From positions 1-40,638 of the forward strand of contig JAPPKM010000191.1 of the NCBI GenBank assembly GCA_028874315.1: a DNA stretch of 40,638 nt. Reading direction: 5' to 3'. How positions within the stretch are numbered: position 1 is the first letter of the stretch; every line of letters starts with the position of its first letter. The translations under genes were made by a program, and so were the position numbers. The stretch is from Chloroflexota bacterium. Lineage in GTDB: Bacteria; Chloroflexota; UBA11872. The notes below the pieces were generated by a model that had not been told where the DNA came from, did not search any database, and was given only the letters and a program-made list of their open reading frames with translations. Below are positions 1 to 40,638 of the stretch, piece after piece.

Positions 1-337
1 CCGCGGTGGGCGGCGGCGCGGTCGGAGGCGCCGTCGACGCGGGCGTTGCGGGCAACGGTGTGGGTGTGGTGGCCGTCGCCGCCGGAGCCGCGGGCGTTGA
101 CGTTGACGCAGCACGCGGCGCGGCCGCCACGGCTGTAGCCGTGGGACCGGACGGAAGCGCTCCTACCGTCGGCACCGGGCTTTCGGCCTCCGGTGGCGGC
201 CGCGTGGGCACCAGCACACTCGACGTCTCCGCGGCGCTTCCATTGCACGCCACGAGCGACGTGAGTATCAGTACCAGGCACGCGCAGCCAACCGCCGCCC
301 CGGCGCGGGATCTCGCTCGTGTTGGGCAACGTCGCAC
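1..337 (-). CDS. Thr/Pro/Ala-rich lipoprotein, N-terminal part only
   Basis: Reading the minus strand from a GTG at 337-335 gives 112 codons open to the window edge. A GAGG ribosome-binding site sits about six bases before the GTG. The first ~25 residues are a basic stretch, then a hydrophobic core (CLVLILTSLVAC) ending in a lipobox-like LVAC followed by N, so this looks like an exported, lipid-anchored protein. After the cysteine it is a low-complexity run of Ala, Pro and Thr, typical of a flexible linker that holds a globular domain off the membrane. That domain would lie outside the window, so no function can be given. The opposite strand is also open here (6-368) but encodes only Gly/Ala/Val-rich sequence without a ribosome-binding site, as expected for a shadow. 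Confidence 0.7.
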   Translation of the reverse strand, partial: MRRCPTRARSRAGAAVGCACLVLILTSLVACNGSAAETSSVLVPTRPPPEAESPVPTVGALPSGPTATAVAAAPRAASTSTPAAPAATATTPTPLPATPASTAPPTAPPPTA

Positions 338-504
338 GGTGATCCTCAACAGTCGCCGCCAGCTCTAGCGAGCATCAGGCTCGGACTGAACCAGGCGGCA
401 ATGCCACTCGTCCAGCCGGTGTCGATTCTAACAATGACGGGTCCCGATTCTTCGGTCACTATGAGACCGCAGCAGACCGTCCCGGCGTTACGCCGGATCC
501 GGAT

Positions 505-1500
505 CTAGCTTCCGTCCAGCGCCTTCGCCATGCGCGCCAGCACCTGCTCGGTGGCCACGTTGAGCGGCGCATGCACGGTGGCGCCAGCCGCCAGCGCATG
601 GCCACCGCCACCGAACGACGCGGCCACGCCGTCGATTCGCGGTCCCAGCGAGCGCAGGCTGACGCGCGTCCGGGAATCGCTCACCTCGTAGAAGACCGCC
701 ACCGCCACCGCGTCCGCGATGTCTTGCAGGACATTCGGGATTCCCTGCGAGTCGGCAATTCGAGCTCCGACGCCGGCGGCCATCTCGGCGCTCACCTGTG
801 TCCAGATCACGCGTCCGTCCTCGGACCGAACCGCGGCCGCCAACGCAGCGCCGAGAAGTCGTGACGCTTCGAACGTTCGCACGTTCAGCACGCGGCGAGG
901 GACGTCCGATGTGTCGCCGCCCATCGCCTGAAGCGCGGCGGCGGCCCTGAGTGTGCGCGGGCCGGTTTCCTTTGTCTGGAAGCCCAACGTATCGGCCACC
1001 AGCCCGGCCTGCAGGGCGATCGCGCCCGCGCGTGAGATGCCGCCACCCAGCGTGCTGAGCAGCATCCAAATCACCTCCGCCGCGGCGGCGGCGTCCGATA
1101 CCACGTAGTTCAGATCGCCGAAGCGCTCGTTGGTGACGTGATGGTCGATGTTCACGATCGGGCGGATTTCAGCAAGCGCCGCTCGGACCCTGTCTTCTGA
1201 GCTCAGCAGGTACAGGCTGGCTGTGTCGACGGAAAAGAGCGCGTCAAACGCTTGCCCGTGCGGCGGCGCCGCAAGCACGTCAACGGTCAACGGGTGGAAG
1301 CGCGCGCTCCCCGGAATCGTGGCCATTACCGGATCGATGCTCTCGGGCTCGCTGACCGCCAGGACGGGCGACGCGCCCAGCGCGTCGAAAATCGCCGCGA
1401 GACCAAGGGCTGAACCGAGACTGTCCGGGTCAGGGTTCCGATGCGAAACGATCAGCGGACGCCTGGACCGCCGAATCCGCGCCACAACCGCGGCACGCAC
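505..1500 (-). CDS. nrnA: DHH/DHHA1 phosphoesterase, NrnA-like nanoRNase/pAp phosphatase
   Basis: 331 residues, the usual length for NrnA. The N-terminal DHH domain has motif I as HRNPDPDS (about residues 20-27), an aspartate in FSVDTA (about 89-94) and the DHH signature in NIDHHVTN (117-124). The C-terminal DHHA1 domain carries the glycine-rich substrate loop FGGGGHALAAG near residue 297. The family uses two Mn2+ ions to degrade short oligoribonucleotides and, in many members, to dephosphorylate 3'-phosphoadenosine 5'-phosphate; it acts in the cytoplasm. The start is a GTG: the frame closes upstream at a TAA near 1563 and holds no ATG in between. No strong Shine-Dalgarno sequence is seen. 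It is divergent from the Fe-S carrier gene and reads toward the lipoprotein gene. Family assignment is firm; the exact substrate is inferred. Confidence 0.9.
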   Translation of the reverse strand: MRAAVVARIRRSRRPLIVSHRNPDPDSLGSALGLAAIFDALGASPVLAVSEPESIDPVMATIPGSARFHPLTVDVLAAPPHGQAFDALFSVDTASLYLLSSEDRVRAALAEIRPIVNIDHHVTNERFGDLNYVVSDAAAAAEVIWMLLSTLGGGISRAGAIALQAGLVADTLGFQTKETGPRTLRAAAALQAMGGDTSDVPRRVLNVRTFEASRLLGAALAAAVRSEDGRVIWTQVSAEMAAGVGARIADSQGIPNVLQDIADAVAVAVFYEVSDSRTRVSLRSLGPRIDGVAASFGGGGHALAAGATVHAPLNVATEQVLARMAKALDGS

Positions 1501-1679
1501 GTCAGGCTGGCAAGCTGCGTCGCGAATGGCTGAACGTCCTCGGGCGCGGAGGGGCGATTTGCATCCATTTTATCGGCGGGCCGGGACTTCCACGGACCTC
1601 GCTACCCGCGCATGGCCGCCGCGTGCTAGGTTCAGAAGACTCGTCGGCGAGCCGTGTCGCACAAGTGTCGGGGGATTGC

Positions 1680-2147
1680 ATGAGCGCGGTTGAAACAGGC
1701 GAACGCATTGGCCTGCCGCAAGACAAGCCAGCGGCTGAGCGGATGTCGCTGCCGATGGCCGCACCGCCGGCACCCGAACCGCCCGCCGCGGTGACGCTGT
1801 CCCAGCGCGCCGCCCGGGCCTTTCGCGAGATCCTGGAGGGCAAGGGCGAGTCCTACGGGGCGCTCAAGGTCGCCGTCATGGGCGGCGGCTGCGCCGGGAA
1901 CCAGTACGCCATGGCCATCGCCCGCGCGCCCGAACCCACCGACATCGTCCTGGAGTCGCGCGGCGTGGACATCTTTGTCGACAGCTCCAGCGCCCACATG
2001 ATGGTTGGGGCCGAAATCGACTTCGTCGACAGCATGATGGGCCGTGGTTTCACGGTCAGGAATCCCAGCGCCGAGCAGACCTGCGGCTGCGGGAGTTCCT
2101 TCAACACCAATGGCGGCGGCGTGAAGCCGGGCGGTTGTACCGCCTGA
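1680..2147 (+). CDS. HesB/IscA/ErpA-type iron-sulfur cluster carrier
   Basis: 155 residues from ATG 1680, which follows a GGGGG stretch seven bases upstream. An earlier in-frame ATG at 1623 lacks such a site. The first ~38 residues are a low-complexity extension. The A-type carrier domain follows, with the conserved cysteines in GGGCAGNQYAM and in the C-terminal TCGCGSSF, the three that bind an Fe-S cluster. A short Gly-rich tail with one more cysteine (GGCTA) ends the protein. These carriers receive clusters from the IscU or SufBCD scaffold and pass them to apoproteins in the cytoplasm. No Isc or Suf genes are nearby, so it appears to be a stand-alone carrier. It converges with murE, with only 13 bases between the two stop codons. 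Confidence 0.92.
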   Translation: MSAVETGERIGLPQDKPAAERMSLPMAAPPAPEPPAAVTLSQRAARAFREILEGKGESYGALKVAVMGGGCAGNQYAMAIARAPEPTDIVLESRGVDIFVDSSSAHMMVGAEIDFVDSMMGRGFTVRNPSAEQTCGCGSSFNTNGGGVKPGGCTA

Positions 2148-2160
2148 GCCGCGGCGTCAC

Positions 2161-3660
2161 TCAGCGGTTGTCGTAACCCGACGCGGCCAGGATCTCGCGA
2201 GCGACCCCGGCCTCGTCCCACGGCTGTTCGTGGTCCGCGAACTGCATCGACTGTTCGTGGCCCTTGCCGGCGAGCACCACAACGTCGCCCGCTCGGGCCA
2301 GTTCGAAGGCCCGTGCGATGGCCTTGCGCCGGTCGTGCACGACTTCAACGCGCGCGCCGCCACCGGTGGTCCCCGCCACCACTGCCCGCGCAATGTCCTC
2401 GGGACGTTCGCGTCGCGGATCCTCGTTGGTCACGATCGCCACATCCGCGCCCTGCGCCGCGGCGCGGCCGAGCATCGGGCGCTTCTCCGCGTCCTGGTTC
2501 CCGGCGCTGCCAAATACCACCAGCACGCGGCCCGGCGTTTCCGTCCGAACTTCGGCGAGGCAAGCGGCCAGCGAGGCGGGCGTGTGCGCGAAATCCACAA
2601 TCACCTGGAACGGCTGGCCCACCTGGACGGTTTCCATCCGACCCTTGACCGGCGCGAAGGTCGCCAGGCGGTCCACGCCCGCTGACACGTCGCCGACGAC
2701 GCTGCCCACGCAGGCCACGGCGGCCGCCACGTTGGCGACGTTCCAGCGCCCGCGCAGGCGCGTGGCCGCCTCCCAGGCGCCCCACGGCGACGTGCCGGCG
2801 ATCACCAGCCCGTCGGGCGTAACGCCAGCGCAGCGTGCCGACACGTCGGCCGGATTCGTTTCGCCGAAAGTCAGCACGTCGCTCGGGCATCCATCCGCGA
2901 AGCCGGCCGTTACCGGATCATCGGCGTTGAGCACGGCAACCTTCCCCCGCCCGTCGTCCGGACCCCGTGCCAGCAGGTCCAGCAACCGGCGCTTGGCCGC
3001 GCGGTAGGCCTTCAGCGTCCCGTGCAGATCCAGGTGCTCGTGCGTGACGTTGGTTATCACGGCCCGGTCGAACGCGAAGCCGTCCACGCGCGCCAGTTCG
3101 AGCGCGTGCGACGCGACCTCCACCACGGCCCACGCGTCGCCTTCCCTCACCATTCGGGCCAGGAGCCGGGCAACCACGGGCGCTTCCGGCGTGGTGAGCC
3201 GGCTCGACTTTTCAAGGTCCACACCGCCGGCGCGCCTATTGACGGTCGTAAGCTCGCCGACCCGATCAACGTACGCGCCCAGCATCCAGGCGATCAGCCT
3301 CGAGGTGCTGGTCTTGCCGTCGGTTCCGGTCACGCCCACCAGTCCCAGTTGACGGTCCGGCTCGCCCCAGAAGCGGCGGGACAGTGCGGCCAGCGCCAGG
3401 CGGCCGTCCGGCAAGATCGCCAGGCCGATGTCCGCGGGCGTCTCGACCGGACGTTCCGCCACGATTGCCGCCGCACCCGCGGCCAGGGCCGCGGGAACGT
3501 AAGCGTGGCCGTCAACCCGCAACCCGCGCCGGCACACGAAGCACGATCCAGGCTTCACGTCGCGGGAGTCATGCGCAATGTCACCGATCGCGGCGCTGGT
3601 CCCACGAACCAATTCCGCTCCGGCCAGCCCCTTGATCAACGCGTCAAACGATGGATGCAC
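2161..3660 (-). CDS. murE: UDP-MurNAc-tripeptide ligase MurE
   Basis: 499 residues, full length. It ligates the third stem-peptide residue to UDP-MurNAc-L-Ala-D-Glu in the cytoplasm. The ATP loop is GVTGTDGKTSTSR, followed by TTPEAP, EVASHALE (containing the carbamylated-lysine-region landmarks) and THEHLDLHG, all typical of Mur ligases. The C-terminal domain has VFGSAGNQDAEKRPMLGRAA. The amino-acid-specificity motif, DNPR in meso-diaminopimelate enzymes, reads EDPR (residues 413-416) in the context TNEDPRRERP. Arg416 is kept, but the Asn position is Asp and the preceding Asp is Glu. Meso-DAP is therefore likely but not certain, and ornithine or another diamino acid is possible. It is the last gene of the rsmI-murE operon, 12 bases after the FemABX gene. 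Confidence 0.95.
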   Translation of the reverse strand: MHPSFDALIKGLAGAELVRGTSAAIGDIAHDSRDVKPGSCFVCRRGLRVDGHAYVPAALAAGAAAIVAERPVETPADIGLAILPDGRLALAALSRRFWGEPDRQLGLVGVTGTDGKTSTSRLIAWMLGAYVDRVGELTTVNRRAGGVDLEKSSRLTTPEAPVVARLLARMVREGDAWAVVEVASHALELARVDGFAFDRAVITNVTHEHLDLHGTLKAYRAAKRRLLDLLARGPDDGRGKVAVLNADDPVTAGFADGCPSDVLTFGETNPADVSARCAGVTPDGLVIAGTSPWGAWEAATRLRGRWNVANVAAAVACVGSVVGDVSAGVDRLATFAPVKGRMETVQVGQPFQVIVDFAHTPASLAACLAEVRTETPGRVLVVFGSAGNQDAEKRPMLGRAAAQGADVAIVTNEDPRRERPEDIARAVVAGTTGGGARVEVVHDRRKAIARAFELARAGDVVVLAGKGHEQSMQFADHEQPWDEAGVAREILAASGYDNR

Positions 3661-3672
3661 GACGTCCGGCCT

Positions 3673-4710
3673 TTAGTTTTGCGGTCGACCGCGCCACCGC
3701 TGCACTGCCGCGCGCGCTCGCAACACGCCCGAGGTCAGCACCCAGGAGCGGATACGTTGCATTGGGAGGTCATAGGTACCCGGATAGTTCACCAGGCGAG
3801 GATTGAAGCCCAGCTTGAAGCGATGTACGCCGGACATCGGGTCGTCTGGATCGTCCGGATCGGCCATTCCCCACAGGTCATAGCGCCGGCAGCCGCGTGA
3901 CCGAGCCCACCGCATGGCCGCCCATTGCACGGCGTGCGGCGCCATCCGGCCCCGTTCGGCGTCGGACGACGCGCCGTACAGATACACCGCCTCCGGGCCG
4001 AAGGCCACGCTCAACAGCGCCGCCAGCGGCCGCCCCTCAAATCTCGCCACGAATAGCGCGGCATCATCGCCAAACGTGTGCGCCACGTCCCGGTAGTACG
4101 ACTTTGCATGCACCGCAAACCCCTGGCGTAGGGCGGTGGCCCTGGTCATTTCGTAGAAGTCGTCAAGGGCGGGCTCGCTGGCGCCGGTCTCAATACCGAC
4201 CCCGCGCCGAGCCGCCAGCCGGATGTTGTAGCGCATCTTGGATTTGAACGATGCCAACAGTTCCGCGTCATCTGCGGCCAGGTCCACGATCCCCGTCCGC
4301 GGAATCTGCACGAAGGCTTCGGTCGGGCGAAAGCCCCGCGCCTTGAGAATCGCCGCGTGCCTGGAACGCGCTGGTTCAACCCGCAGCAACGAAGCCCCAT
4401 GGCGCCGTGCTTCGTCGATCGACGCCTCGATGAGCGCCTGGGCGCCCGCGTCCGACTCCGCCAGCGGTCCGCGCGGCACGTAGGCCAGGCCGACTGAAGG
4501 CCCCAGCGGCGGCACTCGACGCGTTCGGATCAAGACCTGCACGCCTCCGCCGGGGGCGTCGGTGTCGCCGAGGGCCAGCCGCACGGCCCGCCAGCCGTAG
4601 CGCGACTTCAAGTCTCCCCAGGCCCCGGACTGCAGCAGGTTGGCGCCCGGGAACCCGGCCGCCAGCCGATTCCACTCGTGGACATGCGACACGCGCCGGA
4701 CGGCGTCCAT
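3673..4710 (-). CDS. FemABX-family peptidyltransferase
   Basis: 345 residues from ATG 4710, placed two bases after the ubiE stop codon. A longer reading to 4851 would run inside ubiE. It shows the FemABX double-GNAT pattern: an early NLLQSGAWGDLKSRYGW segment, then FKSKMRYNIRLAARRGVGIE in the middle (the family's arginine-rich conserved block), and a C-terminal half with YLYGASSD, AVQWAAMRWARSRGCRRYDLWGM and GVHRFKLGFN. Members transfer amino acids from aminoacyl-tRNA to peptidoglycan precursors to build interpeptide bridges; some distant members have other acceptors. Its position directly before murE supports a cell-wall role. No coiled-coil arm like that of staphylococcal FemA is seen. The donor amino acid cannot be predicted. 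Confidence 0.85.
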   Translation of the reverse strand: MDAVRRVSHVHEWNRLAAGFPGANLLQSGAWGDLKSRYGWRAVRLALGDTDAPGGGVQVLIRTRRVPPLGPSVGLAYVPRGPLAESDAGAQALIEASIDEARRHGASLLRVEPARSRHAAILKARGFRPTEAFVQIPRTGIVDLAADDAELLASFKSKMRYNIRLAARRGVGIETGASEPALDDFYEMTRATALRQGFAVHAKSYYRDVAHTFGDDAALFVARFEGRPLAALLSVAFGPEAVYLYGASSDAERGRMAPHAVQWAAMRWARSRGCRRYDLWGMADPDDPDDPMSGVHRFKLGFNPRLVNYPGTYDLPMQRIRSWVLTSGVLRARAAVQRWRGRPQN

Positions 4711-4712
4711 CG

Positions 4713-5420
4713 CTACGCCCGGGTCGCCGTGTGCAGGGCCACGCTGCCGAGTCCAAGTCGACGCACGCGCACGTCGGAAAACCCGGCCGCCGCGATCAAC
4801 CCGGCGAGGGCCTCCGCGCTCACGAACTCGTCCACCGACTGCGGCAGCCACGTATAGGCGCTGGCATGGCGACTTACCAGGCGTCCCAGCAACGGGACCC
4901 AGCGATTGAAGTACAGGCGAAAGAAGGGGCGCAATAGCCGGCGGCGCATGGGCGTCATTTCCAGGATCACCAGCCGGCCGCCGGGCCGCAGCACCCGCGC
5001 CATGGCCGCAAAGACCTCCGGCAGCCCATCAACATTCCGCAGCAGGAATCCGCTCACCACGGCGTCCACGGATCCATCCGCCAGCGGCGGGTGCAACGCA
5101 TCGCCCATCACGAACCGTGCGCGCTCGCCGGCCGGGGCCGCCGCGGCGCGCTGCCTCGCGATGCTGAGCATGCCTCCAGCAAAATCCAGGCCGACGACCT
5201 CTGGCCCGCCGCCTCCGCCGCGCAGTATCGCCAGGGCCAGGTCGCCCGTCCCCGTGCCCATGTCCAGCACCACGCGCGGCTCATCCGCCAGCGCCTCGCG
5301 CACCGCGCGTCGACGCCAGCCGTGATGCATCCCGAAGCTCATCAGGAAGTTGAGCAGGTCATAGCGAGGCGCGATCGCCTCAAACATCGGCCGCACCCAG
5401 GGGGCCTTGCGCTCAGGCAC
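4713..5420 (-). CDS. ubiE: Demethylmenaquinone/ubiquinone C-methyltransferase
   Basis: 235 residues from GTG 5420 (VPERKAPWVRPMF...). The frame stays open to 5810, but that upstream part overlaps the polyprenyl synthase and is Gly/Arg-rich noise. The family opening motif MFEAIAPRYDLLN is followed by the SAM-binding motif VLDMGTGTGDLALAIL, GLDFAGGMLSIAR, and the hallmark FLLRNVDGLPEVFAAMARVLRPGGRLVILEMTP. It performs the last C-methylation of menaquinone (or ubiquinone) head groups at the membrane surface. The polyprenyl diphosphate synthase immediately upstream would supply the side chain, so the pair points to menaquinone synthesis. The stop is two bases from the next start, which suggests translational coupling. 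Confidence 0.93.
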   Translation of the reverse strand: MPERKAPWVRPMFEAIAPRYDLLNFLMSFGMHHGWRRRAVREALADEPRVVLDMGTGTGDLALAILRGGGGGPEVVGLDFAGGMLSIARQRAAAAPAGERARFVMGDALHPPLADGSVDAVVSGFLLRNVDGLPEVFAAMARVLRPGGRLVILEMTPMRRRLLRPFFRLYFNRWVPLLGRLVSRHASAYTWLPQSVDEFVSAEALAGLIAAAGFSDVRVRRLGLGSVALHTATRA

Positions 5421-5437
5421 GGCGGCCGCCGGCGGAC

Positions 5438-6448
5438 CTAGGAATGCCGATCCGTCGCGTACGTGACGAGATCGGCCAGGGCATCGAATCCCGGATGGGC
5501 CGGCAGGCGCCCCAGGGCCGAGCGCGCCTGGTCGGCAAACCCCTCGGCGGCCGCGCGCGCCGCGTCCACGGCGCCCGAATCCCGCAATGTGGCGATGGCC
5601 TCCTCGGACTCGGCCTCCGACAGGCCTTCGCCCTCGGCCAGCCGCCGCATCACCGGCGTTGGCCGGTCGGCCGCATCCAAGTATTCGACTACCGGCAGGG
5701 TCAGCAACCCGGCCCGCAGATCGCCGCCCACCGGCTTGCCGGTCTCCTGGGATACGCCCGCAATGTCCAGCACGTCGTCCGTGACTTGAAAGGCCATGCC
5801 CAGCGACCACCCGAAGTCGTGCAGCGCCTGCGCCTCGTCATCCCGCGCGTCGGCGAGCACCCCGGTCGCGTCGCAGGCCAGGGCGATCAGCGCCGCGGTC
5901 TTGCCGCTGATTTTCTCCAGGTACTGCCGCCGCGTCGCATCGGGATCGCCGTTGAAACTCGGGAACACGAACTCGCTGCGCGACATCACATGAATCGTGT
6001 CGGCGAATTGCCGCACGATTTTGGGGCGGTTCAGCCGGGCCACCAGGTCCGCCGCGCTGGCAAAGAGATAGTCGCCGGCCAGGACGGCGACCTTGGCGGA
6101 CCAGGCCGCGTGCACCGATGGCTGCCCGCGTCGCGAGTCCGCTTCATCCACGATGTCGTCGTGAACCAGCGTGGCGCTGTGCAGAACCTCGGTACCCGCC
6201 GCGAGCAGCACGACTTCCGCCTGATCAACGCCATAGGCCTGCCCGATCAAGAGCGCGATGGCCGGGCGCAGGCGCTTGCCTTGGCCACCCAGCACCGACG
6301 CCAGCACGGTCTGCAGCAGTGGGAGTTGGCTGTCCGCCACGCAGCGGTCCAACTCCGCCTCGACTTGTGCCTGCCCCATCTGTACCGGGGCCAGGATTTG
6401 CGAAAGGTCGCGCGGCTGCCGCCGACCCGTCACGGCGTGGGAGCGCAC
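5438..6448 (-). CDS. Long-chain trans-polyprenyl diphosphate synthase
   Basis: 336 residues. Trans-prenyltransferase motifs are intact: GGQGKRLRPAI, the first aspartate-rich motif DDIVD (97-101) in LVHDDIVDEADSRRG, GDYLF, and the second motif DDVLD in FQVTDDVLDIAG with following GKPVGGDLRAG. The enzyme elongates an allylic primer with isopentenyl diphosphate, using Mg2+ held by the two Asp motifs. The product probably is the heptaprenyl-to-decaprenyl tail of menaquinone, given ubiE next door; chain length cannot be read with confidence. The start is GTG 6448, with GAGAG about eight bases upstream. An alternative GTG at 6433 overlaps the tatD stop as GTGA. Either choice gives an overlap with tatD. 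Confidence 0.92.
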   Translation of the reverse strand: MRSHAVTGRRQPRDLSQILAPVQMGQAQVEAELDRCVADSQLPLLQTVLASVLGGQGKRLRPAIALLIGQAYGVDQAEVVLLAAGTEVLHSATLVHDDIVDEADSRRGQPSVHAAWSAKVAVLAGDYLFASAADLVARLNRPKIVRQFADTIHVMSRSEFVFPSFNGDPDATRRQYLEKISGKTAALIALACDATGVLADARDDEAQALHDFGWSLGMAFQVTDDVLDIAGVSQETGKPVGGDLRAGLLTLPVVEYLDAADRPTPVMRRLAEGEGLSEAESEEAIATLRDSGAVDAARAAAEGFADQARSALGRLPAHPGFDALADLVTYATDRHS

Positions 6449-7200
6449 CGAAAAAGCTCTCGTGCGTTTCGCGTCGTGGTTGCGCGCAGCGAGGATACCG
6501 AGACATTTCGCACCGACGCGACCACGGCCGCCGTATGCGTCAGGTAAGCCGGCTCGTTGCGGCGCCCACGCATCGGCGTGGGCGCCAGATAGGGTGCGTC
6601 CGTCTCGATGAGCAGCCGATCGCCGGGAATGGCCGCCGCCGTCTCCCGCACCTCGTCCGCCCGCTTGAACGTGACGATGCCGGAGATCGAGATGTGCAGG
6701 CCCAGGTCCACGAACCGCGGCACGGACGCCGGCGGTCCCGTAAAGCTGTGCATCACCCCGCCGGCGGCCCCCAGCTCCTCCCGCAGCACGCCTTCCACCG
6801 CGTCCAGGCTGTCGCGCTGATGGATCACGATCGGCAGATCCAGATCGGCGGCCAGCCGGCAGTGGGCGCGGAACGCAAGCTCCTGAAGCTCTCGCGGCTG
6901 ATGGTCGCGGTAGAAATCCAGGCCGCTTTCGCCAATGGCCCGCACGCCGCGGTTGCCGGCCAGCTTGCGGAGCGCATCGACCGTCGTCGTGTCGAAGCCT
7001 CCGCAGTCATGCGGATGCACGCCAACCGTGGCGTACCAGCCAGGAAAGTCCTGGCTCATGGCGATCGCCCGCGCGCTGGTAGGCAGGTCGGTCGCCACCA
7101 CCAACGCCTCGTCCACCCCGTTGGCTGCGGCGCGCTGGCGCACGCCGTCGAGGTCGCCGGCGAACCCCGGATCGGCGAGATGCGCGTGACTGTCGAACAG
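6430..7200 (-). CDS. tatD: TatD-family metal-dependent DNase, probable CTG start
   Basis: 256 residues if it starts at CTG 7200-7198; a canonical GTG is found only at 7143 and would remove the first metal-binding motif. The upstream reading gives LFDSHAHLADPGF, the expected opening of TatD proteins (HxH at residues 5 and 7). Further metal ligands follow: ESGLDFYR, VIHQRDS, GVMHSFTG and LIETDAPYLAP. All five positions are intact. TatD proteins are TIM-barrel metalloenzymes with 3'-5' exonuclease or deoxyribonuclease activity in the cytoplasm. metG stops at 7206, five bases before the proposed start, and the clustering of metG with tatD is common in bacteria. Function is well supported; the start codon is the uncertain part. 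Confidence 0.9.
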   Translation of the reverse strand: MFDSHAHLADPGFAGDLDGVRQRAAANGVDEALVVATDLPTSARAIAMSQDFPGWYATVGVHPHDCGGFDTTTVDALRKLAGNRGVRAIGESGLDFYRDHQPRELQELAFRAHCRLAADLDLPIVIHQRDSLDAVEGVLREELGAAGGVMHSFTGPPASVPRFVDLGLHISISGIVTFKRADEVRETAAAIPGDRLLIETDAPYLAPTPMRGRRNEPAYLTHTAAVVASVRNVSVSSLRATTTRNARELFRCAPTP

Positions 7201-7205
7201 GCGGA

Positions 7206-8729
7206 CTATCCGTCCAGGCGGGGGAACAGGGGCGGACCGCCGGGGACGTCCTGGCCGGCCCGGATCGCGCTGGCGTCAGCGCCCCATGCCGCCGACCGCC
7301 CGGCGATTCCCAGTTGGGCCTCGATCCGATCGGAGGTTTCCGGCATCGCGGGACGGATCATCGTTGCGATCCGCGGCAGTGCGTCCATGAGCGTAGCCAG
7401 CACCGTTTGCAAGCGCGGGCGCTGGTCGTCGTCGCGCGCCAGCCGCCAGGGCTCCGTCCGTTCGATGTACTGATTGACCGCGGTGATGTAGCGCCACACG
7501 GCGGCCAGGGCCAGGTGGAATCGCCAGCTCTCAAACTGATGGGCGGCCAGTTCCCAGGCCGTTTGCTCGGCGCCACGCAGCTCTGATTCCTGGGTCGTCA
7601 GGTCGGCGACTTCAGGCACGACCCCGCCAAAGTAGCGGTGCAACATGGACGTGCTGCGCAGCACCAGGTTGCCCAGGTCGTTGCCCAGGTCGTGCTGGTA
7701 GCGACGCGCCATGCCTTCCCAGGTGAAGTCGCCGTCGCGCTCGAAGGCGACCTCGCGCAGCAGGAAGTAGCGCAGCGCGTCGGTGCCAAACCGTTCGACA
7801 ACCTCGGCCGGGCGGACCACGTGGCCGCCGCTCTGGCTCAACTCCTCGCCGGCGAAGTTCACCCACCCATGCACGCAGACCTGCCGGGGAATCTCGATCC
7901 CCGCCGCCATGAGCATGGCGGGCCAGTAGATCGCGTGAAAGCGCACGATGTCCTTGCCGACCACATGCACGTCCGCCGGCCAGCGCTGCTCGAAGAGGTC
8001 GTCCCCACCGGGCTGCCCGAAGCCGATTCCGGTGATGTAGTTGATTAGCGCGTCGAACCAGACGTAGATCACGTGGGTGGGATCGTTCGGCAACGGCAGT
8101 CCCCACCCACCGGTGGCTCGCGAGATGCTGAAGTCCTTCAGGCCCTGGCGCAGGAATCCCAACATCTCGTTCCGCCGCGATTCGGGCCAGACGAAGTCCG
8201 GGCGCTGCTCATAGAGCTCCAGCAGCGGCTCCTGGTAGCGCGACAGGGCGAAAAAGTAGTTGTCCTCTTCCAACCACTCCGGCGGCACGCGATGGGTTGG
8301 GCAGCAGTTGTCGACAAGCTCCTCGTCACCGTAGAACGCCTCGCAGCGAACGCAATACCAGCCCTCGTAGCGCCCTTTGTAGATGTCGCCGTTCTCGTAC
8401 ACCCGGTTGTAGAAGGCGCGAACCGTCTCCAGATGCCGTGGGTCGGTGGTGCGCACGAAGTCATCAAACTCCACGCCCACCAGATCCCAGGCGGTCTGGA
8501 AGAGCACGGCGGCCCGGTCGACATAGGTCTGCGTGTCGATGCCCTCATCGCGAGCCGAGCGGCTGACGCGCTGGCTGTTTTCGTCCAGTCCGCCCAAAAA
8601 AAACACGTCCTGGCCACGCAGGCGCCGATAGCGGGCCATGGCGTCGGCCGTGATCATCTCGAACGAGTGACCCACATGCGGCTCGCCGCTGGGATACGGG
8701 ATGGACGTGGTCAGGTAGTAGCGGGACAC
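7206..8729 (-). CDS. metG: Methionyl-tRNA synthetase with degenerate KMSKS motif
   Basis: 507 residues, a short MetRS without the C-terminal dimerisation domain. It charges tRNA-Met in the cytoplasm. The HIGH motif is HVGH (18-21) in SGEPHVGHSFE. The inserted knuckle has WYCVRCEAFY and NCCPTH, in line with one-zinc MetRS. The stretch EWLEEDNYFFALSRYQ and the anticodon-binding region WRLARDD are typical. The KMSKS loop, however, reads ELSQS (296-300) in GEELSQSGGHVVRP, losing both lysines; the coding bases at 7830-7844 are unambiguous. The rest is well conserved, so the gene does not look like a pseudogene. It sits 36 bases after rsmI in the operon, with tatD closely following. Either catalysis here is unusual or a second MetRS exists elsewhere. 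Confidence 0.93.
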   Translation of the reverse strand: MSRYYLTTSIPYPSGEPHVGHSFEMITADAMARYRRLRGQDVFFLGGLDENSQRVSRSARDEGIDTQTYVDRAAVLFQTAWDLVGVEFDDFVRTTDPRHLETVRAFYNRVYENGDIYKGRYEGWYCVRCEAFYGDEELVDNCCPTHRVPPEWLEEDNYFFALSRYQEPLLELYEQRPDFVWPESRRNEMLGFLRQGLKDFSISRATGGWGLPLPNDPTHVIYVWFDALINYITGIGFGQPGGDDLFEQRWPADVHVVGKDIVRFHAIYWPAMLMAAGIEIPRQVCVHGWVNFAGEELSQSGGHVVRPAEVVERFGTDALRYFLLREVAFERDGDFTWEGMARRYQHDLGNDLGNLVLRSTSMLHRYFGGVVPEVADLTTQESELRGAEQTAWELAAHQFESWRFHLALAAVWRYITAVNQYIERTEPWRLARDDDQRPRLQTVLATLMDALPRIATMIRPAMPETSDRIEAQLGIAGRSAAWGADASAIRAGQDVPGGPPLFPRLDG

Positions 8730-8765
8730 AGCGCGATCAGTTGCAAGGGCGTGCAGTGGGCGATT

Positions 8766-9611
8766 CTACGCGCTGCCGACCGGCGGCTCGCGCAACTCCC
8801 GCGCGATTCGGTAGACATCGTCCCGCGGAAGTTTCAGCGCCCGCGCCACGGCGCCGGCCGCCTTGGCCGGGCGCGTGCCGGCCTCCAGGTGGCTTCGCAG
8901 CTGCTCCTCCACCGTCGCCCGGTCGACCGTGGGCGATTCGGCCACCCCGCCGACGTCGATCACCACCGTTAGCTCGCCGCGCGCGCCAACGACCGCCACG
9001 TAGTTGGCGATTCCCGCCAGGCTGGACTCGAGGATCTCCTCGTGGAGCTTCGTGAGTTCGCGGCACAGCGCCGCCGGCACATCGCCCAACCACGATTCCA
9101 GTTCGGCCAGGCGCTCCGCCGCGCCGTGCGGCGGCAGATAAATCACCAGCGTGCGGGCCGTGTCGGCGGCCCGCCGCACCAGGCGCTCCCGCCGAACCCG
9201 ACGCTCCGGCAAGAAGGCCAGAAACGCCACCGGCTGGCGGGCGAACGACACGACCGACAGCGCCGTCGTCAGGGCCGATGGTCCCGGGATCGGGACGATG
9301 GGCAACCCTTCGGCCCGCACGCGCGCCAGCAGGTCCGGTCCGGGATCCGACACGCCCGGCGTTCCGGCGTCCACGATCAGCGCCGCGTCCCCGGCCCGCA
9401 GCCGTTCGATCGCCGCATCCTCGCGGCTCTCCGGGCTGTCCTCCCGGTAGGTAATGACCTTGGGGTTGCTGCCGACATGTCCCAGCAGCTTGCGGGCGCG
9501 TTGCGCGTCCTCGGCGAAAACCACATCCACCGACCGCAGCACCCGGGCTGCCCGAAATGTCAGGTCCTCCAGGTTGCCGATTGGCGTGGCGACCACAAAC
9601 AGCGTGCCCAT
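8766..9611 (-). CDS. rsmI: 16S rRNA (cytidine1402-2'-O)-methyltransferase RsmI
   Basis: 281 residues. The N terminus LFVVATPIGNLEDLTFRA is the RsmI signature. EDAQRARKLL, LIVDAGTPGVSDPG (SAM-binding region) and VPIPGPSALTTALS follow in family order. AFLAFLPERRVRR corresponds to the usual GFLP segment, and CRELTKLHEEI is also conserved. The C-terminal ~45 residues resemble the small helix-turn-helix tail of the family (KAAGAVARALKLPRDDVYRIA). It methylates the ribose of C1402 in 16S rRNA, fine-tuning the P site of the 30S subunit. It is the first gene of the seven-gene minus-strand operon that runs to murE, separated from the upstream hydrolase by a strong hairpin. Confidence 0.96.
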   Translation of the reverse strand: MGTLFVVATPIGNLEDLTFRAARVLRSVDVVFAEDAQRARKLLGHVGSNPKVITYREDSPESREDAAIERLRAGDAALIVDAGTPGVSDPGPDLLARVRAEGLPIVPIPGPSALTTALSVVSFARQPVAFLAFLPERRVRRERLVRRAADTARTLVIYLPPHGAAERLAELESWLGDVPAALCRELTKLHEEILESSLAGIANYVAVVGARGELTVVIDVGGVAESPTVDRATVEEQLRSHLEAGTRPAKAAGAVARALKLPRDDVYRIARELREPPVGSA

Positions 9612-9655
9612 GCCGTGAGTCTACGCAGCGGGGCTCGTTAGCGGCCGCATAGGCA

Positions 9656-9695
9656 AAGGGCCGGGCATCGGACGCCTGTCCAATGCCCGGCCCTT
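9656..9695 (-). terminator. Strong terminator hairpin after the glycoside hydrolase gene
   Basis: Arms of 13 bases at 9656-9668 and 9683-9695 are perfect inverted repeats around a 14-base loop, and the stem is very GC-rich. On the minus strand it lies 13 bases past the hydrolase stop and ahead of the rsmI start at 9611. Only a short TTT follows the stem, so it is not a textbook T-tract terminator, but position and stem strength fit transcription termination. Confidence 0.7.
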
Positions 9696-9708
9696 GGCAT
9701 GATTCCTG

Positions 9709-11649
9709 CTACTTGGGCATCGCCCGAATGGCGTCATACGCCGGACGCGGCGACAGGTCGGGTCGCAGGATGCCGAATGCCCACTTCTCGTCGGTGTTCG
9801 GCACGACCTGCTGGAAGTTCAGGTTCCACATGATCATGTGGGTGACGTAGGAACTTTCGGCCCGCACCTTGGCAAAGGAGCGCGCAAAGAACGCCGCCTG
9901 GTCGGCTTCCGAGTTACAGGCAGCGTACTCGTACCCGCGCGCCGGCGCCGCGGGCGCGCCCGGACCGTCGATCGTGGCCCAGCCGAACTCCGTGAACCAG
10001 ACCGTCTTCTCCGGGTGTCCGCGAGCCGCCATCAGGTTGTACAGCTCCTTGTAACGGTCGAAGAAGAAACTCGGGTGCGTGGACCAGCCGCCGCCGCACT
10101 TGGCGTTGCTGTTGTGCGCCGAGCCAACCCAGTCGTCCGGCGCGTTGGCGCCACCGTTGGGATGGACGCCAAGCGCTTCGAAGTAGTTGAAGACCTCGCC
10201 ATTGTTGTAGTCGAAGACGCGTTGCAGGTACACCGCGTCGTCAATCGCGATCGTGTTATTCAACACCCCGGTCGGCGTCGGCGCGCCCAGGATCACGATG
10301 GCGTTGGGATCCGACTCCTTCACGCCCAGGTAACCGTTCTTCACAAGCTGGACGAACTGACCGTACGAGGCGCTGGAGAACGTGCCCCACTCAAGCGAGA
10401 GGTTCTCCTCGTTCCAGATCTCATACGCCTGCACGCGGCCCTTGTAGCGGGCGGCGATCTCGCGCATGAAGTCGCGGAGCCTCGCGGGATCGGAGGGCCG
10501 GCCGTGTCCGGTGCCGCGCTTACTCGCTTCGGCCTTATAGAAGTCCGGCGACTTCACGACGCTCAGCAGGATATTGAGCCCCTTGGCGTTCATCGTGTTG
10601 ACCAGGCGATCCGTCGGACCCCAGTTGAAGACGCCGGGGCGATTCTCAACTTCCTCCCACGGAATCTGCTGTTTGACCCAGTTCAGACCCGCGGCCTTCA
10701 CGATATCCGCCAGGCGGCCGTCGTCGGAACGACGGTATTCGCCCTGGATGCCGAAGCCGGTCAGCCCGCGCGACAGGATGCGCGGTCCGGGAATCGCGCC
10801 GACGGTCGCCGGGGTGGTCTTCGGCGTGGTGTCCGGCGCCTCGGTCGGGGTCGGCGTCACGGGCGTTGGCTGCGTCACGCCCTGCGGCGGGGCCGTCGCG
10901 GCGCGACCGCCCGCCTGGTCCGCGGTAATCGGAGGCTTGGCCGCGTCCGGGATGATCACGTTGCTGAGCTTCTTCACCTTGTCCGGCACGTTCTGCCGTC
11001 CCACGCCGCCCAGCGAGGTGCCCGGCGCGGGCACGTTCCAGACCTCGAACACGATCCGCTGCGCGCGCAGCAACTGCAGTCCCTGCGGATTGCCGTTGAC
11101 CTCGCGCTCCTCGTAGCGGATCGGCAGCCCGTACAGATTCAGCCAATTCGGATCGGCCAGGAATTCGGCCTTGATCTTCGGATTCGAGTCCAGCAGCGCC
11201 AGGTGGTTCCGCACGATCACGGCGAAATCGGTCACGCCCCGGTCCTCGGGCAGGACCTGGTGCGGCGGCACGTTCGGCAGCGCCACCTGCGGATACCGGT
11301 TGGCCAGCGCGTCAAGCGTGTTGTACCAGTTCATCTGCCGGTTGACGGAGTCCCACTGCAGAATCACCTTCTGGAAGGCCTGCAACGTGAACGGGCCCTC
11401 CACCCAGCGTCCGCTGATCGGGTAGCCGAGCGCTTGCAGGTCCTTGTCGCGGATGAAGTCCCACATCGGGACGCCGCCCGCGTTCGTCACGGCGTAGCCG
11501 TCGTCGTCGCGGTTCGGCGTGTCACCGCCCGTGGCGGTAAACAAGCATCCGTCGCTTAGCGGAATGCCATCGCATTCGAAGGCCTGGACGGGAGCGGCCA
11601 TGGCCAACACGACCAGCAGTACGACCAGACCAACGACTAGCTTGCGCAT
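9709..11649 (-). CDS. Secreted glycoside hydrolase, GH-A clan TIM barrel
   Basis: 646 residues from ATG 11649, preceded by GGGGAG with five bases of spacing. Residues 1-24 form a signal peptide ending in APVQA. About residues 25-210 form an N-terminal region with LQALGYPISGRWVEGPFTLQAF, a pattern seen in exported Chloroflexota-type proteins. A Pro/Thr linker occupies roughly 240-290. The C-terminal TIM barrel has the two expected glutamates: E414 in YEIWNEEN (acid/base, after Asn) and E554 in WFTEFGWAT (nucleophile). This resembles GH5/GH39-like enzymes, so it probably cleaves polysaccharide outside the cell; the substrate is unknown. It is monocistronic, with a strong hairpin downstream and 170 bases of upstream space. 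Confidence 0.82.
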   Translation of the reverse strand: MRKLVVGLVVLLVVLAMAAPVQAFECDGIPLSDGCLFTATGGDTPNRDDDGYAVTNAGGVPMWDFIRDKDLQALGYPISGRWVEGPFTLQAFQKVILQWDSVNRQMNWYNTLDALANRYPQVALPNVPPHQVLPEDRGVTDFAVIVRNHLALLDSNPKIKAEFLADPNWLNLYGLPIRYEEREVNGNPQGLQLLRAQRIVFEVWNVPAPGTSLGGVGRQNVPDKVKKLSNVIIPDAAKPPITADQAGGRAATAPPQGVTQPTPVTPTPTEAPDTTPKTTPATVGAIPGPRILSRGLTGFGIQGEYRRSDDGRLADIVKAAGLNWVKQQIPWEEVENRPGVFNWGPTDRLVNTMNAKGLNILLSVVKSPDFYKAEASKRGTGHGRPSDPARLRDFMREIAARYKGRVQAYEIWNEENLSLEWGTFSSASYGQFVQLVKNGYLGVKESDPNAIVILGAPTPTGVLNNTIAIDDAVYLQRVFDYNNGEVFNYFEALGVHPNGGANAPDDWVGSAHNSNAKCGGGWSTHPSFFFDRYKELYNLMAARGHPEKTVWFTEFGWATIDGPGAPAAPARGYEYAACNSEADQAAFFARSFAKVRAESSYVTHMIMWNLNFQQVVPNTDEKWAFGILRPDLSPRPAYDAIRAMPK

Positions 11650-11821
11650 CTCAACTCCCCGGGGCGGCGGCTGGCGGCAAGGCATAAGGTTGCGCCGCCA
11701 CGATTTTCAACGGTCGGGCATCCAGTCTGTTACGCGAACCTCACCGGCGCAACACCCCGCCCACCGCGCGCCGCACGCCGGCATTTGCGAGCTGACGCCG
11801 AACGTCGCCGTGCGTGCCGAG

Positions 11822-12541
11822 CTAATTCGGGTGAAAGTGCGTCCGAATCACGTGGTCCAGCAGGTCGGCGGTGCATTCGGCACAGTAGATGGTGCGGGTC
11901 TCGTGCTCTTCGCGCGCGAAGTCCAGCAGCTGCCCCACGTCCGGGGCAATCCGTAGCGCGCACCGGTTCAGGCATACCCGTCGGCCAAGCGCCAGCTCCA
12001 CGTTTGACTGACGGTCGGCGCCGGGTAACTCCAGCACCTGGCCAAAGGCGTTGATGGCCAGCCGCCGCAAGGCGGTCTGCCGCTCCGACGCCTGGGAGAT
12101 CGCGCGCAGGCGGTGGACCGACAACACCGCGGCCAGGTTCGGCCGGCAACTGGCGAACACGTGCGGATCGCTTTGCGGCGAGATGTTGTGCTCCGGAGCG
12201 TCCCGCAGGTCGTGGTCCAGGATGGCCACGTCGTAGTGCGGTCCGGCCTGCTGCCAGGGTTCCTGCTCGAACGTCCGGATGTAGCGCGGGCCGACGATCT
12301 GCCCATTCTCGGCATCAAGGCTTTGTTCCACGTACCAGAGCGTGCTCCAGTACGGAGATCCGCGCGGAAGCTGCGGGATCACCCAGGTTCCGAAGGGCCG
12401 CAATTGCCCTCGCTCCACACTGAACCCGGCACGCTGGCCCAGCACCAGCGCGACTTCCTGCAGGTGCGCAATCGTGGACACCACGGTTTCGGCTTCCCAA
12501 CTCTCCACCCCCGGCGTCCACTGGAAGGAGATTGACTTCAT
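11822..12541 (-). CDS. Degenerate archaemetzincin (M54)-like protein
   Basis: 239 residues. The C-terminal half lines up in order with archaemetzincins. VLSVHRLR (139-146) matches the strand before the active site. LRRLAINAFGQVLELPG (158-174) sits where HExxHxxGxxH should be. Then come VCLNRCAL (C190, C194) and IYCAEC (C220, C223), matching the family's structural-zinc cysteines. All three zinc-ligand histidines and the catalytic glutamate are missing (NAFGQ instead of HExGH), so protease activity is unlikely. The cysteines remain, suggesting the fold is kept for another role. No good ribosome-binding site precedes ATG 12541. The gene diverges from the GlmL-like gene across 91 bases. The family call is by motif order only and needs a profile search. 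Confidence 0.55.
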   Translation of the reverse strand: MKSISFQWTPGVESWEAETVVSTIAHLQEVALVLGQRAGFSVERGQLRPFGTWVIPQLPRGSPYWSTLWYVEQSLDAENGQIVGPRYIRTFEQEPWQQAGPHYDVAILDHDLRDAPEHNISPQSDPHVFASCRPNLAAVLSVHRLRAISQASERQTALRRLAINAFGQVLELPGADRQSNVELALGRRVCLNRCALRIAPDVGQLLDFAREEHETRTIYCAECTADLLDHVIRTHFHPN

Positions 12542-12600
12542 GGTTCTGAGTGGCCGCCAGCCGCCGGCTGCCGGACCGCGCGTGTTTGCCTCGCCTCGTT

Positions 12601-12618
12601 CATACTGATACGAGTATG
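12601..12618. promoter_or_regulatory. Palindrome in a divergent promoter region, possible operator
   Basis: An 18-base site with perfect 6-base arms (CATACT and AGTATG) and a 6-base centre. It lies 14 bases before the GlmL-like start and about 60 bases before the divergent M54-like gene. The arms stand out as AT-rich against the GC-rich surroundings. It could bind a dimeric regulator or overlap a -10 element. No clear -35/-10 pair was found for either gene. Confidence 0.35.
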
Positions 12619-12632
12619 CGACGCCTGCCCCG

Positions 12633-14393
12633 ATGCGTGTGAAGACCGACGCCGAACGGCTGATGGTGCTGGACGTGGGGTCGTGTGTGCGTGCCGGTAT
12701 CTATGCACGCGATCCTGGCGGCTACCGAATCCTGGCCGTCGGCTCGGTGCCGTCCACGCTGGATGCACCGCACTTCGATCTCACGCCGGCATTCGAAGGC
12801 GCGCTGGCCGATGTTGCCCTGCGCGCCGGCAGCTTCGCCTTTCCGGATCGACCATTCGACGGACCGCTGGTGGATCGCGCACCCGACATTGCCGCCGTCA
12901 CCGGCGACCAGGCGGTCAGCCGGCCCACGGCCTTCCTGCTCGGCAACCTGGTGCAGCGCGACCTCGACGAGTTGACTCGCGCGATTGGCCAGGCCGGATT
13001 CGAGCTGATCGGCCGCGCCACGACGTCCGTTCGCGCCTTTCGCGACGGGGTCGACGGGCCGGCGGCATTGGAAGTAATCGTGTCGCGCCTGCCCGACACG
13101 ATCGTCATAGCCCTGACCGCCGACGATTCCGGCGAGGGTTTGGACTATGTGGCCGACCTGCTGTCCGGTGGGCTGGCCGGGCACGAGTCCGGATACCTTC
13201 CGCGCGTGGTGCTGCTCTATGGCGGCGTGCCGGAGCCGACGGCCTGTGAGCGGCTTCAGGCCACGCTCCCAACCACGGTGTTTCAGGTGTACGGCGGCTC
13301 ACCGACCGAGCCGATGGACATGGGCACGCCGCTGGCCGCGCTGAGCGATTCGGAGCGCGCGGTGCAGCGTGGAGAGTCGGCGGATCGCATCGTCCCGCTT
13401 AACGTAAGTCGCGCGCCCCAGATTCCGCGCGCGGCGGCGCTGGAAGCAGCCGCCCAGTGGCTCAGCGCGGGCCAGGACCTCGACGTGGCGGCCATCTCCT
13501 TCGACTACGGCGACGTCACGGCCGTGACGGTGCACGGTGAGAGTCCGGTGGTGACGCGGCTCAGTTCGGAACGCGCGCATGGGCGGCCATTCCACCTGGG
13601 AATGCATACGCCGGTTGACCGGGTCGCGCGTTGGACGGCCGACGAACCGCTGCCCGAGGCCCTGCAGGTCTTCGTGCTGGAACGCACGGCCCAACCGACC
13701 GCACTGCCGAGCACATCGTCGGAGCTGCAGCTGGCGCACGCGATCTGGACGGCGGCGGCGCGCGAGGCCCTCAGCGAATCCGGTGGTGGGCGTGGCCAGC
13801 CCCCCCCGGTCGACCTGGCGGTGATCACCGGCGATATCACCCGCACGCTGGCGCGACCCGTGCAGGCGGCCATGGTGCTGATCAACAGCCTGGAGACCGC
13901 CGGCGTGACTCAGCTGGCATTGGACGCCTCCAACGCGCTGGCGATGAGTGGATGCCTGATTCACTCGGGCCTGGCCGCCGCCGTTGAGTCCTCGCTGGTG
14001 CGCCTGGGCGCCTGCGCGGCGCTGCGCGGCGATGCCTCGCTGGGTAATGCCGCGGTTGCCGTGGAGGTTCATCCGGCCGGCGCGTCCGTGATCGAGCGCG
14101 AGGTGACCGCGGGCTCCATGGACGTCATTCAGTGGGACGCGGACGTCGAAGCCGAGGTACGCATCTGGCCGGCGCCGGAATTCGATGCCGGTCTGGGCTT
14201 CGGCCGGCCCGTGCACCTGCGCGCGCCGATTGTGGCCGGCAGCATCGGCCTCGTCATCGACGCGCGTGGCCGTCCGCTGGTGTGGCCGGATGCTCCGGAT
14301 GCACGCCAGGCCTGGGTGGCGCAGTGGCATCGCGCCCTGAACGCCTATCCCGCCGCCCGGCCACGGCGTGAGGATCCCGTGCATGTCACCTGA
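12633..14393 (+). CDS. GlmL/MutL-like ASKHA-fold protein
   Basis: 586 residues. It opens with MVLDVGSCVRAGIY, an ASKHA-type phosphate-1 motif. The C-terminal half has DLAVITGDITRTLARPVQAAMVLINSLETAGVTQLALD, closely matching the GlmL/MutL family pattern (glycine-rich loop, then a PxQA-x-LxxxxxLxxxGVTxLxLD block). GlmL is encoded beside adenosylcobalamin-dependent glutamate mutases and resembles their reactivation chaperones. No mutase lies in this window, and the protein is longer than classical GlmL (about 460 residues). The second half of the usual GDG-type loop is altered (ITGDITR). The next gene overlaps it by 11 bases, so the two are an operon. The role is unknown; an ATP-dependent chaperone or assembly function is inference. 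Confidence 0.75.
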   Translation: MRVKTDAERLMVLDVGSCVRAGIYARDPGGYRILAVGSVPSTLDAPHFDLTPAFEGALADVALRAGSFAFPDRPFDGPLVDRAPDIAAVTGDQAVSRPTAFLLGNLVQRDLDELTRAIGQAGFELIGRATTSVRAFRDGVDGPAALEVIVSRLPDTIVIALTADDSGEGLDYVADLLSGGLAGHESGYLPRVVLLYGGVPEPTACERLQATLPTTVFQVYGGSPTEPMDMGTPLAALSDSERAVQRGESADRIVPLNVSRAPQIPRAAALEAAAQWLSAGQDLDVAAISFDYGDVTAVTVHGESPVVTRLSSERAHGRPFHLGMHTPVDRVARWTADEPLPEALQVFVLERTAQPTALPSTSSELQLAHAIWTAAAREALSESGGGRGQPPPVDLAVITGDITRTLARPVQAAMVLINSLETAGVTQLALDASNALAMSGCLIHSGLAAAVESSLVRLGACAALRGDASLGNAAVAVEVHPAGASVIEREVTAGSMDVIQWDADVEAEVRIWPAPEFDAGLGFGRPVHLRAPIVAGSIGLVIDARGRPLVWPDAPDARQAWVAQWHRALNAYPAARPRREDPVHVT

Positions 14394-15477
14394 GCCGGTG
14401 AACCATCGGGTGCTGCCGCGCGGCGTGCTGGTGGGACGCCTGCGCCGCCACCACGCCTTGCCGTTCCCGGGTCGCATCCTGGTCGAGGTCGGCGATACGG
14501 TCGTTCCGGGCCAGGTCTGGTGCCGCGGACGTGTACGCAGCGGCGTGGTCGTGGTTGACCTTCCCCGGCTGCTTCAGGTGCAGCCGGACGAAATACGCGA
14601 TCTCCTGGTCGTTCAGCCTGGCGAAACGGTTGAGGCTGAGACGTTGCTCGCGGGAACGCCGGGCCGCCTGCGCGGGGGCCGTAACTGGATGGCGCCCACG
14701 CGCGGGATGCTCGTCGACTTCAACGAGCGCACCGGGGTTGCGGTATTTGTCCGTGAACTCCGCGACGCCGCGCTCTCCTGCCGCCTGGGCGGCGAGATTG
14801 TGAGCGTGGACCCGGACGACGGAATCGTCGTTGAGGGTGACGGCGTCGCCGTGGCCGGCGCCCTGGGCGGCGGTGGACGCGCCTATGGAGCATTTCGCTT
14901 TGTGGAGTCCGGCGAGCGCCCGGACGCCCGGGCGGATAATCGCGAGCCGGGCATTCTGGTCACGCCGGATCCCCTGCGTGCCGAGTGGGTGCGACGCGCC
15001 CTGGAAACGCGGCCGGCGGGCATCGTGGCGCCGTCGGCCGACGCCGAAATGGTGACGGGACTCGGTCTGGCCCAGCCAATCGCCGGTCTCGCTCCCCCGG
15101 AAGGCAGCTTCGGCCGACCGCCGCAAGCCATCGTGTTGACCGGCGGGGCCGGGTTCGCCCGGATGCCTCACGCGCTGCAGGACGTGTTTCGCGCCGCGCA
15201 GGGCGAGATTGGCGCGGTCACCGGCGCGCGACGGCCGGGGCAGTCGGAAGTACTCCTGCCGCCCGTGGCCGCCGAGGGCCTGGCTCTGCGAACGTCGCAG
15301 GGTCTGCCGGTGCGTCTGGCCATCGGAACGTCAGCCGGCGCCGAGGGGATCATGCTCGGTGACGCGCCCGACGTCGGCCGCCTGGGCTCGGGTATCGCCA
15401 CGCACTTCGTGCGCGTCCGGCTGGCGGAGGGTGGCGTGGCGACCTGGCCCACGCCCAACCTGGTCACCCTCGCCTAG
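14383..15477 (+). CDS. Uncharacterised protein with biotinyl/lipoyl-like halves, partner of the GlmL-like gene
   Basis: 364 residues from ATG 14383, which has GAGG about nine bases upstream inside the preceding gene. A GTG at 14368 is an alternative start. Two segments look like barrel-sandwich (biotinyl/lipoyl-like) half-motifs: LPFPGRILVEVGDTVVPGQVW near residues 25-45 and LLVVQPGETVEAETLLAG near 73-90 followed by APTRGMLVDF. Neither has the MKM-type lysine, so cofactor attachment is unlikely. The C-terminal part has a Rossmann-like alternation (GILVTPDPLRAEWVRRAL; AIVLTGGAGFARMP) and ends in a beta-rich tail. No signal peptide or membrane segment is seen. I do not recognise the family. The overlap with the GlmL-like gene suggests they work together. 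Confidence 0.8.
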   Translation: MSPEPVNHRVLPRGVLVGRLRRHHALPFPGRILVEVGDTVVPGQVWCRGRVRSGVVVVDLPRLLQVQPDEIRDLLVVQPGETVEAETLLAGTPGRLRGGRNWMAPTRGMLVDFNERTGVAVFVRELRDAALSCRLGGEIVSVDPDDGIVVEGDGVAVAGALGGGGRAYGAFRFVESGERPDARADNREPGILVTPDPLRAEWVRRALETRPAGIVAPSADAEMVTGLGLAQPIAGLAPPEGSFGRPPQAIVLTGGAGFARMPHALQDVFRAAQGEIGAVTGARRPGQSEVLLPPVAAEGLALRTSQGLPVRLAIGTSAGAEGIMLGDAPDVGRLGSGIATHFVRVRLAEGGVATWPTPNLVTLA

Positions 15478-15484
15478 TCCCCGC

Positions 15485-17134
15485 CTACATTCGTTCGGGC
15501 GCGGCAATCCCCAGCAGGCCCAATCCGTTGGCCAGCACCTGCTGCACGGCTCGAACCAGTTCCAGGCGCCGGGCGGTCCGGTCGGCGTCATCCGTTACCA
15601 CGCGGTGCTTGTTGTAGTAGGAGTGGAACACGCGCGCCAGGTCCAGCAGGTAGTGCGTCACCCGGTGCGGTTCGCGGTTGTGGCATGCGTCCACCACGAC
15701 CTCCGGAAAGGCGAGCAGCCGGCGCGCCAGGGCCACGTCGTCGGGCGTCAGGGTGGCGGCGCCCGCGGCCGTTCGCGCCGTCTCGGCCGTGCGTTGAATG
15801 CCCGCGCAGCGTGCGTGGGCCATCTGGATGTAGTAGACGGGATTTTCCGCGTCTTCACGCTTGGCCAGTTCCAGGTCGAACTCCATCTGGCTGTCGATGG
15901 CTTTGGACAGAAAGAAGTAGCGGGTCGCCGCCGGTCCGACTTCGTCCAGCACCTCGCGCAGGGTCACAAACTTCCCGCTGCGCTTGCCCTGCCGGCCCAG
16001 CGCGCCGTCAGTCCGGATGCCGACCATCTGGGTGACAAGGATTTCAAGCCGGGCGGCGTCGGCGCTCTCATCCAGCGCCTGCATGGCCGCGTGCATGCGA
16101 GCCACGTGTCCGTGGTGATCCGCCCCCCAGACATCGATCACACGCTCGAAACCGCGCTTGGCGAACTTGTCCCGGTGATAGGCGATGTCCACGGCGAAGT
16201 AGGTGGGATCGCCGCGTGAGCGCACCAGCACGTTTTCGCGGTCGTCCTCGCCCGCGCCGCCGATAAACCAGACGGCGCCGTCGCGCTGTGCCACGAATCC
16301 CTGCTCGTCCAGGACATGGATCACCTCGTCCACGTCGCCCCGATCCCGCATGGCCTGCTCGGAGAACCACTCGTCAAACTCGATGCCGAGGTCGTCCAGA
16401 TCCCGCCGGATTGCGGCGAGGCCTATCTCAACGGCCCGGGCTTCAAACCCCCGGGCGTCGCTCGGACCACCCGTGCCGAGCCAGCGCGAGCCATCGTCGC
16501 GCACGATCTGCTCCGCCCACTCGGCGACGTAGTCGCCCCGGTAGCCGTCGGCCGGGAAACTCGAGCCCGCCCCAAGCGTCGCCGCGTAGTAGTGATAGAC
16601 GCTCTGCCCCAGGATCTCGACCTGGTGACCGGCGTCGTTGACGTAGTACTCGCGGCTGACCTCGTAGCCGCAGGCATCCAGCAGCCGGGCCAGGGCGTCG
16701 CCCACCACGCCCCCGCGGCCGGCGCCCGCAGTGAGCGGGCCGGTGGGATTGGCGCTCACATACTCCACCTGCACGCGCGAGCCGCCGCCGGCACTCGAGC
16801 CTCCGAACGACGTACCCGCCGCGGTGATTGCGGACAACTGTTGCAGAACCCAGGCGTCGTCGATCCAGAAGTTGATGAAGCCGGGTCCGGCCGTCTCCAC
16901 ACGGCTCACCGCAGGCGACGGGGGCAGATGCGCCACGATGGATTCGGCGATCGCGCGCGGCGGCGCGCCGACGATTCGCGCCAGCCGCAGGGCTTCCGAG
17001 CTCGAATAGTGGGCCAGGTCGTCGTCGCGCCGTTCCAGCGTGAAGGTCACCGGCGGTGTCGCGGCAACCGCCCCCGCGGCCTGGGCTGCGGACAGCCCGT
17101 CGGACAACAATGCGGAAAGCCGGCTTCGAATCAT
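15485..17134 (-). CDS. argS: Arginyl-tRNA synthetase with degenerate HIGH motif
   Basis: 549 residues from ATG 17134; an in-frame start at 17176 would add 14 residues. The N-terminal Add-1 domain is followed by VEYVSANPTGPL, where the HIGH motif normally follows as HVGH. Here it reads TAGA (135-138, coding bases 16721-16732), losing both histidines. REYYVNDAGHQ is normal. The KMSKS-like loop reads RQGKR in GRQGKRSGKFVTLREVLDEVG, keeping the second lysine. YYIQMAHARCAGIQR begins a normal DALR anticodon-binding domain. The enzyme charges tRNA-Arg in the cytoplasm. The remaining conservation argues for a functional gene. It converges with the GlmL-pair operon, with seven bases between stop codons. 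The upstream spacer shows no strong ribosome-binding site. Confidence 0.94.
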   Translation of the reverse strand: MIRSRLSALLSDGLSAAQAAGAVAATPPVTFTLERRDDDLAHYSSSEALRLARIVGAPPRAIAESIVAHLPPSPAVSRVETAGPGFINFWIDDAWVLQQLSAITAAGTSFGGSSAGGGSRVQVEYVSANPTGPLTAGAGRGGVVGDALARLLDACGYEVSREYYVNDAGHQVEILGQSVYHYYAATLGAGSSFPADGYRGDYVAEWAEQIVRDDGSRWLGTGGPSDARGFEARAVEIGLAAIRRDLDDLGIEFDEWFSEQAMRDRGDVDEVIHVLDEQGFVAQRDGAVWFIGGAGEDDRENVLVRSRGDPTYFAVDIAYHRDKFAKRGFERVIDVWGADHHGHVARMHAAMQALDESADAARLEILVTQMVGIRTDGALGRQGKRSGKFVTLREVLDEVGPAATRYFFLSKAIDSQMEFDLELAKREDAENPVYYIQMAHARCAGIQRTAETARTAAGAATLTPDDVALARRLLAFPEVVVDACHNREPHRVTHYLLDLARVFHSYYNKHRVVTDDADRTARRLELVRAVQQVLANGLGLLGIAAPERM

Positions 17135-17279
17135 GGGGGTTGGCCCGCGGGATGCTGGGTCGTGCCGTACCGGCACGCGCGGGGTGCTTTCGAAGTATAG
17201 CGAGACGGCCGGACGCCGAGCGCCATCCGCCCATTGGGGTACCGGCGCCGACCATCGGCGCCTCTCGGCATTAGAGACG

Positions 17280-17308
17280 TTGCGTGCGTTATGTCACCTT
17301 GTTAATAT
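17280..17308 (+). promoter_or_regulatory. Candidate sigma-70-type promoter for the zinc-ribbon/TPR gene
   Basis: TTGCGT at 17280-17285, a 17-base spacer, and TAATAT at 17303-17308, in a locally AT-rich patch between argS and the plus-strand gene. The -35 is weak (three of six consensus bases) and the -10 moderate (four of six). The predicted transcript would start about 60 bases before the TTG start codon. Confidence 0.4.
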
Positions 17309-17375
17309 CTGTAAGGCGCGCCTCGGTTGGCCTGAGTCGGGTTGCATAGCGGCCGCCAGGGGAGTGGCGCGCGAG

Positions 17376-17909
17376 TTGCAATGTCCACGGTGCAGGACGC
17401 GGCAGTACGGCTCTGTCGCCCGTTGCAGCAACTGCGGTAAGGATCTTCTGCACGGTCGCTCACCCCGGCTGCGCTACTACGCGTTTCTGACAGCCTCCTT
17501 TTCGTTCCTTGTCGTATTTGGCTTGATGCTTGGCGCCGAGCGGATCCCCTTCGCCTATCCGTTGATCGCGCTGGGACTGTTGACTGCCACAATCGCCGCG
17601 GTGGTTGCGGTACGGCCGGTTTCGACCGCGAGCCGCTATCAGCGCCGCGCGCTGGCCAACCTGCGCAGCAACCCGGAACAGGCGCTGCTCGATCTCACGC
17701 GCGCCATCGAGCTGGATGCCAACGACCGCAGCCTGCTGGTTGACCGGGCACGGGCGTATCGCCTGTTGCGTCGCCACCGCGAAGCCGCCGCCGACTTGCA
17801 GACGTACCTGCGGCAGACCCGTGGCGAGCCGCCCGCCCGCGTGGATCAGGCACGGACCCTACTTCAGCGTGTGGAAGCCGGCGGCGGTCTCCGTCTCTGG
17901 GAGATTTGA
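17376..17909 (+). CDS. Zinc-ribbon, two-membrane-segment, TPR-like protein
   Basis: 177 residues if started at TTG 17376, with AGGGGAG about eleven bases upstream; a GTG at 17364 is the alternative. The N terminus is a zinc ribbon with two CxxC pairs (CPRC and CSNC). Two hydrophobic segments follow at about residues 35-55 and 60-80 (YYAFLTASFSFLVVFGLML; YPLIALGLLTATIAAVVAV). The cytoplasmic C terminus looks like a pair of TPR helices, NPEQALLDLTRAIELDANDRSLLVDRARAYRLLRRHREAAADLQTYL split across two repeats. It probably is an inner-membrane scaffold; no specific function is known. Its last 51 bases overlap the 3' end of the convergent isomerase gene. Confidence 0.75.
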   Translation: MQCPRCRTRQYGSVARCSNCGKDLLHGRSPRLRYYAFLTASFSFLVVFGLMLGAERIPFAYPLIALGLLTATIAAVVAVRPVSTASRYQRRALANLRSNPEQALLDLTRAIELDANDRSLLVDRARAYRLLRRHREAAADLQTYLRQTRGEPPARVDQARTLLQRVEAGGGLRLWEI

Positions 17910-18728
17910 GGGAGCTCGCCCCGCCGCCCAGGCATCGGCAATCCGCCGCACGAGCGCCGCGGTAGCCGCCGGACCGGACGCGCCGGTTCCCACTTCGAAC
18001 GTCCAGGCTCCGTCGAACCCGATTTCGGTCAGGGCCGCCCCAAACCGGCGCCAGTCGATGTTCCCCAGGCCGGGCGGCCAGTGCCGGTCTTCCAGCGCGT
18101 CCGTGTCCTGCATGTGCAGCGCGATCAGCCGCTCGCCCGCGATGCGCGCCTCGTCGGCCGGGTCCAGGCCATTGTTGTTGGCATGGCCGGTATCCAGGCA
18201 GATACCCACTGTCGAGGGATAGTCGTCCACCACGCGCCGCAGGTCCTCCATGCGGCAGAGCGGACGCGGCGCGCCCTTGTGCTGCAAGTTCTCGAACGCC
18301 AATCGGATGCCCAACGCTTCAGCCTGGGCAGTCAGCGTGTCCATTGAGTGCCGAATGGCGTCGATCCGAATCTCCAGGTCCTCGGCGCGACTTTCTCCAT
18401 CACCTCTACCGCTTGGATGCACGATGACCGCAAAGCCGCCCAGTTCGGCAAACGGCTCAAAGCACGACGCCACGGCCGCGACGGCCCGGGTCCGATCGTC
18501 ATCGTCAAGCGACGCCAGATCGACGCTCAGATCCGAGTGAACCGTGCGCACCCAGACGCCATGCCGGTTCAGCACGGCACGCCGTTCGCCGGCCGTCCGT
18601 TCGTCCGCCAGGTCCTTGGGCCCGAAGAGTTCGCACTGCCTGAAACCTGCGCCGGCAAGTTCAGCAATGACTTGGTCAAAGGGCACACCGTTGGGCCAAA
18701 TTGCCGTGGCCAGGCTGTATTCGGGCAT
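17859..18728 (-). CDS. Sugar phosphate isomerase/epimerase-like TIM barrel
   Basis: 289 residues. It has the AP-endonuclease-2-like (xylose isomerase-like) TIM barrel pattern: AELAGAGFRQCELFGP near the start, FAVIVHPSG, RLAFENLQH, VGICLDTGHANNNGLDP, RLIALHMQDTDAL, and NIDWRRFGAALTEIGFDGAWTFEVG near the end. The metal-binding Glu, Asp, His and Glu residues of the family all appear in those blocks. Family members isomerise or epimerise sugars and inositols in the cytoplasm; the substrate cannot be named. The gene begins three bases after the nadE stop and is last in that operon. Its 3' end overlaps the zinc-ribbon/TPR gene on the other strand by 51 bases. Confidence 0.85.
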   Translation of the reverse strand: MPEYSLATAIWPNGVPFDQVIAELAGAGFRQCELFGPKDLADERTAGERRAVLNRHGVWVRTVHSDLSVDLASLDDDDRTRAVAAVASCFEPFAELGGFAVIVHPSGRGDGESRAEDLEIRIDAIRHSMDTLTAQAEALGIRLAFENLQHKGAPRPLCRMEDLRRVVDDYPSTVGICLDTGHANNNGLDPADEARIAGERLIALHMQDTDALEDRHWPPGLGNIDWRRFGAALTEIGFDGAWTFEVGTGASGPAATAALVRRIADAWAAGRAPSNLPETETAAGFHTLK

Positions 18729-18731
18729 GGG

Positions 18732-19589
18732 TTAGCGTCCCCAGTCGCGCGGATAGCGGAAGTCGCGGTCAATCGTACGGTTTGAGAGCTTGGCGATCAG
18801 CGGCAGCCGCCGCTTGAACTGCGAGCGCACGACCCGCCGCTGCAATTCGTACACCAGGTCGGCGTCAAACCCGCCGGCGATGAGATCGGCGGTGGCGTAC
18901 ATCTCGTCAATCAGGAGATACAGCACCTGGTCGGCCGTCTCATAGTCAAAGCCGAGCTCATCCTCGTCGGACTGCCCGACCCACAGGTCGGCGCTCGGCG
19001 CCTTGTCTCGAATGGCGGCGGGTACGTCCAGCGCCGTCGCCAGCGCGCGCACCTGCGTCTTGTACAGATCGCCGATCGGGTTCACCGCACTGGCCATATC
19101 CCCAAACTGGGTCCCGTAGCCCAGCAGCAACTCCGTCTTGTTGCTGGTGCCCACAACCAGCCCCCCGAACGCCTCCGACTGGTCGTAAAGCGCGATCATG
19201 CGCGCCCGCGACATGATGTTGCCGCGCCGCACCGGGCTGGGATCCTCGTCCAGTTCGCCCAGCAACCCGTCAACCGCCGCTGAGATTTCGATCAGCGTGG
19301 ACGGGATCCCCAGCTGACCCACCAGCGTCTCGGCATCGGCGCGACTGGCCGGATTGCTGGTGCGGTATGGCATCAGCACGGCCAGCACCCGCTCGGGGCC
19401 GAAGGCTCGGGCGGCCAGCGCGCAGCTCACCGCCGAGTCGATCCCGCCCGACAACGCCACCACCGCGCGTTGGATACCGAACTTCTCGATTTCATCGCGG
19501 ATAAACGCTTCGAGGACCCGGCAGGTCAGGCCCGGCTCGAGGTCCAGGCCGCGCTGCGCCCGTCCGCGCAGGTCAACCTCGGTCGTCAT
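18732..19589 (-). CDS. nadE: NAD synthetase domain as a stand-alone protein
   Basis: 285 residues from ATG 19589. A longer reading to 19652 would lie inside the glutaminase gene. The PP-loop SGGIDS (47-52) binds ATP, and RARMIALYDQSE, VVGTSNKTELLLGYGTQFGD and NPIGDLYKTQVRALA are standard NadE blocks. KAPSADLWVGQSDEDELGFDYETAD is the conserved C-terminal region. It converts nicotinate adenine dinucleotide to NAD+ using ATP and ammonia. The preceding gene encodes a nitrilase-fold glutaminase and overlaps this one by 17 bases, so the two together probably replace the usual fused glutamine-dependent enzyme. The overlap suggests coupled translation and stoichiometric assembly. Confidence 0.94.
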   Translation of the reverse strand: MTTEVDLRGRAQRGLDLEPGLTCRVLEAFIRDEIEKFGIQRAVVALSGGIDSAVSCALAARAFGPERVLAVLMPYRTSNPASRADAETLVGQLGIPSTLIEISAAVDGLLGELDEDPSPVRRGNIMSRARMIALYDQSEAFGGLVVGTSNKTELLLGYGTQFGDMASAVNPIGDLYKTQVRALATALDVPAAIRDKAPSADLWVGQSDEDELGFDYETADQVLYLLIDEMYATADLIAGGFDADLVYELQRRVVRSQFKRRLPLIAKLSNRTIDRDFRYPRDWGR

Positions 19590-20448
19590 CCTGCCAATGC
19601 CGCTGGGCCGCAATGCGCGCAAACTCCCGCCCGTTGAGCGACACGTCTTCATCGCGGCGCAGCGGCAGGCGCGTGCGTTGCCGCCGCAGCGGCGCGTCGG
19701 CCAGCGTGGCCAGCACCAGGGCCTCCTCGAAGTCAGGCGCCCGTGCCAGCAGTTCGCCGTCCGGACCGATGACCTCGGACCCGCCCCAGAAATTCACCCC
19801 GTCCTCGAAGCCGACCCGATTGCAGTGCACGACGTAACAGACGTGCAGACTCGCGTAGAGCCGGTTGATGGCGCGCCAGGTCTCCGCGGAGCCCAATTCG
19901 TGCGTGCCGCCCGCCACCCCGCGGCCCGGGCTGCTGGACAACCCGTAAATCACGTCCGCGCCGTCGGCCGCCGCAATGCTGGCCGTGGTGGGATGCCACA
20001 GGTCTTCACAGATCAACATGGATGTGCGCCCGAATCGTGTGTCGAACGCCCGAACCGCCCCGCCGCCCGCCAGGTCGCGCGCCTCGTCAAAGAGGCCGTA
20101 CGTCACCAGGTACACCTTGTGATGCACGTGAACGAACTCGCCGTGGTGCAGATAGCCGGCCGCCGGCAGAAACCGGTGGTCCGAGGTCTCCTCCACGAAC
20201 CCGAAGATCACATCGATCCCCTGGCTCGCCTCCCGTAGCGGATCCAGCCTGGGGTCATCCCGCGGCAACGCCACGTCTGGTACGAGGTCGCTGAGGAAGT
20301 AGCCGGTCAGCGACTGCTCGGGAAACACCACAACGTCGGCGCCGGCTGTCGCCGCTCGCTCGATGTAGTCCAGGTGCAGCGCCAGGTTGTGATCCAGGTC
20401 CCCCAGGGCGGGCCGAATCTGCGCCAACGCCAGCCGAATGTCCTGCAC
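19573..20448 (-). CDS. Nitrilase-fold glutaminase, probable NadE partner
   Basis: 291 residues, carbon-nitrogen hydrolase fold. The Glu-Lys-Cys triad is present: E44 in VFPEQSLTGY, K111 in HHKVYLVTY and C147 in MLICEDLWHP. The segments DVIYGLSSSPGRG and NRVGFEDGVNFWGGSEVIGPDGELLA match the glutaminase half of glutamine-dependent NAD synthetases. It would hydrolyse glutamine and feed ammonia to NadE, whose gene starts inside the last 17 bases of this one. It is the first gene of the three-gene operon and diverges from the HtrA-type protease across 133 bases. A stand-alone amidase role is possible but less likely given the arrangement. Confidence 0.88.
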   Translation of the reverse strand: MQDIRLALAQIRPALGDLDHNLALHLDYIERAATAGADVVVFPEQSLTGYFLSDLVPDVALPRDDPRLDPLREASQGIDVIFGFVEETSDHRFLPAAGYLHHGEFVHVHHKVYLVTYGLFDEARDLAGGGAVRAFDTRFGRTSMLICEDLWHPTTASIAAADGADVIYGLSSSPGRGVAGGTHELGSAETWRAINRLYASLHVCYVVHCNRVGFEDGVNFWGGSEVIGPDGELLARAPDFEEALVLATLADAPLRRQRTRLPLRRDEDVSLNGREFARIAAQRHWQDDDRG

Positions 20449-20546
20449 CGCGCCTCGCCGTAACCTCGGTCGCGGTCAGTCTAGCGACGCCCGTCGATCG
20501 GCACGTGCAGCGTAGTGATTCGCACAGAAGGCGCCCCGGACCTGCC

Positions 20547-20552
20547 TATACT
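20547..20552 (+). promoter_or_regulatory. Possible -10 element of the HtrA-type gene
   Basis: TATACT (five of six consensus bases) lies 29 bases before the GTG start. No convincing -35 hexamer is found at the right distance, so this may be an alternative-sigma or activator-dependent promoter, or chance. Confidence 0.3.
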
Positions 20553-20581
20553 CAAGTAGTCGAGATCCGGTTGCGCCGCTT

Positions 20582-21742
20582 GTGTCTGAATCTTCACCGC
20601 CGCAGCATTCGAAGGGCGTCTCGCGCTGGGTCGTGGGCCTGCTGGCGCTGACGGTCGTGCTGGGCACCGGCGGCGGGGCCGTCAGCGGCTACATTGCGGG
20701 GCGCGTGGCGGCGCCGCCGGCGCCACAGGTAACGCCGCCCGCCGCGACAGCCAGCGCACCGGTGGTTGTCGCCGCCCCGACGTCCTACGCGGGCCTGCTG
20801 GAAACTCTGATGCCGGCGGTGGTAACCGTCGAAGTCCGGCGCGGCGCGCTCAACCGGGGCTCGGGCATCGGCACGGGCTTCTTCTACAACACCGACGGGC
20901 GCATCCTCACCAACGCCCACGTGCTACCCGAGGGCGAGTCGGGGGACGTGCGGGTCACCCTTTCGGACGGCCAGCGAATCCCCGCCAAAATCCTCGGGCG
21001 CGATGTCTGGGGCGACGTGGCCGTGTTGCAGGCCGAAGGCGGTCCCTTCCCGGCCCTGGAGTTGGCCGGCGATACCGAAGTGCGCGTCGGCGAACCGGTC
21101 CTGGCCATTGGAAGCCCGCGCAACTACCGAAACTCCGCCACCTCCGGCATCGTCAGCGGCCTTGACCGGCTGATCCCGCGTACCGTCACCACCGACAGCG
21201 GCCCCATGGCCATTCCGCTGCGCGGATTGATTCAGACCGACGCCGCCGTCAACCAGGGCAATAGCGGCGGGCCGCTCGTCAGCACCGACGGGCGCGTGGT
21301 CGGCATCAATACCGCCGTGCAGTCCAACGCCAACGATATTGGGTTCGCCCTGCCCATCGCGGACATCATTCGCCGCCTGCCGGAACTCGAATCCACGGGA
21401 ACGGTTGCGCGCGGCCTTCTGGGCGTGCGCTACCAGTTGATCGATCCCGAACTGGATCGCTTCGCGGGAACGCCCTACCCCTACGCCGTGGCGGTCAGCG
21501 CGGTCATGCCGGACACCACCGCGCAGGCGGCGGGCGTGCGATCGGCCGACGTCATCGTGGCGATCAACGGCGAGTCGTTGACCCGCGACTTCAACCTGTC
21601 ACATGCCATCGACGGCGCCCGCGTGGGCGAGACGCTCACGCTCTCGGTCCGGCGCATGGGGCAGCTACTGGACCTCCAGGCAACCCTGACGCCACGGCCG
21701 CAGGCCATCAGCACAACGCCGCTCGACATCAACCCGAACTGA
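20582..21742 (+). CDS. Membrane-anchored S1C (HtrA/Deg) serine protease
   Basis: 386 residues from GTG 20582. One membrane segment lies near residues 14-40 (VVGLLALTVVLG...), followed by an Ala/Pro-rich linker to about 68. The trypsin-like domain has the full catalytic triad: H113 in TNAHVL, D145 in WGDVAVLQ, and S228 in NQGNSGGPL. One PDZ domain follows (about 285-370), with VMPDTTAQAAGVRSADVIVAING. HtrA proteases degrade or refold damaged envelope proteins on the outer face of the membrane. One PDZ domain matches DegS or Gram-positive HtrA architecture. The gene stands alone between the NAD operon (divergent) and the carboxylate-amine ligase gene. Confidence 0.94.
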   Translation: MSESSPPQHSKGVSRWVVGLLALTVVLGTGGGAVSGYIAGRVAAPPAPQVTPPAATASAPVVVAAPTSYAGLLETLMPAVVTVEVRRGALNRGSGIGTGFFYNTDGRILTNAHVLPEGESGDVRVTLSDGQRIPAKILGRDVWGDVAVLQAEGGPFPALELAGDTEVRVGEPVLAIGSPRNYRNSATSGIVSGLDRLIPRTVTTDSGPMAIPLRGLIQTDAAVNQGNSGGPLVSTDGRVVGINTAVQSNANDIGFALPIADIIRRLPELESTGTVARGLLGVRYQLIDPELDRFAGTPYPYAVAVSAVMPDTTAQAAGVRSADVIVAINGESLTRDFNLSHAIDGARVGETLTLSVRRMGQLLDLQATLTPRPQAISTTPLDINPN

Positions 21743-22052
21743 CGCGACAACTCGCGATTCACGCCGCCGAGGCGGATCGCTGGCTTCTCCGTATGCGGGC
21801 GCGGGCGGTCGCGCGTGACGCCGGCGATGATCCCGGCCGGGCCATGCCGACGGTGCCTGCGTAGAAGTTCAGGCTCGGCCGCGTGCCCAGCCGGTGTCCG
21901 CCAGTGAGGCAGACCGCGCGTCGCCCCATCCTCGCCCTTCGCGCCCCGCGCGCCCCCAAGGCAATATGCTGCCCGCTGTCACAATCTCCCGGACATATGT
22001 TGCGTTACGCACAGAGTCGTACCGACCGATGGCCGGGCAGCACGGAGGCGAC
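21743..22052. other. Intergenic region before the carboxylate-amine ligase gene
   Basis: About 310 bases with no supported gene. Open frames on both strands are Arg/Pro/Ala-rich and lack ribosome-binding sites. The last 80 bases are relatively AT-rich (CAATATG, CATATGTTGCG) and probably hold the promoter of the next gene, but no clear -35/-10 pair is visible. Confidence 0.5.
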
Positions 22053-23198
22053 GTGGACGACCTGACGATCAAGCTGGGCATCGAAGAGGAGTTCTTCCTC
22101 GTCGACCCCGAATCCCGCGACCTCCTGGCCGACCCCGACCTTCGCATCTTCGAGCACTGCGAGACGAACGGCGGACCGCACAAGTTCGTCAGGGAATTCC
22201 TGCGCACCCAGATCGAGTCCAATTCCCACGTCTGCGAATCCGTCGCGCAAGTCCGCACCGCCCTGCTGGAAACGCGCAGCACGGTCATCCGCGCCGCCGA
22301 AACCTACGGCGCCGCCGTCATGGCCGCCTCAACCCACCCGTTCGCCGACTGGCGCGAACAGGCCCCCACGCCGCGCGAACGCTACGAGCGCTTTACCGTC
22401 ACTTACCAGGACAGCGTCCGGCGCTTTCTCATCGGCGGGATGCACGTCCATGCCGGGTTTGGCGACCCCGACTCGCGCATTCGCGTCATGACGGCCATCC
22501 GCCGCTACCTGCCCATCCTTCACGCGCTCTCCGCCACGTCGCCCTTCGTCGAAGGCCGCGAGACCGGCTACAAGTCCTACCGCCTGAACCTGCTGGGCAA
22601 CCTTCCCCGCACCAGCCTCCCCGGCCCCCTGCGGTCCCGCGCCGAGTTCGACCGGTTGGTGGCCGACTATCAGCGCCTGGACTTCATCACCGACGCCAGC
22701 GAGCTCTGGTGGGACATCAGACCCTCCGGCAAGTTCCCCACCATCGAAATGCGCATCTGCGACGTCTGCACCCGCATCGACGACGCCATGTGCATCGTCG
22801 CCCTCTACGCGTCCCTCGTCCGCTACCTGCTCCGCCAGGACCAGGCCGGCCAGCTGGCCCCCGAGCCGCCCACCGAGATCATTGCCGAGAACCGCTGGCT
22901 CGCCCAGCGCTACGGCGTGCTGGCCTTCTTCGGCGACGTGCGCGGCGGTGGGCGCAAGGACATCATCGACTTCACCGAAGAACTCGTGGACACCCTCGCC
23001 GACGACGCCCGCGCCCTCGGCTGCGAACCCGAGCTTCGCCACGCCCTCACCATCATCGCCGAAGGCACCGGCGCCGACCGCCAGGTCGACCTCTACCGCC
23101 TCCGCCGCCTCGAAGGCGACTCCCACGACGAAGCGCTGCTACAGGTCGTCGACCTCGTCCTCGCCGAAACCCGCGCCAGCATCGAACCCACGGCCTGA
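22053..23198 (+). CDS. YbdK-type carboxylate-amine ligase (GCS2 family)
   Basis: 381 residues from GTG 22053, chosen because a perfect GGAGG lies four bases upstream and the usual family opening LTIKLGIEEEFFLVD follows immediately. ATG 22029 is in frame but lacks a site. Family blocks include FVREFLRTQIESNSHVCE, GAAVMAASTHPFADW, IGGMHVHAGF, YRLNLLGNLPRTS, WWDIRPSGKFPTIEMRICDVC and the C-terminal LRHALTIIAEGTGADRQ. YbdK-type proteins are ATP-grasp-like relatives of glutamate-cysteine ligase with weak activity of that kind in E. coli; the true substrate is mostly unknown. It is monocistronic and converges with the methyltransferase gene, 36 bases apart. Confidence 0.92.
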   Translation: MDDLTIKLGIEEEFFLVDPESRDLLADPDLRIFEHCETNGGPHKFVREFLRTQIESNSHVCESVAQVRTALLETRSTVIRAAETYGAAVMAASTHPFADWREQAPTPRERYERFTVTYQDSVRRFLIGGMHVHAGFGDPDSRIRVMTAIRRYLPILHALSATSPFVEGRETGYKSYRLNLLGNLPRTSLPGPLRSRAEFDRLVADYQRLDFITDASELWWDIRPSGKFPTIEMRICDVCTRIDDAMCIVALYASLVRYLLRQDQAGQLAPEPPTEIIAENRWLAQRYGVLAFFGDVRGGGRKDIIDFTEELVDTLADDARALGCEPELRHALTIIAEGTGADRQVDLYRLRRLEGDSHDEALLQVVDLVLAETRASIEPTA

Positions 23199-23234
23199 TC
23201 CTCCGTCGACGTCGCAGGCCATGGCCATCCGCGC

Positions 23235-24068
23235 TTATCGCGTAGCGGCAACCACGAAATGTGCGGACATTCCGAGTAACGTCCGCTCCGCTTCCACGGT
23301 GCGAATCAAGTCCAGCAGCTGAGCCCGCTTCGCCGGGTCGGACATTCGCCCGTCCAGATCTGTGGCCACAGCCCCTGGTCCCTGCACCGCATAAGTACCC
23401 GGCTGCACGAATCCCGCCTCGAGGACCTCGGCCTCAAGCTCTTCCGGCCGGTGAAAGAACGCCGTGGTGAAGTAGCCGACGTCATCCGGCAGTCCACGAT
23501 GCTGCCCGTCCTTGAGATCGCGACGCAGGATCGGAACGAAGTCCGGGTCGTCGATGTAGCCCTCGGTAAGTCCGTCCAGCAGCGAAGCGAACCGGTTAAC
23601 TGCCTTGGCCATCACCACGCCCCCCGGCTTCAACACGCGGTGGGCCTCGCGCAACGCCGCCAGCCGGTCGTCTCGCTCCGTCGGGTGGTACAGCGGCCCC
23701 ATCAGCAACACCGCGTCCACGCTCCCGTCAGCCTGGTCCAGCGACCGCGCGTCGCCCAACGACACACTGGCCACTGGATGCTCCGGCTGCGCCCGCGACG
23801 CCACCCGCGCCTGCGCCACGTGCTTTTCTACCGGATCCACCAGGTGAACCTCATAGCCAAGCCCGGCCAGCCAGCACGCATACCGCCCCGATCCGCCCCC
23901 CACATCCAGCACCACCCCCGGCGGTGCCGGCAGAAACCGCCCAAGCAACTCCTGCATCCGCGCAAACTCAAGCGGCCCAGCCCCCCGAACCAACCGCCCC
24001 GCCTCGTCAATCCCCTCGTAATACGAAAGAATCTCCCGGCCAGCCGGTGAGACGTTCCTTTCCGGCAT
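23235..24068 (-). CDS. Class I SAM-dependent methyltransferase
   Basis: 277 residues from ATG 24068; a GTG directly before it (24071) is possible. The SAM-binding motif is VVLDVGGGSGRYACWLAGLGYEV, split by the usual acidic residue in HLVDPVEKHV. LGDARSLDQADGSVDAVLLMGPLYH is motif II, and AHRVLKPGGVVMAKAVNR is the post-motif strand. The rest of the protein has no substrate-specific feature I can recognise; it could act on a small molecule or a biotin-like precursor. No neighbour suggests a pathway: the antitoxin gene lies upstream on the same strand 113 bases away, and the ligase gene converges. Confidence 0.85.
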   Translation of the reverse strand: MPERNVSPAGREILSYYEGIDEAGRLVRGAGPLEFARMQELLGRFLPAPPGVVLDVGGGSGRYACWLAGLGYEVHLVDPVEKHVAQARVASRAQPEHPVASVSLGDARSLDQADGSVDAVLLMGPLYHPTERDDRLAALREAHRVLKPGGVVMAKAVNRFASLLDGLTEGYIDDPDFVPILRRDLKDGQHRGLPDDVGYFTTAFFHRPEELEAEVLEAGFVQPGTYAVQGPGAVATDLDGRMSDPAKRAQLLDLIRTVEAERTLLGMSAHFVVAATR

Positions 24069-24181
24069 CACGCCATCGCCTTAGCTTCCACGCACTCCAA
24101 CCAGTCAGGCTACGTGACCCTGCCTATCGCGAGCCTTCGCCGCAGACGCGCTAGGCGCCGTCCGCACCGAGTATTCCGGGG

Positions 24182-24442
24182 CTACGCCGGCGTCGACGGC
24201 CTATCGGGTCCACCGAGCTCCAGGTCGCGCCGCCTCCGTTCCTCGGCAATCAACGTCGCCGCGTCGATTCCAAGTTCTGTCGGCGGGTGCCGAGCCAGGC
24301 GCTCCGGCCACTCCAACCGCTCCAGCTCCCGCTCGAGGGCGCTGACGACAACCTCGCTCACGCTGCAATTGCCCTCACGGGCATACCGCCGAAGACGCTC
24401 GTACAGATCGTCAGGGATATTCCGAATGTTCAGGGTGGCCAT
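24182..24442 (-). CDS. FitA/VapB-like ribbon-helix-helix antitoxin, no partner seen
   Basis: 86 residues from ATG 24442. The N terminus MATLNIRNIPDDLYERLRRYA is the FitA-type ribbon-helix-helix fold: a beta strand that enters the DNA major groove, then two helices (the second ending in SVSEVVVSALERELER). The C-terminal part is charged and would normally bind a PIN-domain toxin. Such antitoxins autoregulate their operon and neutralise an RNase. The 113 bases downstream hold no toxin reading frame, and none is upstream, so it is an orphan here. No Shine-Dalgarno sequence is visible, so leaderless translation is possible. Confidence 0.8.
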   Translation of the reverse strand: MATLNIRNIPDDLYERLRRYAREGNCSVSEVVVSALERELERLEWPERLARHPPTELGIDAATLIAEERRRRDLELGGPDRPSTPA

Positions 24443-24592
24443 GAGAGGAACGTAGCCCGACCGGCACAGGGGAATGCAAGCCCGACGCGGCCGGCGCCTC
24501 GTCTGCCCTGCACAATGAGTCCTCTGGACCCCGCGTCCCAGCCGAACCCGCCCGAGGATTGAAACCTGCCACCCATCGGTTGAACGCCCCCA

Positions 24593-25777
24593 ATGTCCAA
24601 CCCCAACGTCACCCCCCTCGCCCAGGACTTCACAATTGCGGCTCAGGTCCCCGACCCCAGCCGCTACTTCTTCCACGACCCCAACCTCGTCCGCCTCGAC
24701 GACGGCACCCTGATCGTCGCGGCCCCGGAATGGGGCCGCAGGCACACAAACCTCGGCCGCTCCCTTCGCATGGTCCGCAGCACCGATGGCGGCAAGACCT
24801 GGGACGACCTACCAACGCTCCCCTACGAGGAGGGCCGGCCCTTCGTCGTCAACGGCCAGCTGCTGATGTTCGTGCAGGAACGCACGCATCGCGACTTCCA
24901 GATCGTGACCAGCGACGACCAAGGCGAAACCTGGACCGAGCCGCGCACCGTTATCGAGGGGCCGCTCTGGAACATCTCCACGGCGCAGCTCATCCGGCCC
25001 GACGCGCTCTATTGGGCGATGGACAAAGACTCATCCGGCGTCGACTACAAGGGCAAGGTCATGGTCCGCTGGGACCGCGCCAGGTCGGCGCTCGATCCGG
25101 CCGCCTGGTCGATCTCCAACATCGTGCCGCCGCCCGAGGTCCCGGTGGCCCTGACGCGGGAGCTCTTTCCCTTGGACGACCGTCCGCAAATCCGCCGCGG
25201 GTGGCCCGCGCCGTTCGTCTGGCTGGAGCCCAACACGGTCGAGGTCGCCGGCCGCATCCGCGTCTTCGCCCGCGCCATAATCGACGAAAAAGCCACAGCC
25301 AACATCGCCGCCGTGCTCGACTACGACGAAGCAACCAACAATCTCAGCTTCACCCAGTTCACCGCCTGGCCCGGCGGCCAGTGCAAATTCTTCATCCTCC
25401 ACGACCGCACCAACCGCATGTACTGGATGCTCAGCAACCTCGTCACCAACTCGCAGGACCTCCTCGGCTGGGGCCACCGCATGCGCGAGACCGGCTACAC
25501 CGGCGGCCCCGGCAACGAGCGCCGCTGGCTCTTTCTGCACTACGGCATCGACTGCCTCAACTGGTTCCCCGCCGGCTGCGTCGCCCGCTGGCCCCAAAGC
25601 GTCCAGCGCAGCTTCATGTACCCCAGCGCCGTCATCGACGGCCCCGACCTCGTCATCCTCTCCCGCACCAGCCGCGACGCCGCCAACCAGCACGACGCCG
25701 ACCTCTGCACCATCCACCGCATCCCCAACTTCCGCTCCCTCGCCATGAACCTCCACCACGGCGGCCTCACCCCGTAG
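24593..25777 (+). CDS. Sialidase-like (BNR/Asp-box) protein
   Basis: 394 residues. Asp-box motifs SxDxGxTW appear as STDGGKTWDDLP and SDDQGETWTEP about 45 residues apart, and HDPNLVRLDDGTLIVAAPEWG near the start is the first blade of a sialidase-type six-bladed propeller. No signal peptide is visible, so it may be cytoplasmic, which would be unusual for a host-glycan sialidase. Later sequence (GQCKFFILHDRTNRMYWMLSN; SFMYPSAVIDGPDLVILSRTSRDA) fits exo-alpha-sialidase-like proteins common in environmental bacteria that use plant or algal glycans. The catalytic Arg triad cannot be assigned by eye, so substrate is open. The start has no clear ribosome-binding site. Confidence 0.78.
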   Translation: MSNPNVTPLAQDFTIAAQVPDPSRYFFHDPNLVRLDDGTLIVAAPEWGRRHTNLGRSLRMVRSTDGGKTWDDLPTLPYEEGRPFVVNGQLLMFVQERTHRDFQIVTSDDQGETWTEPRTVIEGPLWNISTAQLIRPDALYWAMDKDSSGVDYKGKVMVRWDRARSALDPAAWSISNIVPPPEVPVALTRELFPLDDRPQIRRGWPAPFVWLEPNTVEVAGRIRVFARAIIDEKATANIAAVLDYDEATNNLSFTQFTAWPGGQCKFFILHDRTNRMYWMLSNLVTNSQDLLGWGHRMRETGYTGGPGNERRWLFLHYGIDCLNWFPAGCVARWPQSVQRSFMYPSAVIDGPDLVILSRTSRDAANQHDADLCTIHRIPNFRSLAMNLHHGGLTP

Positions 25778-26107
25778 CGACCGCGCACCACACACCTGAG
25801 AGGTTTCAGAACTAGGGACGCGAACCGACTCGGACTCCAGGCACTCTGCAAATCCGCAAGGCCGCCACAGCCGAGCAGATCTCAGCGCCCAACCAGCGGC
25901 GCGAACCGCTTATCCCTCAAGCCCCACGACCACGCCTCGACTCGCACCGCGGCAATGCTGGGGAACCTCTTGCCATTGGTGCACTGCGTCTTCGGCCGGC
26001 AGTACACCCTCCAGTCAGGCGACTTGGTTTCTACAAACCTTGGGGCTAGTGTGAGACGTACAGGTAGCATGCGACTTATCGATAGTAGAACTCGACTGGG
26101 TTGAGTA
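25778..26107. other. Intergenic region before the propeller-lipoprotein array
   Basis: About 330 bases with no supported gene. A minus-strand open frame (25882-26190) has some coding-like character in its C-terminal 45 residues (SPDWRVYC..., WSWGLRDKRF) but no start signal and no recognisable family. The second half is more AT-rich than its surroundings and may contain the promoter of the lipoprotein array. Confidence 0.4.
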
Positions 26108-26233
26108 GTGTGCGGGCCACGGTCTTGTGACTCTGGCGCCAGGCGAGCTACGCGCAAGGTAGTAGATGCTTCGCCGAATCCCCTGGACATCCTGGCGATA
26201 CACGCGCTGTTCCAGCAGGAATCGAGCGGTTGA
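26108..26233 (+). CDS. Mini-ORF 1, coupled to the first propeller lipoprotein
   Basis: 41 codons from GTG 26108 to TGA 26231-26233. The C terminus DILAIHALFQQESSG matches that of the 60-residue mini-ORF before the second lipoprotein (DVMAIYALYQQESGA), and in both cases the stop overlaps the start of the following gene (TTGA here). The N-terminal half does not match, so the true start may lie elsewhere or the 5' part may be decayed. No function is known. The conserved tail and overlap suggest translation of the mini-ORF drives that of the lipoprotein. Confidence 0.45.
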   Translation: MCGPRSCDSGARRATRKVVDASPNPLDILAIHALFQQESSG

Positions 26234-28098
26234 GCGTGACTTGGTTGCGTCGCGTTGCGTCCATTGTCGCGGTGATTGGTTGTGTCTTCGTTTCAGGTTG
26301 TGAGGAGCAGACTCCGTCACCTGGCGAGGCGTTGAAGTCTCCGACGCCTGTGTGGGAGGTCTTTGAGGGCGGCGGCTCTGTGTGCGGGCCATTCGTCAGT
26401 CGGCACCACGACATCCCACCGCACTTCGTGAGTTGGAGCCCGAATAGCACGCACCTCATCTTTGACGATGACACATCGGTACGGGTGGTAGTCCTCAGGG
26501 GAACGCGGCTGCGGCAGATCGTCGACGCGAATCCGGGCTACCGATTCCGTGACGGGATTGGCCCGTCCGCGCAGTTTTCGCCGGACGGCCAAGCCATCGT
26601 CTATGCCAGCTGCGAATTCACGACCGGAGGCGGATATCTGGCACGGAACCCGCGCGCGTTCTACAAATTCGAGATCGTGACGGTGCGTGTGGACGGGACG
26701 GGCACGCAGCGGCGCACGACTAACCGGCACTTCGATCACCTGCCGGCGTGGTCGCCCGACGGCCACCGTATCGCGTACTTGTCGGCCGGGAGCCCGCACA
26801 GCGATTGGGGGACGGACGAATTGCGCGTCCTCACGGCGGCTGCGGCGGATGCCGAGCCCGAAACGCTTGCACGTGACTTGGGGGGCACGGCGCCCCCCCA
26901 GTGGGCACCGGACGGAACGCAGCTGGCGGTCTTGAGACTGGGCCGCGACCTCCAACTCGGCGACACCTACGCCACGGAAGAAGTAGGCGACATGACTGCG
27001 GCGTCCGATGCCTCCCCGACACGCGACCGGGCTCAACTCGGCGATGCGTACGCCAGGGAGATGGGCGTCGTGATCGTGGCGTCCGATGGCTCCGCGACGC
27101 GCGCTGTGGCGCGCACGGTGAGCACGGTCTCCTGGTCGCCGGACGGCCAGCGCCTGGCGTTGGCGCGGCTGCAGGGGAACGCCGTGCAGTTGGTGACGAT
27201 CGCGCCCGATGGGTCCGATGTCCAGGTCATCCGGCAACTGACCGATCGGGCCGGCCTGGCGGCGTACGTCGATGTCCAGCACTCCATCTATAACGCCCCG
27301 CTGCTCCACGTGGCCTGGTCGCCGGACGGCGCGCACCTCCTGTATTCGTGTGACCAGCAGTTTTGCGTGGTGAACCTGGACGGCGAGATCGTGGGACGGA
27401 CGCCGGAGGAGTTCGCCAACGAGCGAGGACGGGCGGCGGCCGCCTGGGCGCCGGATGGATCACGGATCGCAGTGCGGGCGGCGGGCAACCCGACGCCCAA
27501 CGGCGCGGTGGTGCTCTACACCATGGCGCCGGACGGCTCGGACGTGCTGGTGCTGGTGCGCGGCGGACTGGCGATGGTGGCGGAGCACTCGGGCTACCAG
27601 GACGCCGAGGTTGGCAAGGCGGCCTGCCGCGAGGGATACGTGGTACCCGACCCGGCGAGTAACCCCGGGCTGGTGGCGGACTGCGAGACACTGATGGCGC
27701 TGCGGGACGCGCTGGCCGGCCAGACGCTTCTGAACTGGGGCGCGGGGACGCCGCTCAACCAATGGGCGGGAATCCAGATCAGCGGCGAGCCGCGGCGGGT
27801 GACGGGGCTGAAGTTCCAGTACGCGCAGGGGGTGCACTGGCACGAGAGCCACCGGCTGGTGTTCGGCCGGTTAGCGCCGGAGATCGGCAACCTGGACCAG
27901 TTGCAGACCTTGGATCTGTGCTGCAACAAGCTCCTGGGCACCTTCCCACCAGAGCTTGAGAGTTTGCAGCATCTGCGCGAACTGAATCTGCAGCTCCACG
28001 GCGGCGCCCGGCTGGACGGCTGCCTGAGCGCCGGCTTTGTGGAACAGCTGGAGGTCGCCGAGGGTCTGCGAGTCTGCGGGCAGGACGGTGGCGCATGA
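26230..28098 (+). CDS. TolB-like beta-propeller lipoprotein with plant-type LRR tail (copy 1)
   Basis: 622 residues from TTG 26230 (GTG 26236 is an alternative). The signal sequence ends in the lipobox VSGC, so the protein is probably lipid-anchored outside the cytoplasm. Seven PD40/WD40-like SPDG repeats follow, such as WSPDGHRIAYLS, WSPDGQRLALAR and WSPDGAHLLYSC, enough for one seven-bladed propeller. Residues ~450-620 change character: DCETLMALRDALAG, NWGAGTPLNQWAG, RRVTGL, then LAPEIGNLDQLQTLDL and FPPELESLQHLRELNL. That is the layout of an LRR cap plus LRRs as in plant receptor kinases. The propeller and LRRs are protein-binding folds, so a surface recognition role is likely. The stop overlaps the next start as ATGA. 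Confidence 0.8.
   Translation: MSVTWLRRVASIVAVIGCVFVSGCEEQTPSPGEALKSPTPVWEVFEGGGSVCGPFVSRHHDIPPHFVSWSPNSTHLIFDDDTSVRVVVLRGTRLRQIVDANPGYRFRDGIGPSAQFSPDGQAIVYASCEFTTGGGYLARNPRAFYKFEIVTVRVDGTGTQRRTTNRHFDHLPAWSPDGHRIAYLSAGSPHSDWGTDELRVLTAAAADAEPETLARDLGGTAPPQWAPDGTQLAVLRLGRDLQLGDTYATEEVGDMTAASDASPTRDRAQLGDAYAREMGVVIVASDGSATRAVARTVSTVSWSPDGQRLALARLQGNAVQLVTIAPDGSDVQVIRQLTDRAGLAAYVDVQHSIYNAPLLHVAWSPDGAHLLYSCDQQFCVVNLDGEIVGRTPEEFANERGRAAAAWAPDGSRIAVRAAGNPTPNGAVVLYTMAPDGSDVLVLVRGGLAMVAEHSGYQDAEVGKAACREGYVVPDPASNPGLVADCETLMALRDALAGQTLLNWGAGTPLNQWAGIQISGEPRRVTGLKFQYAQGVHWHESHRLVFGRLAPEIGNLDQLQTLDLCCNKLLGTFPPELESLQHLRELNLQLHGGARLDGCLSAGFVEQLEVAEGLRVCGQDGGA
26953..27114 (+). repeat. 81-base in-frame tandem duplication inside copy 1
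   Basis: Two units at 26953-27033 and 27034-27114, each beginning CAACTCGGCGA and encoding 27 residues. They start QLGDTYATEEVGDM and QLGDAYAREMGVVI and both end in ASD(A/G)S(P/A)TR plus four residues. The paralogue downstream has only one equivalent unit, so the duplication happened in copy 1 and the units have since diverged. Confidence 0.7.
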
Positions 28099-28277
28099 GG
28101 CGTTCACGCCCACCAGACCGCGGCACTGAAGCCACGCTCTGGGCTGAGATGCGCGCCATAGCCGCGCTCAGGAAGGGCCTTTTGGATGGCGCTTTGCCGA
28201 ACGACCCCGACTGTTCACCGCATTCCCGTGACGTGATGGCGATCTACGCGCTGTACCAGCAGGAATCGGGCGCGTGA
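28095..28277 (+). CDS. Mini-ORF 2 between the two propeller lipoproteins
   Basis: 60 residues. ATG 28095 overlaps the stop of copy 1 (ATGA), and its own TGA overlaps the GTG start of copy 2 (GTGA). It reads WAEMRAIAALRKGLLDG then DVMAIYALYQQESGA: short, charged helices with no signal peptide, cysteine or membrane segment. The last 15 residues match mini-ORF 1. It may be a small cytoplasmic partner, or its translation may simply reload ribosomes for the lipoprotein. I do not recognise the family. Confidence 0.6.
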   Translation: MRRSRPPDRGTEATLWAEMRAIAALRKGLLDGALPNDPDCSPHSRDVMAIYALYQQESGA

Positions 28278-29722
28278 ACGCCAGCTGGCTGCGACGAGGC
28301 CCGTGGCTCGCCGTGCTGCTTGGATTCGCCGTGTTCGCCAGCTGCGGACCGACCGACGAGTCCGCGGGTTGCCGCTGCATCAGCGATGCGTGCAAGTCGA
28401 TCGCCGGCTGCAGACCGACCGATGAAGGTGGAAAGACTCACGTTGAAGACGAATCTATGGACGAGGCGAAGACCGAAGGCGCGAAAGATCAGACCGATGA
28501 AGAGCGAATTTCGTCGTTGGAGCCCAACACCGTTTCCGGATTCGCCTGCGGACCAGGCGGACTAAGCGCCGGCTCGCAGGCTCCGGTATATCCACCGCCG
28601 CACTTCGTCGACTGGAGTCCGGACGGCCTGCACCTTGTTTTCGACGATGTCACATCGGTGCGGCTGGTGGACGTGCAAGGGACATGGCTTCGCCAGGTTG
28701 TGGACGCGTATCCCGGGCGCCAATTCCCCGACTCCGTAGGTCTGCAGGCCGCGCTATCGCCCGACGGTCGACAAGTCGTCTATACCACCTGCGAGTACCC
28801 ATCCAATGGGCTGAGGGCGGCTCCGGACGCTCCATCGGCGGAGCGCGGGAACTATCACTTCGAACTCGCCACCGTGGCGCTGGATGGATCTTCGGCACGG
28901 CGGCTCACGACTAATAGCAAGTTCGGTCGCCACCCGGCATGGTCCCCGGATGGCCGCCGCATCGCGTATGTCGCAGACCCGGCCGCTCTTGTTTATCGGC
29001 AGCTCTTGACGCTCTCGGTCGAGAGCGATGGCATTGAGCCCCAAAGTCTTGGGGAGCGCCTGCTGTCTGTCGGCACAGCGCCGCAATGGTCGCCCGATGG
29101 TGCGCGTCTGGCCGTTCTGACGTACGGAAGCGAGGTCCAGGTGGACGGGGTCTTTGGCGACCTTCTGAACCTCGTCATCGTCCAATCTGACGGATCCGGG
29201 CAGCACACCATCGCTGAAGGCGTGGTCAGCGAGGCATCGTGGTCGCCGGACGGTCGGCGCCTCGCCGTGGCGCGGCTGCACGGGAACAACGTGCAGCTGG
29301 AGACGATCGCGCCCGACGGGTCGGATGCAGGCGTCATCAGGCGGCTAACCGATTGGGCGAGCGTGGCGACGGTTGCAGGATTCGTGCAAGTGGAGCCTTA
29401 CCTGAACCTCTCGTGGTCACCGGACGGTTCACGGATTCTCTATTCGTGTGGTCGCCAGTTCTGTGTGGCGGACCTGGATGGCGAGATCGTGGGACGGACG
29501 CCGGAGGAGTTCGCTACCGAGGGCGGCCGGTCCGCGGCGGCCTGGGCGCCGGACGGCTCGCGAATCGCAGTGCGGGTGCCCGGCGACCCGACGCCCAACG
29601 GCGAGGTGGCGCTCTACACCATGGCGCCGGACGGCTCGGACGTTCAGGTGCTCGTGCGCGGCGCTGGCGATGGAGGACTCGAGGCGGCGGGACGTGGAGG
29701 CGGAGAAGAACGGGTGCCGTAA
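28274..29722 (+). CDS. TolB-like propeller lipoprotein, copy 2, LRR tail lost
   Basis: 482 residues from GTG 28274. MNASWLRRG matches MSVTWLRRV of copy 1. The lipobox is VFASC. An acidic linker at about 35-80 contains a near-duplicate CGPTDE/CRPTDE element (28341 and 28407) absent from copy 1. Seven SPDG-type repeats then match copy 1 blade by blade, including DLDGEIVGRTPEEFA and AWAPDGSRIAVR. After DGSDVQVLVRG the frames diverge: the protein ends in a Gly-rich non-homologous tail (GLEAAGRGGGEERVP), while the LRR coding sequence continues in other frames downstream. The propeller should fold alone, so the gene may still be active without its LRR domain. Confidence 0.75.
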   Translation: MNASWLRRGPWLAVLLGFAVFASCGPTDESAGCRCISDACKSIAGCRPTDEGGKTHVEDESMDEAKTEGAKDQTDEERISSLEPNTVSGFACGPGGLSAGSQAPVYPPPHFVDWSPDGLHLVFDDVTSVRLVDVQGTWLRQVVDAYPGRQFPDSVGLQAALSPDGRQVVYTTCEYPSNGLRAAPDAPSAERGNYHFELATVALDGSSARRLTTNSKFGRHPAWSPDGRRIAYVADPAALVYRQLLTLSVESDGIEPQSLGERLLSVGTAPQWSPDGARLAVLTYGSEVQVDGVFGDLLNLVIVQSDGSGQHTIAEGVVSEASWSPDGRRLAVARLHGNNVQLETIAPDGSDAGVIRRLTDWASVATVAGFVQVEPYLNLSWSPDGSRILYSCGRQFCVADLDGEIVGRTPEEFATEGGRSAAAWAPDGSRIAVRVPGDPTPNGEVALYTMAPDGSDVQVLVRGAGDGGLEAAGRGGGEERVP

Positions 29723-29900
29723 GGGGCCACGAGGTGCCTGAGTAGAGCCGGGACTACAGTCCGTAGGGAACTGCGAGACGCCGATGGCGACGCGGACACG
29801 GCGGCGGGCCCGACGCTTCTGGGCCGGGGCGCCGAAAAGCCTCTGGACCAGCGGACAGTCGCGGCTTTGGCTGCAGCGACGTAGAGGTCGGACGCCTCCC
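29680..29900 (+). pseudogene. Decayed LRR tail of copy 2
   Basis: Base-level similarity to the copy 1 tail persists past the frameshift. One frame reads DVEAEKNGCRKGPRGA then stops, against DAEVGKAACREGYVVP in copy 1. Further on, AACTGCGAGACGCCGATGGCG matches GACTGCGAGACACTGATGGCG, and GACGCTTCTG and GGGGCGC blocks recur. Several indels and stops separate the blocks, so this stretch is no longer translated as LRR. Confidence 0.65.
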
Positions 29901-29924
29901 CCTCAAGTCCGCCGCAACGCTTCG

Positions 29925-30125
29925 CTAGAACGTCTCGAACTCCAACGCCGACAGGTTCAGGTCCGAGGACCGCTTCGAGAGGTGCAGAAGTTCCACGCCG
30001 ACGACTTCTTTCGCCTCGTTGTAGTCCAGCACGACGCCGGGAGAAACTTCCTCGGACTCGACGATTTCCGAGTCATCCAGGCGCAGGTACAGCGCGTCGG
30101 CTTCCCGGTCCACGTTCAGCTTCAT
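29925..30125 (-). CDS. DUF2283 family small protein
   Basis: 66 residues. MKLNVDREADALYLRLDDSEIVESEEVSPGVVLDYNEAKEVVGVELLHLSKR is the complete DUF2283 pattern (DxEADALYxxL, then SEEV.PGVxLDY, then GxExLxxSKR), given here in full order and interrupted only by one insertion-free match. The family is small, cytoplasmic and of unknown function, and is often found next to DUF4258 proteins in toxin-antitoxin-like pairs. No DUF4258 gene is adjacent. A GAGGTGAGC stretch precedes the ATG. The gene follows the decayed LRR remnant on the opposite strand. Confidence 0.85.
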   Translation of the reverse strand: MKLNVDREADALYLRLDDSEIVESEEVSPGVVLDYNEAKEVVGVELLHLSKRSSDLNLSALEFETF

Positions 30126-30293
30126 AGCTCACCTCGCATGCCACGATCAAAGAATACGCTGAGAAGTCACGACTCTCCGCACTTCGCGTGAATGCCCACA
30201 CGGCATGCTGACGACGCCCCACCGACGGCTTCTGGGCCATCCGCTTCCTGACCGACGACCTGGGAACCTTGGATCTGCGGAAACCGGTCTAGG

Positions 30294-30333
30294 TGTCCAC
30301 CATGTCTCCGAACACCTGTCCACCATGTGTCCG
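30294..30333. repeat. Two 17-base direct repeats, period 23
   Basis: TGTCCACCATGTCTCCG at 30294-30310 and TGTCCACCATGTGTCCG at 30317-30333 differ at one base. They stand at the start of an interspersed-repeat patch and look like the ends of a mobile element or repeat family; no transposase gene is present. Confidence 0.6.
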
Positions 30334-30339
30334 GTCCGG

Positions 30340-30535
30340 ACAGAGGGAGAGGGCTGGAGCCTGCCCCGGACGCGATCCGGGGGTGAGGGTCTTGCGGTCG
30401 GAGTCTCCACGCCAGCACGCACGTTCGGATGCAGCGGAATACAGGTCGCGCCGCTCTTCACCCTCTCCAAGGGGAGAGGCAGACTCGGCCGTCTTCGGCC
30501 GAATTCGGTGAGGGGTCTTCCGGGCACCCATCTAT
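30340..30535. repeat. Interspersed GC-rich repeat patch with hairpins
   Basis: A non-coding stretch with several inverted repeats, for example CCTCTCC/GGAGAGG at 30462-30468 and 30473-30479, CCCGGA/TCCGGG near 30365-30380, and CGGCCG pairs near 30486-30501. The wording of this patch (CTCTCC..GGAGAGG, GGTGAGGG) is typical of multi-copy intergenic repeats in large bacterial genomes. Open frames across it give low-complexity Arg/Pro/Ser sequence and are not genes. Confidence 0.5.
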
Positions 30536-30570
30536 AGGATTACGCAAAGATCTTGACAAGGACCCCACCC

Positions 30571-31557
30571 ATGAAACGCATGGCCAAGCCCCCGGGCCGG
30601 GGCAACGTCGTCCTCGAAGACGCCCCCATCCCCGAACCCGGCTTTGGCCAGGTCCGCGTCAAGGCCGTGCGCAGCCTCATCAGCCGCGGCTCCGAAATCG
30701 GCTGGCGCTACGTCCGCGAGGAAGCCGTCGATCCCCAGATCATGGGCTACTCCATGGCCGGCGTCATCGACGCCCTCGGCGAGGGCGTGGACCATCTCGC
30801 TGTCGGCGACCGCGTCTGCGCCGTCTCGCCCCACGCGCAGTTCGTGGTGGCCGCCGCCATCCCCGAGCGCCAGGCCAAGCTCCCCGAGATCCTGCCGCTC
30901 TCCCCTGAGGTCTCCTGGGATCAGGCCCCCTACTGGATGCTCAGCGCCTCGGCCGTCCGCTGGACGGACATTGCCCCCTTCGAACCCGGCAACGTCATCG
31001 TCGTCCTCGGCCAGGGCCTCGTCGGCAGCCTCATCCTCCAGGTCATGCGTGCGATCGACGCCGGAACGCTCATCGCAATCGACGCCACGCCCCTGCGCTG
31101 CGAAATCGCCGCGACCTTAGGGGCCGACCACGTCGTAAACGCCGCCGCTGAAGACCCCGTCGCGGCCGTCAGAAAGATCAGCTACGGCGTCGGCGCGGAC
31201 CTGGTCGTCTACGCCGTCGGCGGACCTGCTGGCCCCACGGCTTTCAAGCAGGGCATGGACATGCTCGCCGACGGCGGCACGCTCCACCTCGTCGGCAAGT
31301 ACGAGCATCAATATCTGCCCCTCAGCTCCGACACCATCCAGAGCCGCCGCATCGTCGGCGGCTACTTCGGCGGCCAGTGGCACGCCGGCTCCGCCCGCCG
31401 CGCCCTCGCCCTCCTCGAATCCGGCGCCATCAACCCCGACCGCATGACCACCCACCACTTCCCCTACACCCAGGCCCCCCAGGCCTACCACCTCCTCCAC
31501 GACCACACCGACCAAACCCTCGGCGTCCTCCTCGACTGGGACATCGACGACAGCTAA
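30571..31557 (+). CDS. Zinc-type medium-chain dehydrogenase/reductase
   Basis: 328 residues from ATG 30571, with AAGGA eight bases upstream. The N-terminal GroES-like domain has SRGSEIGW, MGYSMAGVIDALGEGV and VGDRVCAVSPHAQF. The Rossmann domain has VIVVLGQGLVGSLILQVMRA (GxGxxG), with AIDATPLRCEIAATLGADHVVNA following, so NAD(P)H binding is expected. No cysteine-rich structural-zinc loop is present, as in other short zinc-independent or single-zinc members. It would oxidise an alcohol or reduce a carbonyl in the cytoplasm; the substrate is unknown. Downstream lies an AT-richer accessory patch with no related gene. Confidence 0.87.
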   Translation: MKRMAKPPGRGNVVLEDAPIPEPGFGQVRVKAVRSLISRGSEIGWRYVREEAVDPQIMGYSMAGVIDALGEGVDHLAVGDRVCAVSPHAQFVVAAAIPERQAKLPEILPLSPEVSWDQAPYWMLSASAVRWTDIAPFEPGNVIVVLGQGLVGSLILQVMRAIDAGTLIAIDATPLRCEIAATLGADHVVNAAAEDPVAAVRKISYGVGADLVVYAVGGPAGPTAFKQGMDMLADGGTLHLVGKYEHQYLPLSSDTIQSRRIVGGYFGGQWHAGSARRALALLESGAINPDRMTTHHFPYTQAPQAYHLLHDHTDQTLGVLLDWDIDDS

Positions 31558-31890
31558 CCAGCCGAATGGTGCGACCGGCGCCCTGGCCGATACGCCCCAG
31601 CCGCGTAGCATTGACATGAACGACCGGCAGGTTGGTGTGAAAGGATTGGCATTTCAGGAAATCCGAAACTACGCTCGTGACGCACGGTGCCGCAGTGCCC
31701 ATGGCCACTGCCTTAAAGATCGGCATTTTGGTGGCGTGATTTGGCAATGCCACTTCTACAACCAGAGTTATGCGCGGCGTTCGTCGAAGGAATTGAGCAA
31801 GGAAGTTAACCTACGTCAAAATGAGAATAGTGCCGGTTAGCGTGACCACGGTGATTCCGATTGAGCATACTTGGACGACAGAAGGCTGAC
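31558..31890. other. Intergenic, base composition changes
   Basis: No supported gene. The GC-rich composition of the dehydrogenase gives way here to visibly AT-richer sequence that continues to about 32720. One 74-codon open frame (31616-31840) has no ribosome-binding site and no recognisable pattern. A perfect TTGACA (31609-31614) lacks a good -10 partner. Confidence 0.4.
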
Positions 31891-32361
31891 ATGCGCAAAT
31901 CGACTATCGCCCTGTTGACACTAGGTGTCTGCATTCTTGTGGTCGTTTGCGTGGTTGCCGGGATGTTGGTGTATCTCCTGGGAATCCGAACGATTGCATC
32001 ATCGGCCTTCACTTCGTCCTCGCCATTTGAAGAAGAGACCATAAATGAGAATCTAGTGGTCGTTGAGGACTCCGTTGAATGGAAGCTGCTTTCTCAGTCC
32101 GACGAATACGGCAATGAATCACGCGTTTCTTTCAAGGTCACATTACGCAACCCGACCGGCGAAGATATCCAGGTTCGAGCGTTTCATTTACGCATCTGGT
32201 TCTTTGACTCTGATGGCTTTGCTCTTGCACGCTTCAACTACGCTGACGAGTTCACCGTGCCGGCCAACGGCGAATACACCTACTCCGCCCCGCACACCCT
32301 GCGCGGAGGTCTCGGCGAACAAGTGGCCTACATTGAAGTTCTGGGGGTGAAGTCGAAATGA
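31891..32361 (+). CDS. Membrane-anchored protein with an Ig-like extracellular domain
   Basis: 156 residues from ATG 31891, preceded by GAAGG with six bases of spacing. One membrane segment spans about residues 5-30 (LLTLGVCILVVVCVVAGMLVYLL). The rest, outside the membrane, has a beta-rich pattern with alternating hydrophobic residues: VSFKVTLRNPTGEDIQVRAFHLRIWFFDSDGF and FTVPANGEYTYSA, split here. That is reminiscent of FxLYD/DUF4352-type immunoglobulin-like domains on surface proteins, but similarity is by pattern only. The stop overlaps the next start as ATGA, so it is the first gene of a small three-gene cassette. Base composition is AT-richer than the flanks, suggesting acquisition. Confidence 0.7.
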   Translation: MRKSTIALLTLGVCILVVVCVVAGMLVYLLGIRTIASSAFTSSSPFEEETINENLVVVEDSVEWKLLSQSDEYGNESRVSFKVTLRNPTGEDIQVRAFHLRIWFFDSDGFALARFNYADEFTVPANGEYTYSAPHTLRGGLGEQVAYIEVLGVKSK

Positions 32362-32552
32362 GGAAGAAACTCGTCACTCTCATTGTGGGCGTCCTATTCG
32401 TTGCATACATCTTGTCTGTTGAAGCCCGTCTCTATTGGGCTCAAAATGTGGCAACCCAGGCAATCTGGCAGAACAGCCACCAGTCGCAACGCATATCCGA
32501 CCTGGAACAGCGCGTCCACAGCATTGAGCATGCTACGAAGACAGGGAACTAA
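32358..32552 (+). CDS. Small membrane protein with coiled-coil tail
   Basis: 64 residues. A membrane segment lies near residues 5-22 (LVTLIVGVLFVAYILSV). The C-terminal part, SQRISDLEQRVHSIEHATK, shows a heptad-like pattern typical of short coiled coils, so the protein may form dimers or bind a partner. Its start overlaps the preceding stop (ATGA) and its stop overlaps the next start (TAATG), which points to tightly coupled expression of three proteins. No family is recognised. Confidence 0.65.
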   Translation: MRKKLVTLIVGVLFVAYILSVEARLYWAQNVATQAIWQNSHQSQRISDLEQRVHSIEHATKTGN

Positions 32553-32715
32553 TGGCTAGCTGGTCTGGGGGGATTATCCACCGCCAAAACCAGACGATAT
32601 GCCCACTGACGAATATGTGGAGTCGTGGTTCAGCGGCGGGTTGTGTGGAGTACTTGTAGGTTTGGGAATCATCGCCCTGACTGCCGGTATTGGGTATCTC
32701 ATTTCAGTATTCTAG
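32552..32715 (+). pseudogene. Third small membrane protein, frame broken at a G6 run
   Basis: ATG 32552 overlaps the previous stop (TAATG) and reads MASWSGG before the frame is lost at six G (32567-32572). With one more G the frame continues as DYPPPKPDDMPTDEYVESW then a membrane segment (CGVLVGLGIIALTAGIGYLI) to TAG 32713-32715, giving 54 residues. As written, only the 3' part (ATG 32599, 38 residues, including the membrane segment) is open. This may be a sequencing or assembly error, a real inactivation, or frameshifting at the run. Confidence 0.55.
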
Positions 32716-32753
32716 CAATTGAGGCCCGCACCCCGAAAGATGCGGGCCTATTG
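32716..32753 (+). terminator. Terminator hairpin of the small membrane-protein cassette
   Basis: Stem of nine bases (32722-32730 with 32741-32749), extended by CAAT/ATTG on the outside across a 2-base bulge. It begins directly after the last stop codon of the plus-strand cassette. No T-run follows, but the position and near-perfect stem support a terminator. Confidence 0.65.
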
Positions 32754-32779
32754 CTGTGGTGGGGGTTATGTAGCAGAGC

Positions 32780-32810
32780 ACCGAACCAGGCGCCCACGGG
32801 CTGGTTCGGT
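32780..32810. terminator. Second hairpin, between the two opposing cassettes
   Basis: Perfect 10-base arms (32780-32789 and 32801-32810) around an 11-base loop. It lies between the end of the plus cassette and the end of the minus cassette and could stop transcription from either side. The 160 bases after it, to 32973, hold no supported gene. Confidence 0.45.
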
Positions 32811-32973
32811 TACCTGTCCGATCTCCTGGGGACGCCAAAGTGTTTCGCGGTTTCGGATAATGGCAGCGGGGCTGCTGCGTGGACAGCCTCAGCAGTCCCG
32901 TCCGGCTAATGCCCGAAACGCACCGCGTCGCGCGCCGCAGAACACGCTGGTTCGACCGGTGGTTAGACGACAT

Positions 32974-33138
32974 CTACGGGTGGGGCTTCACTCGGGCCGC
33001 GCAGCTCGTGCAGCGCCATCGCCCGTCCTGATCCCACACCAGCGAGGTCTCGGCGCAGCGCGGGCATCGCATGCGGTTTCCGGACATGAATACCCACCAG
33101 ATCGCTCGCCAGACGGCCCTGACGACTCTTCCGATCAT
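32974..33138 (-). CDS. 54-residue zinc-ribbon protein
   Basis: ATG 33138 overlaps the stop of the 49-residue membrane protein gene (ATGA). The protein has an amphipathic, Trp-rich N-terminal helix (VVRAVWRAIWWVFMSG) and then two CxxC pairs (CPRC, CTSC) 18 residues apart around WDQDGRWR, a classic zinc ribbon. Such ribbons bind nucleic acid or protein; the N-terminal helix could lie on the membrane. No family is recognised. It is the last gene of the minus-strand cassette. Confidence 0.65.
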   Translation of the reverse strand: MIGRVVRAVWRAIWWVFMSGNRMRCPRCAETSLVWDQDGRWRCTSCAARVKPHP

Positions 33139-33284
33139 GGGAGCGTCGGGAGGAACTGAAAACAGTAGGCGACGGCCGAACCGATGATGTACGGGCTCAT
33201 TCCTACAATCGTCAAGGGCACGGCGGCAACCACGCCGATCAGGATGCCAGTCAGCAGCAGCGCCAGCCGGTGTCGGGTGTTCAT
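33135..33284 (-). CDS. 49-residue membrane protein
   Basis: ATG 33284 follows a strong AGGAGGAG site six bases upstream. Two hydrophobic stretches (LALLLTGILIGVVAAVPLTIV and IIGSAVAYCFQFL, the first about 21 residues) suggest a helical hairpin in the inner membrane. Its stop overlaps the zinc-ribbon start, and the gene follows the secreted-protein gene, separated by a hairpin. Function unknown. Confidence 0.65.
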   Translation of the reverse strand: MNTRHRLALLLTGILIGVVAAVPLTIVGMSPYIIGSAVAYCFQFLPTLP

Positions 33285-33297
33285 GGCTGCTCCTCCT

Positions 33298-33332
33298 GGT
33301 CGGGGAGACGCGAGTGTCGCATCTCCCCGACC
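33298..33332 (-). terminator. Hairpin between the secreted-protein and small membrane-protein genes
   Basis: Perfect 11-base arms (33298-33308 and 33322-33332) around a 13-base loop, six bases past the stop of the secreted-protein gene on the minus strand and just before the ribosome-binding site of the next gene. It may partially terminate transcription so that the upstream gene is made in excess of the two small genes, or protect the 3' end of a processed message. Confidence 0.6.
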
Positions 33333-33338
33333 TGTGGG

Positions 33339-33968
33339 CTACGACCTCGGCGTGTAGTCGCCGTTGCCGTACTGGGTCTTGTTGATCGTGATGGTCTCAA
33401 CCGGATTGCAATTCGGCGTGTACGGTGGCTCGTGGTTCGGACGACAGACTTGGTACTTGCCCCAGGCCTTGTCCTTGTGCTTGGTGTCACCTAGCCCGCC
33501 GCCCGTCTTCTTGTCGCCGGATCCGCGGTTCTTGATGAACGTGCCCGGTCCCGGAGAAAACCCGGTTTCCCAGGTGTGGTCGAACTCCGGGTGCCCACGT
33601 GCAATGTAGGTCCCGTCGTAGCACCACTCGGTCCAGGACACCAACTTATACATGATGAGTGGGCCGGTCGTCCGCTTGCGCGTGACGGTCGTCCGTTTGC
33701 ACTTGATGTTGGACGACATCAAGACGCCGGAGTTGGAGAACTCCGACCCAGCGGCGCTTTGGACGGCAGTCGACTGGACCGGGATATCGACGGTCGAGAC
33801 CTCAATGGTCTCAACCGACGTGCCAGGTTTACCAGCCGGGCCGGCCGCGTCCTCCGTTTCGCTGGGTGGGTCCGCGGCATAGGCCGCCGGTACGAGAGCC
33901 AGAATCAGAAGGGCCGCCAGCGCTGCGAGGAGCAGCGGGCGGGCCCGGTGGACTAGCGATTGCCGCAT
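33339..33968 (-). CDS. Secreted protein of unknown function
   Basis: 209 residues from ATG 33968, with a strong AAGGAGGA site five bases upstream. Residues 1-31 are a signal peptide (basic start, LLLAALAALLILALVP core, AYA cleavage site), so the mature protein begins at about ADPPSE. An acidic/Thr-rich stretch to about residue 80 is followed by a domain with four cysteines (IKCK, EWCYDG, YQVCRP, PNCNPV), possibly two disulfides, and Trp-, Gly- and Lys-rich loops (YKLVSWTEW; HPEFDHTWETGFSPGPG). The extended C terminus (NKTQYGNGDYTPRS) lacks an anchor, so it should be released. Not recognised; first gene of the minus cassette. Confidence 0.72.
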   Translation of the reverse strand: MRQSLVHRARPLLLAALAALLILALVPAAYAADPPSETEDAAGPAGKPGTSVETIEVSTVDIPVQSTAVQSAAGSEFSNSGVLMSSNIKCKRTTVTRKRTTGPLIMYKLVSWTEWCYDGTYIARGHPEFDHTWETGFSPGPGTFIKNRGSGDKKTGGGLGDTKHKDKAWGKYQVCRPNHEPPYTPNCNPVETITINKTQYGNGDYTPRS

Positions 33969-34715
33969 GGCAATCCTCCTTGGCTCTGCTCGCCAGGAGA
34001 ATCGCCGTTGATCCTGACTCCAGCGAGCCACGAACCGGGAGGATCATATATGAAATAGTAGACATATTCCAGTGGTTTCAAGGGTTGATATGAATCGTAG
34101 TGCACGTCCAGGCGGAATGCCTGCGCCTGGCCGTGATCCTGTCTCAGGACCGCAGATTTCGTCGCATCACGCTCGCCGCCCCCTGTACCCCTGCCCCGAG
34201 GCTTGCCACCTCCTCGTTGACCGCTCCGGCCAACCCCTCGGCGTCCTGCCGCACCGGGACGCCAATAACCAACGGTCTGAGCGACCGCCCCCCGACTCGG
34301 CTCGTGCGAGCGCACCGACGCCACAACCTGACGGTCTCTGGGCACGACCACCGGTCCCCAGCGAACCGGCGCCCAGCGCACCCACCGTCGGCCGTTCGGC
34401 CGCTCCCCCTCAGCCAGGAACTGGATTTCCGTCTGTGCGCGAAAAGTGTACACTGGGCGGCGACGTTCACGCAACTGTTCCCGGAGCCCCTCTCGTGCCC
34501 ACCCCGCGCACCGCCGCGCCAGCCCCCGCCGAGGCCACCCCAGCACGCCTCGGTTCGGGCCTCAGCGGGCCCTGCGGCCAGACGCCCTGCCACGCCAGAC
34601 CTCCCGCCGCCGCATGCCTCAATTCACGCCAAAACGGCCCCCGCGGCGCCTCAAGAGTTTTTTGGAAAAAACTCTTACGCGCGCAAAGTCGCTCGTTTCC
34701 GCCCCCCGGCCGGGC
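33969..34715. other. Region before the secreted-protein gene; possible promoter and uncertain reading frame
   Basis: The first 120 bases (to about 34090) are AT-rich and probably carry the promoter of the secreted-protein gene; TTGAAA (34076-34081, minus strand) with TACTAT 15 bases on is the best pair. Beyond it, one minus-strand frame (33953-34453, from GTG) stays open with plausible coding sequence at both ends (RAQTEIQFLAEGERPNGRRW; AFRLDVHYDSYQPLKPLEY) but the middle is low-complexity while another frame looks coding there (RQDAEGLAGAVNEEVASL). This may be a gene with two compensating indels. From 34460 to 34650 nothing is supported. Confidence 0.35.
34653..34676. terminator. Perfect AT-rich palindrome after hyuB
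   Basis: Two 11-base arms, AAGAGTTTTTT and its complement, around GG. On the minus strand it lies 39 bases past the hyuB stop; the run of six T in the stem gives a U-rich end for terminators in both directions. It is the strongest AT-rich palindrome in the window. Confidence 0.65.
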
Positions 34716-36353
34716 TCAGCCCGTGACCTTCCCCGCCCGCCGGTCCCGCGCCCGCGCCGCCGCCTCGCGCCGCTCCGGCGGACCCCACCCGCCGCCGCCC
34801 GCCGTCCGGTGCTCGAACACGTCCCCCCGCCGCAGCGCCGTGGTCCCCTTCCCCGCCAGCTCGGTCCGCTCCCCGTCCCGCACCAGCACACTGCTCGAGG
34901 TCGCCCCCGGCTCCCCGCCCTGCAGTCCGTACGGCCCCCGCGTCCGGCGGTCCGAGCGCAGATTCAGCGTCGTCTGCTCCGCCAGCATCCGGTAATGCCG
35001 CTCCACCGCCAGCCCCCCGCGGAACTGCCCGTCGCCCCCGCTGTCCGGCACGAACTCGTACCGGTCGATCGCGATTGGATGCTCCGCCTCGATCACCTCC
35101 GCCGGGTTGTTCGCGAAGTTCACCACCACGCTCGACACCCCGTCCGGCCCGTCCGCGAACGGCCGCCCGCCCCACGACCCGAACAGGAACTCCAGCATCA
35201 CGAACGGCTCCCCCTGCGCGTCGTACCCCGCCAGGCTCACCCCCGTGTCGCCCCCCGCCTCCGCCGCCGGCACCCGCTCCGGCACCGCCTGCGCCAGCGC
35301 CCCCAGCACCGCATTGGCAATCCGGAACCCCGTCAACCCCCGCGCCGCCACCGGCGCCGGCGGCCGCGGATTCACGATCGTCCCCTCCGGCGCCGTCACC
35401 TCGATCGGCCGAAAATGCCCCTCGTTATTCGGAATGTCCGTCGGCATCGCGCACCGGACGCAGGCGTACGCCGCCGACTTCGTAAACGGCATCGGGCAGT
35501 TGATCGACCCCCGCACCTGGCCACCCGACCCCGTGAAGTCCACCGTGATCCGGTCCCCCTCCACATGCAGCGTCACTTGTATCGGAATCGGCTCCGGGTC
35601 GATCCCGTCGTCGTCCAGGTAGTCCGTGAACCCATACACCCCGTCTGGAATCTCCCGGATCGCCAGCCGCGCCCGCTCGGCCGCGTAGTCCAGCACCGCC
35701 GCGCCCAGGTCGGCCAGCCGCCGCGGCCCATGCTCCTCCGCCAGCGCCAGCAGCCCGCGCTCGCCCACGTGCCCCGCCGCCAGCTGCGCCCGCAGGTCGC
35801 CCAGCACTTGGTTGGGAACTCGCACGTTCCGCTCCAGCAACCGCCACACGTGCTCCACCCGCTCCCCTTCGGCCATCAGCCGCACCGGCGGCAGGCAGAT
35901 CCCTTCCTGGAACAGCTCCGTCGCGTCGCACCCGTTGCCGCCCGCCGTCTTGCCCCCGACGTCCGCGTGATGCGCAATCGTCACCACGTGCCCGATCACC
36001 CGGCCGCCGCGAAACACCGGCTGCGCCGTATAGATGTCCGGCAGATGCGTGCCGCCGGCATACGGGTCGTTGAGCGCATACACGTCCCCCGGCCGCATCT
36101 CGCCGCCAAACCGCGCCATGAACGCCCGCATCGCATCCGGAACCGACCCCAGGTGCAGCGGCAGCGTCAGCCCCTGCGCAATCAGCCGCCCCTCCGCGTC
36201 GCAGAGCGCGGACGACAGGTCCATCGAATTCTTCAGGTGCGTCGACCGCGCCGTCCGCACCATCGCCACCGCCATCTCGTCCACCAGCGCCGCCACCGCA
36301 TGCCGGAACAGCTCCCGCTGCACCGGATCCACCGCGCGCCGCCGCGCACTCAT
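34716..36353 (-). CDS. hyuB: Hydantoinase B/oxoprolinase subunit
   Basis: 545 residues. HyuB blocks: ELFRHAVAALVDEMAVAMVRTA, HLKNSMDLSSALCDAEGRLIAQG, HLGSVPDAM, RPGDVYALNDPYAGGTHLPDI, HHADVGGKTAGG and, near the C terminus, GGDGQFRGGLAVERHYRM. The ATG overlaps the hyuA stop (ATGA), so the subunits are coupled. HyuAB-type enzymes are ATP-dependent, hydrolysing 5-oxoproline or N-methylhydantoins, and relatives form acetone or acetophenone carboxylases; A and B form a complex in the cytoplasm. Substrate cannot be chosen from the sequence. It is the last gene of the minus-strand catabolic operon. Confidence 0.93.
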   Translation of the reverse strand: MSARRRAVDPVQRELFRHAVAALVDEMAVAMVRTARSTHLKNSMDLSSALCDAEGRLIAQGLTLPLHLGSVPDAMRAFMARFGGEMRPGDVYALNDPYAGGTHLPDIYTAQPVFRGGRVIGHVVTIAHHADVGGKTAGGNGCDATELFQEGICLPPVRLMAEGERVEHVWRLLERNVRVPNQVLGDLRAQLAAGHVGERGLLALAEEHGPRRLADLGAAVLDYAAERARLAIREIPDGVYGFTDYLDDDGIDPEPIPIQVTLHVEGDRITVDFTGSGGQVRGSINCPMPFTKSAAYACVRCAMPTDIPNNEGHFRPIEVTAPEGTIVNPRPPAPVAARGLTGFRIANAVLGALAQAVPERVPAAEAGGDTGVSLAGYDAQGEPFVMLEFLFGSWGGRPFADGPDGVSSVVVNFANNPAEVIEAEHPIAIDRYEFVPDSGGDGQFRGGLAVERHYRMLAEQTTLNLRSDRRTRGPYGLQGGEPGATSSSVLVRDGERTELAGKGTTALRRGDVFEHRTAGGGGWGPPERREAAARARDRRAGKVTG

Positions 36354-38437
36354 CGGCTCGCCTCCAGCAGCAACGCCCCGTCGGCCTCGCGCGAGCCGCG
36401 CCAGCCGGGCGGAACCACGGTGGTCGCGTCATAGTCCTCCACGATCAGCGGACCCGGCGTCGGCCGCCGCCCCAGGTCCCCCCGGCGCACCACCGGTACG
36501 CTCCGCCAACGCCCCTGGAACCAGGCCCGGCGCTGCACTTGCTGCTCGCTCCGCTCCTGGCTTTCGCGCAAAGCGATTGGCTCGTTCTCCCGCACCGCGC
36601 TCACCCGCAGCACCGCCGCAATCACCGGGCTCGTCGGATCTCGGTGCCCATACGTCGCTTCATGCAGCGCCTCGAACCTGTCCCGGATCGTGTCAAGCGT
36701 CCGTTTCGTGACCCCGCCCTCCGGCACCGCCGCCGGAATCTCAAACGACTGCCCTCGATATCGGCACTCCGCCACGGATTCAATCTCAAGGTCGGCGCCC
36801 CGATATCCTCCCGCCGCCGCCAGCGTCATGCAGCGTTCGCGCAACGAGCCCAGCGCTTCGTCCAGCCGGCTGACTGCATCGGTCGCGCTCAGGTCGATCA
36901 GCGGCGAGTGCGTCGCCATCCAGCGCAGATCCGCGCCCAGCAGACCCGTCGCGCTGAACACTCCGGGCCCGGCGGGTACCAGGACCCGCCGGATCCCCAG
37001 CAGGTCCGCCACCGCCGCCGCCATGCCGGGACCGCCGCCCCCGAAGGCCACCAGCGTGAAGGCCGCTGGGTCCACACCTCGCTCGCTGGTCACCGCCCGC
37101 AGCGCCCGCGCCAACTCCGCCGCCGCCACCTGCCGCGCGGCGTCCGCCGCCCGCGCAACGTCGCTGCCCAACGGCCCGGCCAAATGCTGCGCCACCGCGC
37201 GGTCGGCCAGCTCCGCGTCGATCGACATGTCCCCGCCCAGCAGCGACGACGGACTGAAGTGACCCAGCACCACGCTAACGTCCGTCAGCGTCGCTTCACT
37301 TCCGCCGCGCCCGTAGCACGCCGGACCCGGATCCGCCCCCGCGCTGTCCGGTCCTACCGAGAGCCCGCCGGCCTGGTCCACCCGCGCAATGCTGCCGCCG
37401 CCCGCTCCGATCTCCGCCAGGTCGATGGTCGGCGTCCGCAGCAGGTAGCCCGAGCCGCGGGTAAGTCGTGTTCCCCAACTGATGCCCCCGCCAAGCTCAA
37501 GTTCCGGCGCGATGGCCGGCGCGCCGTCTAGCACCACCGCCGCCTTGGCGGTCGTGCCGCCCATGTCGAACGCCAGCACCCGGTCCAGCCCGCGCTTTCG
37601 GGCCAGCTGGGCAGCCGCCAGCACCCCGGCCGTCGGCCCGGACTCCAGGCAGAACGCGGGCAGTTCGGCCGCCTCGGCCGCCGGCATTACACCCCCGCTG
37701 GACTGCAACATCAGAATCGGCGCCCGCGAGCCCGCATCCTGCAGCGCCTCCGCCAGCCGCCCCAGGTAATCCCCCATCACCGGCTGCAGGTAGGCGTTGA
37801 TCACCGACGTGCTGGTGCGGTCGTACTCCCGGATCAGCGGCAGCACCGCCGAGCTTCGGGACACCGCCGCCTCCGGCAGCCGCTCCCGCACCAGTCGCTC
37901 CACCTCGACTTCGTGACGATCGTTGACATACGAGTTCAGCAGGCAGATCGCCACGGCCTCAACGTCCGCTTTCACCAGCACGTCCAACGCCGCGGCCACG
38001 CTCCTCTCGTCCAGCGGCCTCACCACCGACCCGTCGGCTGCCATGCGTTCGCCCACGCCCAGCCGCAACCGGCGCTCCACCAGCGGCTCCGGTCGCAACC
38101 AGCTCAGGTCGTACAAGCGTGGATAGCGCAGCCGCCCAATCTCGAGCACATCGCGGAATCCCTCGGTGGTTATCAGTCCTGTCCGCGGCCCGCGTCGCTC
38201 CAGGATGGCGTTCGTCGCCACCGTGCTGGCGTGCAACAGGCTGGCGAGCAGCTCAAGCGAGCCGCCGCAACAAGCCTTGAGGCCCGCGAGGACTCCCGCG
38301 TCAAAGTTGGGCGGCGTCGACAGCGTCTTATGCCGAGCGACGGCGCCCTGAGCATCCACAGCCACGAGGTCCGTGAATGTGCCGCCAACGTCGGCTGCCG
38401 CTCGCAAGCCGCCGGGGCTCCGACTATCGGCCTTCAA
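36350..38437 (-). CDS. hyuA: Hydantoinase A/oxoprolinase subunit
   Basis: 695 residues from TTG 38437, the usual length for HyuA. The frame stays open to 38623, but that part lies inside the racemase gene and is low-complexity. The ASKHA phosphate motif is AAADVGGTFTDLVAV near residue 13, followed by LLHASTVATNAILERRG, GFRDVLEIGR, EYDRTSTSVINAYL and LQSSGGVMPA; the second nucleotide-binding motif is VLAFDMGGTTAKAAVV. The C-terminal domain ends in GPLIVEDYDATTVVPPGWRG, as in HyuA. It forms the ATPase subunit with HyuB, whose start overlaps its stop. The gene follows the racemase-like gene by 11 bases. No ribosome-binding site is obvious, so coupling to the upstream gene is likely. Confidence 0.92.
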   Translation of the reverse strand: MKADSRSPGGLRAAADVGGTFTDLVAVDAQGAVARHKTLSTPPNFDAGVLAGLKACCGGSLELLASLLHASTVATNAILERRGPRTGLITTEGFRDVLEIGRLRYPRLYDLSWLRPEPLVERRLRLGVGERMAADGSVVRPLDERSVAAALDVLVKADVEAVAICLLNSYVNDRHEVEVERLVRERLPEAAVSRSSAVLPLIREYDRTSTSVINAYLQPVMGDYLGRLAEALQDAGSRAPILMLQSSGGVMPAAEAAELPAFCLESGPTAGVLAAAQLARKRGLDRVLAFDMGGTTAKAAVVLDGAPAIAPELELGGGISWGTRLTRGSGYLLRTPTIDLAEIGAGGGSIARVDQAGGLSVGPDSAGADPGPACYGRGGSEATLTDVSVVLGHFSPSSLLGGDMSIDAELADRAVAQHLAGPLGSDVARAADAARQVAAAELARALRAVTSERGVDPAAFTLVAFGGGGPGMAAAVADLLGIRRVLVPAGPGVFSATGLLGADLRWMATHSPLIDLSATDAVSRLDEALGSLRERCMTLAAAGGYRGADLEIESVAECRYRGQSFEIPAAVPEGGVTKRTLDTIRDRFEALHEATYGHRDPTSPVIAAVLRVSAVRENEPIALRESQERSEQQVQRRAWFQGRWRSVPVVRRGDLGRRPTPGPLIVEDYDATTVVPPGWRGSREADGALLLEASR

Positions 38438-38448
38438 TCTGCGGGTCG

Positions 38449-39168
38449 CTACGTGAGAGCGGCCGCCGCCGCTCGTCCGGCCAGCGCTCCCAGCACAGGC
38501 GGAATCTCCCACCCAAGCCGCCGCCCGACAGCCGCGAAGGTCGCGCTGTTGCTGCTGACCACTGGCAAACCGTACGCCGCTTCCAGCGGCCGGATGACCT
38601 CGAAGGTCGCCAGGTTGGTACACGAGAGGAAAATCGTGTCGGCCTCGGCCGGCGGCGGCTGCGCGTCAACGAAGTCGCGCAATTCGCTGGATGTCACGTC
38701 GGCAATCTCTACGGCCGCGGAAACGCCCATTCCGTACGCGCACACCGTCTCGATGCCGTGCGTGGCCAGGAACTCCTCCTCGTGATCGTTCAACTCGTCC
38801 GGATAGGGCGTATACAGCGCCACCCGGCGGCTACCCAACGACTTCAAAGCCTCGGCCACCGCGCCCGAAGTGGTAATGGCCGGTGCGTTGGCGGCCGACG
38901 AAATCAAGTCGTGCAGCGCGGCCTCGCCGTCGCGTCCGTCGACAAAGCTGCTGGCCGTGCAGGCGAACGCCACAACGTCCACCAGCGCGCTCCCTACTTC
39001 GTCCGCCGCCCGCTCGGCATGCGCCAGCATCTGGCGAGAGTCGTCCACATCACACGTCGAGTTCCGCATCCGCGCCGAATGCACAGTGGCGGTGCCGGGC
39101 ACCAGGCGCCAGAACTCCGGCTCCACCACCGTATTGACCGACGGAACCAGCAGCCCTACACGTTGCAT
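38449..39168 (-). CDS. Maleate isomerase / Asp-Glu racemase superfamily protein
   Basis: 239 residues. MQRVGLLVPSVNTVVEPEFW matches the maleate cis-trans isomerase/arylmalonate decarboxylase opening. Two catalytic cysteines are in place: C70 in AFACTASS and C183 in FLSCTNL, as in two-Cys racemases and isomerases. The strand VALYTPYPDELNDHEEEFLA and the GI(E)TVCAYG motif also fit. Family members isomerise maleate, racemise Asp/Glu, or act on hydantoins. Being first in an operon with hyuA and hyuB, a hydantoin or dicarboxylate racemase role is plausible. ATG 39168 faces the divergent oxidoreductase gene across 138 bases. Confidence 0.88.
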   Translation of the reverse strand: MQRVGLLVPSVNTVVEPEFWRLVPGTATVHSARMRNSTCDVDDSRQMLAHAERAADEVGSALVDVVAFACTASSFVDGRDGEAALHDLISSAANAPAITTSGAVAEALKSLGSRRVALYTPYPDELNDHEEEFLATHGIETVCAYGMGVSAAVEIADVTSSELRDFVDAQPPPAEADTIFLSCTNLATFEVIRPLEAAYGLPVVSSNSATFAAVGRRLGWEIPPVLGALAGRAAAAALT

Positions 39169-39306
39169 GTCAGCGCCTCGCGGAGTCCCACGCAGACATC
39201 GTCAACGGGTGAACGCTCCAGTGTCAACGCTTGCACCTCCCGACCTGTCGACGCCCTGCCGTGTGCGTTCTAGGCTGAGCCACGTGGCGGGAGCAGGAGG
39301 ACTCGA

Positions 39307-40392
39307 GTGACCCGTCTACGAGTGGGTGTCGTCGGCTGCGGCGCGATTGCCCAGATCCAGCACTTGCCCCACCTGCGCGACGGCCGCGACCGGTTCGAGA
39401 TTGGTGGCATCTGCGACATCGCGCCGGACCTGCTGCGAAAGGTCGGCGACGACTTCCACGTGCCGCAGGACTCCCGCTTCACCGACGTCCACGACCTGGT
39501 GTCCTCCGACATCGACGCAGTGCTGATCTGTTCCTCCGGATCCCATGCGCCGCAGGTCCTGGCCGCGGCGGCGGCGGGCAAGCACGTCCTGGTCGAAAAG
39601 CCGGCCTGCATCACGCTGCGCGAGGCCAGGGCCATGATCGATGCCGGCGAGGCCGCCGGCGTCGTGCTGATGGTGGCCTACCCCAAGCGATACGAACCCA
39701 GCTACGCCTACGCCGCCCGCCGCGTGAAGGCCATGCACGACGTGCGGCTGATCCAAATCAACCACCTGCACCCCTCCAACGACCTGCACATGGCCGAGTT
39801 CTCGTTTCATCGAGCCAACTTGCCGGATGAAGTGGTGGCCCGCCTGCGCGCAGCGGACACCGCGCTGGTTGCGGAGGCCTTGGGCCTGGACGATCCGGCC
39901 GCGGAGCTCGTGCGCGCCTATCAGATGGTCAACGGCAGCCTGATCCACGACATCAGCGTCCTGCACGGCATGTTCGGCCCGCCCGAGACCGTCCTGAGTA
40001 CCGAAATCTGGCGCGCGGGCAACGGGCTGACCACCGCGCTGCGCTATCCCAACGGCATACGGGCCGTGCTGACCTGGATTGACTTGCCAGATCTCTGGGC
40101 ATTCGAGGAGACATTTGCCGTATACGGACGTTCGGAACGCGTGATCATTTCCTTCCCCACCGGGTTCAGCCGAGGGCTGCCGACCACGGCGGTCGTTCAG
40201 GAACCGGACGCCGACGGCGCGCCGTCCCGCCGCGAATTCTCATGGCACGAGAACCCGTTCAAACGCGAACTCGAACACTTCCACGACTCCATCACGTCAG
40301 GCCGTACCCCCGAAACGCCTGGCACCGAGTTGATCGACCACCTGACGCTCGTGCGCGACATCGTGCGGGCGTCGTTCACCGGAGGAAGTTGA
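39307..40392 (+). CDS. Gfo/Idh/MocA family oxidoreductase
   Basis: 361 residues from GTG 39307, with AGGAGG about six bases upstream. The N-terminal Rossmann domain opens with RVGVVGCGAIAQIQHLPHL (GxGxxG) and includes DAVLICSSGSHAPQVLAAAAAGKHVLVEKPACI, the family's EKP motif with its catalytic lysine. The C-terminal domain has INHLHPSNDLHMAEFSFH and NGSLIHDISVLHGMFGPPE; His of the HD pair is usual. Members use NAD(P) to oxidise or reduce sugars and derivatives. Three bases separate it from a cupin gene, so the two probably act on one sugar-like substrate. The divergent hydantoinase operon may share regulation. Confidence 0.92.
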   Translation: MTRLRVGVVGCGAIAQIQHLPHLRDGRDRFEIGGICDIAPDLLRKVGDDFHVPQDSRFTDVHDLVSSDIDAVLICSSGSHAPQVLAAAAAGKHVLVEKPACITLREARAMIDAGEAAGVVLMVAYPKRYEPSYAYAARRVKAMHDVRLIQINHLHPSNDLHMAEFSFHRANLPDEVVARLRAADTALVAEALGLDDPAAELVRAYQMVNGSLIHDISVLHGMFGPPETVLSTEIWRAGNGLTTALRYPNGIRAVLTWIDLPDLWAFEETFAVYGRSERVIISFPTGFSRGLPTTAVVQEPDADGAPSRREFSWHENPFKRELEHFHDSITSGRTPETPGTELIDHLTLVRDIVRASFTGGS

Positions 40393-40394
40393 GC

Positions 40395-40638
40395 ATGGCC
40401 TTCCGAGTCTTCGATTCGCGCACCGACATTCAGAACCTGATCATCCAGCCCGACATCCGCGCGCGGTTTCTCCAGATGGAGCCCGGCGAGGAGAACGTCC
40501 CCCACAGCCACGACCTGGGCGCCGAAATCTTCCTGATCCTGGACGGTCAGGCCGAATTCGTCATCGAAGGTCACACCGAGATTCTGGGCCCCGGCCAGCT
40601 CTGCTTCGCCGACCGCGACGAGATCCACCTCGTCCGCT
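40395..40638 (+). CDS. Cupin-domain protein, cut by window end
   Basis: 81 codons from ATG 40395, with GGAGGAA seven bases upstream. The first cupin motif is partly recognisable: GEENVPHSHDLGAEIFLILDGQAEF, split, holds two histidines and a glutamate that bind metal (HSHD...E). The second motif lies outside the window. A single-domain cupin of this kind binds a metal and may isomerise or oxidise a small molecule, or simply sense one. It is coupled to the oxidoreductase gene three bases upstream. Confidence 0.8.
   Translation, partial: MAFRVFDSRTDIQNLIIQPDIRARFLQMEPGEENVPHSHDLGAEIFLILDGQAEFVIEGHTEILGPGQLCFADRDEIHLVR

Follow-up and report, generated by a model that had tools for sequence, protein, structure and literature searches.

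Introduction

Translation by termination-reinitiation has been described for genes joined by a stop/start overlap, in which restart needs no more than a short 3' part of the gene ahead (PMC10666635, PMC6728339). In E. coli reporter work, overlaps of the −4 and −1 type supported this process, and 15 nt of the upstream gene could suffice (PMC10666635). A short cis-acting ORF just upstream is also known from leader minigenes that boost the next gene, such as mg2 of axe-txe (PMC8708949). The locus analysed here shares the stop/start overlap with the former and the short upstream ORF with the latter. It differs from the termination-reinitiation pairs in that a truncated gene takes the upstream place, the truncation recurring in many loci and species, and from mg2, which is a two-codon ORF of unrelated origin, in that the short ORF is what is left of a protease gene and its tail is conserved.

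The parent protease resembles the matrixin-like metzincins (PF00413, MMPs, serralysin, archaemetzincin) in having HExGHxLG, a later His, a Met-turn and a C-terminal helix ending in ALYQ. Unlike these, it carries a variable insertion before the third His and FnIII repeats in front and stays below the Pfam cut-off, and the stubs studied here retain the last helix only. The lipoproteins encoded downstream share with PD40/TolB-like lipoproteins a seven-repeat propeller after the lipobox, but many add a C-terminal LRR domain and come after a metzincin, and they lie far under the TolB equivalog score. No description of the protease/lipoprotein gene pair was found in the literature searched.

Results

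The window, a stretch of 40,638 nucleotides from a Chloroflexota genome, contains four forward-strand frames at 26108-26233, 26230-28098, 28095-28277 and 28274-29722, chained by the overlaps TTGA, ATGA and GTGA as the initial annotation had described. All three junctions carry the conserved type of stop/start overlap of 4 nt. Mini-ORF 1 (26108..26233, 41 aa, GTG start) has syntenic orthologs in G006 (L050) and G012 (L046) and a related copy in G008 (L052). Its part homologous to a metzincin tail lies at about 26162-26227 and is preceded by unrelated leader sequence. Mini-ORF 2 (28095..28277, 60 aa) has an ATG start that overlaps the stop of lipoprotein 1 and consists of a front part of 33-34 codons (28095..28196) and a metzincin C-terminal tail of 26 codons, DPDCSPHSRDVMAIYALYQQESGA (28197..28274). 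All six members of the mini-ORF 2 family were exactly 60 codons long and kept the overlaps at both ends. A signal peptide or other export signal was not found in the window stubs, and the mini-ORFs had no Pfam match, which set aside a known small-protein family.

Lipoprotein 1 (26230..28098, 622 aa, TTG start) has a seven-blade PD40 propeller and a short LRR end. The GTG at 26236, right past the stop of mini-ORF 1, is an equally good start, and a paralog uses the aligned GTG. Lipoprotein 2 (28274..29722, 482 aa, GTG start) likewise has a seven-blade PD40 propeller. PD40 was significant in both (4e-17 and 9e-25), and both have a lipobox and seven SPDG-type repeats. The LRR end of lipoprotein 2 has been lost by a frameshift, and a remnant of the lost cap persists on the same strand at 29770..29817 (86% match to C159 11271-11319). 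A Shine-Dalgarno-like AGGA stands 9 nt ahead of each lipoprotein start, at 26217..26220 before the TTG and at 28261..28264 before the GTG; in the window family it lies inside the Q-E codons of the tail. A consensus scan for promoters and terminators gave nothing above chance. The non-coding stretch 25860-26105 before mini-ORF 1 showed strong conservation in G012, and its counterpart in G008 could be recognised; it is more conserved than the synonymous sites of the lipoprotein and is a possible control region. A DUF2283 gene adjoins the array on the minus strand (29925-30125, E=1e-16).

When the window's own genome was searched with mini-ORF 2, 16 places were returned, mostly the C-terminal ends of long frames. 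A profile made from eight intact protease domains, with the mini-ORFs left out, recovered both in a genome-wide search, mini-ORF 2 with E=8e-7 and mini-ORF 1 with E=0.006. The mini-ORFs align past the Met-turn, to CSPHPLDVLAIYALYQ, the last helix of the protease domain; the catalytic zinc site is absent from both, leaving the C-terminal tail only. By sequence homology both mini-ORFs are thus 3' stubs of a gene for a fibronectin-III plus matrixin-like metzincin protease. The C terminus that the two were proposed to share reflects real homology, as these E-values and the alignment of tail DNA to other copies rule out a chance resemblance, although in mini-ORF 1 it is limited to about the last 20 codons. 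The fronts are mutually unrelated and therefore point to two separate truncations. An origin of the tail in the lipoprotein LRR cap, superficially similar in the stretch DCETLMALRDAL, was rejected because full-length proteases revealed the true parent. The dedicated short partner first proposed gives way to a truncated protease 3' end, and elsewhere in this genome, as well as across the genus, the intact gene holds the same position immediately ahead of these lipoproteins.

Across 21 domains of the parent protease, the residues without variation include H217, E218, G220, H221, G224, H241 and C271-x-P-x-P-x-D with a closing Y. An HExxHxxGxxH zinc site is present, its third His at a variable distance, and is canonical in L014 (HESGHALGLWH). 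The Met-turn that follows is SVMxY in most members, with a few deviating, e.g. VFDH in L015. Matrixin was the commonest Pfam match (14 of the 21 domains at E<=0.1, best domain 6e-5); the curated cut-off of Peptidase_M10 was not reached, the best whole protein scoring 20.6 bits against 24. Top matches of a PDB profile search were MMPs, archaemetzincin, myroilysin and serralysin, at modest E-values of 0.005-0.04. A first structure model was too weak (pLDDT 57); with the second, whose pLDDT rose to 68, the top Foldseek matches were MMP catalytic domains at a non-significant E of about 0.06. The name matrixin-like metzincin is given by motif, as a putative assignment outside the curated family score.

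Other contigs of the window's genome hold intact protease/lipoprotein pairs. The array on C159 (L009) begins with a frame of FnIII and metzincin ending at 3575, joined by ATGA to a lipoprotein (3572-5494). A second ATGA leads to a 60-aa ORF (5491-5673), 71% identical to mini-ORF 2, and a GTGA to the lipoprotein at 5670-7268. After a further GTGA comes a 144-aa metzincin fragment, then a lipoprotein, a second 144-aa fragment and a last lipoprotein, each joined to the next by GTGA. Protease, 60-aa stub and both fragments each overlap the following lipoprotein by 4 nt.

The initial annotation had named the absence of such mini-ORFs before homologous lipoproteins of related genomes as counter-evidence, but short ORFs with the same C terminus do occur there. 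We collected 87 tail-bearing ORFs, of which 38 had the full protease domain, 14 were catalytic fragments and 35 had the tail only. These loci were selected by the tail and read in detail, and the counts therefore run from tail to lipoprotein. A PD40 gene came next in 76 of the 87 (35/38 full, 12/14 fragment and 29/35 tail-only copies), and 48 of these 76 had a −4 or −1 overlap (21/38, 10/14 and 17/35, respectively). Some PD40 lipoproteins were seen without any upstream tail, and several stubs elsewhere had no usable start (L162, L159). Within the class, 16 of 41 genomes carried the tail, and 400 genomes sampled evenly from the phylum had it nowhere outside this class; a separate scan of named genomes found it in Chloroflexi MAGs and in uncultured Dehalococcoidia/SAR202.

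On the closed Dehalococcoidia chromosome OY282355.1 the tail occurs four times, and a catalytic domain was not found at E<=0.01. At least three of the tails are in frame behind a signal peptide (65, 66 and 93 aa; signal peptides judged by eye). The fourth copy resembles the second signal-peptide copy. Overlapping PD40 genes come next to these tails. The microproteins at L201, L202 and L196 of this chromosome, 65-93 aa long, consist of signal peptide, linker and metzincin tail, the last of these often containing a C-x6-C pair. On OY282385.1 (L203 3048-7224), four tail-only plus PD40 units stand in tandem, with stubs that start near the Met-turn.

Tandem arrays in C159, L046, L050 and L158 bear out that whole units were duplicated with their coupling retained. 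In G400, a 1.2-kb copy (L197 4344-5562 against L199 8075-9290) is 95.4% identical and comprises the lipoprotein with just the final 71 nt of the protease, and therefore shows how stubs arise. It is a recent ectopic duplicate in which the key tail Cys has already changed to Arg. The window itself is a mosaic: 28195-29663 matches C159 3493-4961, an intact protease tail with its lipoprotein, at 90%, and 27130-28277 matches the 3' half of a C159 lipoprotein and the 60-aa ORF at 81%. The alignment places the crossover in the tail, where the distance between G001 and C159 was 0.08, compared with 0.40 in the front part. Near-identical tail-plus-lipoprotein units were also observed in two genomes (L153 4995-5219 and L155 4903-5126), each immediately after the 3' end of a tRNA gene, a different one in each genome (Ala-TGC and Met-CAT), as if brought by an integrating element.

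Both lipoproteins are constrained, with dN/dS of 0.27 and 0.25 against G006. A ratio near one in the mini-ORFs had been named as the outcome that would speak against a conserved short partner, and it was obtained in mini-ORF 1 (omega 0.72, p=0.38, indistinguishable from neutral) and in the front part of mini-ORF 2, while the tail of mini-ORF 2 was far below it. In neither mini-ORF did a ratio below one extend across the whole ORF. For six mini-ORF 2 sequences, omega was 0.82 in the front (p=0.46) and 0.175 in the 26-codon tail (p=4e-7); in a four-taxon clade the values were 0.91 and 0.178 (p=1e-4). The window-G006 pair gave 0.57 in the front (not significant) and 0.065 in the tail (p=0.006), the latter from 4 synonymous changes and 1 nonsynonymous. 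Because tails recombine with intact copies, this pair is the only clean comparison, and it is small; omega on the deep tree was not accepted as stand-alone proof of peptide selection. Nor was the open frame of the front part taken as proof of coding, since all six were open in 24-35% of neutral simulations. Pooled intact proteases gave an omega of 0.12 in the tail and 0.25 in the catalytic part, and the two C159 fragments gave 0.08 and 0.55.

Discussion

We consider it probable that an ancestral protease-lipoprotein operon lost its protease to tail stubs, which were kept as cis translational-coupling relays. The ancestor would have comprised two genes, for a secreted FnIII plus matrixin-like metzincin and then for a PD40(/LRR) lipoprotein whose start overlapped the protease stop. 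Such units would have been copied and recombined many times, and in some copies the protease would have been cut to its last 20-26 codons, as would be the case for both proteases of the window. We propose that the tail was retained because the lipoprotein, dependent for its translation on that 3' end, could not be moved without it. Ribosomes finishing the preceding frame would re-initiate on the stub, stop, and re-initiate on the lipoprotein, so that the stub would serve as a relay in cis, with no protease function. The tail and its stop/start hand-over are probably kept because the hand-over drives lipoprotein production; translation of the stubs, and re-initiation as the source of lipoprotein synthesis, are inferred here. 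At the overlaps with full proteases, a Shine-Dalgarno-like motif precedes the lipoprotein start in just 4 of 21 cases. Against the relay, mini-ORF 1 has no upstream gene feeding it and no clear start signal, its dN/dS does not differ from one, and some PD40 lipoproteins do without an upstream tail. Moreover, coupling needs only about 15 nt and therefore leaves a constraint over 26 codons unexplained.

The tail could also be a functional peptide. As part of the nascent chain it might adjust termination and restart from within the ribosome tunnel, and exported copies might dock onto the propeller lipoprotein. We regard this as possible on a tentative footing; it can be combined with the relay. 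Omega of 0.07-0.18 in the tail against 0.8-0.9 in front, and the difference within the C159 fragments, agree with it, as do the OY282355.1 tails that stand with a signal peptide beside PD40 genes and without a catalytic domain. An exported tail is not expected under pure coupling and therefore allows for an independent peptide role. However, the tails of intact proteases have an equally low omega, so conversion from them could mimic constraint on the tail, and a signal peptide is missing from the stubs of the window. With similar reserve, the 20-26-residue metzincin tail may be a selected enzyme-less peptide, acting as a nascent-chain restart element and, in one Dehalococcoidia lineage from which the enzyme has disappeared, as a signal-peptide microprotein paired with a propeller lipoprotein.

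The stubs might instead be inert remnants, the lipoproteins starting from their own Shine-Dalgarno-like site within the stub and recombination conserving the tail, which we think rather unlikely. The AGGA at good spacing ahead of both window lipoproteins means that these could possibly initiate alone; visible recombination in the tail (the G001-C159 distances and the 28195-29663 match), the neutral appearance of mini-ORF 1 and the stubs without a usable start fit inert remnants too. Inert remnants agree less well with the low omega of the window-G006 ortholog tail, or with six mini-ORF 2 copies all keeping length and both overlaps. The initial annotation had offered a translational regulator, a chaperone or an inhibitor of the lipoprotein, and a translational role in cis is the part that stands as the best reading. 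Overlapping gene pairs do frequently encode partners (PMC10666635), but the truncated-protease origin, the unrelated fronts of the copies and the neutral look of mini-ORF 1 make a dedicated chaperone or inhibitor very improbable, and for the window copies such a role is unlikely because the lipoprotein leaves the cytoplasm whereas these copies lack a signal for export.

A conserved short ORF upstream of a gene can be explained as a remnant held by translational coupling, which is a trap for small-protein discovery. For sponge-associated Chloroflexi specifically, LRR proteins have been proposed as mediators of host contact (PMC6306507). The family described here consists of expanded, recombining operons for a secreted protease and a propeller/LRR lipoprotein in uncultured Chloroflexi, and it provides a testable instance of a protease tail outlasting its enzyme.
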